Source of the DNA: Geobacter sp. AOG1 | GTDB lineage: Bacteria > Desulfobacterota > Desulfuromonadia > Geobacterales > Geobacteraceae | NCBI RefSeq assembly: GCF_019972315.1 | Contig: NZ_BLIZ01000001.1 | Coordinates: forward strand, 942,513-1,006,512 | Reading direction: 5' to 3' | Length of the DNA stretch: 64,000 bases | Part shown: positions 1 through 64,000 of the stretch, in pieces | Numbering within the stretch: the stretch's first letter is position 1 | Layout of the letters: each line of letters begins with the position of its first letter | The notes under the pieces: generated by a model | What the model was told of the DNA's origin: nothing | What the model saw: only the letters and a program-made list of their open reading frames with translations | Databases searched by the model: none | Made by a program: the position numbers and the translations under genes

Positions 1-528
1 CGCCCGCACGCGCGTGCCGAGCAGGTCGGCCCGGAGGTTGCGGGTGAACTGTTCGACGAATGCCTTGGTCCCACCGTAGACATTCCCCCCCGGATAGGGC
101 CAGGCGCCCGCCGTGGAGCCGATGTTGATGATGTGCCCCCGGTTGCGCGCCACCATCCCGGGGAGAAGAAAGCGGGTGCAGTAGGTAAGCCCCTTGATGT
201 TGGTATCGATCATTGCGTCCCAGTCATCGAGACTGGTCTCATGGGCCGGCTCCAGGCCGAGGGCGAGACCGGCGTTGTTGACAAGGATATCCACTTCACT
301 GAACCGCGCCGGCAGAGCTTCCACCGCCTCCTGGACCGCTTGGCGGCTCTGGACGTCGAGGGTTACGGCATGCACTTCCGCCTTCCCCACCAGTTCATTC
401 TTGAGCTCCTGGAGTGGCTCCATTCTTCGCGCCGCCAGCACGAGCCGGTCACCCTGCTCCGCGAACAGCCGCGCACACGCCGCACCGAACCCAGCCGACG
501 CACCGGTGATGACTACGGTTCTGGCCAT
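1..528 (-). CDS. Short-chain dehydrogenase/reductase (3' end outside window)
   Basis: This is an NAD(P)-dependent SDR oxidoreductase, with 176 codons inside the window before the frame runs off the left edge. The start MARTVVITGASAGFG carries the TGxxxGxG cofactor loop. It is followed by an NNAG motif (residues about 86-89) and the catalytic YxxxK (YGGTK) about 60 residues later, preceded by an active-site Ser in the GSTAG segment. The order and spacing match the classical YdfG-like branch, whose members reduce 3-hydroxy acids or short carbonyl substrates. The exact substrate cannot be read from sequence. A strong hairpin at 621-652 separates it from the upstream minus-strand DHH gene, so it is probably transcribed on its own. 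Confidence 0.9.
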   Translation of the reverse strand, partial: MARTVVITGASAGFGAACARLFAEQGDRLVLAARRMEPLQELKNELVGKAEVHAVTLDVQSRQAVQEAVEALPARFSEVDILVNNAGLALGLEPAHETSLDDWDAMIDTNIKGLTYCTRFLLPGMVARNRGHIINIGSTAGAWPYPGGNVYGGTKAFVEQFTRNLRADLLGTRVRA

Positions 529-620
529 GATACCCCCCTGCAAAATCCCGTAATAGCTTTTACTATGCCCTCTCTTCCCGTCTCACGCAACCGAATTTTA
601 TCCCTGTCGGTCGATGAAAT

Positions 621-652
621 AAGGAAAGGCAGGGGTTCCCCTGCCTTTCCTT
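621..652 (-). terminator. Terminator-like perfect hairpin after the DHH gene
   Basis: A 15-bp perfect inverted repeat (621-635 with 638-652) lies 24 bp past the stop codon of the minus-strand DHH phosphoesterase. On the minus strand it is followed by an AT-rich ATTTCAT stretch, consistent with intrinsic termination before the SDR gene. Confidence 0.7.
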
Positions 653-675
653 GACGCACTGTCGTGTTTCGCCTG

Positions 676-1581
676 CTAACCCTTGCAGGCAGCCATCAGC
701 TCATTGAGCACCTTATCGGCCTGATCGTACGGCACCTGGCAGGTACCGACCGCCTTGTGTCCGCCTCCGCCGTACCGAAGCATGAGGGAGCCCACGTCGA
801 CCGTGGCGGAACGATTGAGAATACTGTAGCCAACGGAGATGGCGACGAACTCCTTCCCCCTGCCGTCGATGAGGCGAATGGAGATGTTGGTCTCCGGGAA
901 GAGGGAATAGATGAGAAACCGGTTGGACGGGGGGATCTCCGCCGCACCCCTGGCATCAGTAACGACCACCGGCCCGTCGGCTCGGGAACGCTCCTTGAGA
1001 AATGCCCGTCCCTTCTGGTCGTTCTCTCGGTAGAGGGCAATCCGTTCCCGGGTATCGGGAAGAGCAAGGATTTCGTCGATGCTCTTGGTACGCATATGCT
1101 CCACCAGATCGTTCATGAACGCCAGATTGCTGATCCGGTAGTTCTTGTGGTAGCCGAGGCCGGTTCGGGGGTCACAGATGAAGCCGAGGAGAATCCATCC
1201 CGCCGGGTTGAGGATTTCGTCCTCGGTCAGTTGGGCCGAGTCCACCTTGTCCACATAGCGGAGCATCTCAGAAAAACGCGCGAGCTTTTCCGGACCGTAG
1301 TAGTCGTAAACGACCCGCGCGGCGCTCGGAGCGTTGGTGCTTCGCCCCTCGTATTGTCCCTGGAGGCTCACCCGCTCCCGCTCGCTGGAGTGATGGTCGA
1401 ACCAGAGACCGCACCCCGGCACATAGGGAACGTTAGCAAGGATATCGTCCTTTGTAACTGGGATCTTCCCGTCCTGCAGGTCCTTCGGATGGGCGTAGAC
1501 CATCTCGTCCATCAGGCCAAGCTCTTTCAGGAGTACCGCACAGCAGATACCGTCAAAATCGGAGCGGGTAAGCAGGCGCAT
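676..1581 (-). CDS. DHH/DHHA1-family phosphoesterase
   Basis: This 301-residue soluble phosphohydrolase has the two-domain DHH/DHHA1 layout. An N-terminal SDFDG metal-binding motif (residues about 7-11) is followed by FDHHSS, the family-defining DHH motif near residue 65, and a C-terminal YGGGGHKAVG substrate-binding motif. Relatives include exopolyphosphatases, nano-RNases and cyclic-dinucleotide phosphodiesterases, and the substrate here is undetermined. I chose the ATG at 1581 because AGGAGG sits 7 bp upstream. A longer open frame reaching to 1839 has no homology-like content and contains a terminator-like hairpin. Two hairpins with U-rich tails lie upstream on the same strand (1711-1735 and 1791-1822), so its leader may be attenuated or insulated. 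Confidence 0.88.
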   Translation of the reverse strand: MRLLTRSDFDGICCAVLLKELGLMDEMVYAHPKDLQDGKIPVTKDDILANVPYVPGCGLWFDHHSSERERVSLQGQYEGRSTNAPSAARVVYDYYGPEKLARFSEMLRYVDKVDSAQLTEDEILNPAGWILLGFICDPRTGLGYHKNYRISNLAFMNDLVEHMRTKSIDEILALPDTRERIALYRENDQKGRAFLKERSRADGPVVVTDARGAAEIPPSNRFLIYSLFPETNISIRLIDGRGKEFVAISVGYSILNRSATVDVGSLMLRYGGGGHKAVGTCQVPYDQADKVLNELMAACKG

Positions 1582-1710
1582 CGTTATGTTCCTCCTTGGG
1601 GGATTAAATAAACCGCAGGAATCGGAAAATTCTATCAGATGCTGCATTCTATAGCTTCTGGGGCACGGGGAAGTCAAGATATTAATGAAGTACATGGCAG
1701 AGAAACCAAT

Positions 1711-1735
1711 AAAAAAAGCAACGGTTTTTCGTTGC
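1711..1735 (-). terminator. Minus-strand hairpin with U-run upstream of the DHH gene
   Basis: GCAACG (718-723) pairs with CGTTGC (730-735). On the minus strand the right arm is followed by seven U residues (711-717). It has the form of an intrinsic terminator or leader attenuator about 130 bp upstream of the DHH start codon. Confidence 0.55.
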
Positions 1736-1790
1736 ATTCCGACCGCCATAGTCAGCATCGCCGTTTGTCGATTCGGGGAATTGAACACAG

Positions 1791-1822
1791 AAAAGAAAAG
1801 GGGAGCGAACAACCGCTCCCCT
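1791..1822 (-). terminator. Minus-strand hairpin with U-rich tail
   Basis: A 9-bp perfect stem AGGGGAGCG (1799-1807) / CGCTCCCCT (1814-1822) has a 6-nt loop. On the minus strand it is followed by TTTTCTTTTC. It is the upstream member of a tandem terminator-like pair before the DHH gene; nothing recognisable as a gene lies just upstream on that strand. Confidence 0.55.
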
Positions 1823-1894
1823 CCTGCACAAACAGACATAAGTATACCAGAATAAAAATTTTTAAACAGACTGGTAATAACATATTTCCGTTGC

Positions 1895-2100
1895 TATAGT
1901 GTAACTAGGTAGCTACCTGTAACAACCTGCAACAGACCGCACGAAAAGGAGGGCGATACTATCGAAGATACTCCACCGGGCTGTAACCTGAATATGAGCG
2001 AAGTATCGACCCGGCAGTAATCGAGCCGGAAATGACCCTTGAAAAGGGAACGCGGAAGTTAACAAAAAGAGGCCCGCCGAAATTGGCGGGCCTTTCATTT
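1895..2100 (+). ncRNA. Candidate structured small RNA ending in an intrinsic terminator
   Basis: No protein gene explains this gene-free stretch. It contains a weak -10-like TATAGT (1895-1900), then several potential stems. GGGCGATACT near 1952 can pair with AGTATCGACCC near 2004 (one bulge), a CCGGC/GCCGG hairpin follows, then CCCTT/AAGGG near 2036-2050, and finally a strong GC hairpin plus T-run at 2070-2100. The inferred transcript would be about 190 nt. It did not match the motifs of tRNA, SRP RNA, RNase P or the common riboswitches that I could recall. The neighbouring hemE is convergent, so this is not an obvious leader. Identity and even strand are uncertain. Confidence 0.3.
2070..2100 (+). 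terminator. Intrinsic terminator, possibly bidirectional
   Basis: A 9-bp perfect GC-rich stem AGGCCCGCC (2070-2078) / GGCGGGCCT (2085-2093) has a 6-nt loop and is followed by TTTCATTTTT on the plus strand. On the minus strand it is followed by CTTTTTGTT, so it could also stop hemE read-through. Confidence 0.75.
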
Positions 2101-2115
2101 TTATCGCAACGATTA

Positions 2116-2153
2116 TACAAGAAAGGGGGACCAGACGGCCTCCCTTTCTTGTA
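2116..2153. repeat. 12-bp inverted repeat downstream of hemE
   Basis: TACAAGAAAGGG (2116-2127) and CCCTTTCTTGTA (2142-2153) form a perfect 12-bp stem with a 14-nt loop. There is no T-run on either side, so it may be a processing or regulatory hairpin rather than a terminator. Confidence 0.5.
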
Positions 2154-2213
2154 CTGAACGCCTGTAGCGAACTCATTTCCCCTCCGGAGCTTCCGGATAG
2201 GCACTATACTTTA

Positions 2214-2336
2214 TACCAATTTCAGATCAAGGATGAAATCAAGGCGGCGAGGATTGAGGCGACGCAGACGTACAGGCAGTACGTTGAGGAGCCGAAGACG
2301 AGCCAACGCAGATAGCGCCTTGATGTGGAATTGGTA
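2214..2336 (-). repeat. 123-bp palindromic element, copy 1 (abuts the hemE stop)
   Basis: The outer arms at 2214-2232 and 2318-2336 are complementary at 17 of 19 positions. A perfect ACGTAC/GTACGT hairpin (2268-2284) sits at the centre. Read in the direction of hemE, it begins at the base immediately after the stop codon. It resembles the element at 50514-50636 in length, central hairpin and shared internal blocks (ATCTGCG, TTCGGC, CGTACTG, CTCG, CGCCTTG). This is probably a dispersed palindromic (REP/MITE-like) element that may also act as a 3'-end hairpin. Confidence 0.65.
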
Positions 2337-3359
2337 TTACTTCTGCGACAACCGATGCACGCATTCAACCATGAAGATCGCGTTCTCCGGCGGAACGGTG
2401 GGGAGGATGCCGTGGCCGAGATTGAAGATGTGGCCGGGACGGTCGGCATTCTCGTCCAGGACCCGCTTCACCTCCGCCTCGATCACCTCTTTCGGCGCGT
2501 AAAGAACGGTCGGGTCCAGGTTCCCCTGCACCGCCATCTTCGTTCCGAGGACATCACGGGCCTTGCCGAGATTGACGTGCCAGTCAAGTCCCATGACGTC
2601 ACCACCCGCCTTCTGCACGGTATCGAGCATGGTGGCCGCCCCCTTGACGAAGTGGATGACCGGCACATGGGTCCGGTTCAGGCCGTTGATCAGTTTCGTC
2701 GTGTAGGGGAGAACGAATTTTTCGTAATCGGAAGGGGAAAGGACCCCTCCCCAGGTGTCGAAGATCTGGATCGCCTGGGCACCCGCCTTGATCTGGGCAT
2801 TCAGGTACTCCATGTCCATCATGGTCACCTTCTCCATGAGGGCATGATAGACGTCGGGCGCAGCGTACATCATCCGCTTGATGTTGGCCCAGTCCTTGGA
2901 GCCCTTACCTTCCACCATGTAGCAGCAAAGGGTGAAGGGGGCACCGCCGAAGCCGATGAGCGGCACCTTGGTGGCGAGCTCACGGCGCAGTATCTTGATC
3001 GTATCAAGGACATAGGGAACGTCCTGCTCCATCTGGGGTATACGGAGCGCCTCCACATCGGCCATGGTCCGGATCGGATGCTCGAAGACCGGCCCGGGGA
3101 CGAAGTCGAGCTTCATTCCCATCGGCTCCACCGGCGTGAGGATATCGGAGAAGAGGATGGCGGCGTCCACGCCCAGGATGTCCACCGGCTGGATAGATAC
3201 CTCGGCAGCCAGCTCCGGGGTCTTGCAGAGTTCCAGAAAGGTGCACTTGCTCCGCACCCGCATATAGTCAGGGAGATAGCGGCCCGCCTGGCGCATGAGC
3301 CAGACCGGGGTCCGGTCGACCGGCTTCCCCCAGCAGGCATCGAGAAAACGTGTATTCAT
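2337..3359 (-). CDS. hemE: Uroporphyrinogen decarboxylase
   Basis: HemE removes four carboxyl groups from uroporphyrinogen III to give coproporphyrinogen III in the cytosol. The 340-residue length is normal. Near the N-terminus, residues PVWLMRQAGRYLPDY carry the invariant R-Q-A-G-R substrate-anchoring motif, and FSDILTP follows with the active-site Asp; GFGGAPFTL also matches the family. The start is MNTRFL, with GAGGAGGG upstream. A SPASM radical SAM protein related to heme enzymes lies 188 bp upstream on the same strand, and hemG is about 52 kb away. A palindromic element starts directly after the stop codon. Confidence 0.97.
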   Translation of the reverse strand: MNTRFLDACWGKPVDRTPVWLMRQAGRYLPDYMRVRSKCTFLELCKTPELAAEVSIQPVDILGVDAAILFSDILTPVEPMGMKLDFVPGPVFEHPIRTMADVEALRIPQMEQDVPYVLDTIKILRRELATKVPLIGFGGAPFTLCCYMVEGKGSKDWANIKRMMYAAPDVYHALMEKVTMMDMEYLNAQIKAGAQAIQIFDTWGGVLSPSDYEKFVLPYTTKLINGLNRTHVPVIHFVKGAATMLDTVQKAGGDVMGLDWHVNLGKARDVLGTKMAVQGNLDPTVLYAPKEVIEAEVKRVLDENADRPGHIFNLGHGILPTVPPENAIFMVECVHRLSQK

Positions 3360-3547
3360 ATAAAACCCTCCTCAGGAAATAACGTTGTCGTTTTTGATCT
3401 GACCCGGGAACGCGAGATTTTGCCCAGATTGTCGCACCCGCAGAAGCGACCGCGGAGGCGTGGTACCCAAACATCGGGCATAAACAGCGCCACGTCGCAC
3501 AAGGAAGCGACGAGGACGGCGGCAAGATGGGCGGAAGATCGCGTTCC

Positions 3548-4618
3548 TTACGCCTTCTTCTGAAGGCGTATCGGGACGTAGTTGCAGAACGGTTCTTCTT
3601 CCATATAATCCCCCGTCACCGCATCGGCCCGCGCCCGGCAGCCGCCACAGACGTTCAGATATTCGCACTGACCGCACTTCCCCTTGTACGCCTTGAAGTC
3701 GCGCAGGTCCCGGAATATCTCCGAGTTCTCCCAGATCTCCCGGAAGGGGGTCTGCTTCACGTTCCCCGCGGTGCGGTGGAAGTAGGAGCAGGGCTTGACG
3801 TTGCCGAAGCAGTCGATGAGGCAGATGGTCTGGGCGGCGATGCATCCCTTGCCGCCTCCGGTGGAGAAGGTGAGGGAGCGACGCTCGAATTTGGTCCCTT
3901 CGGCCTTGGCCTTCTGGGGAACGATCCGGTAGTAGTGGGGGGCGCAGGTGGGGCGCATGAGGATGTCGTCCTCCAGCTTCTCCTGCTCATAGTGCCAGTC
4001 CAGAATCTCCTCGTAATCTTCCTTGGAGATGAGCTCACTCATGATCTCCTCGCCTCGGCCGGTGGGGACGATCATGAACATGTACCAGGCAGTGGCCCCC
4101 AGGGACTTGGCCACCTTGAAGGTATTGGCTATGTCGTGCTGGTTCCTTTTGGTAAAAGAGGAATTGATGAGGAACTTCTGGCCATGCTTGCGGAACAGTT
4201 CGGCGGCCCGGACCACCCCGTCAAAGGAGCCGGGGCACTGGCGGAAGTTGTCGTGCACCTCTGCGGTGGAGCCGTCCAGGGAGAGGGAGACCATCTTGAT
4301 ATCCGCCTTCTTCATCTGTTCGCAGATCTCGTCGGTCACCAGCGCCCCGTTGGTGGCCATGCACATGCGCAGCCCCAGGGAGGTACCGTAACCGGCCAAC
4401 TCGAAGATGTCCTTTCTGAGCAACGGCTCGCCGCCGGAGAGGACCACCACCGGCTTGGAGAAGTCGGCGATCTCCTTCAGGAGCTTTTTCCCCTCGTCGG
4501 TGGTGAAGTCCCCCTCGGAAGAAGTCAAGTCCGACGAGCAGCGGCAGTGGACACACTTCAGGTTGCATTTCTGGGTGGTTTCCCAGGCGATCCATTTGGG
4601 AATAAATTCTTCAGCCAT
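3548..4618 (-). CDS. Radical SAM/SPASM protein of the NirJ/AhbC/AhbD type
   Basis: This 356-residue protein has an N-terminal radical SAM core with the CNLKCVHC (CxxxCxxC) cluster motif, SGGEPLLR, and [10 protein letters not shown]-terminal SPASM region has the Cys pattern C...[17 protein letters not shown]...PFC for auxiliary Fe-S clusters. This pattern and the EEPFCNYVP ending are those of tetrapyrrole-modifying enzymes: NirJ (heme d1), AhbC and AhbD (siroheme-to-heme route). Its position next to hemE supports a tetrapyrrole role, but which reaction it performs cannot be decided. The ATG at 4618 is preferred because GGAG is about 6 bp upstream; a TTG at 4630 is an alternative. A candidate promoter sits at 4686-4715. 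Confidence 0.85.
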
Positions 4619-4685
4619 CATTTTCTCCAAAATCCGTAGCGGTGCGGATGGTTTTTGCGCCGGAATTTTTCACATTAACTTTGTA

Positions 4686-4715
4686 ATCGTACTATGAACG
4701 GGGCGAAAAACTCAA
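4686..4715 (-). promoter_or_regulatory. Possible sigma70-type promoter for the radical SAM gene
   Basis: Read on the minus strand, TTGAGT (-35, 4710-4715) and TACGAT (-10, 4686-4691) are separated by 18 bp. It lies in the 152-bp gap downstream of the ABC permease. Moderate match only. Confidence 0.35.
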
Positions 4716-4770
4716 GAAGATTCGCCCACCTGGCAATGGAACGGACTACGGGGAAAAAGGAAGGATCCCC

Positions 4771-5526
4771 CTACTCGGACATCTTCCGGTTGAAGGTGAA
4801 TGTCGCGGCGGCAAAAGCGATGACCGCCGTCACCAGCAGAATGGCGATGGATAGCGGTGCCAGCTTCCCATTGAGAAGCGCCTGGCGTGCCCCTTCGAAG
4901 ATGGCGGTGGTTGGGAGGAGGCTGATGGCGGCAAACGCAGCTTTCGGATAGGAGGAGAGGGGGAAGAAGATGCCGGACATGAAGATGAGGGGGACGATGA
5001 CCACCGCCTCCACCCTGCCGATGTTCTCCGGCTTGTCGATCATGGTGCCACAGATGGTGCCGACGCAGGAGAAGACCATGGAGCCGAGGAAGATGAAGAG
5101 GAGATAGGCGAGGAGATGTGCGGGGGGAAAGCGGAACGGCGTGAGGATGAAAATCACGAGCGCCACCGCGAGCCCCTTGAGGGTTCCCTGGGCGAAGCCG
5201 GAGAATATCTTGCCGATGACGATGTCGTAGACCGTGATGGGGGTGACCCGGTACTCCTCGATGGTCCGCTGCACACGGCGGTGGAACCAGACGCTCCAGG
5301 CGCTGTCATTGAACGCCGCCGAGACGGCGGTCATGGAGATGAGCCCCGGCGCGATGAAGAGGGCGTAAGGGACCCCGTCCACGTCGGCGATGTACCCCCT
5401 GAGGCCGATGCCGAAGGCGAGATACAGGGTAAGGGGGTAGGCAATCACCGCCAGCAGTTCGGAGAAGAGGCTGCGGCGGAGCACCAACAGATCCCGCCAG
5501 AATATGGCAATAGCGCCACGAAACAT
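4771..5526 (-). CDS. ABC-2 type transporter permease
   Basis: This is a 251-residue inner-membrane permease of the ABC-2 (NodJ/DrrB-like) class with about six hydrophobic helices. The N-terminal half has the conserved amphipathic region RDLLVLRRSLFSELLAVIAYP. The family block near residue 85 (RRVQRTIEEYRVTPI) precedes helices ending in IFMSGIFFPLSSYP, the usual loop before the last helices. It pairs with the ATPase gene 83 bp upstream to form an exporter or flippase; the cargo (lipid, polysaccharide or drug) is unknown. The start is ATG at 5526 with AGAGG upstream. Confidence 0.9.
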   Translation of the reverse strand: MFRGAIAIFWRDLLVLRRSLFSELLAVIAYPLTLYLAFGIGLRGYIADVDGVPYALFIAPGLISMTAVSAAFNDSAWSVWFHRRVQRTIEEYRVTPITVYDIVIGKIFSGFAQGTLKGLAVALVIFILTPFRFPPAHLLAYLLFIFLGSMVFSCVGTICGTMIDKPENIGRVEAVVIVPLIFMSGIFFPLSSYPKAAFAAISLLPTTAIFEGARQALLNGKLAPLSIAILLVTAVIAFAAATFTFNRKMSE

Positions 5527-5609
5527 GAAAACCTCTTACCTCTGGGACTTGATGAACGCATGAGACCTATGGGCTCTTTAAGCCCTTTAGGTTCTATTTG
5601 GACCGATTT

Positions 5610-6536
5610 TTATTCCCGGACTTCGCGGCCCGTCAGCTCGATGAACACATCCTCCAGCGACGGCTCCTTCAGACAGATCTTCCGGATATCGTCCCCCCCG
5701 ATCCGGTCCATGAGCGGTTTCAGAAATTCCTCCCCCGCCAGGGCAAGGCGGAAGCTGTTTCCCGTTCGCTGCAGGTTCCTGACAAAGGGGAGTCCCCGCA
5801 ATATCTTCTCGTAGCGTTCCCCGTCGCTCCTAAACTCCAGCTCGTACGTGTGGGCGTGGGCCAGCCGCTCCTTCAGCTCGGCGGCAGTGCCGTCCACCAG
5901 CGCCCGGCCGTGGTCCATGATGACGATCCGCTCGCAGAGGGCATCCGCCTCGTCCATGTAATGGGTGGTGAGGAAGATGGTCATCTGGGGCGTGAGGGAC
6001 TGGACGTAGTCCCAGACCGCCCGTCGCGACTGGGGGTCGAGGCCGGTGGTCGGCTCGTCCAGGAAGAGGACCCGTGGGGCGTGAACCAGGGCGCGGGCGA
6101 CGACGAGGCGCCGCTGCATCCCCCCGGAGAAGGTGTCAGGGAAATCGTGCTGGCGTCCGGTCAGGCCGATCAGCTCCAGCAGTTCGTCGATGCGCCGGTT
6201 GTATTCCGTCGGGGCCATGGCATACATCCGGGCATGGAGCACCAGATTCTCCCGACAGGTAAGGTAACGGTCCAGGTTGTTATCCTGGGGAACGACCCCT
6301 ATCAGACTGCGGACGGTACGGGCAGAGGAAAGGATGTCGTGTCCTTCGATGCGGGCGCTCCCCGCCGAGGGGCGAAGCAGGGTAGTGAGCATCCGGATGA
6401 GGGTGGTCTTACCGGCGCCGTTGGGACCCAGGAGACCGAAGATAGTCCCCTGCGCCACGCACAGGGAGAACGCGTCCACCGCCCGGAGGGTGCCGTAGAC
6501 CTTGGAAAGGCCGTCTATTTCGAGGGCGAAAGCCAT
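5610..6536 (-). CDS. ABC transporter ATP-binding protein
   Basis: This 308-residue ATPase is the partner of the downstream ABC-2 permease. Walker A is GPNGAGKTT (residues about 37-45), the signature is FSGGMQRR, Walker B is VLFLDEPTTGLD, and the switch His is in LTTHYMDEA. The extra roughly 80-residue C-terminal domain is typical of DrrA/CcmA-like exporter ATPases. I start it at the ATG of MAFALEIDG (6536). An upstream TTG at 6569, nearly touching the kinase stop, is possible but lacks a convincing ribosome site. The gene follows the sensor kinase pair closely and may be co-transcribed with it, hinting at a signal-controlled exporter. Confidence 0.93.
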   Translation of the reverse strand: MAFALEIDGLSKVYGTLRAVDAFSLCVAQGTIFGLLGPNGAGKTTLIRMLTTLLRPSAGSARIEGHDILSSARTVRSLIGVVPQDNNLDRYLTCRENLVLHARMYAMAPTEYNRRIDELLELIGLTGRQHDFPDTFSGGMQRRLVVARALVHAPRVLFLDEPTTGLDPQSRRAVWDYVQSLTPQMTIFLTTHYMDEADALCERIVIMDHGRALVDGTAAELKERLAHAHTYELEFRSDGERYEKILRGLPFVRNLQRTGNSFRLALAGEEFLKPLMDRIGGDDIRKICLKEPSLEDVFIELTGREVRE

Positions 6537-6572
6537 GGTAGGTTGTCTTTTAGTTAATTCAACACTCAAAAT

Positions 6573-8120
6573 TCATAATTCAACATTGGTTTTTCCCTCT
6601 TCCAGGGGAAAGAGGAGGAAAAAGGTGCTGCCATGCCCCTCCCGACTCTCGGCCCAGATGAACCCGCCATGGGCATCCATCACCTTGCGACAGAAGGCGA
6701 GCCCCAGGCCGGTACCCCGCGTCTTGCCGAGGCGGCGATTTTTCGCCTGGACAAACCGGTCGAAGATGGTGCCGAGGGCCTCCGCCGGCATTCCTTCGCC
6801 GGTGTCCCTGACCGTCACCTGGAGAAAACGGCCGCTGACGGGGAGGGCAGACGGCGGATAGGTCTGTGCAGGGATCCGGTCACGGCAGGCGGCGATGTCC
6901 ACCAGCTCTTCCATTCCCACCTCGATCTCTCCCCCGTCAGGTGTGAATTTGAAGGCATTGGAGAGGAGATTGTTGACCAGGCGGGAGAATTTATGCCGGT
7001 CCACCCGGAACACGGGAAGCGGCTCACGACAGGTAGCGTGGAGATCGATCTGGGTGCGGTGGGCAACCGACCGGAACCTGGCAAGGATCTTCTGTACCAG
7101 CAGACGGGGATCCTCCTCCCGAAAAACGAGCACCATCTTTCCCGCCTCGAACTTGTGCACGTCCAGAAGGGTGTCGATCATCTCCGTCATCTCGGTGCTG
7201 CTCTCCAGCGCCGACTCCAGGTATTCACGCTGCTCTTCGTTGATCGGCCCCAGTCGCCCCTCCCGCACCAGGTCGAGAGAGCCGACTATGGCGGTGATGG
7301 GGGTTTTCAGATCGTGGGAGAGCATGCTGACGAAGTCCTCCCGCTCCTGCTCCAGGGCCTTGAGGGTGGAAATGTCGCGAAGAATCTCTACGCTCCCGAC
7401 CAGCTCGCCGGCGCCGTTGACAAGGGGAGTGGCGCTGGAGAGGACCGGGATACGCGTCGTGCCGAGTATAAGCTGGTAGGTGATGTCGAGGCACGGTACA
7501 CGGCTGGCAAGAACCAGCCGGCACGGCAGGAGATCCGCGCCGATGTCCGCCGTTATGACCTCCTCCACCGGCATTCCCAGCAGCTCATCCCGGCTTTTCC
7601 CCAGGATATCCTCCGCCCTGCGGTTGACCGTCATGATCCTGCCGTTGGTGTCGATGGCCACGAGGAGGTCCGCCATTCCCTGCAGTACGACCTCCATCTT
7701 CTGCCGCTCCACATCCAGCTGCTTCTGGAGGCGAAGATTTTCCAGGCGGGTCCGGTTGAACTGGATTGCCCGCTCCACCCGTTTCAGCATGTCATCGGTG
7801 GAAAAGGGCTTGGCGATATAATCGATCGCCCCCTTCTGCAGGGCCTGCACGGCAATGTCCTCGCTGCCGTGGGCCGTCATCATCATAACCGCCAGATCCG
7901 GATACTCTTGATTGACCCGTGCCAGCACCGCCATGCCGTCCATGCGCGGCATCTTGATGTCGAGAAGCATGAGGGAATATTCCCCCCGGGAGAGCTGATC
8001 CAGGGCATCCATGCCATCCCGGGCCCGTTCGGTTCGATAGCCGGCATCCTCCAGCTGCAGCTTAAGAATCAGGGCGATATCGGGCTCGTCGTCGACTATG
8101 AGTATCCTGTCACTGTTCAT
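6573..8120 (-). CDS. Response receiver-PAS-histidine kinase
   Basis: This 515-residue cytosolic protein begins with a receiver domain (acidic D10/D11, phospho-acceptor D54, K104). A coiled linker, a PAS domain (about 145-255), a HisKA domain with SMLSHDLKTP (His near 269), and an HATPase domain (NLLSNAFKFT, RDTGEGMP, GTGLGLAF) follow. It has no membrane segment. The receiver at the N-terminus suggests it takes phosphate from another kinase, most simply the membrane kinase encoded immediately upstream. The two reading frames overlap by 11 bp (8110-8120), implying translational coupling. I start it at MNSDRILIVDD (8120). It may control the adjacent ABC exporter, but there is no direct evidence. 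Confidence 0.92.
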   Translation of the reverse strand: MNSDRILIVDDEPDIALILKLQLEDAGYRTERARDGMDALDQLSRGEYSLMLLDIKMPRMDGMAVLARVNQEYPDLAVMMMTAHGSEDIAVQALQKGAIDYIAKPFSTDDMLKRVERAIQFNRTRLENLRLQKQLDVERQKMEVVLQGMADLLVAIDTNGRIMTVNRRAEDILGKSRDELLGMPVEEVITADIGADLLPCRLVLASRVPCLDITYQLILGTTRIPVLSSATPLVNGAGELVGSVEILRDISTLKALEQEREDFVSMLSHDLKTPITAIVGSLDLVREGRLGPINEEQREYLESALESSTEMTEMIDTLLDVHKFEAGKMVLVFREEDPRLLVQKILARFRSVAHRTQIDLHATCREPLPVFRVDRHKFSRLVNNLLSNAFKFTPDGGEIEVGMEELVDIAACRDRIPAQTYPPSALPVSGRFLQVTVRDTGEGMPAEALGTIFDRFVQAKNRRLGKTRGTGLGLAFCRKVMDAHGGFIWAESREGHGSTFFLLFPLEEGKTNVEL

Positions 8121-10383
8121 GCGCCGTCTCCTCGTACACCGGTACCGCAAAGGTAAAGACGTTCCCCCCTGCTGCGCCGCTCTCGTAAAAAATCCTGCCG
8201 TGGTGCCGCTCGACGATCTCCTTGCAGATGGCAAGACCGAGACCGGTCCCGCTTCTCTCCCGCGGATCGGAGCTCCCCAGTTGCTGGAACTTCTTGAACA
8301 GCTTGTCCCGGTCCGACCACTGGATGGCTTTCCCCACATCCGCAACGGAAACCATCACATAATTCCCCTTCCTTATGGCCGAGACGAGTACCGTTTTCCC
8401 GGGCGGCGAAAACTTCAGCGCATTGGAAAGGAGGTTGGTCAGGACCTGGATGAGCCGGTCATGATCTCCCCAAACCGGCGGCAAATCGATCGCCACGTCA
8501 CTGACGATGGATATGTTTCGCCCCTGGGCGAACCCCTTGATCTCCTCGCAGGCGTAGACCACCAGTTCACCGATGGATACCTGGCCAAAGGCGAACTGCA
8601 TCCCTCCCGACTCGATGGTGGAGACGTCAAGGATATCGTTGATGAGCCGGATAAGCCGGTCCGTATTGCGCTGGCAGATGGAGAGAAGTTCCCGTTCCGT
8701 CCTCGTGAGCCACTTCCCCTTGGTAAGGATGAACTGCAGCGAACCCTTCATGGAGGTGAGGGGAGTTTTCAGCTCATGGGAGACCGTGGAGATGAATTCG
8801 GTCTTCATCCTGTCCACCTCTTCCTCCACCGACACATCACGGATAGACATGACGACCCCGGCAAACTCGCCCGCCTCATCTATGAGGGGAGAGAGATTTA
8901 CCTTGAGCTTGCGCCCCTTTACTCTCAACTCCTCTTCCCGGGGGGTCGGGCCTTCTCCGGCACGGACGGCATGAATGTTCTCGAGAAGCATGCAGAAGCC
9001 TCCCAGATCACAGACCTGCTCTATCGGCTTATGCATGACCCGGTGCGGCACAAGGTCGAAAAGTTTCTGGGCCGAGGGGTTGAAGAGAGTGACATTGTTG
9101 TCCCGGTCCGTGACTACCACCCCCTCCGCCATACTGGTGAGAATTGCCTCCAGCATCCCCATCTCCATCCGGAGCGCGACCGTCCGCTCCGCAACCCGCT
9201 GCTCCAGTTCATCATTGAGTCGCTGCAGGTCCTGGGTCTTCCGGGTGATGGTCCGTTCCCGTTCGTAGAGGGTGCCGGCCATCCGGTTGAAGGAGTCGGC
9301 GAGCATGCCGAATTCGTCTGCCGAGGTTACGACGACCCGCTGGTCGAGCTCACCTGCCTCGATCTGCTCGACGCCACGGGTGAGGTCAGAGAGCGGTTTT
9401 GTCAACCGTCGCGCCATCAGATAGGCAAGGCCGAAGGAGAGGATGACGCCGATGGCCCCCGATGCCATGATGTTGCGCATGTTGTCCCGCTTGATCCTGG
9501 TGAAATAGTCGTTGGACAGGGCCACGGAGAGGGACCCGATCACCTCGCCGCGAAGGTCGGCAATGGGGGCAAAGACCGTCTCGTAAAGCCTGCTGCCGAT
9601 CTTCGCTTCCCCCCGGTAGGGAAGGCGGCGTTCCAGACGTTCCATGATCTTCGCGTCTATGGATACGGGGATGGGTATCTCTTCCGCAATGCTACTGGCA
9701 ATGCGGTGCCCGTGCTGGGTTATGGTGACCTCCACCTCTTTGCCGAAAACCTCCTGGACCTGGAACGGCAGGTTGGGGTCATTGTTGATGATGTCACCGG
9801 CAAGCACGCCGCCGATCAGGGTGCCGTCGGCGGCGAAGACCGGGATGGCGACCGTCATCACCATAGCCTCGTTGTCCTGGAGCATGCTTGGGGTGATGGC
9901 GATTCCCCCTTCCTGCTCCAGGAACTCGCGGGAGACCAACTCCGTACTGATCACCGTTTTCCGGGTCCGGAAGGCCTGCTCCATCGTATACTCAAGTCCC
10001 GCAAGCCGGTCTGATTTTCCGGACCCGACCCTGGCCAGTACCCGTTTCTGTGGATCGACGAGAGTAAGGACTTCCACGAAGGGAATAACCTTGCGCCAGC
10101 GCTGAAGGGCATCCGCGAGCCACGGGTGGTTACGCATCCGGATGTTTTCCAGCACCGGCGGGGCTGTTGTTGGCTGGGAAAGGGAATAGGTGATCAGGTC
10201 GGCCCGGGCAAAGAACTGGCTCTGGGCGTAGTGGAGGTTTTCCTCGAGATTCCTGGAAACCTGTGCTTCCAGGGCGTAATTGACGCTTTTGAAGGTGGTT
10301 ACGGCGAGAATGGCATAGGAAACGAGGAGAACGAGCAGGATGGCAAAGAGCAGTTTGTTGCGTATGTTCATGTGTAGCAGCAT
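8110..10383 (-). CDS. Membrane sensor histidine kinase (extracytoplasmic sensor-HAMP-PAS)
   Basis: This 757-residue inner-membrane kinase has a first helix at residues about 10-30, a large periplasmic region (about 35-310, dCACHE-like), and a second helix (about 313-333). HAMP, a coiled region, PAS (about 410-520), HisKA (ISTVSHELKTP) and HATPase (NLLSNALKFS, GTGLGLAICKEIV) domains follow. One oddity is the G1 box, which reads ADVGKAI rather than the usual DTGxGI, so the second Gly is missing and ATP binding could be altered. It is followed by the overlapping receiver-kinase gene. The start at 10383 has AGGGG about 7 bp upstream; ATG at 10371 is an alternative. Confidence 0.92.
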   Translation of the reverse strand: MLLHMNIRNKLLFAILLVLLVSYAILAVTTFKSVNYALEAQVSRNLEENLHYAQSQFFARADLITYSLSQPTTAPPVLENIRMRNHPWLADALQRWRKVIPFVEVLTLVDPQKRVLARVGSGKSDRLAGLEYTMEQAFRTRKTVISTELVSREFLEQEGGIAITPSMLQDNEAMVMTVAIPVFAADGTLIGGVLAGDIINNDPNLPFQVQEVFGKEVEVTITQHGHRIASSIAEEIPIPVSIDAKIMERLERRLPYRGEAKIGSRLYETVFAPIADLRGEVIGSLSVALSNDYFTRIKRDNMRNIMASGAIGVILSFGLAYLMARRLTKPLSDLTRGVEQIEAGELDQRVVVTSADEFGMLADSFNRMAGTLYERERTITRKTQDLQRLNDELEQRVAERTVALRMEMGMLEAILTSMAEGVVVTDRDNNVTLFNPSAQKLFDLVPHRVMHKPIEQVCDLGGFCMLLENIHAVRAGEGPTPREEELRVKGRKLKVNLSPLIDEAGEFAGVVMSIRDVSVEEEVDRMKTEFISTVSHELKTPLTSMKGSLQFILTKGKWLTRTERELLSICQRNTDRLIRLINDILDVSTIESGGMQFAFGQVSIGELVVYACEEIKGFAQGRNISIVSDVAIDLPPVWGDHDRLIQVLTNLLSNALKFSPPGKTVLVSAIRKGNYVMVSVADVGKAIQWSDRDKLFKKFQQLGSSDPRERSGTGLGLAICKEIVERHHGRIFYESGAAGGNVFTFAVPVYEETAHEQ

Positions 10384-10511
10384 AACCTGTCCCCTGCAGC
10401 GGATTGGCGCTTCACGGTACGCATGGATAACACAATCCGCCGACCATTTCCGTCTCCCTCAGAAGGGAACGGCCAGGTCTGACTCGACACGATGTGCAGG
10501 GACGTGGCCCG

Positions 10512-11519
10512 TCAGGAACTCTCGGCCTTCAGGTCTCTGCCCATGAGTTCGATGACCGCGGAACGGGCCGGCTTGTCCTCGTGGAGAACTTCGTATACCT
10601 TCGCGGTGATCGGCATGTCGATCCCCAGCCGGCGGGCCAGGGCATATGCCGACTCGGTCGTCTTCACCCCTTCGGCAACCATCCGCATCTCCCCCAGAAT
10701 GTCTGCCAGCAGCCTCCCCTTGCCGAGCTGTATGCCGACCGTCCGGTTGCGGGACAGGTCACCGGTGCAGGTGAGCACCAGGTCACCCATGCCGGCCAGA
10801 CCGGCAAAGGTGGCACTCTCCGCCCCCATCGCCCGCCCAAGTCGGCTCATCTCCGCCAGGCCGCGGGTGATAAGGGCCGCCCGGGTGTTGCAGCCGAAGC
10901 CGAGCCCGTCGGAAATACCGGCGGCAATGGCGATGACGTTCTTGATCGCCCCACCCAGTTCCACGCCGACCACGTCCCGGTTCGTGTAGAGCCGGAAATA
11001 GGGAGTACTGAATGCCTGCTGCACCCTTCGGGCCACCTGTTCATCGGCAGCAGCGGCCACCACGGCGGTGGGCATCTCCATGGCCACTTCCCGGGCGAAA
11101 CTCGGTCCCGAGATGACGGCAAAGTTCCGGTAGAGTTCGGGGGGGAGGAGTTCTTCGTAGACCTGGGAGACGGTCAGGAGGGTATCAAGCTCGATCCCCT
11201 TGGAGGCGCTGACGATGACAGCGTCCACCGCCAGGGAAGGAAGAAGCTGGGCGATTACCTTGCGCACCACCTGGGAAGGGGCCACGCAGAGGACCATCCC
11301 CTTGCCCCTGACCGCTTCCGCCAAGTCGTTGGTGTAGCGAAGCCCTGGATCGAGAGTGATGCCGGGGAGAAAAAGCCCGTTGACGCTGGTGCGCCCCATC
11401 TCTTCCACCAGTTCCTGCTCATAGGCCCAGAGGGTGACCTCGTGCCCCTTCTTTGCCAGCAAGTTCGCCAGCGTCGTACCCCAGCTCCCCGCGCCGATCA
11501 CCCCGATCTTTTCCCGCAT
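10512..11519 (-). CDS. gpsA: Glycerol-3-phosphate dehydrogenase [NAD(P)+]
   Basis: GpsA reduces dihydroxyacetone phosphate to sn-glycerol 3-phosphate, the backbone for phospholipid synthesis. The 335 residues start MREKIGVIGAGSWGTTLA, with the GxGxxG nucleotide loop at residues about 9-14. SASKGIE and SGPSFAREV follow, then the catalytic-lysine region GGAIKNVIAIAAG and NTRAALITRGLAEM. Family length is normal. The start is placed at 11519; a longer frame upstream is not GpsA-like. It lies between the HEAT-repeat gene (73 bp upstream) and the kinase pair. Confidence 0.97.
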   Translation of the reverse strand: MREKIGVIGAGSWGTTLANLLAKKGHEVTLWAYEQELVEEMGRTSVNGLFLPGITLDPGLRYTNDLAEAVRGKGMVLCVAPSQVVRKVIAQLLPSLAVDAVIVSASKGIELDTLLTVSQVYEELLPPELYRNFAVISGPSFAREVAMEMPTAVVAAAADEQVARRVQQAFSTPYFRLYTNRDVVGVELGGAIKNVIAIAAGISDGLGFGCNTRAALITRGLAEMSRLGRAMGAESATFAGLAGMGDLVLTCTGDLSRNRTVGIQLGKGRLLADILGEMRMVAEGVKTTESAYALARRLGIDMPITAKVYEVLHEDKPARSAVIELMGRDLKAESS

Positions 11520-11592
11520 GGTTACCCCCGCCACTTCCTTGAACTCGCTGCTCCCGCTGTTACCTCGAAATTCACAACGCAAAAGTGCCGTT

Positions 11593-13158
11593 TTACCACT
11601 CCCCATCCTCGGAGAACTGGCGCGGATCGTACCCTTCGCCCAGCGATTCGCGGGCAACCTGGAGGCTTTCCAGCGCCAGGCGCCTGAGGAAGGGGTGGCA
11701 GTGGCACGGAAAGCCGCTCTCAGACAGACTGGAAGCCACCGCAAGCACCCGTTCCTGAAGTGTCCTCTCCCCGCCGCTTTCCCTGATCAGGTCCGCCATC
11801 AGGAAGAGCCGGCGTTTGATCTGCTCGAGCTGGGAGGGGAAGACCTCCTTGCAGCACCGTTCCAGCAAGCTGTCCAGGACTCGCCCCTTCAGCTTTCGCT
11901 CCGAGTTCTCTTCCAGAAGATCCCACTCCTCGGCGAAGTCGTACATCCGGTTGCTGGCGACGAACCAGCCGGCAAAGAGCTCTTCGTCAAAGAGGGAGGC
12001 ACTGGCTCGCAGATAGGAAGCGGAAAGTCCTAACCGTCCCAGGTCGAACACCCCGAAATCCGGTTCGTAGGGGGCCGCGACGAGAGCTCCCGGTCCGAAC
12101 ATTTCCTGCCGGAGGTAGAAATCCACCGGCAGGAATATGCCACTTTCCCTGCTTCGGTACACCGCATCCCCCACGAGTTTGAGCAGGTAGTCGGGCGAAA
12201 CCGCCACAATACCTTCATCATACTCCAGGTCGGCCAGGATGCGACTCATCTCCTCCATGTCCACGCCGCTCTCACCACTGGCACTCTGCATCCCTTTGTC
12301 GTTGTGGGTCTGCAGATAGAGGAGGGTGAACCGCCCGTCCTCATTTCTCCCCGCCACGCAGAGAGTGCGGTTGCCGTTGCCATCCAGGGGGCCAGCATAG
12401 GCGGCGTGGATAGGAAGGGGAGCGGGCGAGGGGCGACCGTCGGCCGGCGCGATGCCGAGAAATGCCAGTCGCCGCAGATTGCGGCGGGCCAGCTCGGCAA
12501 GGTCCGAATCATTTTGCCGGCAAAGCCTTTGCAGCAGGGCTGCGGCCCCATCGCTCCGAATCCGGCCGAGAGCGGTAATCACACTACGGACGATGTCACC
12601 GTCGTCGATGCCGACCAGCACCTCCAGCACATTGATGACCCGCGGGTCGGAAACGGTCACGAGCTCGGCGATGACCGCCAGACGTCCTTCGGGGGGGTAG
12701 CAGAGAAGGTTGTCGAGAAAGGTTGCCAGCCCCTCCTCACCACGGTCGAGAAGACGGGGAAGGGAGACCTGCAGCGGCCGGCCTACCTCAGCCAGAAGCC
12801 GGTCAAAGGGGGGAGAGGTCACGTCGATGCCGTACCCTTCCAAGGCGGCAAGGAGAGCCGCCTTCCCCTCATCTTCCAGATCCTTCCGCCTGAGGACCAT
12901 CTGGATGAGTTGCTCCAGCCAGGTCTCGTCCTCGAAGAAATCGAGGAGATAGGCATACTTGGAAATGAGTTCTCCGTTCCGCTCGTGCCAGAGACGCCTC
13001 ACGAGCGGCGACAGGGCGCGGCGCCCCTCTTTCCGCAGGGTCGACCCGATCTCCTCCATCTCCTCAACGCTGATGTTCTTCTGCTCCAGCCGTGCCAGGA
13101 GGTGAAGTATCCCCCGGCGCTCGGCCAGGCTCTTGTCGATCTTCTTGTAACGTTCCAT
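11593..13158 (-). CDS. HEAT-repeat-like protein of unknown function
   Basis: This 521-residue cytosolic protein has no signal peptide or membrane helix. The first 240 residues are alpha-helical repeats of HEAT type (for example the segments around VSDPRVINVLEVLVGIDD and IVRSVITALGRIRSDGAAALLQRLCRQ). The C-terminal half contains FTLLYLQTHNDKGM and an odd CHCHPFLRRL motif near the end. HEAT arrays usually mediate protein-protein contacts. No enzyme motif is visible. It sits 77 bp downstream of gyrA and 73 bp upstream of gpsA on the same strand; as far as I recall, a HEAT protein also occupies this slot in other Geobacter genomes. Confidence 0.75.
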   Translation of the reverse strand: MERYKKIDKSLAERRGILHLLARLEQKNISVEEMEEIGSTLRKEGRRALSPLVRRLWHERNGELISKYAYLLDFFEDETWLEQLIQMVLRRKDLEDEGKAALLAALEGYGIDVTSPPFDRLLAEVGRPLQVSLPRLLDRGEEGLATFLDNLLCYPPEGRLAVIAELVTVSDPRVINVLEVLVGIDDGDIVRSVITALGRIRSDGAAALLQRLCRQNDSDLAELARRNLRRLAFLGIAPADGRPSPAPLPIHAAYAGPLDGNGNRTLCVAGRNEDGRFTLLYLQTHNDKGMQSASGESGVDMEEMSRILADLEYDEGIVAVSPDYLLKLVGDAVYRSRESGIFLPVDFYLRQEMFGPGALVAAPYEPDFGVFDLGRLGLSASYLRASASLFDEELFAGWFVASNRMYDFAEEWDLLEENSERKLKGRVLDSLLERCCKEVFPSQLEQIKRRLFLMADLIRESGGERTLQERVLAVASSLSESGFPCHCHPFLRRLALESLQVARESLGEGYDPRQFSEDGEW

Positions 13159-13235
13159 AGAATCGGGGATTGGTGGCCGGGGGCCAGGGACTGGTAAAAC
13201 CGCTTAATCCAGTCGCTGATCACCCGTCACTGATC

Positions 13236-15794
13236 TTACTCCTCTACAATCTCCGCGTCGGCAACATCCGCGTCGGCGTCGGCAGCGTCGTCGCTCTCTT
13301 CCTTCTCCGCCAGGCGGGCAACCGCCACGATCCGCTCGTCCGCCTCGGTTACCATGAGCCGTACCCCCTGGGTGTTACGGCCGATCACCGAGAAGCCGGC
13401 CACCGGCATCCGGATGATTTTCCCCTGGTCGGTGATGAACATCAGGTCGTTCTCGTCGGTGACCTGCTTGATGTCCACCACGCAGCCATTCCGCTCGTTG
13501 GTCTTGATGGTGATGACCCCCTTGCCGCCACGGGACTGACGGCGGTACTCGGTGAGTTCCGTCCGCTTGCCGAAGCCGTTTTCAGTGACGGTAAAGAGGG
13601 TCGAGCCGGTCATATCGTTGATGATCTCCATGCCGATCACCACGTCGTCGTCCTCCAGTGTCATCCCCCGCACCCCGCGGGTGACACGCCCCATGGGACG
13701 GGCATCCTCCTCCCGGAAGCGGATTGACTTGCCATGCCGGGAGGCGAGGAGCACGTCCTGCTTGCCATCGGTCAGCGCCACCGTAATCAGTTTGTCCCCC
13801 TCGTCCAGGTTGACGGCAATGATTCCACCGGAACGGATGTTGGAGTACTCCACCAGGGGGGTCTTCTTCACCACCCCATGCCGGGTCGCCATCATGATGA
13901 ATTTGTCCTCGACAAACTCCTTCACCGGCAGGATGGCGGTAATCATCTCGTTGGCCGCCAGGTTGAGGAGATTGACTATCGCCTTACCCCGGGCAGTGCG
14001 CCCTGCCTCGGGAATTTCGTAGACCTTGAGCCAGTAGACCCGCCCGGTGTCCGTGAAGAACATCAGGTAGTCCTTCGTGGAAGCGATGAAGAGCTGCTCC
14101 ACGAAATCCTCTTCCTTGGTCTTCATCCCCGTTTTACCCTTGCCGCCGCGGCGCTGAGCCCGGTAGAGGGTTACGGCGCTCCGCTTGATGTAGCCGGTAT
14201 GACTGATGGTCACCACCATGTCTTCCTCGACGATAGTGTCCTCCAGGGATATCTCGGCACTCCGGTCGACGATCTCGGTACGGCGTTCGTCGCCGAACTT
14301 CTCCCGCATTTCCGTCAGTTCGCCGACGATGATCTTGAGGATCTCCGCCTCGGAGGCCAGGATCTCCTTCAGCCGCTCGATGAACTTGAGAATCTCGGCG
14401 TATTCCGCCAGGATCTTTTCCCGCTCCAGGCCGGTGAGGCGTTGCAGCCGCATCTCCAGGATCGCCTGGGCCTGCTTTTCCGATAACCGGACGCTCGGTG
14501 CGAAGATGGCATCGGCAATCCCCAGTTTGTTCAGATAGTCGGCGTCGGAAAAATTGCCGGCCATGAGTCCTGCCTTGGCTTCTTCCGGGTTTTTCGAGGC
14601 GCGGATCAGCTCGATCACCGCATCGAGCCAGTCGAGGGCGATCTTGAGGCCTTCCAGGATATGGGCCCGGGCCTCGGCTTTCTTCAGCTCGAAGATGGTA
14701 CGCCGGGTGACGATTTCCCGCCGGTGGTCGACAAAGTGGGCGATGGCATCCTTCAGGGTAAGCAACTTGGGACGGCCATTGACGATGGCCAGCATGTTGA
14801 TGCCGAAGGAACACTGCATCTGGGTCTGCTTGTAGAGGTGATTGAGGATGATCTGGGGCTCTTCGTCCCGCTTCAGCTCGATGACGATCCGCATGCCGTC
14901 GCGGTCCGACTCGTCCCGGATGTCGCTGATCCCCTCCAGCTTCTTCTCCCGCACCAGTTCGGCGATCTTGATAATCAGGTTCGCCTTGTTCACCTGGTAG
15001 GGAATCTCGGTGATGATGATGGACTGGCGCTCGGACTTCTTCTGGGTCTCGATGAAGGCCCGGGCCCGCATCTGGACGATGCCGCGGCCGGTCCGGTACC
15101 CCTGGATGATCCCTTCGCGGCCGTAGATGAAGCCGCCGGTCGGAAAGTCGGGGCCGGGGACATAGGCCATGAGGTCATCCACGGTCATGCCGGGATCGCT
15201 GATGTAGGCAATGATGCCGTTGATCACCTCGGTCAGGTTGTGGGGCGGGATGTTGGTTGCCATGCCGACGGCAATGCCGGATGAGCCGTTGACCAGGAGG
15301 TTGGGAAACTTTGCCGGCAGCACCAGCGGCTCTTCCAGGGAGCCGTCGTAGTTCGCCCCCATCTCCACCGTTTCCTTCTCCAGGTCGTTCAGCAGTTCAT
15401 GAGTCAGCTGCTCCATGCGGATTTCGGTATAGCGCATGGCCGCCGGCGAGTCGCCGTCCACGGAGCCGAAGTTCCCCTGGCCGTCCACCAGCGGATACCG
15501 GAGGGAGAAGTCCTGGGCCATCCGGACGATGGTGTCGTAGGCCGCCGTGTCGCCGTGGGGGTGGTACTTACCGATCACGTCACCGACCACGCGGGCCGAT
15601 TTCTTGTACGGTTTGTTGTAGTCGTTCCCCATCTCGTGCATGGCGAACAGACAGCGCCGGTGGACCGGTTTGAGGCCATCGCGGACATCGGGGAGCGCCC
15701 GGCCGATGATGACGCTCATGGCGTAGTCCATGTAGGACCGCTTCATCTCGTCTTCGATGTTGACCGAAGTTTTGTTTATGGTTGTTTCAAGCAT
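13236..15794 (-). CDS. gyrA: DNA gyrase subunit A
   Basis: GyrA is the DNA breakage-reunion subunit of gyrase (A2B2), which introduces negative supercoils. The 852-residue protein has the catalytic Tyr122 in [10 protein letters not shown]. The quinolone-determining loop reads [13 protein letters not shown], with Thr at the E. coli Ser83 position, which is a wild-type residue in many bacteria. The GyrA box QRRGGKG begins the C-terminal DNA-wrapping domain, so this is gyrase rather than topoisomerase IV. The C-terminus is a short Asp/Ala/Glu-rich acidic tail. It follows gyrB on the same strand, with a perfect 17-bp inverted repeat in the 78-bp gap. Confidence 0.98.
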
Positions 15795-15821
15795 TCATAA
15801 ACCTCATAAAATCAGGCAAGG

Positions 15822-15860
15822 GGCGATAGGCTATGGGCGAATTGCCCATAGCCTATCGCC
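15822..15860. repeat. Perfect 17-bp inverted repeat between gyrB and gyrA
   Basis: The arms at 15822-15838 and 15844-15860 match perfectly around a GAATT loop. It lies 13 bp after the gyrB stop (minus strand) and 28 bp before the gyrA start. No T-run follows directly on the minus strand, so it may be an attenuator, an mRNA-processing hairpin or a REP-like insertion rather than a full terminator. Confidence 0.7.
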
Positions 15861-15872
15861 TCGTGCCAGTCG

Positions 15873-19365
<3,493 letters not shown>

Positions 19366-19383
19366 CGCGCTCCATCATCCGTG

Positions 19384-19414
19384 AAAAAGGCCGCTCCTGT
19401 CAAGAGTGGCCTTT
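19384..19414 (-). terminator. Terminator between dnaN and recF
   Basis: AAAGGCCGCTC (19386-19396) pairs with GAGTGGCCTTT (19404-19414) with one mismatch. On the minus strand the stem is followed by TTC, giving GGCCTTTTTC, a short U-run. It lies 37 bp past the dnaN stop and 19 bp before recF, and may give partial termination. Confidence 0.6.
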
Positions 19415-19450
19415 GTTGTGCCTGCCGCCGGGCTGCGACAAACCAACCGA

Positions 19451-20569
19451 TCAGAGCCGCATCGGCATGATAACCGCAAGAAATCCTTCCGTTGCAGCCG
19501 GCCGGACGATGGCAGGGGACATCTCATCCCGCAGCAGCAACTCTACCTGGGAAGTTGGGAGCACCGTCAGGACATCGATCAGGTAGCGGGCATTGAAGCG
19601 GATGGTCAGGTCGTCGCCACTGTAGATCGCTTCCAGTTCTTCTGATGCATCACCCAGTTCTGGATTGCTGGATGAAATCTCCACCTTGCCGTCCTTCACG
19701 TCGAATTTTATTCCTTTGAACTTCTCGCTGGAAAGAATGGCCATCCGGCGCAGGGAATGCAGCAGATCTTCCCGGTTGAGGGTGACGAGCCTGTCGTTAC
19801 TCACCGGGATGACCTTGGTGTAGTCGGGAAATTCACCGTCCACGAGGCGCATGACCACGACGGTAGTACCTTTCTTGCAAACCGCGCTATTGTCCATGAA
19901 ACCGAGGAATATCTGGTCACCCTCTTCTTCGGCCATCCGTTTCAGTTCGTAAATCCCTTTTTTGGGGAATATCACGCCATTCCCCAGCTCGCTTGCCGTG
20001 GTTCCGGCCAACTCCTTTTCGCTGACCGACAGGCGGTGGCCGTCGGTGGCAACCATGCGGAGGAGGGTTCGCCCCCCCTCGGTGGCCGTACGAACGAGGA
20101 TGCCATTGAGATTGTACTTGGTCTCGTCATGGCAGATGGCGTAGGAGGTATGTTCGATCATCTCCCTGAGCATGGTGGTGCTCACTGCGAGGAAGCTGTC
20201 GTCGTTGATCTTGGGGAAATAGGGGAATTCCTCGGGGGAGAGTCCGACGATATTGAACCGGGCCTTGCCGCTCCGTATTTCCACCCAGTCGTTTTCCTTG
20301 GTGGAAAAGGTGATTTCCTGGTCGGAGAGTTCCTTGATGATTTCGTAAATCTTCTTGGCTGAGACGGTGATCTTTCCGTCTCTAACGACCGTAGTCGGAT
20401 AGGAACTGCGCATGCCGACTTCCAGGTCGGTGGCGGTAACCTGGATCCGGTCCTCGCTTGCCTCGATAAGGACGTTGGAAAGTATTGGCATGGTGTTTCT
20501 TTTTTCGACAATTCCCTGGATTTTTTGCAAGGCCTTCAAGAAGGTGTCTTTGTCGATTTTAAATTCCAT
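19451..20569 (-). CDS. dnaN: DNA polymerase III sliding clamp subunit beta
   Basis: The beta clamp is a homodimeric ring that tethers DNA polymerase III to DNA. The 372-residue protein begins MEFKIDKDTFLKALQKIQGIVEKRNTMPIL and ends with the typical MPMRL C-terminus. It has three clamp domains of about 120 residues with the usual LVRTATEGGRTLLRMVATDGHRLS block. The start at 20569 has GGAGAC immediately upstream. It lies downstream of dnaA across a 220-bp gap that contains the DnaA boxes and AT-rich DNA of the putative origin. Confidence 0.98.
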   Translation of the reverse strand: MEFKIDKDTFLKALQKIQGIVEKRNTMPILSNVLIEASEDRIQVTATDLEVGMRSSYPTTVVRDGKITVSAKKIYEIIKELSDQEITFSTKENDWVEIRSGKARFNIVGLSPEEFPYFPKINDDSFLAVSTTMLREMIEHTSYAICHDETKYNLNGILVRTATEGGRTLLRMVATDGHRLSVSEKELAGTTASELGNGVIFPKKGIYELKRMAEEEGDQIFLGFMDNSAVCKKGTTVVVMRLVDGEFPDYTKVIPVSNDRLVTLNREDLLHSLRRMAILSSEKFKGIKFDVKDGKVEISSSNPELGDASEELEAIYSGDDLTIRFNARYLIDVLTVLPTSQVELLLRDEMSPAIVRPAATEGFLAVIMPMRL

Positions 20570-20589
20570 GTCTCCTCCATGAACAGTGT

Positions 20590-20760
20590 CTTGTATATTA
20601 TATAAAGAAATTCTTTTTAGCAGTAGTTAGTAGTGCCTGTGGATATGTGGATAAGCGACCCGAACCTCCGGCTGATCGGTCACCGGGAGTGTTAAGAACT
20701 TTACGAAAGACGGGCCACTTTGCGACGATTATGCACAGGCGGCTTTTTTCTCCACAGGGG
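20590..20760. other. oriC: oriC unwinding module in the dnaA-dnaN gap
   Basis: Read on the minus strand, this has the layout of a basal unwinding system. TTCTCCACA (20748-20756) and TTATGCACA (20729-20737) are outlying DnaA boxes. A tandem pair follows: TTATCCACA (20646-20654), a perfect consensus box, and ATATCCACA (20638-20646), which share one base. Then come GGCA, a trinucleotide run CTA-CTA-ACT-ACT-GCT (about 20619-20633) like DnaA-trios, and an AT-rich stretch (20590-20618, including TATATTATATAAAG) suitable for melting. The AT-rich part may double as the dnaN promoter. All elements are seen directly; origin function is inferred. Confidence 0.75.
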
Positions 20761-20789
20761 CAGGGGAGAAATACACAGGGAATACCCCC

Positions 20790-22139
20790 TCAGCTCAACA
20801 GTCCCCGCTTCAGGTTTTCTACGGTTGTTTTCAGTTCAAGGTCCTGGCTAAGTTGCCGTTCGATCTTCTTCATGGAATAGATTATGGTCGAATGGTCCTT
20901 GCCGCCGAATTTTTCGCCGATCTCCGGGTATGATGACTTGGTGAGCTCCCGGCACAGGTAAATGGCTATCTGGCGGGGGACCACCAGTGTTTTGAGCCGC
21001 TTGTCCGATTTCATTTCACTCAGCTTGATTCTGAACTGGTCTGCTACGTATTTCTGGATCATTTCCACCGTCACGTCCCGGGATTTGTCGACGATGATAT
21101 CCTTCAGGACTTCCCGGGCCATGGTAAGAGTAATCTCGTTGCCGGTCAGGCTGGCGAAGGCGCCAAGGCGGATCAGCATCCCCTCAAGTTCCCGGACATT
21201 ACTCGTGGAACTGGTGCCGAGAAACATGGCCACGTCGTCGGGAAGGTTGATGGCGTTGAGTTCCGCCTTCTTTTTAAGGATGGCCACCTTGGTTTCGATG
21301 TCGGGGGGCTGGATGTCGGCGATAAGGCCCCACTCGAACCGGGAGCGGAGCCGCTCCTCTAGTTGGGGAATGTCCTTGGGAAATTTGTCCGACGTGACCA
21401 CGATCTGTTTGTGTGACTCATAGAGGGAGTTGAAGGTGTGGAAAAACTCCTCCTGGGTAGCTTCCTTGCCCGCCATGAACTGAATGTCGTCGATGAGGAG
21501 GACGTCCATTTTCCGAAACTTGTTGCGGAACTCGTCCATCTTCTTGTAACGGATGCAATTGATCATCTCGTTCATGAATTTTTCGGACGTGTAGTAACAG
21601 ACCCGGGCCTTACCGTTCTTGGCATGGATCTGGTTGCCGATGGCACAGAGCAGGTGTGTTTTGCCGAGACCGACTCCTCCATAGATGAAGAGCGGATTAT
21701 AGTTGCTGGCTGGCTTGTTGGCAACAGCCTGGGACGCTGCATGGGCAAACTGGTTGCTGCTGCCGCAGACGAAGGTTTCGAAGGTATACTTGGGATTGAG
21801 GTTGGACGTCGGGTCGCCCGGCCTGGCTTTTTCCCGCCCGCTCGAACTGCCGGGTTTTTCGCCCGGTTTTACCGGTTCGAGGGACTTTACGTCCTCGGTT
21901 TTCTCTTCCAGTCTGAACTCTATCTGGCAAGGGGTCTCGGCAAGGGCGGAGACTGCCTCCTGGATCATGGAGAGGTATTTTTCCGTTACCCATTCCTTGA
22001 TGAATTTGTTCGGCACTTCGAGAATGAGAGACGAGGAGGTGGCGCTGCCGAACCTGATGGGCCGGATCCAGGTGTTGAAAGTCTGGGGAGTAAGCACCTT
22101 CTCTATATTTCCCTGGGCTTCGAGCCAGACTTTTTCCAT
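20790..22139 (-). CDS. dnaA: Chromosomal replication initiator protein DnaA
   Basis: DnaA is an AAA+ protein that binds DnaA boxes, oligomerises with ATP and opens the origin. The 449 residues start MEKVWLEAQGNIEKVL, which is domain I. A charged linker (about 85-115) precedes YTFETFVCGSSNQFAHAA. Walker A is GGVGLGKTHLL and Walker B is LLIDDIQF. Domain IV carries the signature VPRQIAIYLCRELT...GGKDHSTIIY that reads the DnaA box. The start at 22139 has AAAGGTAG upstream; a longer frame to 22190 lacks a ribosome site. Variant DnaA boxes directly upstream suggest autoregulation. Confidence 0.98.
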   Translation of the reverse strand: MEKVWLEAQGNIEKVLTPQTFNTWIRPIRFGSATSSSLILEVPNKFIKEWVTEKYLSMIQEAVSALAETPCQIEFRLEEKTEDVKSLEPVKPGEKPGSSSGREKARPGDPTSNLNPKYTFETFVCGSSNQFAHAASQAVANKPASNYNPLFIYGGVGLGKTHLLCAIGNQIHAKNGKARVCYYTSEKFMNEMINCIRYKKMDEFRNKFRKMDVLLIDDIQFMAGKEATQEEFFHTFNSLYESHKQIVVTSDKFPKDIPQLEERLRSRFEWGLIADIQPPDIETKVAILKKKAELNAINLPDDVAMFLGTSSTSNVRELEGMLIRLGAFASLTGNEITLTMAREVLKDIIVDKSRDVTVEMIQKYVADQFRIKLSEMKSDKRLKTLVVPRQIAIYLCRELTKSSYPEIGEKFGGKDHSTIIYSMKKIERQLSQDLELKTTVENLKRGLLS

Positions 22140-22171
22140 ACAGCTACCTTTTTGATTGAAAATAACGTAGG

Positions 22172-22215
22172 TTTTACACAGGGATATCAACAGGTGTTGA
22201 TAAAATTATTCGTGT
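22172..22215. promoter_or_regulatory. Cluster of variant DnaA boxes upstream of dnaA
   Basis: TTTTACACA (22172-22180), ATATCAACA (22184-22192) and TGTTGATAA (22195-22203, reverse of TTATCAACA) lie within about 30 bp. The last two form an inverted pair around GG. A further TTTTACACG-like match on the minus strand lies near 22210-22218. Such clusters before dnaA act in autoregulation or as the second half of a bipartite origin. Confidence 0.55.
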
Positions 22216-22338
22216 AAAATAGGATACTTAGATGGTTTACTGGGGTCTAATGATGATATGCGCTATAGCGCCATGCAGACTACCAGACGAGCCGGTAATT
22301 TGCAAGGTTAAATATTTGGACGTCAGGTAAATTTGTCC

Positions 22339-22368
22339 TTGACTTTTTATGGTGGGTATGGTTAATAA
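22339..22368 (+). promoter_or_regulatory. Likely promoter of the rpmH-rnpA-yidD-yidC operon
   Basis: TTGACT (22339-22344), a 17-18 bp spacer and TTAATAAT (22362-22369) resemble a sigma70 promoter 40 bp before rpmH. The region between dnaA and rpmH is otherwise gene-free and AT-rich. Confidence 0.55.
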
Positions 22369-22407
22369 TTCAGTTCCCTATTAGTATAAGCAAGGAGTTA
22401 CAAACAC

Positions 22408-22557
22408 ATGAAAAGAACATTTCAGCCGAGTAATACGTCACGGAAAAGAACCCATGGGTTTCTTGTCCGCATGTCCACTAAAAATGGCCGTCTGGTCATC
22501 AAGCGTCGTCGTGCCAAGGGGAGAAAGCGGCTCGCCGTCACCATCGCTGCCAAGTAA
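22408..22557 (+). CDS. rpmH: 50S ribosomal protein L34
   Basis: L34 is a small basic protein of the large ribosomal subunit. This one has 49 residues, beginning MKRTFQPS and containing [20 protein letters not shown], the family's fixed core, followed by RRAKGRKRL. It is slightly longer than the common 44-47 residues because of a short AVTIAAK tail. AAGGAG lies 11 bp upstream of the ATG. It is the first gene of the plus-strand cluster leaving the origin. Confidence 0.97.
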
Positions 22558-22567
22558 TCCGTCCCAG

Positions 22568-22912
22568 GTGATCGGGTTTCCCAAAACCGAGCGTCTGAGA
22601 AAGCGACCCGATTTCCTGGCGGTTTCCCGGCAGGGGCACAAGTACCACAGTGTTCATTTTATTATTCTCCTCCTCCCCTCCGGCAGTACCGTTACTCGAG
22701 TCGGCATAACCGCAAGCCGCAAGGTCGGCAATGCGGTGGTGCGAAATCGCATCAAGCGGCTGGTCAGGGAATTTTACCGTCAGCACAAAGAGTTGTTTCA
22801 CCAGGCAGATTATTCGATCATTGCCAAAAGAGGGGCCGAGCGGCTCGATTACCAGGGGGTCTGTCAGGACTTGATCCCGGTACTCCGCCGCTCACTCGGC
22901 AAACAATGTTGA
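22568..22912 (+). CDS. rnpA: Ribonuclease P protein component
   Basis: RnpA is the protein subunit of RNase P, which trims the 5' ends of precursor tRNAs together with the M1-type RNA. From the GTG at 22568 it has 114 residues, a normal length, beginning [15 protein letters not shown] after the start. It contains the RNR motif region [19 protein letters not shown] that contacts the RNA. The GTG is chosen because homologs begin close to this point; an in-frame ATG at 22454 would overlap rpmH for 100 bp. It overlaps yidD by 7 bp. Confidence 0.93.
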
Positions 22913-23118
22913 AATCATTTATCGTCCGCAGCATTGTTGTCTATCAGCGCTTCGTTTCTCCCCTGAAGGGGAGCACCTGCCGTTTTTATCCCACCTGTTC
23001 CCATTACTCAATTCAAGCACTGGAGCGTCATGGCGTCGTCAAGGGGGTAGTACTGACCATGATGCGCCTGCTGAAGTGTCATCCGTTCCATCCGGGCGGG
23101 TACGATCCCGTAAAGTAG
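22906..23118 (+). CDS. yidD: Membrane protein insertion efficiency factor YidD
   Basis: This small (70-residue) peripheral membrane protein aids YidC/Sec-dependent insertion. It has the typical amphipathic N-terminus [21 protein letters not shown] and the conserved [19 protein letters not shown] block, then [15 protein letters not shown]. It overlaps rnpA by 7 bp and lies 16 bp before yidC, the standard operon arrangement. Confidence 0.96.
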
Positions 23119-23134
23119 CCATTTAGGAGATACC

Positions 23135-24730
23135 ATGGAAAAGCGTGCCCTCATAGCCGTTGTGTTGTCCATTGCCGTACTGTACGGTTATTCCCTCATA
23201 TTTCCGACGCCGAAACCGACTGCACCGGTCAAGGCCGTGCAGAAGCAGGTTTCTAGCGTAAGCACCGCCCCGGTCATAGCGTCTTCGGTTAAAGCTCCGG
23301 ACCTCCTTGCTCCGGTTGCCAATCTTGCGGCAAAGGATGTCACGGTTGAGACCGATACCTACACGGCAGTCTTCTCAACAGCCGGCGGCGCACTCAGGAA
23401 GATCGTCCTCAAACAATACAAGGAGTCGGCTGTAGCTGGGTCGAAACAGGAAACGCTGCTGACCGAGAACAGCCCGGTCAATTATAACTTCGCAACGGTT
23501 GCTCCCGCTATCGGGCTTCCCATCGCGGCCGTCTTCTCGGTCGATGCCGATACCCTGAAGGTGGCGAAGGGTGAGCGGAAGTCCCTTACGTTCGTCTGGA
23601 CCTCCCCCCAGGGTAATCAACTGCGCAAGGTTTTTACGTTCGCTGGTGATGGCTATGCAATTGATCTGGAGCAGCAACTGTCGAGCCGGAGTGGTCTCTC
23701 CAATGCGGTCGTTCAGCTGCAATTGAAAAACAGGGCCGACACGACGGCAGGAGACAGCCGTTTTGAGGTCCACGGCCCCGTAACCCTGACGGACGACGCT
23801 GTCGACGCACCGAAGGTCAAAGACCTTCTCAAGGGGGCGAAACAGTATTCAAAGAATATTCTCTGGACCGGGTTCGGAGACAAATATTTCTTCAGTGGGG
23901 TGCTGGCCAAAGAGGGGAGCATCGCTGCTGTGGCCATTGCCAATGCAAACGGCTACGTAGACACCACCATTATCTCTCCACCACTCAACGTGGCGCCTGG
24001 CGGTACTGCCGTTGTTGCCGACAAAATCTTCATCGGCCCCAAATCCCTTGATGTACTTAAGGCTCAAGGGAGCCGGCTCGAAGCGGTTATCGATCTCGGC
24101 TGGTTTTCCATGCTGGCCAAACCGCTCCTCCATGCTCTCAAGTTTTTCCATGGCTACACGCACAACTACGGGGTGGCGATCATTATCATAACGGTCATTC
24201 TTAAGCTGATCTTCTTCCCCCTGACCCATAAGAGCTACAAGTCCATGAAGGAGATGCAGAAGCTCCAGCCGAAGATGACCGAGCTGCGGGAGAAATTCAA
24301 GAACGACCGGGATGCGATGAACAAGGCGATCATGGAGCTTTATCAGACCCACAAGGTCAATCCCATGGGCGGCTGCCTCCCCATGGTCGTTCAGATTCCC
24401 GTCTTCTTCGCCCTCTACAAGGCGCTCATGTTCTCCATAGAGCTTCGCCACGCCCCGTTCATGCTCTGGATAACCGACCTTGCCGGCAAGGACCCTTACT
24501 ATGTGACTCCCATCATCATGGGGGCGACCATGTTCATTCAGCAGAAGATGACCCCGACCAATATGGACCCGGTACAGGCAAAGATGATGCTGGCGCTCCC
24601 CGTCGTCTTCACCTTCATGTTCCTCAATTTTCCGTCCGGTCTGGTCCTCTATTGGCTGGTCAATAACATCCTGACCATCGCCCAGCAGATGTACATCAAC
24701 AAATCGCTGCGCGAGGCTGAGGCCAAATAG
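23135..24730 (+). CDS. yidC: Membrane protein insertase YidC
   Basis: YidC inserts and folds inner-membrane proteins, alone or with SecYEG. The 531 residues begin with an uncleaved N-terminal helix (about 5-23), then a large periplasmic beta domain (about 50-310). The C-terminal insertase core of five helices follows (from about 325), with the Arg-bearing [19 protein letters not shown] hydrophilic groove region and [17 protein letters not shown] at the end. Length fits the proteobacterial form. mnmE begins 9 bp after its stop; no jag/khpB gene lies between them. Confidence 0.97.
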
Positions 24731-24738
24731 GTAAGGGT

Positions 24739-26109
24739 ATGTACGTCAAGGACACCATCGCGGCCATCAGCACCCCTGTTGGCGAAGGGGGGATCGGCAT
24801 CATCCGGGTTAGCGGTGATGCGGCTTTGCAGGTTGCGACACAACTTTTCCGTGGTACGACAGACGGTGGCCTGCAAAGCCACCGTTTTTATTATGGCTGC
24901 CTCGCCGAGCCCGGGACGGGGAGCGTCATTGACGAAGTGATGCTCGTCCTCATGCGGGCGCCCCGTTCCTACACCCGTGAGGACGTGTTGGAGATCCATT
25001 GTCATGGTGGGTCGTTGGTAGTACAGAAGATTCTTGACCTGGTTCTCCGGCTGGGGACCCGCTTGGCCGAGCCGGGAGAATTTACCCGCCGCGCGTTTCT
25101 CAATGGCCGGATCGACCTGATCCAGGCGGAAGCGGTCATCGAGGTGATTCGGAGCAAGACCGAAACGGCCCTGGCCTTGGCGCAGCACCAACGTGAAGGC
25201 CTTCTGTCACAGCGGATCGGAATCCTCAAGGAAGAGGTTGTCAACGCCCTGGCGCTCCTGGAAGCCTACATCGATTTTCCCGAGGAGGACATCCCACCGG
25301 CCGACTATGACGAGATTGCCCGGCGCGTCGAGAACGCCGCAACCGGTATGGGAGAGCTCCTCGCCGGCTATCGGGAGGGGAGGGTACTGCGGGAAGGAGT
25401 TGCGGTTCTCTTGGCGGGGAAGCCGAACGTGGGGAAGTCGAGCCTCCTCAACACCCTTCTCAGAGAAAAGCGGGCCATTGTCACTGCCATACCTGGCACC
25501 ACCCGCGACATCATCGAAGAGGTGATCAATATCCGCGGTCTGCCGGTTCGGCTTCTGGATACGGCGGGCATCCGGGAGGCGGTTGACGTGGTGGAGCAGG
25601 AGGGGGTGCGGCTGACTCTCGAGAAGATTCCCCAGGCGGACCTGGTCCTTTTCATGGTGGATGTCTCCCGACCGTTTGACAGTGAGGATCAGCTTCTTTT
25701 TGACAACCTGGCAGATCGGCGCTTCATTCTCGTCAAAAACAAGACAGACCTGGCAGTAACCATCGAGCTGCCGTCTCAGTTGCAAGGGGTGCCGACGATG
25801 GAGATTTCCACCCTGACTGGCGAAGGGGTTGATGGCCTGCGCCAGATGATCCACGATCTCTTTCTCCGGGACGGTGCGGTGGACAGCAGGGAGTATGTGG
25901 CTATCTCCCAGGCCAGGCAGCGGGATGCTTTGGCTAAGGGGCGGGACGCGCTCGACCGTTTTCGCATGAATCTGGCGGTGGGTGAGACGGTTGAGATTCT
26001 TGCAATAGACCTCCGGGATGCCCTCCAGGCCGTCGGCGAGGTGACCGGCGAAACGACCTCCGATGATATCCTTGACCTCATCTTCCAGCGGTTCTGCATC
26101 GGGAAATAG
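24739..26109 (+). CDS. mnmE: tRNA uridine-5-carboxymethylaminomethyl(34) synthesis GTPase
   Basis: With MnmG this GTPase installs the xm5 group on wobble U34 of several tRNAs. The 456 residues have an N-terminal formyl-THF-binding domain ([22 protein letters not shown]), a helical domain, and an inserted G domain: G1 is [10 protein letters not shown]2 is TTRD, G3 is DTAG and G4 is NKTD. It ends with the invariant FCIGK, whose Cys is needed for activity. It follows yidC by 8 bp and precedes mnmG, with a parS site in between. Confidence 0.98.
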
Positions 26110-26113
26110 CAAA

Positions 26114-26129
26114 TGTTCCACGTGGAACG
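26114..26129. promoter_or_regulatory. parS: parS centromere-like site
   Basis: TGTTCCACGTGGAACG contains a perfect 14-bp palindrome and matches the ParB recognition sequence TGTTNCACGTGNAACA at all but the last position. It lies 5 bp past the mnmE stop, about 4 kb from dnaA, where origin-proximal parS sites are expected. The parA and parB genes are not in the window. Confidence 0.8.
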
Positions 26130-26357
26130 TTTTGCCTGATCCCTTGCAGGGTGTGGTTTTGTGGTTGGGATACAGTGTCCCGTGAGGGACGTTGTGGAAC
26201 GTGGTTGGCGAGACTTTGTTTGCGGCCCTGTGTGGCCACCCGAACCGGATTATTTATTTCCCTTTGCGCGGAGAGATGGTTTTCGGTAGTATGGACGGTG
26301 GATAACGCGCGGCTCTTAGGCCGCGTTCTGCGTAGTGCGTAATTGTGGAGTCTGCAG

Positions 26358-28232
26358 GTGATCGTTTACGATAAGAAATACGAAGTGATAGTAGTCGGTG
26401 CCGGGCACGCCGGTTGCGAGGCGGCCCTTGCCGCCGCGCGCATGGGATGCCGCACGCTGCTCCTGACCATCAACCTTGATGCCATTGCCCTCATGTCCTG
26501 CAACCCGGCCATCGGCGGCCTGGCCAAGGGGCATCTGGTCAAGGAGATCGATGCCCTGGGTGGCGAGATGGGCAAGAACATCGACGCCACCGGCATCCAG
26601 TTCCGGATACTCAACACCCGCAAGGGTCCGGCGGTCCGTGCCTCCCGTGCCCAGGCGGACAAGCAACTCTACCGGCTCCGGATGAAGCATGTCCTGGAGT
26701 CGGAGCCGAACCTGGACCTGAAGCAGGGGGAGGTGATCGGACTCCGTATAGAGGAGGGGAGGGTAGTCGGCGTGGACACCAAGGCGGGGGTAAGCTTCAT
26801 TGGTGTCACCGTCATCCTCACTACCGGCACATTCATGCGGGGGCTCATCCACATCGGCCTTACCCACTACCCCGGCGGCAGGGCAGGAGACCTCCCCGCC
26901 ATCGGCCTTTCCGACCAGCTGCGTGACCTGGGGTTCAACGTCGGCCGACTCAAGACCGGGACACCCGCCCGGCTCGACGGCCGGACCATCGACTTCAGCC
27001 GCCTGGAGCCCCAGTACGGCGACGATCCACCGATCCCCTTCTCCTTCTCCACCGAGCGGATCGACCAGCCCCAGGTCCCGTGCCACATCGCCTACACAAA
27101 CGAGCGCTCCCACGACATCATCCGGGGTGGACTCGACCGGTCACCTCTCTATGCCGGGATCATCGAAGGGATCGGCCCCCGCTACTGCCCTTCCATCGAG
27201 GACAAGGTGGTCCGCTTTCCGGACAAGAGCCGGCACCAGACCTTTATTGAGCCAGAAGGACGGGAGACGGTGGAGGTCTATCCATCCGGCCTCTCTACCT
27301 CCCTCCCCATCGACGTGCAGTTCGCCTTCTACCGGAGCATCGAGGGACTGGAACGGGTGGAGATCATGCGCCCCGCCTACGCCATCGAGTACGACTATGT
27401 GGATCCGATCCAGCTCCATGCCTCCCTGGAGACCAAGCTGCTCGGAAACCTCTACCATGCCGGCCAGATCAACGGCACCTCCGGTTACGAGGAGGCGGCT
27501 GCCCAAGGGCTCATGGCCGGGATCAACGCTGCCCTCAGGGTGCGGGGCCGGGAGCCGCTGCTGCTAGACCGGAGCGATGCCTATATCGGCGTCATGATCG
27601 ACGACCTGGTCACCCTCGGCACCCGTGAGCCGTATCGGATGTTCACCTCCCGTGCCGAATACCGGCTGCTCCTGCGGGAGGACAACGCGGACTTGCGGCT
27701 GCGGGAAAAGGGTCACGAAATAGGACTGGTGCGGGAAAATGAGTACGGGCGGTTCCTCCGGAAGAGGGAACTGATTGGGACCGAACTGGCACGGGTGCGG
27801 GAGACCCGGCTGGTCCGCTCCGAGATGGACGAAACGATCAAGGCGGAGTTCGGCTTCACCGATCTGCAGAACGCGGTCACCCTGGAGCAGCTTCTGCGGC
27901 GTCCCGACATCACCTATGGAGAGCTGGCCCGCTTCGACGCCGCGTCGGCCGAGGTGCCACACCAGGTCCAGGAGCAGGTGGAGATCCAGGTGAAATACCA
28001 GGGGTACATCGACCGGCAGCTGGAACAGGTGGAGCGGAGCAAAAAGATGGAGCACACACGGATACCGGCCGACTTCGACTACGCAGTGCTGGCGGGCATC
28101 ACCGCCGAAGTGCGGGAAAAGCTCCAGAAGTTCCGCCCCGACACCCTGGGGCAGGCCTCTCGTATCTCCGGTGTCACCCCGGCCGCCGTAGGCATCGTCG
28201 CCATAGCTCTCAAGGTCCGGAGCAGCCAGTGA
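26358..28232 (+). CDS. mnmG: tRNA uridine-5-carboxymethylaminomethyl(34) synthesis enzyme
   Basis: This is the FAD-dependent partner of MnmE in the wobble-uridine pathway. It has 624 residues from the GTG at 26358, which has GGAG 7 bp upstream; a TTG at 26343 is a weaker alternative. The FAD loop VGAGHAGCEAALAAARMG is close to the N-terminus, CNPAIGGLAKGHLVKEIDALGG is the family signature 1, and LGTREPYRMFTSRAEYRL is signature 2. The C-terminal helical domain that contacts MnmE is intact. rsmG overlaps it by 4 bp. Confidence 0.97.
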   Translation: MIVYDKKYEVIVVGAGHAGCEAALAAARMGCRTLLLTINLDAIALMSCNPAIGGLAKGHLVKEIDALGGEMGKNIDATGIQFRILNTRKGPAVRASRAQADKQLYRLRMKHVLESEPNLDLKQGEVIGLRIEEGRVVGVDTKAGVSFIGVTVILTTGTFMRGLIHIGLTHYPGGRAGDLPAIGLSDQLRDLGFNVGRLKTGTPARLDGRTIDFSRLEPQYGDDPPIPFSFSTERIDQPQVPCHIAYTNERSHDIIRGGLDRSPLYAGIIEGIGPRYCPSIEDKVVRFPDKSRHQTFIEPEGRETVEVYPSGLSTSLPIDVQFAFYRSIEGLERVEIMRPAYAIEYDYVDPIQLHASLETKLLGNLYHAGQINGTSGYEEAAAQGLMAGINAALRVRGREPLLLDRSDAYIGVMIDDLVTLGTREPYRMFTSRAEYRLLLREDNADLRLREKGHEIGLVRENEYGRFLRKRELIGTELARVRETRLVRSEMDETIKAEFGFTDLQNAVTLEQLLRRPDITYGELARFDAASAEVPHQVQEQVEIQVKYQGYIDRQLEQVERSKKMEHTRIPADFDYAVLAGITAEVREKLQKFRPDTLGQASRISGVTPAAVGIVAIALKVRSSQ

Positions 28233-28882
28233 ACGAGCGGGCGAAGGAGCTGTTCAGCCGAGGTCTGACGCAGCTTGGGCTTCAGCTCACCAGTGCCGAA
28301 CTGGGGAAGTTTTACCAGCTGGCCACCGAGCTCACCAAGTGGAGCCGCAAGATCAACCTCACCGCCATCCGGGGGGACGAGGATATCGTCGTCAAGCATT
28401 TCCTCGATTCTCTTACCCTCCTCAGGGCCATCGGCTCCAAGGGGTCACTTCTCGACATCGGTTCGGGGGGAGGGTTCCCCGCACTTCCCGTCAAGATCGC
28501 CTGTCATGACCTGCACGTCGTCTCTGTCGACGCGGTGGAGAAGAAGATCATCTTCCAGCGCCACGCCGCGCGGCTTCTCGGCCTCCATCACTTTGACGCG
28601 CTCCACGTCCGGGGTGAAGAGCTGGCCGTAAACTACGCCGGCCATTTCGACTGGGTCGTTTCCCGCGCCTTTTCCGACATCCCCACCTTCGTCCGGATGG
28701 CACTCCCCCTCATCAAGGGGTCGGGAAAAATCGTCGCCATGAAGGGGAGGGGGGGGAAGGACGAAGCGCGTGCCGCCGAGCACCCCCTGATCGACATGGG
28801 TGCCCGGGTGGTCGAGGTCATGGAATTTACCCTCCCGGTCAGCGGCGATGCAAGGTCACTGGTCATCATCGAGCGGTTTTAA
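28229..28882 (+). CDS. rsmG: 16S rRNA (guanine(527)-N(7))-methyltransferase
   Basis: RsmG methylates G527 of 16S rRNA using SAM. The 217 residues include KINLTAIRGDEDIVVKHFLDSL and the SAM-binding loop LLDIGSGGGFPALPVKI, then VDAVEKK and the later SRAFSD motif. Length is normal. The ATGA-type overlap with mnmG (28229-28232) indicates translational coupling. A TTTTCCACA DnaA-box-like sequence follows at 28884-28892. Confidence 0.96.
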   Translation: MNERAKELFSRGLTQLGLQLTSAELGKFYQLATELTKWSRKINLTAIRGDEDIVVKHFLDSLTLLRAIGSKGSLLDIGSGGGFPALPVKIACHDLHVVSVDAVEKKIIFQRHAARLLGLHHFDALHVRGEELAVNYAGHFDWVVSRAFSDIPTFVRMALPLIKGSGKIVAMKGRGGKDEARAAEHPLIDMGARVVEVMEFTLPVSGDARSLVIIERF

Positions 28883-29345
28883 ATTTTCCACATCAGCGCT
28901 TAGTGCAAAAATGCTCTCAAAGAGAGACAGGGTGATTTGCCACCCATCCCCTGCCGAGACCACTCCCCGATCACCCTGAAAAGCGCCCAAAACCCGAAAT
29001 TCTAATATTTACACCAAATCCTTGCCGTAAGCCGCCGCGACCATCCGCGAAACCCTTTCCCTAGCTCGTTACGAAAAAAGCTGTCAAAATCGAAATTTGA
29101 AAGCCGTATTCTGCCTTAATTTTGTGCAAAAAATTGATCTCTTCCAGATTGAAATTTCCGGCCGGGAACTGGGGATGTGTATATTTCTTGCACATAAAGC
29201 GTTTTCGTATTATGTAAAATGCGACTAATTATTTTCGGATAACATAAGCAGTTTTGAAAACCCTTGTTTACTAATTCGGGACTTGGCCAGTATTTTTTGC
29301 CATCTGATGCAAGACCGGGGTACTGCTCACTAAGAAGGGAAGAAC
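28883..29345. other. 463-bp AT-rich gene-free region
   Basis: No convincing coding frame is present. It contains a DnaA-box variant TTTTCCACA (28884-28892), a 9-bp inverted repeat CAGGGTGAT/ATCACCCTG (28928-28936 and 28970-28978), and AT-rich DNA around 29180-29270 that probably holds the promoter of the binding-protein/kinase operon. The region marks the change from the conserved origin cluster to accessory genes. Confidence 0.5.
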
Positions 29346-30200
29346 ATGAGGATACTGAAACGGAACATGAGACTCCTCGCTGTCCTGTTCATGGCGGTGA
29401 TAATGAGTGGTGTCGTTTACGCAACGGCGCAGGCGGAGGTTGTGGTCCGCGTCGGTGGCGCCGGCTCCGGGTTGGGCGTGATGAAAATAATAGCCGAGGC
29501 GTTCGAGAAATCCCACCCGGATATAAAGATCACGGTAATGCCGAACCTGGGGAGTTCGGGGGGGATCAAGGCACTGTTGCACGGGGCGGTCGACGTGGCT
29601 ATCAGCGGGCGAGCCTTGAAGGCAGAAGAGCTGAAGGGGGGGGCAGTTGCCGTGGAATGTGCCCGGACACCTTTCGTGTTTGTCACAAACAAAAACGTCG
29701 ACAAAGCGGATCTGACGACCCGCGAACTGGAAGCAATCTATGCGGGCCAGCAGCTGACGTGGCCAGACGGGACACGTATCCGTCTGATTCTCCGACCGGC
29801 AGGTGACACGGATACCACGATTGTGAGCAGTATTTCAAAGGGAATGGAGCAGGCGGTGAAAGCTGCGAATGCCCGGCAGACCATGATCCTGGCGGTTACC
29901 GACCAGGAAGCTGTTGATATGGTATCCAAAACTCCGGGAGCGCTGAGTGGGTCGACGCTTACTCAAATCGAAACCGAAAAGCATCCGGTAAAGGTGCTGT
30001 CATATAACGGCATCAAGCCAACGTCTGAGACGCTGGCCACGAGGAGCTATCCGCTGGTTAAACCTATTTACCTGGTGTCGACGCCAAAAACATCGGCGCC
30101 TGCGTTGCAGTTCGTTCAGTTTGTACGATCGGCAAGGGGGCGGGCGATTCTGGCAAAATCCGGAGCACTGCCCCATGCTGGCAACAAGAGGACGAAATGA
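29346..30200 (+). CDS. Periplasmic PstS-like substrate-binding protein
   Basis: This 284-residue exported solute-binding protein has a signal peptide (about 1-30, basic MRILKRNMR then a hydrophobic core, likely cut after AQA). The mature part begins VVVRVGGAGSGLGVMKIIAEAFEKSHPDI, the type II periplasmic-binding fold of the phosphate/tungstate PstS-like group, and continues with the typical DVAISGRALK loop. No ABC permease or ATPase follows. Instead a hybrid histidine kinase overlaps it by 4 bp, so I infer that it presents an oxyanion-like ligand to that kinase rather than feeding a transporter. The ligand is unknown. Confidence 0.82.
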   Translation: MRILKRNMRLLAVLFMAVIMSGVVYATAQAEVVVRVGGAGSGLGVMKIIAEAFEKSHPDIKITVMPNLGSSGGIKALLHGAVDVAISGRALKAEELKGGAVAVECARTPFVFVTNKNVDKADLTTRELEAIYAGQQLTWPDGTRIRLILRPAGDTDTTIVSSISKGMEQAVKAANARQTMILAVTDQEAVDMVSKTPGALSGSTLTQIETEKHPVKVLSYNGIKPTSETLATRSYPLVKPIYLVSTPKTSAPALQFVQFVRSARGRAILAKSGALPHAGNKRTK

Positions 30201-32239
30201 GCTTCAACAGCATCAAAACTGCCACTCTGGCAACAAGATTCACGGTGATGTTTTCTGTGGTTGCGGCGCTCATTTTGCCGGTCGGATATTTTGTCATCTC
30301 CTATGGGCATTTGCTGGGAACCATGGAAACGGAGGCGGAAATCAATGCCAAGCTCGTCTCCAGGGTAATCAGTACCAATCCGGAACTGTGGCGTTACGAG
30401 ACGATTCGCATTGAAGAACTGCTGGCACGTCGACCGAGGTCAGGGACGGCTGAAACGCGGCGCATATTTGACGAGAAGAATGTTCTGGTCGCCGAAAGTG
30501 TTAACCGTCTACCATTGCCACAGGTGAAAGCATCATATGAAATCAGGGATGGTGGAGAAGGTGTCGGCAGGATCGAAATCAGCCGTTCGGTGTTGCCCAT
30601 TCTGGCGAAATCAGGGATTATGGGACTTCTGGGCCTTGGGTTTGGCCTGCTGTTGTATCGATGGCTTCCGTTCCAGGCCTTATTCAAGGCGGGAAAAGAA
30701 CTACAGGATGCGAACGAGTTTCTGAAGAAGGTCATGGAAGGCAGCACAAGCTCCCTGGTCGTCCTCGATCTCGCCGGGAATGTCCAGATGGCCAACGGGC
30801 GAGTCGAGACTCTCACCGGATGTTCCCGGGAAGAACTCCTGGGGCACTCCTTCAACCGTCTGTTTACGGGTGATGCCTGGCCGTACGTCGATGCCGGATT
30901 ACACAGCGTGTTATCGGGAACGGCGGAAAATGCCACCTTCGAGACGGTACTCCCGCGACGGGATGGCGTGGTACGGAGTCTCTCCTGTGGGGCCATGCCG
31001 CTGTTAAGTGGAAAAGCAATTACGGGCGTCGTGGTATCGATGGATGATATTACCGAACGCATCAAAGCCGAAGAAGAACGTCTGGTGCTGGAGCGGCAAT
31101 TCCAGCAGACCCAGAAACTGGAGAGCCTCGGGGTGCTTGCCGGCGGTATAGCCCATGACTTCAACAATATCCTGTCGATAATTACGGGATACTGCGGAAC
31201 CATCAAGGCCGATATCGATCCGCTATCGGCACATGCAGACTCTGTTCAGAAGATTGAAGGAGCTGCCGACCGCGCTGCCGATCTCTGCCGACAGATGCTG
31301 TCCTACGCAGGAAAACATGAACTGCGACACTCCCCCGTCAATATGCGCATGATGGTGGATGAAATGGTAAAAATGGTGCATTCCGGAATCAAAAGGAATG
31401 TAACGATCAAGCTTGATCTGCATGATGACCTGGTGATCATAGCTGACAGCAGCCAGATTCAGCAGATTGTCATGAACCTGATCCTGAACGCCGCCGAGGC
31501 GATCGGAGACAGTAAAGGCACAATCACTATCTCCCTCAGAGAGGCGGAAGCGTTGACAGGGCAATCTGACATGGATTTTGTCGGCAAAACCCCCCTTGCC
31601 GGCAGATACGTCTGCCTGGAAGTATCGGATGATGGCTGTGGCATGGATGACGTGACACAAAACCGGATATTCGAGCCGTTCTACACCACGAAATTTGCGG
31701 GTCGTGGACTGGGCATGTCCGCCACGCTCGGCATTATCAAGTCACATGACGGTGCCTTGCAGTTGTCAAGCAGGCCGGGTGTCGGCACCACCTTCAAGGT
31801 CTACCTCCCCTTGTCTTTCGTTTCCGATCCGGCTGAAACCAAGCCAGCAGCCTGCCAAACTACCGTTGCAACGGGAAGTGGCACCATCCTGTTGGTGGAT
31901 GATGAGGAGGACCTGCGTATTATTGGTCCCATCCGGCTTAAAGCACTCGGTTATTCTTCACTAACTGCTGCCAATGGCCTTGAAGCTCTCCGAATCTACC
32001 GGGAGAAAGGGAACGGGATCGATCTGATTCTGTTAGATCTGCTCATGCCAGAGATGGATGGTGTCGAAACATATTACCGGCTGCGTGAACTATCCAAGAC
32101 CATTCCGATTGTATTTTGCAGCGGATGCAGTATAGAAGAGCTTCCGGCCGACATCCTCGATGATGAACATACCGGCTTCTTAAAAAAGCCGTACAAGCCG
32201 GATCAGTTGCGGAATGCCGTAAACAGCGTCCTCCCCTGA
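30197..32239 (+). CDS. Hybrid sensor histidine kinase with C-terminal receiver
   Basis: This 680-residue membrane kinase has a helix at residues about 15-37, a periplasmic segment of about 95 residues, and a second helix (about 134-156). Then come a PAS domain (about 172-290), a HisKA-like domain with GGIAHDFNN (His320), an HATPase domain (NLILNAAEAI, DDGCGMDD, FEPFYTTK, GRGLGMSAT) and a receiver domain (DDEED, phospho-Asp near 614 in LLDLLMPEMDG, KKPY). The AHDFNN H-box is typical of hybrid kinases. It is translationally coupled to the binding protein (ATGA overlap). No separate output regulator is encoded nearby, so phosphotransfer must go to an unlinked partner. Confidence 0.93.
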   Translation: MSFNSIKTATLATRFTVMFSVVAALILPVGYFVISYGHLLGTMETEAEINAKLVSRVISTNPELWRYETIRIEELLARRPRSGTAETRRIFDEKNVLVAESVNRLPLPQVKASYEIRDGGEGVGRIEISRSVLPILAKSGIMGLLGLGFGLLLYRWLPFQALFKAGKELQDANEFLKKVMEGSTSSLVVLDLAGNVQMANGRVETLTGCSREELLGHSFNRLFTGDAWPYVDAGLHSVLSGTAENATFETVLPRRDGVVRSLSCGAMPLLSGKAITGVVVSMDDITERIKAEEERLVLERQFQQTQKLESLGVLAGGIAHDFNNILSIITGYCGTIKADIDPLSAHADSVQKIEGAADRAADLCRQMLSYAGKHELRHSPVNMRMMVDEMVKMVHSGIKRNVTIKLDLHDDLVIIADSSQIQQIVMNLILNAAEAIGDSKGTITISLREAEALTGQSDMDFVGKTPLAGRYVCLEVSDDGCGMDDVTQNRIFEPFYTTKFAGRGLGMSATLGIIKSHDGALQLSSRPGVGTTFKVYLPLSFVSDPAETKPAACQTTVATGSGTILLVDDEEDLRIIGPIRLKALGYSSLTAANGLEALRIYREKGNGIDLILLDLLMPEMDGVETYYRLRELSKTIPIVFCSGCSIEELPADILDDEHTGFLKKPYKPDQLRNAVNSVLP

Positions 32240-32359
32240 AGGCGTGGACAGCACAGGGTTTTGCCTGCTGTGCGGTCCGATCAACCCTTTCTTGACTATC
32301 CCCCATTTCGCAGTAATAGATATAAGAACGTACTAATCGCAGGCAAGGGGGAGATGAAC

Positions 32360-32857
32360 ATGAAAAGAATAGTCGTGGCACTGTTCCTGACGGTCGTTTT
32401 CGCAGTACCAGCGTTTTCCCAGATGGATATGCCCATGCAGGAGCACATGGAAGGGCATGGGCACATGATGGAAATGGGGAGCGGCATGGACCGGATGGGG
32501 ACCATGATGGGGATGTGCCTTGAGAATGCGGAGAAGATCGGGCTGAGCGATGAGCAGGTCAAGAAGCTCACCCCGATCCATCGGGAGATGGAGAAAAAGC
32601 ACGCGCGGTTCAAGGCGGACCTGAAGATCGCAGAGATCGAGCTGATGGAGATCATGGAGGTGAAGGATTTTGACCTGGAGAAGGCGAACGCCGCAGTCAA
32701 AAAGATTTCCGACATCAAGACGACCCATCATCTGGAGATGCTGAAATCCATGAAAGAAGCACGGACCATCCTGACGGATGCGCAGTTTCAGAAGATGAAG
32801 AAGCTGATGCCGATGAAGGCACAGAAAAAGCCGATACGGAAGATGAAAAGGCCGTAG
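32360..32857 (+). CDS. Met/His-rich CpxP/Spy-like periplasmic protein
   Basis: This 165-residue exported helical protein has a signal peptide of about 20 residues ending AFSQ. The next 33 residues hold 12 Met and 3 His (MDMPMQEHM, GHGHMMEMG and so on), which suggests soft-metal binding. The rest is charged helix with an LSDEQVKKLTPIHREMEKK segment like the LTxxQ motifs of Spy/CpxP/ZraP and a second copy near LTDAQFQKMKKLM. Relatives act as periplasmic chaperones or metal sensors. The ATG at 32360 is preferred over 32354 because of spacing to the GGGGGAG ribosome site. It lies 120 bp after the hybrid kinase. Confidence 0.75.
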   Translation: MKRIVVALFLTVVFAVPAFSQMDMPMQEHMEGHGHMMEMGSGMDRMGTMMGMCLENAEKIGLSDEQVKKLTPIHREMEKKHARFKADLKIAEIELMEIMEVKDFDLEKANAAVKKISDIKTTHHLEMLKSMKEARTILTDAQFQKMKKLMPMKAQKKPIRKMKRP

Positions 32858-32881
32858 TGGCGGCTGTCTTCTATGAACAAT

Positions 32882-32923
32882 AAAAGCCCCCTTCGACTAT
32901 GTGCGAAGCGGGGCTTTTTTTTG
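32882..32923 (+). terminator. Intrinsic terminator after the CpxP-like gene
   Basis: AAGCCCCCTTCG (32884-32895) pairs with CGAAGCGGGGCTT (32904-32916, one bulge) and is followed by a run of eight or more T residues. It is a strong plus-strand terminator 25 bp past the stop. Confidence 0.88.
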
Positions 32924-32945
32924 CGTTAAGGTCAGGGGTTCAAAG

Positions 32946-32977
32946 AAAAAGGGGAGCGTTTCGGTGCTCCCCTTTTT
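32946..32977 (-). terminator. Terminator after the S8 protease gene
   Basis: A perfect 12-bp stem AAAAAGGGGAGC (32946-32957) / GCTCCCCTTTTT (32966-32977) gives a U-run on either strand. It sits 21 bp past the stop of the minus-strand protease gene, facing the preceding terminator. Confidence 0.85.
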
Positions 32978-32998
32978 GAGGTTGTCCGCATCAGAGGG

Positions 32999-35900
32999 CT
33001 ACTTGGTTAGGCAGATGTCAACCCATTGGCTTGTGCCGTCTTCGAGGTTCGCAAAGATGCGGTACTTGCCAGCGCTCAGGCCCTTTGTACTCCAGTTGTA
33101 GTGGTACTGGCTGCCGTCCCACATATAGACGGGAGTCGTGTCGGCCTGAAGAGCCGCTACATCTTCTGCTATTGTTGCTGTTCCGCATGTCCCAAGGTTA
33201 CCGGTACGGGTAAAGGTGGGGTTACCCTTTGTCTGAAGCACAACGGTACCCACTGCATTCTGCAGAACAAACTTCGCCGGAATGGTCTGACCAGCCTTGA
33301 AGCTGCTCATGGTCGAGCCAATCTGGTGGGCGGTGTCGTTGATCGGTTGCAGGTAGCCGGGCCAGCTGAAGTAGATATTGAAGGTGGCCGTCTTATAGGT
33401 GATGTCGTAGTTACCGAGCACGCCAGCCGGGCTGAGTGTGGCGCTGATCGTGTACGGGCCGACCGCTTCACCTGCAACGCGGGTGTAGGTGGCGGTCACG
33501 CTGTCAGAAGCCAGGAAGCCGGTCAGGGTACCGGTGAATGCCGGATCGACAGCGCCGAGGACCTTGGACGTTGAGTTCGGCGTTACCGAGGCGGGTTTCT
33601 TGTTAATCACGATGGCCACGTCACCGCTGGCATCGTAATAGTTGATGCCGCCGGAGAAGGTCCAGTGGGCCGTGCCACCGGGGAAGGTGGTGAAGGTGCT
33701 GCCAAGGTTAAGACTGGCGCAGAGGTCTATGCCGCCTATACCCTTCGCCGTGCCGGTGGCGCCGTGGGCAGTGCCGTCATAGGTGCCGGTCCAGCTGCCG
33801 ACGCTGATCGTGGCGTTGGCCCTGTTGATCACGATGGCCACGTCACCGCTCTGGTCGTTATAATTGGTACCGCCTGTGAAGGTCCAGTGCGCGGTACCGC
33901 CAGGAACGTTAGTGAATGTGGAGCCCAGGTTGAGGCCGGCGCCGAGGTCTACATTGCCCACGCCTTTAGCCGAGCCGGTAGCACCGTGAGCTGCTGCATC
34001 GTAGGTGCCGGTGTAGCCGTTGACCGTGACCGTGGCGTTGGCCCTGTTGATCACGATGGCCACGTCACCGCTCTGGTCGTTATAATTGGTACCGCCTGTG
34101 AAGGTCCAGTGCGCGGTACCGCCAGGAACGTTAGTGAATGTGGAGCCCAGGTTGAGGCCGGCGCCGAGGTCTACATTGCCCACGCCTTTAGCCGAGCCGG
34201 TGGCACCGTGAGCTGCTGCATCGTACGTGCCGGTGTAGCCGTTGACCGTGACCGTGGCGTCGGCCTTGTTGATGACGATGGCCGCTGTGCCGTTCTGGTC
34301 GTTATAGTTAGTGCCGCCGGTGAAGCTCCAGTTAGCGGTGCCGCCGGGGTAGTCGGTAAACTTCGCACCCAGATTGAGGCCGGCGCTCAGGTCAACACCG
34401 CCCACGCCCGTCGCCGTGCCGGTAGGACCATGAGCTGCTGCATCGTAGGTGCCGGTGTAGCCGTTGACCGTGACCGTGGCGTCGGCCTTGTTGATCACGA
34501 TGGCCACGTCATCGCTCTGGTCGTTGTAATTGGTACCGCCGGTGAAGGTCCAGTGGGCCGTACCGCCAGGAACGTTAGTGAATGTGGAGCCCAGGTTAAG
34601 ACCGGCGCCGAGGTCTACATTGCCCACGCCTTTAGCCGAGCCGGTGGCACCGTGAGCTGCTGCATCGTAGGTGCCGGTGTAGCCGTTGACCGTGACCGTG
34701 GCGTCAGCCTTGTTGATCACGATGGCCACGGCACCGCTCTGGTCGTTGTAATTGGTACCGCCGGTGAAAGTCCAGTGGGCAGCGCCGCCGGGGTAGTCGG
34801 TAAACTTTGCACCCAGATTGAGGCCGGTGCTCAGGTCAACACCGCCCACGCCCGTCGCCGTGCCGGTAGCACCGTGAGCTGCTGCATCGTACGTGCCGGT
34901 GTAGCCAACGACATTAATCGTCGCGTTGGCCTTGGCGATCTTGTCGTTGACTGTGCCGTTGGCCGCGTTGTAGTTGCCGTTACCGGCGAAGGTCCACGCA
35001 TCAGCAGGATAGTCGCCTGCATCGGTGTGAGTAGTGCCACTCAAGGTCAGCTGGCTGCTGAGGTCTTCGCCCTTGACACCGGTGGTCGTGGCGGTTGCCG
35101 TGTGGGCGTTGCCATCGTAGATTACGCTGTAGGGGGTGACGGTGATAACGGCGTCGGCCTTCTGGGCGGTGACCGTCTCTTTGATTTGCGTTGCCGGTTT
35201 ATAGCTGTTATTTCCAGGCTGGTCGTACATCACGGTGCATGCGGTGGTACCGCTTGTCATGGTGAATATTGCACCGATGTTCGTGCAGCCGCCGTCACTA
35301 CTGTAATTAATTCCTCCGCCTGGTGCCGATGCATCTACCGTGAAGCTTGTCCCATAAGTCGCGTTGGCAGGAGCATGGGTCGTTACGGTAATGGTCTGAT
35401 CAGCCTTGGCTATGTCGAAGGCGCTGCTTGTAGCGCCGGTCAAGGTACCGCTGGTTGCGGCCAGCGTGTACCCGGTTCCGGCATAGTCGATGGAGAGGTC
35501 CTCAAAGGAGGCAATACCGCTGACTGCCGCCTTTGAGGCCGTTCCGCTCAAGGTCCCGCCTGCGGGGTTGGTGCCGATTGCAAGTGAGACGGTATCGGTA
35601 TTGCTTGTTACTATGTTGCCGTACTGGTCTTGCACCGCCACTGCCACCGGTGGTGTAATCTTTTGCAGCGCGGTCGTGTTCGTCGGCTGTGCAGTGAAGG
35701 CCAGCTTGTTTGCGGCGCCGGCTCCGACATTGATACTGCCGCTGGTCCTGGTCATTGAAGAGTTAGTAGTGTCTGTTAAGGTGACCGTCTGGCTCCCCGC
35801 GGTTACCAGGGTGACATTTGTGAAGGCATGTGAGCCGTTGTCACTGGCCACAAAGTGGTAATTGGCAGGCAGGATCACTGCTCCACTATCCGAGCTCGTG

Positions 35901-38900
35901 AACTGGACAGTCCCGGTGTAGTTGGTGTCGGTATTGCCGTAGGAGTCCTGTGCAGTCACGGTTACCGTAAAGGGGGTACCTGCCGTCGCGGCGGCTGGTA
36001 CGTCAATGATGAATGCGGAGGCTGCTGCAGGAGTGATGTTTATATTACTGCTGGTGCCGTTGATCGAGGCGGTTGCTATGTCGGTGGCGGTGACTGTCTG
36101 ATTGCCCGCCGTGAGCAGTGCTACACCACGGGTAAAGGTGTTAGTGCCCTTGTCGGTCGCCTGGAAGGTAAAGTTAGCTGGCTGAGTTATCCCGGTGTGC
36201 CTGTCCGTGGTCGTGAAATGGACTGTTCCGAGATAGCCCGTCGCGGTGTTGTTGTACTGGTCTTTTGCCGTGACGGTTACATCGAAGAAAGAGCCGGCAG
36301 TGCTGCTCGACGGGGCGGTCACGGTGAAGGCGACGGCGGGTCCCGGAATTACGTTGAAGGAGTTATCGACATCAGTGGCGGCGTTGAAATTGTCATTGCC
36401 TCCCTGCGATGCACGGATCGTGCAGATACCGGCAAGGTTTGTAAGGGTGACGGTTGACCCCGTAACCGTACAGACCGATGTCGTCAGGCTGCTGAAGCCC
36501 ACGGTAAGCCCGGAATCCGCTGAAGCGGTTACGTCAAATGCGGGAGCGCCGGCAGTTTTGTCGGAGAGAGCCGCAAAGGTGATGGCCTGGCTGGCTTTAC
36601 CAATTAGGAAATTCCCTGCGGAGAGACCGGTCAAGTTAGCATAGTTGGCGGTGTCGGCAGGAACGAAGTCCGCCGTGACGGCATAGTTCCCGGCATTGGT
36701 CTGGGTAGTGGCACCGCCGGTGAGGATGTTGGCGACCGAACCGGGGACGGAACTGGTGGAGATAGCGACGGTGGCAGCTTGGGGTGTGCCGTAGTATGAC
36801 TGGGGTGAATTACTTACTGCCAGTGTCGCTGTCGGTGTGGCCTTGCCGATCGTGAAGTTCTTGGAGTCGCTGCTCCCCGTGTGGTTGGTGTCACCGGCAA
36901 AGCTTGCACTCGCTGTCGCTGTGCCCGCATTTATATTGTTTGAGTAACTCACCGGAAGTGACTGGCTCAATCCGCCTGCTCCCGACATCTGAGCGGTGCA
37001 AGGAGTTTGGGCTGCCCCGTTGTATGTGAATGGCCCTGCCGAGCAGGTAACCACCGTCGAGGATGAAGCCTGGCTGATCGTGAAGTTCCCCGCGGATGCA
37101 CCGGTAAGGGTATTGTAGTTGGTCGTGTCTGTCGGAGCGAAATCTGCCGTGACTGTATAGGTGCCGGCATTGGCCGGCACAGTTGTTAAACCATTGTATT
37201 TGACGTTGCTTACGCTACCGGCTACGGAACCAGCAGATATGGTCGCTGCTTGGGGAGAGCCGTTATAGATGACCGATGAATTGGTTACCGACAGAGTCGG
37301 GGTGACCTTATTAACCGTGAAGTTGGCAACGCCTATTCTGTTACCTGGAGGGCAAGCACCTGTAGAAGCTCCTTTGCAGACGAGTACGGAGTAGGAGCCC
37401 GTAGTTGTCGGCACATACGAATCAGCCGTGTAATAGGTGCCACTTCCGTGGTTAGCCGAGACGGTGTCTCTCGCCAAGGTGCTGCTGCTAAAAACTGTCT
37501 GGCTGCTGTACCATTGGATTCGATAATCCGCACTGCTGCCCCCGGTAATTCCAATAATGGAATAGGAGTATACTGTGTCGGACACATTAAACGATTTTAT
37601 TGCGGTTGTATGAGCAGCATCGCTGTAGGTATCGGTATTTGCGCTTGATACCGATGCCGCCGCCGTATACGGCCCCACAAACGGCCCACCGCCGCCGGGT
37701 GTGCCGGCGGGCTGGACCGGGTCGATGCCGGTATCGGCCAGGGCGTTGGCCATGTTGAGCCGGCCGTTGCCGAACATGGTCGGGTTGTTGGGGTCGCCGG
37801 CAGTGCCGATGGCGTCGGCCGAGCGGGCGAGGCGGCCGACGATGATGCCGTTGGTGAGGGTGGGGTCAACCGCTTTCATGAATGCCGCCGCGCCCGCCAC
37901 GAAAGCCGACGAGGCGGAGGTGCCGGTGATGTAGCTGTAGCCGCCGTTGGGGGCGGTGGTGTAGATGTCCGTGCCGGGGGCGGCGAGGAAAGTATCCTGG
38001 CCGTAGTTGCTTACCGCGGCGAGCAGGTCGTTCTGGTCGGTGGCGGAGACGCCGATGACACCGCGGTCGCCGGCGGGGAATGTGGGGGTGATCACTCCGT
38101 CGTTGCCGGTGGCGGCCACAAGTACCGCCCCCTTGGACCAGGCGTAGTCGATGGCGTCCTGGAGGTTCTGGCTGAAGTCGGGGTTGCTGAACCCCATGAG
38201 GATGACGTCGGCGCCATGGTCCACAGCCCAGACGATGCCGGCGATGATGTCGCTGTCCTGGCCGATGCCGCCAGCATTGAGCACGCTCACCGGCATGACC
38301 TGTACGCCGCCGAACGCGACTCCGGCGATTCCCGTCCCGTTGTCGGTGGCGGCCGCCGCGATGCCGGCCAGCCAGGTGCCGTGACCGCTCGGGTCACTCA
38401 GCCCGTTGCTGCCGTCCAGGATGGAGGTGCCGGGGATGACCTTGCCTGCCAGGTCGGGGTGGGTGGCATCGACCCCGGTGTCCAAGAGAGCCAGGGTTGC
38501 CGTGCCGGTCGGGGCGACCGTGCCGAAGACCGACTCCCAGCCGATCTTGGAGAGTGCCCACTGGACCCCGTAGTTGGCGTCCGTGGGGATCGCTTCCGCC
38601 TTCCGGCTCTTGTTCACTTCGACAGTGACGACCTGGGCATCGGCCTGGTAGTTCTGCTGCACCAGGGGCTGGTCGGCAGCAGGTACCGTGACTACGTGCA
38701 GTCGCAGGGCCGGGACCGATGAGGTCTCGGCCCCGCCGTTCCGGGCGATGACGGCCGCCTGGTCAGCCGGGGTGAGGCCGTCGACGAGCTTGACGACCAG
38801 TGACACCGTGTCGGCTGCCGTGGCGTTCGTGGCGGAATAAAACAGCCCGCCGATGATGGTCAGGATGACCAGAAGAATCGCAAAGGACGAACGTGTCCTC

Positions 38901-38941
38901 CCCGTCGGGACGTTGTACGTACCGATGCCCAACTCTTTCAT
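32999..38941 (-). CDS. Giant secreted subtilisin-like (S8) protease with MBG-type repeats
   Basis: This 1980-residue protein starts at 38941 (AAGGGGGG ribosome site; the alternative at 38962 is weaker). It has an N-terminal hydrophobic export segment (about 18-36), an inhibitor-like propeptide (about 45-110), and a peptidase S8 domain with catalytic Asp154 (LLDTGVD), His187 (GHGTW), oxyanion Asn280 (ATGNDG) and Ser342 (GTSASSAFVAG). A long non-catalytic region contains Ig-like/invasin-like domains (FTVTVTAKDQYNN type). MBG-type beta domains follow, including five near-identical 74-residue copies, then a PxKF-like ending (IPAKFVLQNAVG). There is no LPXTG or obvious membrane anchor. Likely an extracellular or surface adhesin-protease. 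The PilZ gene lies 51 bp upstream on the same strand. Confidence 0.88.
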   Translation of the reverse strand: MKELGIGTYNVPTGRTRSSFAILLVILTIIGGLFYSATNATAADTVSLVVKLVDGLTPADQAAVIARNGGAETSSVPALRLHVVTVPAADQPLVQQNYQADAQVVTVEVNKSRKAEAIPTDANYGVQWALSKIGWESVFGTVAPTGTATLALLDTGVDATHPDLAGKVIPGTSILDGSNGLSDPSGHGTWLAGIAAAATDNGTGIAGVAFGGVQVMPVSVLNAGGIGQDSDIIAGIVWAVDHGADVILMGFSNPDFSQNLQDAIDYAWSKGAVLVAATGNDGVITPTFPAGDRGVIGVSATDQNDLLAAVSNYGQDTFLAAPGTDIYTTAPNGGYSYITGTSASSAFVAGAAAFMKAVDPTLTNGIIVGRLARSADAIGTAGDPNNPTMFGNGRLNMANALADTGIDPVQPAGTPGGGGPFVGPYTAAASVSSANTDTYSDAAHTTAIKSFNVSDTVYSYSIIGITGGSSADYRIQWYSSQTVFSSSTLARDTVSANHGSGTYYTADSYVPTTTGSYSVLVCKGASTGACPPGNRIGVANFTVNKVTPTLSVTNSSVIYNGSPQAATISAGSVAGSVSNVKYNGLTTVPANAGTYTVTADFAPTDTTNYNTLTGASAGNFTISQASSSTVVTCSAGPFTYNGAAQTPCTAQMSGAGGLSQSLPVSYSNNINAGTATASASFAGDTNHTGSSDSKNFTIGKATPTATLAVSNSPQSYYGTPQAATVAISTSSVPGSVANILTGGATTQTNAGNYAVTADFVPADTANYANLTGLSAGNFLIGKASQAITFAALSDKTAGAPAFDVTASADSGLTVGFSSLTTSVCTVTGSTVTLTNLAGICTIRASQGGNDNFNAATDVDNSFNVIPGPAVAFTVTAPSSSTAGSFFDVTVTAKDQYNNTATGYLGTVHFTTTDRHTGITQPANFTFQATDKGTNTFTRGVALLTAGNQTVTATDIATASINGTSSNINITPAAASAFIIDVPAAATAGTPFTVTVTAQDSYGNTDTNYTGTVQFTSSDSGAVILPANYHFVASDNGSHAFTNVTLVTAGSQTVTLTDTTNSSMTRTSGSINVGAGAANKLAFTAQPTNTTALQKITPPVAVAVQDQYGNIVTSNTDTVSLAIGTNPAGGTLSGTASKAAVSGIASFEDLSIDYAGTGYTLAATSGTLTGATSSAFDIAKADQTITVTTHAPANATYGTSFTVDASAPGGGINYSSDGGCTNIGAIFTMTSGTTACTVMYDQPGNNSYKPATQIKETVTAQKADAVITVTPYSVIYDGNAHTATATTTGVKGEDLSSQLTLSGTTHTDAGDYPADAWTFAGNGNYNAANGTVNDKIAKANATINVVGYTGTYDAAAHGATGTATGVGGVDLSTGLNLGAKFTDYPGGAAHWTFTGGTNYNDQSGAVAIVINKADATVTVNGYTGTYDAAAHGATGSAKGVGNVDLGAGLNLGSTFTNVPGGTAHWTFTGGTNYNDQSDDVAIVINKADATVTVNGYTGTYDAAAHGPTGTATGVGGVDLSAGLNLGAKFTDYPGGTANWSFTGGTNYNDQNGTAAIVINKADATVTVNGYTGTYDAAAHGATGSAKGVGNVDLGAGLNLGSTFTNVPGGTAHWTFTGGTNYNDQSGDVAIVINRANATVTVNGYTGTYDAAAHGATGSAKGVGNVDLGAGLNLGSTFTNVPGGTAHWTFTGGTNYNDQSGDVAIVINRANATISVGSWTGTYDGTAHGATGTAKGIGGIDLCASLNLGSTFTTFPGGTAHWTFSGGINYYDASGDVAIVINKKPASVTPNSTSKVLGAVDPAFTGTLTGFLASDSVTATYTRVAGEAVGPYTISATLSPAGVLGNYDITYKTATFNIYFSWPGYLQPINDTAHQIGSTMSSFKAGQTIPAKFVLQNAVGTVVLQTKGNPTFTRTGNLGTCGTATIAEDVAALQADTTPVYMWDGSQYHYNWSTKGLSAGKYRIFANLEDGTSQWVDICLTK
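33820..34929 (-). repeat. Five tandem 222-bp repeats inside the S8 protease gene
   Basis: The same junction (linker codons for INKADATVTVNG) recurs at about 33820, 34042, 34264, 34486 and 34708, an exact spacing of 222 bp or 74 codons. Two sequence subtypes alternate (GSAKGVGNVDLG and GTATGVGGVDLS). More divergent copies flank the block on both sides. Near-identity at the DNA level points to recent duplication or gene conversion. Confidence 0.92.
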
Positions 38942-38992
38942 GTTGCCCCCCTTGCATTCCATGGAAATAAACCGTTAACCGTGCTCACCTAT

Positions 38993-39283
38993 TTATGCCA
39001 AAAACGCTACCCCTGCCCGGAAACCGTCATCGGTGGCCTTTGACCAGACAACCGAGGCGTACACGGGCAGACGCACGTTCGTTACGCCAACCGGAACCAG
39101 CAGTTTCACCACATCCCCCCGTTTCAGGGGGTACTTCGTGGCCAGCCCGCCACCGCAACTGCTCAGATCGATCCCCGTCCCCATGTCACGGACGTGTCCG
39201 GCTCCCTGTTCCCACATTTCCAGCGTGACCGGCTGATGAAAGGGAGTGCGGCTGTTGAATCTCTTGTTACTAGGTGTTTCCAT
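38993..39283 (-). CDS. PilZ-domain protein (c-di-GMP binding)
   Basis: This 96-residue single-domain PilZ protein has an N-terminal KRFNSRTPF segment supplying the Arg-rich half of the motif. TGIDLSSCGGGLAT then supplies DxSxxG, and the C-terminus is GVAFLA. PilZ domains bind cyclic di-GMP and relay it to partners controlling motility, polysaccharide or secretion. The ATG at 39283 has GGAG 6 bp upstream, while the ATG at 39295 lacks a site. It is followed 51 bp later by the giant protease gene, suggesting linked expression, and is divergent from the LuxR gene. Confidence 0.85.
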   Translation of the reverse strand: METPSNKRFNSRTPFHQPVTLEMWEQGAGHVRDMGTGIDLSSCGGGLATKYPLKRGDVVKLLVPVGVTNVRLPVYASVVWSKATDDGFRAGVAFLA

Positions 39284-39384
39284 AGTTCGCTCCATCTTAT
39301 GCTCGCAATAATAGATATTTATTAAAACAATTCAATCCCTCGAAAGAGGGATTTTGTTTGATTTTTTTTATTTTATGGCTATAA

Positions 39385-39951
39385 ATGCAAAACATGCGGG
39401 AGTTTCTCGAAATCATAAGCAAGCGCTCGATGCCGGGGGTATTGATCTTCGACCTTGACGAGCGACTGCTCTTCGCCAACGGTGAGGCCCTGGAGTTGGT
39501 CCCCGGCCTGGCCGGCGAGCCGATCGAACGGCTTGCCGTCTGGGAGGGAATCCGTCGACTCCTGGCGTTCCTGAAAGAGCACCCGGCCGAACCTGCCCAT
39601 CGACGGAATGTTTCTCCGTTGCGGGTTATGGAAAACGGGGACGGTTCCGTCTGTTCCCTGCGGGCATCCTATCTTGGTGCAGCAGGGAAAGGGGAGAAAC
39701 CGACCCATGTAATGGTGCTGGTGGAACGGGTTGTGGAAAAGCATGGGGTGGATCTGGAGCGGGCGGGAAGGCAGTTCGGCCTGTCGAAAAGGGAGCAGCA
39801 GGTGTTGCAGCTTATCTGTCAGGGGGGCATGAACAGGGACATCGGGGAGCGTCTCTTCATAAGCGAGCACACGGTCAAGGACCACCTGAAGAACATCATG
39901 AAGAAGATGGGGGTTAGAACGAGGAGCGAGATCATGGCTGCTCTGCAATGA
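39385..39951 (+). CDS. LuxR-family transcriptional regulator
   Basis: This 188-residue DNA-binding regulator has an N-terminal PAS-like region (GVLIFDLDERLLFANGEALELV, residues about 18-40) and a C-terminal LuxR helix-turn-helix (LSKREQQVLQLICQGGMNRDIGERLF, ISEHTVKDHLKNIMKKMGV). There is no receiver domain. The start at 39385 lacks a clear ribosome site, as does the ATG at 39394, so the exact N-terminus is uncertain. It is divergent from the PilZ-protease pair across about 100 bp, so it may regulate that pair. A terminator follows at 39998-40027. Confidence 0.88.
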   Translation: MQNMREFLEIISKRSMPGVLIFDLDERLLFANGEALELVPGLAGEPIERLAVWEGIRRLLAFLKEHPAEPAHRRNVSPLRVMENGDGSVCSLRASYLGAAGKGEKPTHVMVLVERVVEKHGVDLERAGRQFGLSKREQQVLQLICQGGMNRDIGERLFISEHTVKDHLKNIMKKMGVRTRSEIMAALQ

Positions 39952-39997
39952 GCATTGCGTCGGCCTGAAGGGGAGCAGTGGGCGAGGCGGTATCGGG

Positions 39998-40027
39998 GGG
40001 ACGGCAGCGTGGAGAGGCCGTCCCTTT
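39998..40027 (+). terminator. Terminator after the LuxR gene
   Basis: GGGACGGC (39998-40005) and GCCGTCCC (40017-40024) form a perfect stem followed by TTTCCTATT. It separates the LuxR gene from the convergent sensor kinase. Confidence 0.6.
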
Positions 40028-40032
40028 CCTAT

Positions 40033-41958
40033 TCAGTCTTCCCCCAGGGTAAAGAAGAACGTTGCCCCCTTGTCAACTTCTGCCTCCGCCCATATCTCCC
40101 CACCGTGGCGATGGATGATCCGCTGGGCGGTGGCGAGCCCGATGCCGGTTCCCTGGAAATCTTCCGCCTTGTGAAGCCGGTGGAACGGGGTGAATATCTG
40201 ATCGGCGAGCTTCTTGTCGAATCCGACCCCGTTGTCCCGAATGGAATAGACTTTCTTGCCGTCGCGCTCGGTGACGTCGAATCTTATGACGGTCGATTCC
40301 CGTTTGGCGGTGTATTTCCAGGCGTTGCCGAGCAGGTTGGCCATGACGATACGCAGCAGGGTAGGGTCGCCCTGAACGTAGGCGCGTCGTGAGGTGATGA
40401 ATTGCACCCGCCGCTGGGGGGCAGTCAGCTGCAGTTCGGTTATGACATTGGCGGCGACGGCATTGAGGTCGACCCGCACCTTTGTCAAAGGCTGGCGCGA
40501 CACGGCGGAGAATTTGAGGAGGGAGTCGATCATGCTGTCCATCCGCTCGGTGGCGCCATGTATTTCCTGGAGGAAGTCGCGCGCCTGTCCGTCGAGCCGG
40601 TCCCCGTACATTTCCTGCATGAGCTGGGCGTAGCCGCTGATGTTGCTCAGGGGGGTACGCAGGTCATGGGAAATCGTGTGGCTGAAGGCATCCAGCTCCC
40701 GGTTGGAACTTTCCAGCTCGGCAGCCCGGGCCGCCAGGGCGGTGTTGAGGTATTCGATCTGTTCGAGGGATTGTTTGATTGCGGTTATATCGTTCAGGAT
40801 GATCATCATGCAGTCGCCGATAGTTGCTCCGAAAATCTCGGCAATACACTCCGAACCGTCCTTGCGGGTAACCCGATATTCGGAGCGCTCGATACGGTTG
40901 TGGTTGCCATGGGACTTGGCGACGGCCTCTTTCCAGGTCCTCTTGGCTTCCTGACGATCGCTCTCGACGGGATAGGCGCGCTTCCACCAGGTTTCTGCAT
41001 CCGGGATGTCGTCGAGAGTGTAGCCGAACAGCTCGACAAAACGTTTATTAAGGTATTCCATGTGGCCATCTTTGTTGTTGATGGCGATAGCGATGGGAGA
41101 GTGCTCCAGGAGCTGACGGAATTTATCTTCACTTCGTCGGAGATCTTCCTCGTGCCGTTTGTTCTGGGAGATGTCAATGAATATGGTTGCGAACCGCCCG
41201 GGGGCAGGGGAGAAGACGGAGATGCGGAAGTGCTTGTCCATGGGGGGAAAGTAGGTTTCGAAGTCGCAGTGCCCGCCATTAAGGGCGATGGGGGCGAAGA
41301 TATCCAGATAGGGGGCTTCAGCCGTGCCGTAGAGTTCGGATGCCCTTTTCCCCAAGGACTGTTTCCTGGAAAGACCGGTATGTTTCTCATAGGCAGGGTT
41401 GACGTCGAGAATCCGATAGTCCACGGCGTGGCCGGCGTTGTCGAGCTCGAGCTCATGGATAGCCACCCCTTCGGCCATCGTCTCGACGAGTAAGCGGTAT
41501 CTATTTTCCTTCTCCGCAAGGGCCTCTTCAGCCTTACGGCGCTCGGTGACCTCAATGAACGAGGCCATCATGCAGAGGGGGGTGCCGCCTTCATCGGCGA
41601 TGACGGCGGCCGACAGTTTCACGTCGAACAACGTGCCGTCGCTACGCACGGCAACCAGTTCTCCGCTCCAGCAGCCGTCGTGACGCAGGGAGTCCTTGAC
41701 TTCCCGAATCTTCTCCGGCGTATGCCAGAACGAGGCGGCGGAGCGGCCCAGGACGTCCCCCTCGTCTGTATACCCCCACATCTTGATGAACGCAGGATTG
41801 ACGTAAGTGAGCAGGCCGTTTGTGTCGGAAAAGGCAACGGCGTTGATGGACGTAGCGATGGCGGCATCCCGGATGCGGAGAGCGACTTCCGCGTCTTTCA
41901 GACCGTTTGCGCTGATCTTCGTCCCTGCCACGCGATGTTTCCCGGCATTCATTACCAT
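40033..41958 (-). CDS. Multi-PAS sensor histidine kinase
   Basis: This 641-residue cytosolic kinase has no transmembrane segment. It has three PAS-type domains (about 30-150, about 160-280, about 290-420), each starting with features such as ITSINAVAFSDTNGLLTYVNPAF. A coiled linker (ELESSNRELDAF) leads to a phytochrome-like HisKA H-box FSHTISHDLRTPLSNI and an HATPase domain with NLLGNAWKYT, DNGVGFD and GTGIGLA. Multiple PAS domains suggest redox, light or small-molecule sensing. No response regulator is adjacent except the convergent LuxR protein, which lacks a receiver. The start at 41958 has GAGAGGA upstream. Confidence 0.93.
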   Translation of the reverse strand: MVMNAGKHRVAGTKISANGLKDAEVALRIRDAAIATSINAVAFSDTNGLLTYVNPAFIKMWGYTDEGDVLGRSAASFWHTPEKIREVKDSLRHDGCWSGELVAVRSDGTLFDVKLSAAVIADEGGTPLCMMASFIEVTERRKAEEALAEKENRYRLLVETMAEGVAIHELELDNAGHAVDYRILDVNPAYEKHTGLSRKQSLGKRASELYGTAEAPYLDIFAPIALNGGHCDFETYFPPMDKHFRISVFSPAPGRFATIFIDISQNKRHEEDLRRSEDKFRQLLEHSPIAIAINNKDGHMEYLNKRFVELFGYTLDDIPDAETWWKRAYPVESDRQEAKRTWKEAVAKSHGNHNRIERSEYRVTRKDGSECIAEIFGATIGDCMMIILNDITAIKQSLEQIEYLNTALAARAAELESSNRELDAFSHTISHDLRTPLSNISGYAQLMQEMYGDRLDGQARDFLQEIHGATERMDSMIDSLLKFSAVSRQPLTKVRVDLNAVAANVITELQLTAPQRRVQFITSRRAYVQGDPTLLRIVMANLLGNAWKYTAKRESTVIRFDVTERDGKKVYSIRDNGVGFDKKLADQIFTPFHRLHKAEDFQGTGIGLATAQRIIHRHGGEIWAEAEVDKGATFFFTLGED

Positions 41959-42193
41959 GCGTTCCTCTCTCGGCCAGCGGCCTGCCATCCTTAAAGCAGG
42001 AACATGAAAGAAATAGTATTATAGCCAAAATATGAGGAAATGCGACTGTTTATTGCGTGAAAACCCATCGTGTCGCCGGTTATGCTTACCAGCATGTCAA
42101 CTCCATGTACGGTTGTCGTGCGCTTCCCCTTGCCGGGACCGCCACTGGTATGGTACTCTTTCAGTATCTGGTACTTACACAGGGGGTAGACCC

Positions 42194-42916
42194 ATGAAAC
42201 GTCTCGTATCAATGCTGCTTTGTCTGGCGCTGGTTTCCAGCTGTGCCACCTACAAGACCCAGTACGTGTCGTTCAAGCCGCCCGAAGCCTATCCCAACTT
42301 CCAGGTGGTTGCAGGAGCTCCCATGGCCGCGGAAGCGTACGCGGACCAAGCTCAGGCCACGGACGCCTTCGGTTTCGACATCCGGGGAGCGGGGCTCCTC
42401 CCGGTCCAGCTGGTTATCGACAACAAGAGCGGTCAGACCATGGAGATCGTTTCGGGGCAGACGTTCCTCGTGGATGACAACAACCGCTATTGGAATGTGG
42501 TGGCGAACCGGGCAGCGGTGGAGCGTGTGGAGCAGTACACGGCATCGGGGGCCATGGCGGCAGGGGCGGGTAAAACCGCCGTGGTCGGTGCGATTGCCGG
42601 TACCATTCTGGGGGCGGCAATCGGCATCGTTTCCGGTCGTAACGTGGGAGAGGCTCTCGGAAAGGGGGCGGTTCTCGGTGCTGCCGGCGGCGCGGTCATC
42701 GGCGGAGTCCAGGGTGGTTCGGACCGGGAACGGGAATACCGGATCGCCGACGACATCCGGGAGAAAGGGCTGGAAGGGAAGGCCATTCCCAATGCCTATC
42801 TAGCCAACGGCTTCATCTTTTTCCCCGGCGAGGCCTTGTCGGCGAAGGAACTGCGGATGCAGGTGCGGGAAAAGGAGAGCGGCGATACCTACTCGGTTAT
42901 GCTCAAACTGAAATAG
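42194..42916 (+). CDS. Glycine-zipper lipoprotein
   Basis: This 240-residue protein has a lipoprotein signal (VSSC, lipidated Cys17). A middle region of about 30 residues is Gly/Ala-rich (AVVGAIAGTILGAAIGIVSG, then GAVLGAAGGAVIGGVQGG), giving two glycine-zipper helices that could insert in a membrane. N- and C-terminal parts look soluble (PVQLVIDNKSGQTMEIVSG, NGFIFFPGEA). Such proteins resemble outer-membrane glycine-zipper lipoproteins of uncertain role. It is preceded by the divergent multi-PAS kinase and followed by a strong terminator. Confidence 0.8.
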   Translation: MKRLVSMLLCLALVSSCATYKTQYVSFKPPEAYPNFQVVAGAPMAAEAYADQAQATDAFGFDIRGAGLLPVQLVIDNKSGQTMEIVSGQTFLVDDNNRYWNVVANRAAVERVEQYTASGAMAAGAGKTAVVGAIAGTILGAAIGIVSGRNVGEALGKGAVLGAAGGAVIGGVQGGSDREREYRIADDIREKGLEGKAIPNAYLANGFIFFPGEALSAKELRMQVREKESGDTYSVMLKLK

Positions 42917-42940
42917 TCGCCTGATACTTGCGGTTTGCAC

Positions 42941-42966
42941 AAAGGGGGTCCAGGGACCCCCTTTTT
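42941..42966 (+). terminator. Intrinsic terminator between lipoprotein and MATE genes
   Basis: AAAGGGGGTCC (42941-42951) and GGACCCCCTTT (42954-42964) form a perfect stem followed by Ts. It probably works in both directions for the convergent genes. Confidence 0.85.
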
Positions 42967-42976
42967 TGCGTTCTTG

Positions 42977-44338
42977 TCAGAAGACGATCTGGTGCAGGTC
43001 CCGGCGGCGGTACCGCCAGGCGAAGGCGCCGGCGCGGAAGAACCAGTCCAGGAGGAACACCCCCCAGACGGCGGCAAGGGGGAGGTGGAGGAGTTCGGCG
43101 GCGACGTAGGAAAGGAACACGCGGATTCCCCACATGGAGATCAGGGTGACGAGAAAGACGTAGTGGGTGTCACCGGTCCCCCGCAGGCTACCGGCATAGA
43201 CGAAGGATATGGCAAGGGGGACTTGGGCGAAGGCGACCAGTCTAAGGAAGATGCACCCCTTGTCGATGACCTCCGGATCGTGGGTAAAGAAGCCGATGAG
43301 CTGGTGAGGGAGGAAGAGGAAAATTAGCGCCATTGCCGACATGACGAGGACGGCCAGTCTAAGCGCCTCCTGGTGGCTCAGTCGGGCACGTCGGATCTTG
43401 CGGGCGCCAAGGGCCTGCCCCATGAGGGTGGCGGCCGCGATTCCCATCCCCGCCCCCGGCATGAACGACAGGGACTCGATGGAGAGGCCGATCTGGTGGG
43501 CGGCGTAGGCGGCGGTGCCGTAGCCGATGATGAACTTGGAGTAGAAGAGCTGACCGGACTGCTGGGCCACTCGTTCCAAGGCGACCGGGTAGCCGACCTG
43601 CCAGATGCGGCGGAACTGTTCCCGATCGAGGGGGCCAATCTTGATGTACCCCCTGCGGAGTGCCTGCACCAGCAGGTAGAGGCAGCCGAAAAACTCCGAA
43701 GCATTGATGGCGTAAGCCGCACCGGTGACTCCGAGCGCGGGGAGCCCGAATTTGCCGTAGATGAGAGGGTAGGCGAGGACCACGTGGAGGATGTTGACCA
43801 GGATTACACCTTCCATAGGGGTGCGGGTGTTGCCGATGCCGTGCATGATGGCCGACAGGACGTTGAGGCCGGTTGTGAAGACGAGGTAGAGAAAGACCAG
43901 CCGAATATATCCCGTGGCGAGGTGGAGGACGTCGTCCCGGGCGCCGAGAAAGTGGGCCAGACGGTCTCCCAGTGAGTAGCCGAGGAGCGATGCGACAACG
44001 GTCATGGCCAGACAGGCAAGGCAGGCGGAAAAGGCCGCCCTTCGGGCTTCCGGATGATGACCCCCCCCCCAGAGATGGGCAATCACGACGGTGGTTCCGG
44101 TTGCCAGTCCCCAGAAGACGGTCATGACCACGAAGACGAGTAGCTGGCCGAGGCCGGTTGCGGCAATGGCCGCGGCACCCAGTCCTCCGACCAGAAATAT
44201 GTCGACGATGGAGACGAGCCGCTGGAAGAGCGACGACAGGAGAACCGGCAGGGACAGATTGAATACCCTGCGACGGATGGAAACCCGCCTGCCGGAGCCG
44301 TTGCCGGCCAAGTTGGAGATGAGACTGAGTCTGGGCAT
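42977..44338 (-). CDS. MATE-family efflux transporter
   Basis: This 453-residue inner-membrane protein has about 12 hydrophobic helices in two homologous halves. Typical MATE features include VFNLSLPVLLSSLFQRLVSIVDIFLVGGLG near the N-terminus and the second-half RIWQVGYPVALERVAQQ. Family members export cationic drugs, toxins or metabolites by Na+ or H+ antiport. Its substrate is unknown. The start at 44338 has CAGGAAC upstream. It lies 61 bp downstream of the AhpD-like selenoprotein gene on the same strand, with a small hairpin between, so the two may share a transcript. Confidence 0.94.
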   Translation of the reverse strand: MPRLSLISNLAGNGSGRRVSIRRRVFNLSLPVLLSSLFQRLVSIVDIFLVGGLGAAAIAATGLGQLLVFVVMTVFWGLATGTTVVIAHLWGGGHHPEARRAAFSACLACLAMTVVASLLGYSLGDRLAHFLGARDDVLHLATGYIRLVFLYLVFTTGLNVLSAIMHGIGNTRTPMEGVILVNILHVVLAYPLIYGKFGLPALGVTGAAYAINASEFFGCLYLLVQALRRGYIKIGPLDREQFRRIWQVGYPVALERVAQQSGQLFYSKFIIGYGTAAYAAHQIGLSIESLSFMPGAGMGIAAATLMGQALGARKIRRARLSHQEALRLAVLVMSAMALIFLFLPHQLIGFFTHDPEVIDKGCIFLRLVAFAQVPLAISFVYAGSLRGTGDTHYVFLVTLISMWGIRVFLSYVAAELLHLPLAAVWGVFLLDWFFRAGAFAWRYRRRDLHQIVF

Positions 44339-44362
44339 GTTCCTGTTTCTGAGGTGTCAGGG

Positions 44363-44386
44363 AGGGGCACATTGCGTCGTGCCCCT
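44363..44386. repeat. Hairpin between selenoprotein and MATE genes
   Basis: AGGGGCAC (44363-44370) and GTGCCCCT (44379-44386) form a perfect 8-bp stem. There is no U-run on the minus strand, so read-through into the MATE gene is possible. Confidence 0.45.
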
Positions 44387-44399
44387 TTATCTGGGGGAA

Positions 44400-44651
44400 T
44401 TACAGTTCGAGGTCGTCCGAGAGGCTCAGCACGAAGTTCTTTGCCCGCCCTGACGGGGCGATCATGCCGTAGGCAAGGGCTTCCTTCAGTTCAGCTTCTG
44501 TCGCACCCGCTTCCTTCGCGCCCGCGAAGTGTTTTTTCAGTCAGGTGGGGCACCCGACGGCGACGGCACAGCCGACACGGATCAGTTCGCGGGTCCTGGC
44601 GTCGAGCACTTCCTCATACTCGAAATCGAGGATCTTTTTCCGGATGCGCAT
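44400..44651 (-). CDS. AhpD-like carboxymuconolactone decarboxylase-fold selenoprotein
   Basis: This gene is interrupted by an in-frame TGA at 44541-44543 that I read as selenocysteine at position 37. The full product is 83 residues. It begins MRIRKKILDFEYEEVLDART with AGGAGG upstream and reaches the family active-site motif as GCPT-U-LKKHF, that is Cys34-x-x-Sec37 followed by His. It continues past the TGA with GAKEAGATEAELKEALAYG, exactly where AhpD/CMD proteins continue after CxxC-x3-H. The frame then runs clean to TAA at 44400. A hairpin 11 nt after the UGA fits a bacterial SECIS element. AhpD-like proteins are thiol-disulfide oxidoreductases in peroxide defence. A truncated 36-residue reading would lack most of the domain. 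Confidence 0.85.
44514..44529 (-). promoter_or_regulatory. SECIS-like hairpin downstream of UGA
   Basis: In the mRNA, CUUCGC, loop GGGC, GCGAAG forms a perfect 6-bp stem starting 11 nt after the UGA at 44543-44541. Bacterial SECIS elements lie in this place with guanines in a small apical loop, bound by SelB. Pairing is seen; function is inferred. Confidence 0.65.
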
Positions 44652-44685
44652 GGTCCACCTCCTCACAATAATGGATACTGCTAGT

Positions 44686-44714
44686 GCTATGTCACCAAAC
44701 GGTGCCGTTGTCAA
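44686..44714 (-). promoter_or_regulatory. Likely promoter of the selenoprotein gene
   Basis: On the minus strand TTGACA (44709-44714), a perfect -35, is followed after 17 bp by CATAGC (44686-44691), a weak -10. It is 34 bp before the start codon. Confidence 0.5.
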
Positions 44715-44859
44715 CCCCCGTCGTGGCGGGGGAGGCATTTCGTTGTTCCATCGGGGAAAGAGAGCGCTTATTACCCTGTGCTACCTAACCTAGCATATTT
44801 ATTGCATAAATAAAACCCATTTGCCGTCCGGGAAGAGGAACACAACGTGGAGAAAAGTC

Positions 44860-46101
44860 ATGAAAGCCGAACGAATAGAAGCTATGGAGTGGTTCAAGTC
44901 TCTCATTAAGCGCTTTGGCGTCTACCGGGGGGATCCGACCACCCAGGAGTTGGAGATGCTGGGGGAGACCCAGGTGCGGATGCAGCTGGTGGTGAAAACA
45001 CGGTGGATGCTCCTCATCCTGCTGACATGTTACGGTTTATATGCCGGCGGGTTCATGTATTTCAGCAGCAACGTTACCGACCTGCAGCTTTCCCAGATGC
45101 TGGTACTGGGGGGAGCGATGGTGGCGGTGGTGGCGTACAACCTGTTTTACCATCGCTATTTCCGGGAATTGAGCCACTTTGTCTTCATCAACCACCTCCA
45201 GATACTCCTCGACATCCTGTTCGTCACCATCCTGATCCATTACAGCGGCGGCGCACTCAGCTGGTTCTGGACCGTCTACCTGGTCCTCACCCTGGAGGCT
45301 TCGTTCCTCCTGGAACGGCGCGGGGATGTCTGGTTCATCGGCGGCGTCGGCGGCCTCATCTACGGCGCACTCCTGACAGCCGAATTTTACAGCGTCATTC
45401 ACCCCATCCGGATGCCGCTTATCGACCCTGCCCTGCAGCACAATTTCGTCTACGTGATGCTTCTCTGGTTCTGGGTTTCCCTCATGAACGGTACCGTGGC
45501 GATCATATCCGCCTATCTCATGGCGATCATCCGGAAGCGGGAGTATGACCTCAAGCTGATGGTGATAAAGGACCAGATGACCAGACTCTACAACCGGGCC
45601 TACTTCTTCAAGACCCTCAACAGCGAGATTCAGCGTTCGCTCCGTTACGACCACGTCTTTTCCGTCATTCTCCTCGACCTGGACAACTTCAAGATGTTCA
45701 ACGACACTTACGGCCACCTGGAAGGGGACCGACTCCTGAAAGGAGTGGCGCAGGTGTTCCGGGACAACATCCGGAGGAGTGAAACCGAACCCCCTTACGA
45801 TGTGGATGTTCCATGCCGGTACGGCGGCGAGGAGTTTGCCATCATCCTGCCGGAGACCCCTCTGCAGGGGGGGGAACATGGTGAGCGCTCTTCCAGCATC
45901 AATGCCCTGGGTTTTGCTGAACGGATCAGGAAGGACGTGGAGCGGCTGGACATCGACGGCCGCAAGGCCACGGTCAGCATCGGCGTGGCGTCCTTCCCCC
46001 AGCACGGCACTACTCCGGACGCCCTCGTCAAGGCGGCGGACGATGCTCTTTACCGGGCCAAGCATGGCGGGAAGAACCGGGTGGAGTTGGCGGTGGAGTA
46101 A
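44860..46101 (+). CDS. Membrane diguanylate cyclase (GGDEF)
   Basis: This 413-residue protein has about six N-terminal membrane helices (residues about 40-225). The GGDEF domain has DQMTRLYNRAYF, LDLDNFKMFNDTYGH and the active-site YGGEEFAIILP, then TVSIGVASFP. All catalytic features for making cyclic di-GMP from two GTP appear intact. The RxxD inhibitory site normally just before GGEEF is absent (YDVDVPCRYGGEEF), so product inhibition is probably weak. The ATG at 44860 has GGAG 7 bp upstream. It could feed the PilZ protein nearby. It is followed by a bidirectional terminator shared with ssb. Confidence 0.92.
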   Translation: MKAERIEAMEWFKSLIKRFGVYRGDPTTQELEMLGETQVRMQLVVKTRWMLLILLTCYGLYAGGFMYFSSNVTDLQLSQMLVLGGAMVAVVAYNLFYHRYFRELSHFVFINHLQILLDILFVTILIHYSGGALSWFWTVYLVLTLEASFLLERRGDVWFIGGVGGLIYGALLTAEFYSVIHPIRMPLIDPALQHNFVYVMLLWFWVSLMNGTVAIISAYLMAIIRKREYDLKLMVIKDQMTRLYNRAYFFKTLNSEIQRSLRYDHVFSVILLDLDNFKMFNDTYGHLEGDRLLKGVAQVFRDNIRRSETEPPYDVDVPCRYGGEEFAIILPETPLQGGEHGERSSSINALGFAERIRKDVERLDIDGRKATVSIGVASFPQHGTTPDALVKAADDALYRAKHGGKNRVELAVE

Positions 46102-46121
46102 CAGATCAAAAAAGTGGGTAT

Positions 46122-46161
46122 CACGAGAAAAGGCAACCGCTTCCGGTTGCCTTTTCTCGTG
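46122..46161 (+). terminator. Bidirectional terminator between GGDEF and ssb genes
   Basis: A perfect 18-bp stem (46122-46139 with 46144-46161) has a 4-nt loop. The inner AAAAGG/CCTTTT gives T-rich flanks on both strands. The two genes converge here. Confidence 0.85.
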
Positions 46162-46179
46162 CCTTGAATAAACGAAGTC

Positions 46180-46623
46180 TTAAAATGGGATGTCATCGTC
46201 CGGATTGAATGCCGGCTCATCGTAGCTCGGGGCGCTGTTGTGCTCCTGGGAATCGGGACGGCCGCCTCCCTGCCTGCCACCGCCGCCTTCTCCCTTGCCG
46301 GAAAGCATCTGCATCTTTTCGCCGACGATCTCGGTGGTATAGCGATCTTTGCCGTCCCGGTCCTGCCATTTACGGGTCTGGAGGCGCCCCTCGATGTAGA
46401 CGGTCTTCCCCTTGGCCAGGTATTCGCCGGCGATCTCCGCCAGCCGCCCCCAGAGGGTAACATTGTGCCACTCCGTTTTTTCTTCCCATTCGCCGCTCTT
46501 GCTCTTGAAGCGCTCGCTGGTGGCCAGTGAAAAACCCGCCACCGCGGTGCCGGATGCCGTGTAGCGGACTTCCGGGTCCTTCCCCAGATTGCCGATCAGC
46601 ATTACCTTGTTTAGGCTTGCCAT
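46180..46623 (-). CDS. ssb: Single-stranded DNA-binding protein
   Basis: SSB is a homotetrameric protein that coats single-stranded DNA in replication and repair. The 147 residues begin [22 protein letters not shown], the OB fold, followed by [14 protein letters not shown] and [21 protein letters not shown] Gly-rich linker leads to the acidic tip DDDIPF that recruits partner proteins. The start at 46623 has AAGGAG upstream; an extension to 46671 is not supported. It is convergent with the GGDEF gene. Confidence 0.97.
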
Positions 46624-46778
46624 ACGCTGCTCCTTGTCCTGTGATGCGGTAAAGTTATTGTCAACGGGCAAAAGTAATTTGTCAACGAAAGGACAAATTG
46701 GCAGTTTATTGGAAAGCGAATACTACACTAAAACCCTCCGCATCTCAACACCTTGTTGCGGTCGTTTTCAGCAATAAA

Positions 46779-46806
46779 AAAAGCCGCATTTTTCAATGCG
46801 GCTTTT
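46779..46806 (-). terminator. Terminator after the Lys/Ala-rich gene
   Basis: AAAAGCCGCATT (46779-46790) and AATGCGGCTTTT (46795-46806) form a perfect 12-bp stem. On the minus strand it is followed by further T residues. Confidence 0.85.
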
Positions 46807-46826
46807 CACATCCGGTGAAGTAAGGA

Positions 46827-47057
46827 TTACTTCGCTGCCGGAGCCTCGACAGGAGCTTCTTCTTTCTTCTCTGCTTTTTTGGCTTTCTTTGCCTTCTTTA
46901 CTTTTTTGTGTTTTTTGACCGGTTTGGCTTCTTTCTTCTCGACGGCAGCCGGAGCAGCGTCAGCAGCCGGAGCCGGAGCAACGTCAGCGGCAAAAACTAC
47001 GGCAGAGAAGGAGAGGGCAGCGAGGGCAGCAACGAGAGTGGACAGAATTTTTTTCAT
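46827..47057 (-). CDS. Small exported Lys/Ala/Pro-rich protein
   Basis: This 76-residue protein has a clear signal peptide (MKKILSTLVAALAALSFSAVVFA, cut after AFA/VFA). The mature part is nearly all Ala, Pro, Lys and Glu: an APAPAADAAPAA stretch, then a basic KPVKKHKKVKKAKKAKKAEKK block, then an EEAPVEAP tail. It looks like an unstructured polycation, similar in composition to histone-H1-like or eukaryotic-linker proteins. No function can be assigned; envelope or nucleic-acid/LPS binding is conceivable. GGAGG precedes the ATG and a strong terminator follows, so it is a real single-gene unit. Confidence 0.8.
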   Translation of the reverse strand: MKKILSTLVAALAALSFSAVVFAADVAPAPAADAAPAAVEKKEAKPVKKHKKVKKAKKAKKAEKKEEAPVEAPAAK

Positions 47058-47430
47058 GATTTGTTCCTCCGAAAGATATGTTTGCTTCTCATGAGAGGAT
47101 AAAGCATTAATGGTGCCAATGGCTAATTCTGGAATTATTTGAAGCAAATCAATGTGTTAGAGTAATCGCGGAGTTGAGGCGGCGTAAAGGCTTACCCATA
47201 TCAGGTGTCTTTGTCTCAATTGAGGTATTCTCCCTGATGGTAATGAAAGGATATAAGATTTATCGCGATCCTTGTCAGGAAAAGGCAGACTGTGCCGGTT
47301 TTGACTCCGGCGAACCGGCAGGTGGAAGGGGATGGAAAGGAGGGCGTGGGGCCGCGCCTGGTGCATATTTGGTTTGACTCCGGCGGTAAAAAAAAGTAAG
47401 TTTAACGGGTTAAGCGCCGGAGTAGCCCCT
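47058..47430. other. 373-bp divergent intergenic region
   Basis: It lies between the Lys/Ala-rich gene (leftward) and plsC (rightward). It contains two copies of TTTGACTCCGGCG (about 47301 and 47373). The second gives a possible plsC promoter: TTGACT 47374-47379, 17 bp, TAAGTT 47397-47402. No coding frame is convincing. Confidence 0.45.
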
Positions 47431-48132
47431 ATGCTGAGAGCATACCTGTTTTTGCTGATCTTTATACCGCTGACCTTTGTCTTTGCGTTCAGCGCGATCA
47501 TCGCCACCCTTTTCGATCCCACTGGACGGTTCTACCATGGCCATGCCCGACTCTGGAGCCTTATAAGCCTTAGGATGGCGGGCGTACGACTGGTTGTAGC
47601 CGGGCAGGAACTGGTTCCGGCCGACCAGCCGGTCATCTACATGAGCAACCACCAGGGTAATTTCGATATCCATGCCCTGTTCAGGGCCATCCCCTACCGC
47701 TTTTCCTGGATAGCCAAGGAAGAGCTGTTCTCCATTCCGATCTTTGGCCACTCCATGCGCCGGGCAGGCTACGTCCCCCTGGACCGCAGCGACGGGCGTC
47801 AGGCACTGAAAAGCATGGAGCGGGCCGCTACCATTATCCGGGAGGGGAGAAGCGTCGTGATCTTTCCCGAGGGGACGCGGACTCCGGACGGCAATCTTCT
47901 CCCTTTCAAGAAGGGGGGATTTCTCCTGGCCGGAAAGGCGGGGGTTCCCGTGGTGCCGGTGACCATCAACGGCAGCCGGCAGGTGAACCCGTCCAAGCGG
48001 ATTGAGCTCTACCCCGGCACCATAACCGTCCGCTTCGGCGCACCAATTCCGGTGAGCGACGGGAGCGGCAAGGGGCGCGAAGAGCTGCTGCAACGGGTCA
48101 GAGCGGCCATTGCTGCCGGTCTGGAGAATTGA
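47431..48132 (+). CDS. plsC: 1-acyl-sn-glycerol-3-phosphate acyltransferase
   Basis: PlsC makes phosphatidic acid by acylating the sn-2 position of lysophosphatidate. The 233 residues have an N-terminal membrane helix (LFLLIFIPLTFVFAFSAIIATLF). Catalytic HxxxxD appears as NHQGNFD, then FPEGTRT with the glycerol-phosphate-binding EGTR, and the late PVVPVTINGS motif. The start at MLRAYLF (47431) has CGGAG about 9 bp upstream; a longer upstream frame is not PlsC-like. It is followed after 1 bp by a small membrane protein gene. Confidence 0.93.
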   Translation: MLRAYLFLLIFIPLTFVFAFSAIIATLFDPTGRFYHGHARLWSLISLRMAGVRLVVAGQELVPADQPVIYMSNHQGNFDIHALFRAIPYRFSWIAKEELFSIPIFGHSMRRAGYVPLDRSDGRQALKSMERAATIIREGRSVVIFPEGTRTPDGNLLPFKKGGFLLAGKAGVPVVPVTINGSRQVNPSKRIELYPGTITVRFGAPIPVSDGSGKGREELLQRVRAAIAAGLEN

Positions 48133-48133
48133 T

Positions 48134-48316
48134 ATGCTGATGCTGCATTCTGCACTTATTATCGTGGGGCTGGTCGCCATGGGCTGGGGGTTCCCCGCTG
48201 CCCACCGGCTCCGGCGCCCCCTGGATATCGTTGCGGCGCTGGTGGTGCTGGCAGGCCTCTGCAGCGCCCTGCTCGGAACACTCCTCGTCGCGGTCCCCGG
48301 ATTTTTCCGGGGTTAG
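48134..48316 (+). CDS. Small two-helix membrane protein
   Basis: This 60-residue hydrophobic protein has two predicted helices (about 5-22 and 32-53) separated by HRLRRPLD. It starts 1 bp after the plsC stop and lies 7 bp before the next gene, so it is clearly part of the same transcript. I do not recognise a family. Confidence 0.7.
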   Translation: MLMLHSALIIVGLVAMGWGFPAAHRLRRPLDIVAALVVLAGLCSALLGTLLVAVPGFFRG

Positions 48317-48323
48317 GAACCGA

Positions 48324-48737
48324 ATGGAAAAGGCCAAAACCATTGCCGTGAACGTGGTCGTCACGGCGATCATTGCCATAATCCTCATCTGGGGAAACAC
48401 CTGGTACCGGCAGTGGAGCCAGTTCAACCGGGGGGAAGCGTCCCTGGCTAAGGGGGATTACGTTGCCGCCATCGCCGGTTACGAGGCGGCGATCCACATG
48501 TACACTCCCGGCAGTCCCCTGATTGAGCGCTCCGCCGAAAAGCTCTGGGGGATCGGCGAGATGCAGGAGAAGAAGGGGGACCGGGAACTGGCCCTAGTGG
48601 CCTACCGTGCCCTGCGCAGTTCGTTTTATGCCACATGGGGACTCACTTCGCCGGGTAAGGGGTGGATTGCCCGGTGCGACGAAAAGATCGCCTGGCTGGT
48701 GAAACTGCAGGGGGAGGCGGGGCCGCAGAAGCACTGA
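48324..48737 (+). CDS. Membrane-anchored TPR-like protein
   Basis: This 137-residue protein has one N-terminal helix (AVNVVVTAIIAIILIWGNTW, about 8-27). A soluble part then resembles one or two tetratricopeptide repeats (ASLAKGDYVAAIAGYEAAIHMY, EKKGDRELALVAYRALRSS). Such proteins scaffold partners at the membrane. It is the last gene of the plsC unit and precedes rnj by 99 bp with a TGAGCGC hairpin (48750-48769). No specific function can be given. Confidence 0.7.
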   Translation: MEKAKTIAVNVVVTAIIAIILIWGNTWYRQWSQFNRGEASLAKGDYVAAIAGYEAAIHMYTPGSPLIERSAEKLWGIGEMQEKKGDRELALVAYRALRSSFYATWGLTSPGKGWIARCDEKIAWLVKLQGEAGPQKH

Positions 48738-48749
48738 ATTCGCGAGGGT

Positions 48750-48769
48750 TGAGCGCTCTGTTGCGCTCA
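48750..48769 (+). promoter_or_regulatory. Hairpin in the rnj leader
   Basis: TGAGCGC (48750-48756) and GCGCTCA (48763-48769) form a perfect 7-bp stem about 68 bp before the rnj start. There is no U-run. It may affect RNase J mRNA stability, but this is only inferred. Confidence 0.35.
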
Positions 48770-48836
48770 GAATACCTTCGCCCCGCATCTGTACGGCTCA
48801 TTCACGCTGGTCTGCCGGCCCTGCTCAAGGTACTCT

Positions 48837-50513
48837 ATGGAAACGACCCACAACGACAACACTGGCCTGCGCATCATCCCCCTCGGTGGGTTGGGGGAGA
48901 TCGGGCTCAACATGGCGGTCTTCGAGTACGGTGATGACATCATCGTGGTCGACTGCGGACTCATGTTTCCCGAGCCCAACATGCTTGGCATCGATCTGGT
49001 GATCCCCGACATCACGTACCTGCGGGAGCGGGTTGACCGGGTGCGGGGGATTTTTCTTACCCATGGCCACGAAGACCATATCGGTGCGCTTCCCTATATC
49101 CTTCAGGAACTGAATCCTCCTATCTACGGTACCGCCCTGACTCTCGGCTTCGTCAAGGAAAAGCTCAAGGAGTTCGATCTCGAAGAACGGGTGGACCTGC
49201 GGGTGGTGAAGCCCCGGCAGAGGGTAGACACTGGGCTCTTCGAGATCGAGTTTGTCAGGGTCGCCCACTCCATCGTGGATGGCTGCGCCCTGGCGATCCG
49301 TACTCCCGAGGGGGTGGTGATCCACACCGGCGACTTCAAGCTCGACCAGACCCCGGTTGACGGGGAGCTGACCGACCTGGTAACCCTGGCCCGCTACGGT
49401 GAAGAGGGGGTCCTGGCGCTCATGGCCGACTCCACCAACGTGGAACGGGAAGGCTACACCCTCTCCGAAGCCCTGGTGGGGGAGGCCTTCGACGACATTT
49501 TCCCCAAATGTTCGGGGCGGATCATCGTGGCGGCCTTTTCCAGCAACATCCACCGGGTCAGGCAGGTGATGGTCTCGGCCGCACGGTCGGGACGCAAGGT
49601 GCTCCTGAACGGCCGTTCCATGATCGCCAACGTCCAGATCGCCCGGGAACTGGGGTATCTGACCGTTCCCGATGATCTCCTCATCGATCTGAAGGAGCTT
49701 CCCCGTCTCCCTAAAGAGGAGATCTGCATGATTACGACGGGTTCCCAGGGGGAACCGATGAGCGCCCTCACCCGGATCGCCATGGACGATCACAAGCAGA
49801 TCAAGCTGGAGGAGGGGGACACGGTGATCCTCTCTTCCCGCTTCATTCCGGGTAACGAGAAGACCATCTCCGACTTGATCAACCACCTCTACCGGCGAGG
49901 TGCCGAGGTCTATCACGAGAAGGTCTCGGAGGTGCATGTCTCCGGCCATGCCAGCCAGGAAGAGCTGAAGCTGATGCAGAACATCGTTCGCCCCCGCTAC
50001 TTCATCCCGGTGCACGGAGAGTACCGTCACCTGGTGAAACATGCCCAGCTGGCCCAGAAGGTGGGAGTCCCTCGGGAACGGTGCATCCTTGCAGTGAACG
50101 GCGACGTTATCACCTTCGCCGATGGCAGCGGGGCCATCACCGGCAAGGTGGAAACCGGTCGGGTCTTCGTGGACGGGAAGGGGATCGGTGACGTGGGAGA
50201 GGTGGTGCTCAAGGACCGCAAGCACCTCTCCCAGGACGGCATGGTGGTGGTCATTATCGGGATCAACCAGACCAGCGGCGAGATCATCTATGGTCCTGAC
50301 ATCGTCTCCCGTGGCTTCGTGTTCGAGGACGAGAGTCAGGAGTATCTGGACGAGGCGCGAAAGGTGGTGGAAGACACCCTGGCCCTCACCAATGTAACGG
50401 TCATGGCCGACTGGGGCGAGGTGCGGCAGGAGGTGCGACGGGTACTCCGGCGCTTTTTCAACAAGACCATCGAGCGGAGGCCGGTGATTTTGCCGCTCAT
50501 CTTGGAAATGTAG
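48837..50513 (+). CDS. rnj: Ribonuclease J
   Basis: RNase J is a metallo-beta-lactamase/beta-CASP RNase with 5'-3' exo- and endonuclease activity in mRNA turnover and rRNA maturation. The 558 residues include [13 protein letters not shown] (HxHxDH zinc motif, about residues 75-80) and HTGDFKLD. Also present are the beta-CASP block [11 protein letters not shown]...[24 protein letters not shown] and the late [13 protein letters not shown] His motif. Length is typical. A 123-bp palindromic element begins at the base after its stop codon. Confidence 0.96.
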
Positions 50514-50636
50514 GACGGCTTTGCCAAAAGTCCATCTGCGGCGTTGCGCTTCGGCCTGCGTCGCTGCGGCGTACTGATGTACGCCTCACTCCTCGGCCTC
50601 GCGCGCCTTGCAGCTGGAGCTTTTTGCTGTGCCGTC
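50514..50636 (+). repeat. 123-bp palindromic element, copy 2 (abuts the rnj stop)
   Basis: Outer arms (50514-50534 and 50615-50636) are complementary with a few mismatches. A perfect GGCGTAC/GTACGCC hairpin with TGAT loop (50568-50585) lies at the centre. It starts directly after the rnj TAG and ends 20 bp before the ftsK start. Length, orientation to the preceding gene and several internal blocks match the element at 2214-2336. Confidence 0.7.
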
Positions 50637-50656
50637 AAAGGAACGACACTAATCCT

Positions 50657-52936
50657 ATGGACGAAAAAGTCGACAAAAAGGAAAAACTGAAGAAAGAGAT
50701 CCAGGGGATGGCGCTGGGTGCAGTGGGGCTGTTCGTTCTGATTGCCCTCCTTTCCTACCGGACCGACGACCTCTCCTTCAACAGCTTCTCCTCCGATGCC
50801 CGTGTCCGCAACTTCGGCGGGCGGCTCGGGGCTGAGATGTCGGACCTGCTCCTCCAGACCACCGGTCTGGCCGGCTACCTGGTCCCCGGCGCACTCCTCT
50901 TCCTCGCCTACCTCTTCCTCCGCTTCAAGGAGGTGAAGTGGCGTGCCTACAAGTGGTTCGCCTACGCGGGGCTCATCGTCTCCCTTTCGTCTCTCTTCGC
51001 ATTCAACCTGGAATTCACATCCCTCTTCGGCCAGCGGGTCCCGACGGGCGGGGCCGTGGGATACCAGACCGCGTCGGTTCTCAAGAGTTTCCTCGGCATG
51101 CCGGGAGCGCTGCTGCTTCTGCTCCCCATGCTGGCCGCGTCGATCATGATCCTCTCCCGCTTCTCCTTCGTCCTGTTCGCCGACTGGTGGCTCGGGGCAC
51201 TGGGGGCCAGGTGGGCACGCTTCTGGGAGCGGCGGGCGCTTAACCGGGAGCTGATGGAGAAAGAGCCAAAACCGGCCGAGGCGGGGGCTCCGGTGATAAA
51301 GCCGCTCCCCGTGCATGTGCCGACTCCTCCGCCGCTCCTGAAGAAGGAGAAGAAAAAGGAAGAGGAGAAGACCAAACCGGTCCAGGAGATGTTCGAATTC
51401 GTGAAGAGCGACGGCGCCTATCAGACTCCCCCCCTGTCCCTTCTCGATACGCCGCCGGCGACGGAAAAGCGGGTCGACAAGGAAGCCCTGACCATGAATG
51501 CCCGGCTCCTGGAGAAGAAGCTCAAGGACTTCGGCGTGGACGGGGAGGTGGTGGAGATCTGTCCCGGCCCCGTCGTCACCATGTACGAATTCGCCCCCGG
51601 ACCGGGGGTGAAAGTGAGCCGGATCGCCGGACTGGCCGACGACCTCTCCATGGCCCTGCAGGCCCTTTCCATCCGGATCATTGCCCCGATCCCCGGCAAG
51701 GGGGTGGTGGGGATCGAGCTTCCCAACCGGGACCGGGAGATGGTTTTCCTGAAGGAGATATTTGCCAGCGAGGAGTTCCATCGCGGCAAGCTCAAGCTTC
51801 CCATGGCTCTCGGCAAGGATGTGGCCGGCGCACCGCTGGTGACCGACCTGGCCCGCATGCCACACCTGCTGGTGGCCGGCGCCACCGGTTCCGGCAAGTC
51901 CGTTTCCATCAACACCATGATTCTCTCCCTCCTCTATACCGCGACCCCCCGTGACGTGCGGATCATCATGGTCGATCCCAAGATGCTGGAACTCTCCATC
52001 TACGAGGGGATTCCCCACCTGCTCCTTCCCGTAGTCACCAACCCGAAGAAGGCCGCCCTGGCGCTACGGTGGGCGGTGGAAGAGATGGGGCGCCGCTACC
52101 GGCTCATGGCCGACAAGAGCGTGCGCAACATCGACTCCTATAACAAGGCGCTGGAGCGGGAGGAGAAGGAACAGGCTGACAACCGGGCACGTGAAACTGT
52201 TGTGGTTGACGAGGTGGAGGAGGTTGCCGACAGCGACGAGGCGGCCATCCAGGCGTTCCTCGATCGGGAGGAGGCGCTGGAGCATGGCCATCTCCCCTAC
52301 ATCGTGGTGATCGTGGACGAACTGGCCGACCTGATGATGGTGGCGGGGCGGGAGCTGGAGGAGTCCATCGCCCGGCTGGCCCAAATGGCCCGGGCCGCCG
52401 GCATCCACCTCATCCTGGCCACCCAGCGGCCGTCCGTGGACGTCATCACCGGCCTCATCAAGGCGAACTTCCCGGCCCGCATCTCCTTCCAGGTCTCCAG
52501 CAAGACCGACTCCCGTACCATCCTCGATTGCAACGGCGCAGAGGCGCTTCTGGGGGCCGGCGACATGCTCTTCCTCCCCCCCGGCACTGCCAAGCTCATG
52601 CGCTCCCACGGTGCCTTCGTCTCCGACGCCGAGGTGCAGCGGGTGGTGGAGTTCCTGAAAAAGCAGGGGAAACCGGTCTACGACAAGTCGATCCTGGAGA
52701 TGAAGGCGGGAGGCGAAAGTGGCGGCGATGCCGAAGAGGAGCTTGACGAGCGCTACGATGATGCAGTGGCGCTGGTGGCCGAGACCCGGCAGGCATCCAT
52801 CTCCATGATCCAGCGGCGCTTGCGGATCGGCTACAACCGGGCGGCCCGCATCATCGAGAAGATGGAACAGGAAGGGATTGTCGCTCCCAGCGACGGGACG
52901 AGCAAGCCGCGTGAAGTGTTCATAAACAAGCTTTAG
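50657..52936 (+). CDS. ftsK: DNA translocase FtsK/SpoIIIE
   Basis: FtsK pumps chromosomal DNA through the division septum and aligns the terminus. The 759 residues have four N-terminal helices (about 17-190) and a short charged linker, much shorter than in E. coli. An alpha-beta motor follows with Walker [16 protein letters not shown] and Walker [13 protein letters not shown], then the RecA-like block [21 protein letters not shown]. The C-terminal winged-helix gamma domain ([25 protein letters not shown]) reads polar KOPS DNA. I start it at MDEKVDKK (50657), since the upstream frame falls in the palindromic element. Confidence 0.96.
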
Positions 52937-52939
52937 GCC

Positions 52940-53068
52940 AACGCAGAGGGACGCAGAGCAAATGCAGATTAACGCGGAGAACACGTAACAGAGTAAGGCT
53001 TTTGCAACAAGGCTCAAGCAATAAGATTTTATCAGCGTACATTCATAGAATCTGCGTCTTTCAGCGTT
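52940..53068. repeat. Inverted repeat with CGCAGAG motif after ftsK
   Basis: AACGCAGAGGGACGCAGA (52940-52957) is complementary at 15 of 18 positions to TCTGCGTCTTTCAGCGTT (53051-53068). It starts 3 bp past the ftsK stop and ends before the ACT-protein gene. The motif content (GACGCAGAG) recalls the larger element at 63074-63265. Confidence 0.55.
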
Positions 53069-53104
53069 GAATTCGCTGTAGCTTGTTCATCTACGGGAGG
53101 CCCC

Positions 53105-53671
53105 ATGAGCGAATGCCGCAAGGACAACCTGGCCCACTTTGCCGTTACCATCATCAGCAAGGACCGCCCCGGCATCGTGGCCGACACCACCGAAGTCCTG
53201 TTCCGCCTCGGCTGCAACCTCGAGGACTCCAGCTGTACCATGCTGGGGGGGGACTTTGCCATGATCCTCATCGTCTCCCACGAAAAACCCTTCACCAAGG
53301 CCAGGCTGGCCGAGGAGTTCAGGTTGCTCCAGGAACGAACAGGACTGAACATCCACGTCCGCACCCTCCACGATGACGAGATCTGCCCGGTGAAGGAAGA
53401 GGGAGAGCTCTGCCTCATCTCGGTCTACGGTTCGGACCAGCCCGGGATCGTCTACCGCGTCACCCGGGCCCTGGCGGACCGCCAGGTCAACATTACCGAC
53501 CTGAATACCCGCCTGATCGGTACGGTGGAGGAGCCGGTCTACGTCCTGATGCTGGAAGCGATCCTGCCGGACGGCATGACCGTGGACGACGCTGAGCGTC
53601 TCCTTGATAATCTGAAAAAGGAGCTGAACGTGGAGATAGGGGTGCGCACCATCACCCCCGTTTCCTTCTGA
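53105..53671 (+). CDS. Two-ACT-domain protein (GcvR-like)
   Basis: This 188-residue protein is made of two ACT domains (about 10-85 and 100-180). They start FAVTIISKDRPGIVADTTEVLF and LCLISVYGSDQPGIVYRVTRALA, both with the DxPGI ligand-binding turn. There is no DNA-binding or enzyme domain. Tandem-ACT proteins of this size include GcvR, which restrains glycine-cleavage gene activation, so amino-acid sensing is likely, but the ligand is unknown. A GGGAGG ribosome site precedes the ATG. def starts 4 bp later, so they are co-transcribed. Confidence 0.87.
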   Translation: MSECRKDNLAHFAVTIISKDRPGIVADTTEVLFRLGCNLEDSSCTMLGGDFAMILIVSHEKPFTKARLAEEFRLLQERTGLNIHVRTLHDDEICPVKEEGELCLISVYGSDQPGIVYRVTRALADRQVNITDLNTRLIGTVEEPVYVLMLEAILPDGMTVDDAERLLDNLKKELNVEIGVRTITPVSF

Positions 53672-53675
53672 TACG

Positions 53676-54182
53676 ATGCCCGCCCAGAAAATCCTCATCT
53701 ATCCCCATCCGGTACTGAAGAAGATGTGCCGGCCGGTGCCGGCCATCGACGACGAAATCGCGTCCCTGGTTGCGGACCTGCTCGACACCATGCGGGAGGG
53801 GCCCGGGTCGGTCGGGGTTGCCGCTCCCCAGATCGGCGTTTCGCTCCGGGTCTGCGTGGTGGACGTTTCGGCCAGCCGCCTGGGGAAGGAGAACAACCAC
53901 GGCCAGCTCGTCATGATCAACCCGGAGATCGTGGCGCGGCAAGGGGCGGCGTTGATGCGGGAAGGGTGCATGAGCGTTCCCGACTACACGGGGGAGGTGG
54001 AAAGGGGCACCGATATCACGGTTCGCTTCCTCGATGGCAGCGGCCACCTCGCTGAAGTCACGGCGAGCGGCTTCGAGGCGGTGGCGATCCAGCACGAGAT
54101 GGACCACCTGGACGGGATTCTCTTCCTCGACCGGATTGTGTCACTGAAGACGGGCCTGTTCCGGCGTAAGAATTATAAATGA
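53676..54182 (+). CDS. def: Peptide deformylase
   Basis: Def removes the formyl group from the N-terminal Met of new proteins. The 168 residues carry all three metal/catalytic motifs: GVAAPQIG (motif 1), EGCMSVP (motif 2, Met instead of the usual Leu) and QHEMDHLDG (motif 3, HExxH with the catalytic Glu). Length is normal. It is coupled to the ACT-protein gene and followed by a gene-free 290-bp stretch containing a CGAGG/CCTCG hairpin (54220-54233). Confidence 0.96.
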   Translation: MPAQKILIYPHPVLKKMCRPVPAIDDEIASLVADLLDTMREGPGSVGVAAPQIGVSLRVCVVDVSASRLGKENNHGQLVMINPEIVARQGAALMREGCMSVPDYTGEVERGTDITVRFLDGSGHLAEVTASGFEAVAIQHEMDHLDGILFLDRIVSLKTGLFRRKNYK

Positions 54183-54435
54183 TGAACGACTGATTGGGGC
54201 GGTCCCGCTAACGGCAGAGCGCGAGGGGAACCTCGTCCGCTGCGGTCGAGCCTTCGCTGCGGACCTTGACCGGTGACGTTTCTGACAGGCGTGTGATGTG
54301 GGTTTTCGTTTCCCTGCTGATGGTACTTTTCGGCGGGTGTCCGCTGCCGCTCAGTCTCTTCCCTCCACTTCCGAGATTCTCCTCGCGCGCTTTCTTTCGT
54401 CAGGTGAAGCGGGGAGTGGACAGGGCTTGCAAAGA

Positions 54436-54467
54436 AAAGGGGAGCAGCCAGTTGGCCGCTCCCCTTT
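54436..54467 (-). terminator. Terminator after hemG
   Basis: A perfect 10-bp stem AAAGGGGAGC (54436-54445) / GCTCCCCTTT (54458-54467) has an inner GCC/GGC. On the minus strand it is followed by TCTTTGC after the T-run. It lies 7 bp past the hemG stop and also faces the convergent def gene. Confidence 0.82.
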
Positions 54468-54473
54468 GTCGTG

Positions 54474-55889
54474 TCAGCGGGTCTTGAGGTAGGTGACCGA
54501 CTCGGCGGCCGTCCGGTGGGCGGCGGCGACACAGTCGTTGAGGCCGATTCCACGGTAGGAGTTGCCGGTGAGGAAGAGTCCGGGGTGGGATGCCCCCCTT
54601 TCCGCCAGGGCCTCCAGTCTCTTGCCGTGGCCGACGGTGTACTGGGGTATCGCCCGGGGGTGGCGGAATATACGGGTGAACGAGGGGGCTTCTTCAATTC
54701 CCATGATGGTCCGGAGGTCGGCCCGGACCCGGCTGACCACCTCTTCGTCCGGGAGGTTGATGTACTCGGGGAAGCAGGCTCCCCCCATCATGCTCCTGAG
54801 CAGCACCTTGCCGGCAGGTGCCCGGTTTTCGAAGATGCTGGAGTCCCAGAGGGTGCCGAGGGTGTTCATCCCTTCCTGCTTGGGGATCAGGTAGCCGAAG
54901 CCGTCGAGATTGCGCTCGATTCGCTCCCGCTCATAGCCGAAGCAGGCAACGGTCATGGTGGAATAGGGAATCTGCCGGAGCACCTCCGCCAGATCGGGTG
55001 CCATTCCCCCTACCAGCTCAGCTGTGGCATAGGCGGGGGTGGCAAGCACCACCAGGTCCGCCTCCAGTTCGCTGCTGCCGGTCGTCACCCGGTACGGAAC
55101 ACTGGTGCCGGTAGCGACCCGTACTGCGCCGCTGCCGGTCACGATGCGGTCCGCACCGATTTCCGTCGAGAGGATGTCGGTCAGGCTCTGAATGCCGTCC
55201 CGAAACGAGGTGAGGACCCCACCGGGGCCGGCGGCGCTCGCCACTACCTTCCCCTCCTTCTGTTCCTGCTTCTTCTTTTTGGCCAGCCTGATCATCGCCT
55301 TGACCAGCCCGCCGTACTCCCGTTCCAGCTCGGCGATGCGGGGAAAGCAAGAGACCAGCGACATGGTTTCCGGGTCGCCGGCAAAGATTCCCGACACCAT
55401 GGGGGCAATCAGCTTGTTGAGCGCCTCTTCACCGAGTCGACGACGGCCGAAGGCAGCGAGGGTTTCGTCTACCCCTACAGGCGGCCCGGCAACGAAGGGA
55501 GTCGGTTCCAGGGCGAGGCGGAGCTTGCCCGGCCAGGAGATCAGTTTGCTCTTTAAAAACGACGGGCCGTTTTCGGGGAGTCGGTGGAGGACGCCTCCCG
55601 AGTAGATGAAGCGTTTGCGGGCGTTGTCGTTGCTCCGGAGCAGGTATTTGTCCGCCCCCAGTTGACGGCAGAGGTCAAGGGTCTGGGGCTTGTTGTCGAG
55701 GAAGCCGTTGGGCCCCCATTCGCAGAGATAGCCGTCGGCCTTGATGCTCCAGATCTTCCCACCAGTCCGCTGCTCCTTCTCCAGGAGGGTAATCTCCAGA
55801 TCAAGACCGGCTTCCCGGGCCTGCTCCCGCAGCAGGTAGGCTGCTGCCAGACCGGAAATCCCGCCACCGACGATGATAGCCTTTTTCAC
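54474..55889 (-). CDS. hemG: Protoporphyrinogen oxidase (HemY-type)
   Basis: This is a flavoprotein that oxidises protoporphyrinogen IX to protoporphyrin IX (HemY/HemG class with FAD). The 471 residues begin MKKAIIVGGGISGLAAAYLL, the FAD Rossmann loop, with TLLEKEQRTGGK following. The C-terminal LTGNSYRGIGLNDCVAAA is the second FAD-binding block. Length is typical of the oxygen-dependent/HemY type. The naming is by family; HemY-type enzymes in Gram-positive bacteria may use coproporphyrinogen instead, which sequence alone does not exclude. It is divergent from cbpA. Confidence 0.9.
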   Translation of the reverse strand: MKKAIIVGGGISGLAAAYLLREQAREAGLDLEITLLEKEQRTGGKIWSIKADGYLCEWGPNGFLDNKPQTLDLCRQLGADKYLLRSNDNARKRFIYSGGVLHRLPENGPSFLKSKLISWPGKLRLALEPTPFVAGPPVGVDETLAAFGRRRLGEEALNKLIAPMVSGIFAGDPETMSLVSCFPRIAELEREYGGLVKAMIRLAKKKKQEQKEGKVVASAAGPGGVLTSFRDGIQSLTDILSTEIGADRIVTGSGAVRVATGTSVPYRVTTGSSELEADLVVLATPAYATAELVGGMAPDLAEVLRQIPYSTMTVACFGYERERIERNLDGFGYLIPKQEGMNTLGTLWDSSIFENRAPAGKVLLRSMMGGACFPEYINLPDEEVVSRVRADLRTIMGIEEAPSFTRIFRHPRAIPQYTVGHGKRLEALAERGASHPGLFLTGNSYRGIGLNDCVAAAHRTAAESVTYLKTR

Positions 55890-56048
55890 GAAGCACTCCT
55901 TTTTCTTTACTGGTCCCTATTATGGTGACCAAAAGACAGATTAGCCCCACGGTTTTTCCCTGTCAAGGTGAAACGGGCGCGTTCAGTTGACATACAACCA
56001 TGCAGGGATTACATTCAAAGCACGTACGCGACAGGAAAGGATGGAACG

Positions 56049-56948
56049 ATGGCTCAAAAAGAGTATTACGAGGTCCTTGGGGTGAAAAAAGGGGCTTCGG
56101 CCGAGGAGATAAAGAAGGCCTACCGGAAGCTGGCGGTGAAGTACCACCCGGACAAGAATCCCGGCAACAAGGAAGCTGAGGAGCGGTTCAAGGAGATCAA
56201 CGAGGCCTACGCGGTCCTGTCCGATCCCCAGAAGAAGGGTCAGTACGACCAGTTCGGCTCCGCCGGATTCCACCAGCGGTTTTCCCAGGAGGACATCTTC
56301 CGCGGCTTCGACGTGGGAGACATCTTCAAGGATGCGGGATTCAGCACCGACGACATCTTCTCCCGTATCTTCGGCGGGGGATTCCAGCAGCGGGGTGGGG
56401 GCTTCGGCTTCGGGGGGAGTCGGCGGAGCAAGGGGGAAGACTACAGTATGGAACTGGAGGTCTCCTTTCGGGAGGCCTTCAGCGGCTGCGATAAGCGGGT
56501 GGCATTCTCGCGGAATGGCCAGCGGGAAGAACTGTCAGTCAAGGTCCCTGCCGGGGTTGAATCGGGGGCAAGGCTGCGGGTTCAGGGTAAAGGGGGAGCC
56601 GGCAGCGGCGGTGGGCCGGCCGGTGACCTCTATCTCGACATAAAAGTCGGCAGCGATCCGCAGTTCAACCGGGAGGGGGACGATATCGTGGTGGAGCGGC
56701 TGCTCCGCTTTTCGGAGGCGGCCCTGGGGACGTCGCTGGAGGTGTCTACCCTGGAGGGAACGAAACGAATAAAGGTGCCGGCCGGCATTCAACCGGGGAC
56801 CAAGATTCGTCTGAAAGGACTGGGGTTTCCCCGGATGGGGAAGGGTGCGCGGGGGGACCTGTTCGTGCGGGTCAACGTCCAGGTGCCTGAACAGCTCACC
56901 GGCACCCAGCGGGAACTGCTGGAGCAGCTGGCGGGAAAAGGATTGTGA
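56049..56948 (+). CDS. cbpA: CbpA-type DnaJ co-chaperone
   Basis: This 299-residue Hsp40 (class B) has a J domain (residues 5-70) with the HPD motif in [10 protein letters not shown] Gly/Phe-rich region ([20 protein letters not shown], about 105-130) precedes two C-terminal client-binding beta domains. The zinc-finger of DnaJ itself is absent. Start at [11 protein letters not shown] (56049) with AGGA upstream. It is divergent from hemG and convergent with a PpiC gene. Confidence 0.92.
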
Positions 56949-56970
56949 CGAAGGTAAGGCGCAGAGTTTC

Positions 56971-57930
56971 TTACTTTATTTCAATGGATGCACTCTTACG
57001 GAGGTCCGCCAGCCACTGGTTGAAGCGTTCCTCCGATTTTTTACGGTAGAGGGCATCCTCGATCTCACCCTTTACCTCATCGAACGGCTTCGGTTTGCCG
57101 GCGGAGCGTCCCTCCAGCTTGATGATGTGAATTCCTGCCGTAGTCACCACCAGTTCGCTGATCTCCCCCGGATTCATCTTCAGTACGGTGGTTTCGATCT
57201 CGGGGAGCATCTCCCCCTTCTTGAAGGTCCCGAGTTCGCCTCCGTCCGTTTTAGCCCCCGGATCGTCCGAGTACTTTCGGGCAAGCTCGGCAAAGTCCTT
57301 GCCGCTTCTCGCTTCGAACAGCACATTCGCCGCCGTCATCATGACCCGTCTGATATCCTGCGTGGTGGCATCCTTGCCGAGGCGGAAGAAGATGTGGCGG
57401 GCGCGAAACTGCTCCTCCGCCCCGAACTTTGTGGGGTTGGCCGCATAGTACTCCTGCATCTCCCTTTCCCCTACCTGGATCTTGGCGCGGACTTCCTGGC
57501 TCATGAGGCGGAGCCGTTCAAGCTGATCCTTCAGTTGTGCCTTGTACTGGTCGAAGGAGAGCCCCTGGCCGGCAAGAGCCGCAACCAGTGCCTCCTGGGA
57601 GAGGTTATTCTGCTTCTTCACGTCCTCGATGGACTGCCGTACTTCTTCCTCCGAAACCTTTATATCCAGTTCCTTGATCTTCTGTTCGGTGAGCTTCCGG
57701 TCGATCAGGCGGTTGAGGGCGGAACTGCGCAGCTCCCCACGGGCAGTGGCGGATACCGGTCCCTTTTTTTCCGCTTCCTTGACGAGGTTTGCGGTTTCCT
57801 TGTCCACGTCGTAGGAGGTGATGATCTCGTCGTTGACGATGGCCGCTATGCCACTAACCATTTCGGCGGCGGATAGGGCCGGCAGGATGGCAAGGGCGAT
57901 CAGAAGAATGATTTTGAGCAAGGTATTCAT
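56971..57930 (-). CDS. Exported PpiC/SurA-type peptidyl-prolyl isomerase
   Basis: This 319-residue periplasmic foldase has a signal peptide (MNTLLKIILLIALAILPALSA, about 1-22). A SurA-like N-terminal helical domain (IDRKLTEQKIKELDIKVSEEEV) and a parvulin domain follow (RARHIFFRLGKD...ARKYSDDPGAKTDGGELGTFKKGEM). The parvulin domain's typical GGELG and late VVTTAGIHIIKLEGR segments are present. It likely assists outer-membrane protein folding. The next gene on the same strand, 140 bp upstream, encodes a lipoprotein paralog. Confidence 0.92.
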   Translation of the reverse strand: MNTLLKIILLIALAILPALSAAEMVSGIAAIVNDEIITSYDVDKETANLVKEAEKKGPVSATARGELRSSALNRLIDRKLTEQKIKELDIKVSEEEVRQSIEDVKKQNNLSQEALVAALAGQGLSFDQYKAQLKDQLERLRLMSQEVRAKIQVGEREMQEYYAANPTKFGAEEQFRARHIFFRLGKDATTQDIRRVMMTAANVLFEARSGKDFAELARKYSDDPGAKTDGGELGTFKKGEMLPEIETTVLKMNPGEISELVVTTAGIHIIKLEGRSAGKPKPFDEVKGEIEDALYRKKSEERFNQWLADLRKSASIEIK

Positions 57931-58023
57931 GTAGTTGGATTACCAAGGTGTTTTCTGTAATACCGGTATGCAGTCAAACGATGGGTTGCTGGCTTGAGTT
58001 TGAGCGCCTATCGGTATAAAACG

Positions 58024-58050
58024 AAAAAAGGGCCGGGCAGTGCCCGGCCC
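58024..58050 (-). terminator. Terminator after the lipoprotein PpiC gene
   Basis: GGGCCGGG (58030-58037) and CCCGGCCC (58043-58050) form a perfect stem. On the minus strand it is followed by TTTTTTCG. It lies 21 bp past the stop of the 58071 gene. Confidence 0.9.
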
Positions 58051-58070
58051 GCGGCTGGTTGTCAGGGGCG

Positions 58071-58994
58071 TTACTTGGGTTTGGCTTCCGCCGGAGGAGC
58101 TGCGGTTCCCGTGGCTGGTTTTCCTCCCAACTCGTTCAGGACGTCTTCCTTCACCGCTATCTTGGCGCTTTTTTTCAGGTCCTCCTTCAGCTTCTTGAAG
58201 ACTTCCTGCTGTTTTTCCGGAAGGAGCGCACCCTTTATCTGGTCCTTCACTTCTGCGAAGGGGCGGATACCAGCCGGCCGCTTGCCGGTCAGCTTGATGA
58301 TGTGGTAGCCGAACTGGGTCTTAACGATACCGGAAAGCTCCCCTTCCTTCAGGCCAAAGGCGACCTTTTCGAATTCGGGAATCATGGACCCCTTCCCGAA
58401 CCATCCCAGATCGCCCCCCTTGGCGCCGGCGGAGTCGACCGAGGACTTTTTCGCCAGTTCCTCGAAGTTGGCACCCTTTTTCAGCTGGCCGAGGATATCC
58501 TGGGCATCTTTCTCACTCTTCACGAGGATGTGGCTGGCCCTGACCTGCTCGCCTGCCTTGAATTTCTCTTTGTTCTGATCATAGAACTTCTGGAGGTCGG
58601 CATCGGTGAGTCCCGCCTGCTCCTCGACCTTTTTCTTCAGGAATGCCTCTACCACTACCCGCTTCTTCAGGTCTTCCAGCTTTGCTGCTACATCGGGGCT
58701 CTTGTCGATACCGTCCTTCCGGGCCTGCTGGAGGATGAGCTCACGGATGACCATGGTATCCAGCATCTCCTTCTTCCCTTCCGCGGTGTCGGCCATCGGC
58801 TTCAGGTAGGGGGGGAGGTTTTCCAGCTCACGCTTGAAATCTTCAGTGGTTACGACGACACCGTTGACCTCGGCCAGGGTCTTTCCTCCCGATGTCCCCT
58901 TGCTCCCCTCGGTGCCCGTCTTGGCGTTGCAACCGCAGACGGCGGCAATGCAGAGGACCAGCAGGGCGGTCTTGACTCTATTGCGATTATGCAC
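58071..58994 (-). CDS. Lipoprotein PpiC-type peptidyl-prolyl isomerase
   Basis: This 307-residue envelope foldase starts at a GTG (58994) with AAGGAG 8 bp upstream. A lipoprotein signal follows (KTALLVLCIAAVCGC, Cys22 likely lipidated). Then come an N-terminal helical chaperone part and a parvulin domain (VRASHILVKSEKDAQDI, SAGAKGGDLGWFGKGSM, VKTQFGYHIIKLTGKR), similar to PrsA/SurA. It ends in an Ala/Pro-rich tail (TGTAAPPAEAKPK). It lies 55 bp downstream of mfd on the same strand. Tandem to a non-lipidated paralog, it probably reflects heavy envelope-protein traffic. Confidence 0.92.
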   Translation of the reverse strand: MHNRNRVKTALLVLCIAAVCGCNAKTGTEGSKGTSGGKTLAEVNGVVVTTEDFKRELENLPPYLKPMADTAEGKKEMLDTMVIRELILQQARKDGIDKSPDVAAKLEDLKKRVVVEAFLKKKVEEQAGLTDADLQKFYDQNKEKFKAGEQVRASHILVKSEKDAQDILGQLKKGANFEELAKKSSVDSAGAKGGDLGWFGKGSMIPEFEKVAFGLKEGELSGIVKTQFGYHIIKLTGKRPAGIRPFAEVKDQIKGALLPEKQQEVFKKLKEDLKKSAKIAVKEDVLNELGGKPATGTAAPPAEAKPK

Positions 58995-59049
58995 AGTTAA
59001 ACTCCTTAAGAGAGAGAATTTTGGCAGTTCGACAGCGGAACGTAGCATA

Positions 59050-62000
59050 TCAGGTAAGCCTTTTCAAGAGATTTCTGGCCGCCGTCAGGACCCCTTCGAA
59101 GGTGGTATCGGCAAGCTCCACCAGCAGGCGATACTCGGGGGTGAACTGGTATGTTCTGGGGTGCTGGCGGATGAGGCCGATGATGGTGTCGGGGGAGACC
59201 GGGGTCTTCTGATGGAAGGCGAAGATCAGTCGCCGGCCGTCGAATTCCACCTCCTGGACGAGGAGTGTCTTGAGCTCAAGGCGGAGCCGCATTACCTCCA
59301 GCAGGTACACGGCGGCAAGGGGGAGCTTGCCGAAGCGGTCCGTCAGCTCCCCCTCCATCTCGGCGACGTCGGCCGGGCTGTCTGCCTGGGTCAGCTTTTT
59401 GTAGATGACGAGGCGCTGGTTCGGGTCGCGGACGTAGTCTTCCGGAATAAAGGCGGGGATGCGGAGTTTGAGTTCCGGCTCCACCTTCTCCACCAGCTCT
59501 TCCCCCTTGAGTTGACGGATGGTCTCTTCCATCAGCTCGGTGTAGAGTTCGAAACCGACGGCGGCGATGTTTCCCGATTGCCGTGCACCCAGCAGATCTC
59601 CCGCCCCGCGCAACTCCAGGTCGTGGGTTGCGATGCGGAAGCCGGCGCCGAGTTCGGTCAGCTCCTGGAGAATACGCAGCCGCTCCCGGGCGTCGCTGGA
59701 GATGGCCCCTTCGCCAGGGATGAGGAAGTAGGCGTAGGCCCGCTGCTTGGAACGGCCGACCCGCCCCCGCAGCTGGTAGAGTTGGGCAAGGCCGAAGCTG
59801 TCGGCCCGGTTGACGATGAGGGTGTTGGCGGTGGGAATGTCGAGCCCCGACTCGATGATGGTCGTGGAGAGGAGGAGGTTGGTCTCGCCATGCATGAAGC
59901 CGAGCATCACCCGCTCCAGTTCCTTTTCGTCCATCTGGCCGTGCCCCACGGCGATGCGTGCCTCCGGCACGATGCGGCCGAGATGTTCGGCCATGGCGCC
60001 GATGCTCTGCACCCGGTTATGGACGAAAAATATCTGTCCTCCCCGGCGCAGTTCCCGCAGCACGGCCTCCCGGATCACCTCGTCGTTGAAGCGGGCGACG
60101 AAGGTCTTGATGGCGAGTCGGTCCACCGGCGGGGTGTCGATGATGGAGAGGTCCCGGATCCCCATGAGGGACATGTAGAGGGTGCGGGGGATGGGGGTGG
60201 CGGTGAGGGTCATGATATCCACTACTGCCCGGTACTTCTTGAGCCGTTCCTTGTGGGTCACGCCGAAACGCTGCTCCTCGTCGACTATGAGCAGCCCCAG
60301 GTCGCGAAACTCCACGTCCTTCTGGAGGAGACGGTGGGTGCCGATGATGATGTCGATATCCCCCTTCTTTACCCCTGCCAGGATATCCTTTTGCTCCTTG
60401 GGGGAACGAAACCGGGAGAGCATCTCGATCCGGACCGGATAGGCCTTGAAACGGGCCACGAAGGTTTCCATGTGCTGCTGGGCGAGGATCGTGGTCGGGA
60501 CGAGGATCGCCACCTGCTTTCCCTCCATGACCGCCTTGAAGGCGCCCCGCATGGCCACTTCGGTCTTGCCGTACCCCACGTCGCCGCAGACCAGGCGATC
60601 CATGGGTTTTTTACTCTCCATGTCCGCCAGCACGTCGTCGATGGCGGCTTGCTGGTCGGGAGTCTCCTCGAAGGCGAAAGCGGCCTCGAATTCACGGTAG
60701 AGCTCGTCCCGGGGGCCGAAGGAGTGTCCTTCCTGGAGCTGGCGGGCGGCGTAGATTTTCAGGAGCTCTTCCGCCATCTCCTGGACTGCTGCCCTGGCCC
60801 TGGCCTTGGTTTTTTCCCAACGGACACCCCCCAGCTTGTCCACGTGGGGCTCGATCCCCTCGGCCCCCACGTAGCGCTGCACCAGGTTGATCCGGTCTAC
60901 CGGCAGGTAGAGCTTGTCGCTCCCCGCATACTCCAGCAGCAGGAAATCTCCTTCCACGTCTCCCAGGGTGAGGTGCTGGAGGCCGCGGTAGAGGCCGACG
61001 CCGAAGTCGATGTGGACCATGTGGTCTCCCGGCTTGAGCTCGGCCAGGGAGGTGAGGAGCTGTTTTTTGCGCGCCTCGGAGAGGCCGCGGCGCTGCTTGA
61101 CCCGCCGGCCGAATATCTCCTCCTCGGCAATGACGGCAACCCCGTCTTCCCGGAACCGGAACCCCCGGGAAATCTCCCCCACCAGGATGGCTACCTTGCC
61201 GTCCCGGCGCTGCAGTTCACGGGGGAAGGGGCGGTCGGTTATGTCGAGGGGGAGCCCGTAGGGGGCGAGGAGTTCGTAGAGCCGCTGGGCCTGGCCCCGC
61301 TGATGGCAGACCATGACGACCCGTTGCCGCTCCGCCAGCCAGTCGTGGAGGCGGGCTACCAGAGGTTTCAGGACGCCCTCGCTGTCGGGGGCGAGGTCGA
61401 GCCTGAGGTCCGCGTTGTCCGCCACGGTGAAACGGTGGATTGCCGCATCCCCTTCGTCCAGAAGGAGGGAGGGGATGGCGAGCCGCCGGCCGCCGGCCAG
61501 GATGCTCTCCAGCTCTGACGATGTGAGGAACAGATCGGGGGGGTTGCAGGTGATGGCATCTTGGGCCTGGGCCCGCTCGAGGGCGGCGATCACCTCGTCC
61601 TCGCGACGGACGGTTGCGGCGCGGAGTCCCTCCGGGTCGAGCAGGACCCGGATCGCGGACGGGCCGGTATAATCGAGGAGGGTCGACAGGCCCGGGTGGA
61701 AGAGGGGTTGCAGGTATTCAATCCCCGGCGGGTAGATGGCACTCTGGACCTGTTCCGTGAGCTCCCGCCGGCGGATGGTGGGGATGTCCAGATCGTCGCA
61801 CCGCTTCTTCAGCCGGATTGCGAACCCCTGCAGTACTTCGTCGGTGAGGATTACCTCCCGGGAAGGGAGGAGGACCAGTTCGGAGAGGGGGCGGAGGGAG
61901 CGCTGGGACACCGGGTCGAAGGTCCGGATGGTATCGACGAAATCGCCGAAGAACTCGATCCGGACTGGCTCCGGCAGGTTGGGGGGGAAGATGTCCAGTA

Positions 62001-62523
62001 TCCCCCCCCGGCTGGCGAAGGAGCCCCGGTCTTCCACGAGGGGAACGTGGGAATAGCCGAGCTTGACCAGTTTTCCCAGCAGGGTTTCCCGTTCTGCCTC
62101 TTCCCCTGAAACAAGATAGTGGGAGACTTCCCCCAGCGTCTGCTGCGGCAGGACCCGCTGGGCCAGGGCTGCGAGGGGGGTGACCACGGCCCTGGCCCTT
62201 CCGTCCATGAGACGGAACAGGGCATTGAGGCGCTGGCCGGTAATATCGGCATGGGGGGAAACGGGCTCGAAGGGGGCTGTATCCCATGACGGGAAATAGA
62301 GTATTCCCTCGGCCTCACCGTCATAGAAGCAGAGTTCCCGCCAGAGCTCCTCCGCAGATTCCGAATCGGGGGTGACGATCAGGAGCGGCGCAGCAAGTTC
62401 GGGCATCAGCCTGGCCAGGAGGTAGGCGGGAGCGGAACCCTTCAGCCCGGCAATGGTCAGAAGAGAGTCTTCGGCAGCAAGGGCCGGGGCAAGCTGTTTG
62501 ATGTGGTCCTGGGTGGTGGCCAT
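59050..62523 (-). CDS. mfd: Transcription-repair coupling factor
   Basis: Mfd removes stalled RNA polymerase at DNA lesions and recruits UvrA. The 1157 residues have the UvrB-like N-terminal module (about 1-450) and an RNA-polymerase-interacting CarD-like domain (about 470-570, LKPGDHMVHIDFGVGLYRGL). RecG-like SF2 motor domains follow, with Walker A CGDVGYGKTEVA, DEEQRFG as the DExx box and motif VI QLRGRVGRSKQRAYAY, then the C-terminal TRCF domain. Family length is normal. It sits between lspA (3 bp upstream) and the PpiC lipoprotein gene. Confidence 0.97.
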   Translation of the reverse strand: MATTQDHIKQLAPALAAEDSLLTIAGLKGSAPAYLLARLMPELAAPLLIVTPDSESAEELWRELCFYDGEAEGILYFPSWDTAPFEPVSPHADITGQRLNALFRLMDGRARAVVTPLAALAQRVLPQQTLGEVSHYLVSGEEAERETLLGKLVKLGYSHVPLVEDRGSFASRGGILDIFPPNLPEPVRIEFFGDFVDTIRTFDPVSQRSLRPLSELVLLPSREVILTDEVLQGFAIRLKKRCDDLDIPTIRRRELTEQVQSAIYPPGIEYLQPLFHPGLSTLLDYTGPSAIRVLLDPEGLRAATVRREDEVIAALERAQAQDAITCNPPDLFLTSSELESILAGGRRLAIPSLLLDEGDAAIHRFTVADNADLRLDLAPDSEGVLKPLVARLHDWLAERQRVVMVCHQRGQAQRLYELLAPYGLPLDITDRPFPRELQRRDGKVAILVGEISRGFRFREDGVAVIAEEEIFGRRVKQRRGLSEARKKQLLTSLAELKPGDHMVHIDFGVGLYRGLQHLTLGDVEGDFLLLEYAGSDKLYLPVDRINLVQRYVGAEGIEPHVDKLGGVRWEKTKARARAAVQEMAEELLKIYAARQLQEGHSFGPRDELYREFEAAFAFEETPDQQAAIDDVLADMESKKPMDRLVCGDVGYGKTEVAMRGAFKAVMEGKQVAILVPTTILAQQHMETFVARFKAYPVRIEMLSRFRSPKEQKDILAGVKKGDIDIIIGTHRLLQKDVEFRDLGLLIVDEEQRFGVTHKERLKKYRAVVDIMTLTATPIPRTLYMSLMGIRDLSIIDTPPVDRLAIKTFVARFNDEVIREAVLRELRRGGQIFFVHNRVQSIGAMAEHLGRIVPEARIAVGHGQMDEKELERVMLGFMHGETNLLLSTTIIESGLDIPTANTLIVNRADSFGLAQLYQLRGRVGRSKQRAYAYFLIPGEGAISSDARERLRILQELTELGAGFRIATHDLELRGAGDLLGARQSGNIAAVGFELYTELMEETIRQLKGEELVEKVEPELKLRIPAFIPEDYVRDPNQRLVIYKKLTQADSPADVAEMEGELTDRFGKLPLAAVYLLEVMRLRLELKTLLVQEVEFDGRRLIFAFHQKTPVSPDTIIGLIRQHPRTYQFTPEYRLLVELADTTFEGVLTAARNLLKRLT

Positions 62524-62526
62524 GGT

Positions 62527-63039
62527 CTACCCGGTCTGTTGGGGGGGGGGCTCCTTGAGGCGTTTCTGCCGGCGTTCCTCGATGAACATGTCGATGGCGA
62601 GGAGGAAGACGCCGACGCAGATGGCCGAGTCGGCCACGTTGAATGCCGGCCAGTGATGGCCGTACCAGTGAACGTCGAGAAAGTCGATCACCTCCCCGAG
62701 CCGGACCCGGTCGATGAGGTTGCCGACCGCTCCGGCGAAGACGAGTGAGAGGGCGAAGGCGGTGAAATTCTGGTCGGGCCGGAGCTTGCGGAAAAATGCG
62801 GCGATGACCACCACGGCAACCAGGGAGACCAGGATGAAGAAAGGAAGGCGGTAGCTAAAGCCGGCCAGGAAGCTGAAGGCTGCTCCCCTGTTGCGCATAT
62901 AGGTGATGTTGAAGAAATTCTCCACGACGGTTATGGATGAGTGAATATCCATGGTTCGGTCGATGAATGTCTTGGTTGCCTGGTCGATGCCGATGACCAG
63001 GGTGGAGACCACGAGCAGCATGAGGTATTTCAGTTTCAT
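62527..63039 (-). CDS. lspA: Lipoprotein signal peptidase
   Basis: LspA is the membrane aspartyl protease that cleaves prolipoprotein signal peptides. From 63039 it has 170 residues and four membrane helices, with the FNITYMRNRGAAFSFL motif and the two catalytic Asp motifs GNLIDRVRLGEVIDFLDVHW and FNVADSAICVGV. I chose the ATG at MKLKYLML; an in-frame ATG at 63078 would add a polar tail. It is downstream of ileS across a palindromic element and 3 bp before mfd; the ileS-lspA order is common. Confidence 0.94.
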   Translation of the reverse strand: MKLKYLMLLVVSTLVIGIDQATKTFIDRTMDIHSSITVVENFFNITYMRNRGAAFSFLAGFSYRLPFFILVSLVAVVVIAAFFRKLRPDQNFTAFALSLVFAGAVGNLIDRVRLGEVIDFLDVHWYGHHWPAFNVADSAICVGVFLLAIDMFIEERRQKRLKEPPPQQTG

Positions 63040-63073
63040 GGATTCGCTTTCCAAAACAATTCTAAAAGCTTTA

Positions 63074-63265
63074 ACCACAGAGGACGCGGAGGAAAGGCAG
63101 AATCAAAATTCCTTGAAGCCATTTTAACAGGATGAACAGGATAAAAACTCACAAATCAAGGTTTGTGTCTTAATTCTGAAAGTCTTTAGTCCTGAATATC
63201 CTGTACATCCTCTGTTAACGTTTGGCTTGAAGATTTCCTCCGTGTTCCTCTGCGTCCTCTGTGGT
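63074..63265. repeat. Nested 192-bp inverted-repeat element between ileS and lspA
   Basis: Outer arms ACCACAGAGGACGCGGAGG (from 63074) and its near-complement ending CCTCTGTGGT (63265) enclose a second inverted pair. This is AACAGGATGAACAGGATA (63126-63143) and its imperfect complement (63197-63216), around a CACAAA/TTTGTG hairpin (63150-63167). It lies in the gene-free gap between ileS stop (63286) and the lspA start. The CGCAGAGGA and ACAGGATGAACAGG motifs resemble dispersed repeats I recall from other bacterial genomes. Confidence 0.65.
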
Positions 63266-63285
63266 CAGTGCTTTTTTGCCCTTGA

Positions 63286-64000
63286 TTACTTCACCGCAGC
63301 CAGGCATTTGGGGCAGATGGTCGGGTGCTCGCTGTCCGTCCCTAACTCTTCGCTGTAGCACCAGCAGCGCTCGCACTTCTCACCCGGAGCGGCGGTAACC
63401 CGCACCTTCATGCCGGCAACCCCTTCGGCCACGTAGCATCCCCCTTCGAGGGATTCGGCCAGAGTCACGCTGGAAACGATGAAAATGGCCGGCAGCTCCA
63501 GGGCGTATCCCTTCAGGAAACCGAGCAGTTCGGGCTCAGCGGCGATGGCCACGGCGGCATCCAGGGAATGGCCGATGGTCTTGGCCACCCGGGCCTGTTC
63601 CAGCGCCTTGGATACCTCGGCACGGATCTTCATGATCCGCTCCCACCGCTCGACCAGTTGCTCGTCCTTCCACTCCGGTCGGAGGGCCGGGAATTCTGCA
63701 AGATGGACGCTTTCTTCCCGTTCCCCCGGCATGTACCCCCAGACCTCGTCGGCGGTGAAAGAGAGCACCGGCGCCATGAGCCGCACCAGGGTATCGAGGA
63801 TACGGTACATGACGGTCTGAGCGGAACGTCGCTCCACTGAACCCTTCTTGCTGGTGTAGACCCGGTCCTTGAGGATGTCCAGGTAGAAGGCGCTCATCTC
63901 CACGGTGCAGAAGCCGTTCATGGCGTGATAGAGGACGTGGAACTCATACTCGCCGTAGCAGGTGAGGACCTTCTCCTTGAGAAGCTCCAGCTGGTGGAGA
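63286..64000 (-). CDS. ileS: Isoleucyl-tRNA synthetase, C-terminal part (5' end outside window)
   Basis: The 238 codons in view are the end of IleRS, which charges tRNA-Ile. They include the anticodon-binding helical domain (GEYEFHVLYHAMNGFCTVEMSAFYLDILKDRVY and TADEVWGYMPG). The C-terminal zinc-finger Cys cluster follows as EKCERCWCYSEELG...ICPKCLAAV, typical of bacterial IleRS. The reading frame continues past the right edge. It is followed by a palindromic element and then lspA. Confidence 0.95.
   Translation of the reverse strand, partial: LHQLELLKEKVLTCYGEYEFHVLYHAMNGFCTVEMSAFYLDILKDRVYTSKKGSVERRSAQTVMYRILDTLVRLMAPVLSFTADEVWGYMPGEREESVHLAEFPALRPEWKDEQLVERWERIMKIRAEVSKALEQARVAKTIGHSLDAAVAIAAEPELLGFLKGYALELPAIFIVSSVTLAESLEGGCYVAEGVAGMKVRVTAAPGEKCERCWCYSEELGTDSEHPTICPKCLAAVK

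Follow-up and report, generated by a model that had tools for sequence, protein, structure and literature searches.

Hairpin Elements behind hemE, rnj and a Third Gene End

The window, by which we mean the whole 64,000-nucleotide stretch of Geobacter sp. AOG1 DNA under analysis, carries three palindromic elements located at gene ends (Table 1). Two of them had been pointed out in a sequence-only reading of the window as 123-bp palindromes starting right after stop codons, and the sequence bears this out for both hemE and rnj. Their hairpins are indeed centred on GTAC, and long imperfect outer arms are present as described (the 20-nt arms of the hemE element are 90% complementary). The two elements, in which several internal blocks were said to recur, have a GTAC-centred core that is common to the hemE element (class A in what follows), the rnj element (class B) and two further classes, C and E. 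Their equal length holds as well, but it is partly a coincidence, given that class E elements mostly measure ~119–125 bp, or ~146 bp when the loop is longer. The third copy, absent from the sequence-only reading, starts directly behind a TAA stop at 3550–3548. The gene for an FtsK-type DNA translocase starts 20 nt after the rnj element.

Table 1. Genes and sequence elements discussed in the text, in coordinates of the window.
Feature	Coordinates	Strand	Evidence
Intrinsic-terminator-like hairpin GGCCCGCC/GGCGGGCC then TTTTT, downstream of the class A element	2060..2103	-	Sequence and hairpin listing
TAA repeated behind the element, read as target-site duplication of the hemE stop (2337-2339)	2211..2213	-	Matching 3-bp flanks in 11/13 class A copies
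Class A element, TACCAATT..AATTGGTA, 123 bp	2214..2336	-	13 genome copies at 95-100%; site empty in three congeners
hemE (uroporphyrinogen decarboxylase)	2337..3359	-	TIGR01464 E 4e-132; stop TAA 2339-2337
Class E-like element, GGAACGCG..CGCGTTCC, long-loop variant	3407..3547	-	Model R2, 29.1 bits at 3402-3549; sequence
rnj (RNase J family)	48837..50513	+	TIGR00649 E 3e-187; stop TAG
Class B element, outer arms GACGGC..GCCGTC	50514..50636	+	Model R1, 72.1 bits; genome relatives; orthologous sites differ
FtsK-type DNA translocase gene	50657..52936	+	NF007615 E 3e-173, under the model's curated cut-off

Measured against shuffled sequences, the RNA folding z of the hemE and rnj elements was -4.2 and -4.4, respectively, for the mRNA strand and -8.6 and -6.1 for its complement. 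Both elements fold more than chance on both strands, and clearly better on the complement of the mRNA. Rfam 15 gave no match at gathering score in the window, nor in 13 loci; one match elsewhere, far under its gathering score, was dismissed as chance.

The suggestion that such elements are terminators has lost ground. A canonical terminator is found further on behind hemE (2060–2103) and is kept in hemE orthologues without the class A element, and most copies in the genome lie between co-directional genes. Read by eye in the direction of the mRNA, the class E flanks contain no U-tract following the hairpin; in class B, a TTTTT lies within the arms.

Census and Classes in the Genome

Far from being confined to the window, the elements have about 100 related copies in the genome. 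A blastn search with the hemE element returned 13 copies at 95–100% together with fragments, and the rnj element returned a more diverged set of relatives. The covariance search that the sequence-only reading had proposed was run with a model of the common core (R1), built from an alignment of 21 cores, 20 from Geobacter sp. AOG1 and one from a Trichlorobacter lovleyi plasmid. It gave 84 genome matches at E<=1, the weaker of which turned out to form another class, E, with arms like GAAACGCGCCTTTTCC..GGAAAAATCGCGTTTC. A second model, made for class E (R2), gave 101 matches at E<=0.1, many of them also found by R1 and including other classes and some opposite-strand repeats. The 102 copies examined below consist of 82 of the 84 R1 matches (all but the weak matches at 308622 and 2161355) and 20 non-overlapping R2 matches, while weaker R2 matches, the window copy at 3407–3547 among them, stand outside the statistics. 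Assigned by short motifs, these copies comprise 13 of class A, 11 of class B, 7 of class C and 71 of class E, the last being a remainder class that includes a few odd copies.

The long-loop variant GTTTATGCCCGATGTTTGGGT is common to classes B and E (loci L131, L132 and L037, and the window copy at 3402–3549), which, judging by these sequences, may be read as a sign of exchange between classes. A separate repeat of ~160 bp is located behind argH (L120:8600-8765, genome 1063599-1063764) and has many copies in three congeners.

Class A as a MITE

Among the roles considered in the sequence-only reading, that of a MITE fits class A, which shows terminal inverted repeats (TACCAATT..AATTGGTA), a 3-bp duplication and empty sites. 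Equal 3-bp flanks, TTA, TAA or TTT, accompany 11 of its 13 copies. For six of the 13, the joined flanks are found unbroken in a congener; adding the hemE site, which is empty in all three, brings the number of such cases to seven. The hemE copy itself reads as a MITE insertion, because the duplicated TAA is the hemE stop codon. Four class A copies are located exactly behind a called TAA stop. In the flanks of classes B and E, inspection by eye found no consistent direct repeat, and thus no target-site duplication is visible there.

Class A was present in 50 of the 97 genomes searched at E<=1e-10, Geobacter sp. AOG1 included. The plasmid collection yielded one match only, a class A-like copy on Trichlorobacter lovleyi pGLOV01 that starts immediately after the stop codon of a DUF2149 gene; the phage collection yielded none. 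No autonomous partner IS with class A ends was found in the genomes G021, G073 and G094. A 2-kb candidate partner in G021, bounded by terminal inverted repeats, turned out to be a class A copy that had received another element with a long open frame, probably a transposase. At L474:1263-2648 (G021), a class A copy contains an open frame of 461 aa, again probably a transposase. A REP-associated transposase was looked for as well, and no Y1 transposase was detected at E<=1e-5 either in Geobacter sp. AOG1 or in G064, a genome with 39 class E matches.

Position and Orientation Relative to Stop Codons

Tabulating the distances to stop codons, as the sequence-only reading had advised, revealed a strong positional bias. 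Neither of the two outcomes named there as refuting, a lack of further copies or a lack of positional bias, was thus obtained. The core is located 13–28 nt behind a sense stop in 73 of the 102 copies, with the arm mostly 0–5 nt behind the stop. Because the genes were called with a script that relies on codon usage as learned from the window, and not with a standard annotator, the calls lack some short stop-adjacent genes. Among the 89 non-A copies, 69 lie behind a sense stop and three at an antisense stop at the other end. By a slightly narrower rule, 67 of the 89 are near a stop, compared with a fraction of 0.375 expected under uniform placement in the same spacers (p 5e-13); such placement predicts ~24/64 copies that close. 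When class E copies were taken each from a different relative, 17 of 23 obeyed the stop rule, the six non-conforming ones including at least one misplaced by the gene-calling script. The neighbouring genes are co-directional for 52 of the 67 copies. The distance on the right-hand side is loose, with a median of 41.5 nt to the first possible start in these 52 cases and values of 25–1163 nt in 10 of the 12 convergent ones.

In other lineages, the stop rule is less evident. Among 76 copies fetched by exact pattern, an open frame of at least 80 codons ends near the element in 40, in 15 cases at -1 to 6 nt and in 22 at 10–15 nt. One subclass in these lineages begins with AGTTTCC and therefore tends to carry its own TAG.

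It had been proposed that either insertion targets the stop codon or the element supplies the 3' end of the gene. Insertion targeting is supported for class A, in which 3 bp (TTA/TAA) are duplicated and the hemE stop is one of the two copies, while the supply of a 3' end remains mostly unsupported. In classes B and E the stop is native, since orthologues without the element have their stop at the same codon. TAG is over-represented among the stops preceding elements (34/67 vs 56/211). In 16 cases, a gene with an element and its empty orthologue end in different stops; 11 times TAG belongs to the filled gene, and once to the empty gene, with another stop in the filled one (sign test on 11 vs 1, p 0.006). 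This excess of TAG in filled genes is a minor sign in favour of the element supplying the 3' end.

Structure and Strand Polarity

What is conserved in these elements is the shape rather than the letters, and it is conserved on the complement of the mRNA. In an alignment of 30 class E sequences (A5), read on the complement strand with the fold of one of the 30 as the secondary structure, 25 of 43 pairs have changed on both sides. In the class E arms 92.9% of cells pair, vs 37–52% when the arms are slid by 1–3 columns, and none of 500 shuffles reached this pairing. The complement folds better than the mRNA strand in 100 of the 102 copies.

The mismatches point to the same strand. When the two halves were aligned by Watson–Crick pairing only, 87 A.C and 21 G.U were counted on the mRNA strand in the outer 12 columns. 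Over the whole element the numbers are closer (292 A.C vs 246 G.U, p 0.05), and hence the polarity signal lies in the arms. Class E mismatches include 676 pyrimidine-pyrimidine vs 50 purine-purine. In other lineages, the complement folds better in 78 of 80 copies and the outer arms hold 25 A.C vs 10 G.U, but whole elements hold 155 A.C vs 213 G.U, which counts against the complement-strand reading there. As the copies are related, none of these tallies consists of independent cases.

Gain, Loss and Class Exchange among Congeners

Orthologous places in three congeners were found with a joined query of gene ends. The 105 comparisons in which the stop lies at or near the same codon, not independent of each other since the congeners are related, comprise 46 empty sites, 32 filled by the same class, 11 filled by a different class and 16 filled but unclassified. 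A different class occupies seven of 50 orthologous sites. By chance, ~0.8 such sites would be expected (Poisson p 2e-5; with a mean of 2, p would be 0.005), an expectation based on a rough guess of gene number.

The rnj locus illustrates such exchange. Directly behind its stop, Geobacter sp. AOG1 carries class B, two congeners (G002 and G003) carry another palindromic sequence, and the third (G001) has an E element nested between B-type outer arms, GACGGCTTCGCC and GAAGCCGTC. The arg/dap cluster of Geobacter sp. AOG1 holds six class E copies, located behind argB, the ornithine carbamoyltransferase gene, argG, two further genes and dapB. In the congeners, some of these sites are empty and others have copies holding repeats nested in the apical part; the gene order stays constant while the elements come and go. 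Overall, mobility is observed as gain and loss, and in class A also as duplication, alongside conserved pairing, position, orientation and the exchange of classes at one site.

Several further observations concern these gene ends. Nested inserts in the apical part were seen in G001, G002 and G021; two further repeats (GACTCGGCCTG.. and CCCTCACCCGGCC..) are nested apically in class E and A elements at L242/L243 (G001, G002) and L479/L480 (G021). Empty orthologous sites (L314, L262, L274, L344) often have other short repeats behind the stop, namely GGGGACCGGGGACC, GTTCAAGGTTC, ACCGCAGAGGACACGGAG and GACGCAAAGGCGCAAAGACGC, so that the place just behind a stop may attract repeats in general. At genome position 2413413 (L036), a class B copy is found where the orthologues have overlapping genes. 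There, the downstream start seems to have been rebuilt behind the element, with CATGCT on both sides.

Discussion

Tentatively, we favour the possibility that these elements are a superfamily of non-autonomous mobile hairpin repeats of ~120 bp, which enter stop codons or hairpins already existing behind them. The members of such a superfamily would have the GTAC-centred core in common and differ by class in their outer arms. Class A would spread as a MITE through a cut at TTA/TAA with a 3-bp duplication; its flanks and empty sites are observed, and a transposase, perhaps an IS5- or Harbinger-like one making TWA duplications, is presumed. Because of this mode of cutting, a TAA stop would be an ideal class A target, rebuilt on insertion. 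Classes B, C and E may instead move into a hairpin that stood behind the stop before them, or take over its interior, while the outer arms are kept. Such entry would lead to the mixing of arms and cores, to different classes in different species at one stop, and to nested cases such as rnj in G001. The folded complement strand would be the form recognised by the mobilising enzyme or a host factor, as it is for integron attC sites, and opposite-facing copies would be lost or never made. The host would not need to gain from any of this; a benefit to the host gene is possible.

Some points speak against this superfamily of mobile hairpins. No transposase turned up in the searches described above; neither a RAYT nor an integron integrase is required. 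Copies of other lineages adhere less closely to the stop rule. A DNA-level mechanism alone does not recognise that TAG, TGA or TAA is in frame, and the strand polarity could stem from antisense RNA. Entry into post-stop hairpins is suggested by a small number of nested cases, and not every empty orthologue has a hairpin at that place. One may go further and picture a mobile hairpin that is recognised by the shape of one DNA strand, spreads in trans and homes to stops and post-stop hairpins. Gene ends would then be nested landing sites in which hairpin replaces hairpin, by an attC-like principle without an integron, an integrase or cassettes. We regard this extended version as distinctly doubtful.

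The strongest rival, rather unlikely in our estimation, is that the elements are functional mRNA 3'-end or intercistronic elements, which stabilise the upstream message, serve as a processing site or tune operon polarity. The sense orientation and the fixed distance to the stop would be expected of such elements, a hairpin is predicted in the mRNA strand too, elements lie within the arg/dap gene cluster, and the different classes at the same gene ends suggest interchangeability. However, the mRNA strand folds worse in 100 of the 102 copies, and the outer arms prefer A.C over G.U by 87 to 21, the opposite of selection on an mRNA hairpin; both findings make this role less likely. Moreover, 46 of the 105 orthologues have nothing of the kind.

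The strand polarity, the covariation, and the purine-purine internal loops and G.U pairs on the complement would also suit a structured antisense RNA, or a barrier that keeps antisense transcription from running into the gene through its 3' end. We consider this improbable, as 52 of the 67 copies lie between co-directional genes, where the complement is without a gene of its own, and no Rfam match was obtained. Less probable again, and already unlikely, is that the elements are neutral passengers that insert anywhere and survive only between the stop and the next ribosome-binding site. Some spacers do leave only that place (at 2118172, for instance, the empty orthologues read TGA-GGAGG), but the orientation bias of 69 to 3, the loose right-hand distances, the covarying arms and a stop adjacency beyond uniform placement are at odds with it.

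Two other ideas carry very little weight. A hairpin that starts at the stop, as well as the two 123-bp window elements being open in frame by eye, might evoke stop-codon readthrough or recoding, but we give this next to no credence, as the 73 stop-adjacent copies show no in-frame enrichment (30, 27 and 25 open in the three frames). Equally far-fetched are dispersed true attC sites of integrons. Those sites are likewise imperfect palindromes behind a stop, in sense orientation, whose complement folds and whose shape is conserved over sequence, and they have the invariant boxes RYYYAAC and GTTRRRY. Here, the outer AAC/GTT letters are not fixed but covary (A5), there are no cassettes, the gene order stays while the elements come and go, and no integron integrase scored over the cut-off in Geobacter sp. 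AOG1 or G003 (best match in the former 91.6 bits, cut-off 265).

The mobile superfamily that we favour may also be set against other repeat families. Class A is like MITEs in its terminal inverted repeats, 3-bp target duplication, near-identical non-coding copies and empty sites; it differs in that no partner IS was found and in being one class of a superfamily whose other classes lack a target duplication. ERIC and REP/BIME repeats resemble our elements in being intergenic palindromes; no Y1 transposase was detected in Geobacter sp. AOG1. In Yersinia, according to a review, mRNA decay can be influenced by ERIC copies inserted at gene 3' ends (PMC10969869). The same source describes Chunjie, a MITE of G. 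uraniireducens that lies in an operon and has size variants of 178–235 bp; compared by description, class A is likewise a Geobacter MITE with size variants, but mostly of 119–123 bp. IS1272, a full IS in Staphylococcus, targets inverted repeats and makes no target duplication (PMC5678879); its inverted-repeat-replacing transposition offers a model, by analogy, for the exchange of arms and cores here. In G. bemidjiensis, multicopy sequences share intergenic regions often enough for their insertion to be called non-random (PMC2996986). We further drew on PMC3543383.

The closest link is to G. metallireducens, for which 24 "predicted short RNAs" (Gmet_R1###) were reported in 2009 (PMC2700814). 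Class E matches them in the central palindrome GRCGTAGCGCTGCTACGCC, found in class E (A2) and in the class B copies L038 and L041, and in the same place between dapB and dapL, where the class E copy E6 (L120:12292) is located; on these sequence grounds, class E is most likely this very family. The Gmet_R1### family likewise occurs at lysine and arginine genes. It was described as intergenic, for example in the 5' regions of genes, and the accessible part of that description mentions no stop-codon rule, strand polarity or class exchange. As we did not find these three features stated in the literature searched (supplements excepted), we take them to be new.

Overall, the genome of Geobacter sp. 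AOG1 holds about 100 copies of these elements, mostly at gene ends, and many are found in its relatives, which casts the "predicted short RNAs" annotated in Geobacter since 2009 in a different light. Why hairpins sit behind stops is a testable question, and the strand polarity should make it possible to distinguish cleanly between mRNA, antisense RNA and single-stranded DNA. Should the stop rule be a matter of targeting, these elements would show how DNA can be inserted into an operon at one of its safest positions; should it be a matter of function, they would amount to a class of 3'-end elements that has been overlooked.

Follow-up and report, generated by a model that had tools for sequence, protein, structure and literature searches.

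A "distant AhpD homolog" was listed by Zhang et al. in 2006 among the selenoproteins of Geobacter sulfurreducens and G. uraniireducens, the latter spelled G. uraniumreducens in that paper (PMC1794560). This protein was entered as a CxxU protein, AAR36519.2, in a 2022 review (PMC9312934), and a 2026 review tied it, again as CxxU, to the NCBIfam model NF041047 (PMC13188914). NF041047, "GSU3128 family (seleno)protein", is an equivalog model with a curated cut-off of 110 bits. Other selenoproteins have the AhpD/CMD fold and the CxxU motif in common with it, such as AhpD-like 1 (COG2128), AhpD-like 2 and the CMD-like proteins from marine metagenomes, but these are treated as separate families in the reviews (TIGR01926, PF02627 and NF041238). 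The arsenite methyltransferase/AhpD domain selenoprotein (NF041537) and MduS (NF045649) carry a C-terminal AhpD domain that aligns with the protein described here. However, both are methyltransferase fusions, and our protein scores far below their cut-offs. The AhpD of Mycobacterium tuberculosis, an alkylhydroperoxidase and adaptor to AhpC, has a catalytic relay formed by Glu118, Cys130, Cys133 and His137, with His132 as a fifth residue (PMC3141380).

The stretch of DNA analysed here, 64,000 nucleotides from Geobacter sp. AOG1 (the window), contains a gene (Table 1) whose product matched NF041047 with 159.5 bits (E=1.6e-47), over the cut-off, residues 1-82 being aligned to positions 1-83 of the 84 in the profile. 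The Pfam CMD domain PF02627 (54.6 bits, E=1.1e-14, cut-off 23) and the AhpD core domain TIGR00778 (41.2 bits, cut-off 27.8) were also detected. The whole-length match over an equivalog cut-off, the CxxU motif and the Geobacter lineage are those of the distant AhpD homolog; nothing of substance differs, the window gene being the orthologue from another species. It is a genuine selenoprotein gene of a family already catalogued in Geobacter relatives. Since this family has been described, the gene is not novel and represents one more orthologue, and its product adds no new kind of system. The original prediction, made from the letters alone, had called the gene unannotated-looking, and this fails at the family level because NCBIfam holds an equivalog model. 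What is confirmed is that a recoded gene had been correctly recognised from its letters alone, and strong comparative proof of its SECIS is added.

Table 1. Positions in the window of the selenoprotein gene, its signals and the adjacent transporter gene
Feature	Positions	Strand	Basis or remark
Selenoprotein gene of the GSU3128 family (AhpD-like), encoding 83 residues and ending in TAA	44400..44651	minus	
Shine-Dalgarno AGGAGG	44658..44663	minus	6-nt spacer to ATG; read directly
TGA at codon 37, for the selenocysteine at the second position of CxxU	44541..44543	minus	ortholog conservation
SECIS-type hairpin CUUCGC-GGGC-GCGAAG, 6-bp stem and 4-nt loop	44514..44529	minus	synonymous freezing and pair conservation
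MATE-family transporter gene	42977..44338	minus	Pfam MatE, E=1.1e-64

Direct reading of the minus strand gave the frame that had been proposed. The gene starts with an ATG at 44651-44649, with 36 codons before the TGA, and continues for 46 sense codons up to a TAA at 44402-44400. The coordinates of the original prediction were correct, and the strand, which it had left unstated, is the minus strand. The AGGAGG that it placed before the ATG is present as well. For comparison, a scan of GTDB genomes yielded 57 orthologous loci (L004-L060) that align along practically the full length of the protein. They come from Geobacter, Geomonas, Geotalea, Citrifermentans, Desulfuromonadales and their relatives. 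G-rich Shine-Dalgarno-like stretches precede the start in most of them too. The active-site motif of the window protein is C34-P-T-U37. As had been suggested, the TGA occupies the site of the second active-site Cys, which is catalytic in the Cys homologues. The His that had been counted three residues past Sec is actually the fourth (U37 to H41), three residues lying between them.

The assignment to the AhpD/CMD group holds by Pfam, by NCBIfam and by fold. An AlphaFold2 model obtained from 22 orthologues had a pLDDT of 91.8, and its top Foldseek matches in the PDB were all CMD/AhpD-like, with TM-scores up to 0.76 and weak E-values (best 4.6e-3) for this very small protein. Glu22, Cys34, Sec37 and His41 are invariant in the 22 aligned sequences, and their 12-3-4 spacing is that of the catalytic relay of M. 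tuberculosis AhpD, with which the CMD fold is also shared. However, the window protein consists of a single domain in which Sec replaces the second Cys, and no counterpart of His132 was found between Cys34 and Sec37, position 36 being T, D, A, S or V. The likeness is confined to the AhpD core domain covered by TIGR00778. The sole other CMD match in the genome is an ordinary protein with two CMD domains (G000:C1:672004-672624, in a 276-codon frame), without internal TGA.

In bacteria, selenocysteine is inserted by the standard mechanism in which SelB binds a hairpin located 3' of the UGA. Here, SelB with Sec-tRNA(UCA) would bind the hairpin just 3' of UGA 37, and selenocysteine would be inserted at this codon by parts that are all present. 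The product would be a minimal AhpD/CMD-fold protein. Its Cys34-x-x-Sec37 pair most likely cycles between the selenol/thiol and selenenylsulfide states, and a peroxide or disulfide may be reduced via the selenenylsulfide. We have very high confidence, on sequence grounds, in a GSU3128-family selenoprotein with SECIS-driven Sec insertion at UGA 37, a CMD-fold redox protein which, because Glu22 and His41 stand at the AhpD proton-relay spacing, is probably a peroxidase or a thiol-disulfide oxidoreductase. Thiol/selenol oxidoreductase is the most likely role of the window protein.

The MATE gene lies 61 nt downstream of the selenoprotein gene and has the same direction. Rather than a free-standing peroxidase, the selenoprotein could be part of a detoxification unit with this exporter, acting for example on compounds, oxidised or electrophilic, which would then be removed by the exporter. 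A MATE homologue is found at the same place and in the same direction in 30 of the 58 loci (57 orthologues plus the window), which speaks for such a unit, but the selenoprotein gene is kept without it in the remaining 28, the neighbours vary outside the MATE-bearing set, and synteny among related genomes may be inheritance only. We consider the detoxification unit improbable. Since 28 loci have no MATE gene, the link is not obligatory. The MATE gene is a possible operon partner of the selenoprotein gene, and its adjacency gives a modest lead on selenoprotein function. A stronger proposal, that the two genes form a conserved redox-detoxification unit in the Geobacteraceae which has been undescribed as such, seems slightly more doubtful still. 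A search for GSU3128 as a locus tag in the literature found nothing, and no functional study of the family was found in the literature searched, so that the MATE linkage is the sole fresh handle. A diguanylate cyclase (GGDEF) gene is located upstream in divergent orientation (44863-46098, plus strand), and no relatives other than the three closest (L004-L006) have a close homologue in that place.

The case for a selenoprotein, with Sec at codon 37, comes mainly from its relatives. TGA is found at codon 37 in all 57 orthologues and in the window, and none of the 58 sequences has another in-frame stop up to codon 74. The search with the NF041047 model, whose species partly overlap the ortholog set, gave matches over the cut-off in 16 of the 395 genomes from the phylum and in 33 of the 48 from the family (47 distinct genomes). 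Among the matches listed, every one over the cut-off contains exactly one internal TGA. The pooled pairwise pN/pS was 0.201 in codons 2-36, before the TGA, versus 0.158 in codons 38-74, after it, and the stretch past the TGA is thus under protein-level selection. Two of the tests named with the original prediction, TGA at this codon in homologues and conservation beyond it, came out in its favour. A plasmid search for homologues of the selenoprotein found none.

The perfect hairpin that had been noted 11 nt past the UGA is there, read from 44529 to 44514, and spans exactly codons 41-46. No other run of six codons in the gene has so low a synonymous entropy (ratio 0.16, versus 0.88 elsewhere), Phe42 being TTC and Ala45 being GCG in 58 of 58 sequences. 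All six stem pairs are kept in the 63 distinct Sec sequences (378 of 378 cells). A compensatory change from C-G to U-A was detected in L045 and L046, and an independent one from U-A to C-G in L111, while the six-pair stem occurs in none of 29 distinct Cys-type homologues. The hairpin is directly 3' of the UGA and has G in its apical loop, as in a SECIS. The commonest loop in the Sec sequences is GGUC, followed by GGGC, GGCC, AGGU and CGUG. The SECIS of E. coli fdhF likewise has GGUC as its apical loop; its 41-nt stretch was found in 5368 of 5426 E. coli genomes, and the matches listed are annotated as fdhF.

Signals internal to the window are less specific. An open extension of 46 codons follows the stop in 181 of its 614 TGA-ended frames (59% GC), and extension length, being common in GC-rich DNA, was dropped as evidence for recoding. 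A comparable stem-loop is rarer than this, following 19 of 1887 TGA triplets. Folding energy does not set the hairpin region apart (z = -1.2) and by itself is not significant as SECIS evidence. Rfam gave no match in the whole window at gathering thresholds. Because the extension is common and the folding energy unremarkable, the proof rests on comparison with relatives.

This comparison also decides against the TGA as a true stop, a pseudogene mutation or a sequencing error, with the downstream homology a remnant or the triplet a misread Cys codon. A single-base error would be compatible with the window alone, but the same TGA in 57 separately assembled loci, free of other stops and followed by sequence under purifying selection, refutes this explanation, and the hairpin is conserved only in TGA forms; we give it almost no chance. 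The selenoprotein reading is strongly supported.

The Sec machinery, which the original prediction had proposed to look for, was found in the same 3.68-Mb genome: a tRNA-Sec with anticodon UCA (selC), selA (SelA, 613.8 bits), selB and selD, the last with one in-frame TGA itself. Readthrough of the UGA by a near-cognate tRNA inserting, for example, Trp found no support and is extremely improbable, given this complete machinery, the SECIS-type hairpin and a codon 37 that corresponds to the catalytic Cys of the Cys homologues, never to Trp. The window begins about 12 kb after the selB gene (G000:C1:928379-930268), and selA, selC and selD lie elsewhere in the genome.

Diverged TGA-containing relatives were also observed in other families of the same phylum (L120, L121 and L124). 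They may form a separate, unmodelled selenoprotein subfamily near the AhpD domain that is found in ArsM/AhpD selenoproteins and in MduS. All three carry the identical SECIS stem, CUUCGC/GCGAAG, and L120 and L121 score 76-78 bits to NF041047, under its 110-bit cut-off.
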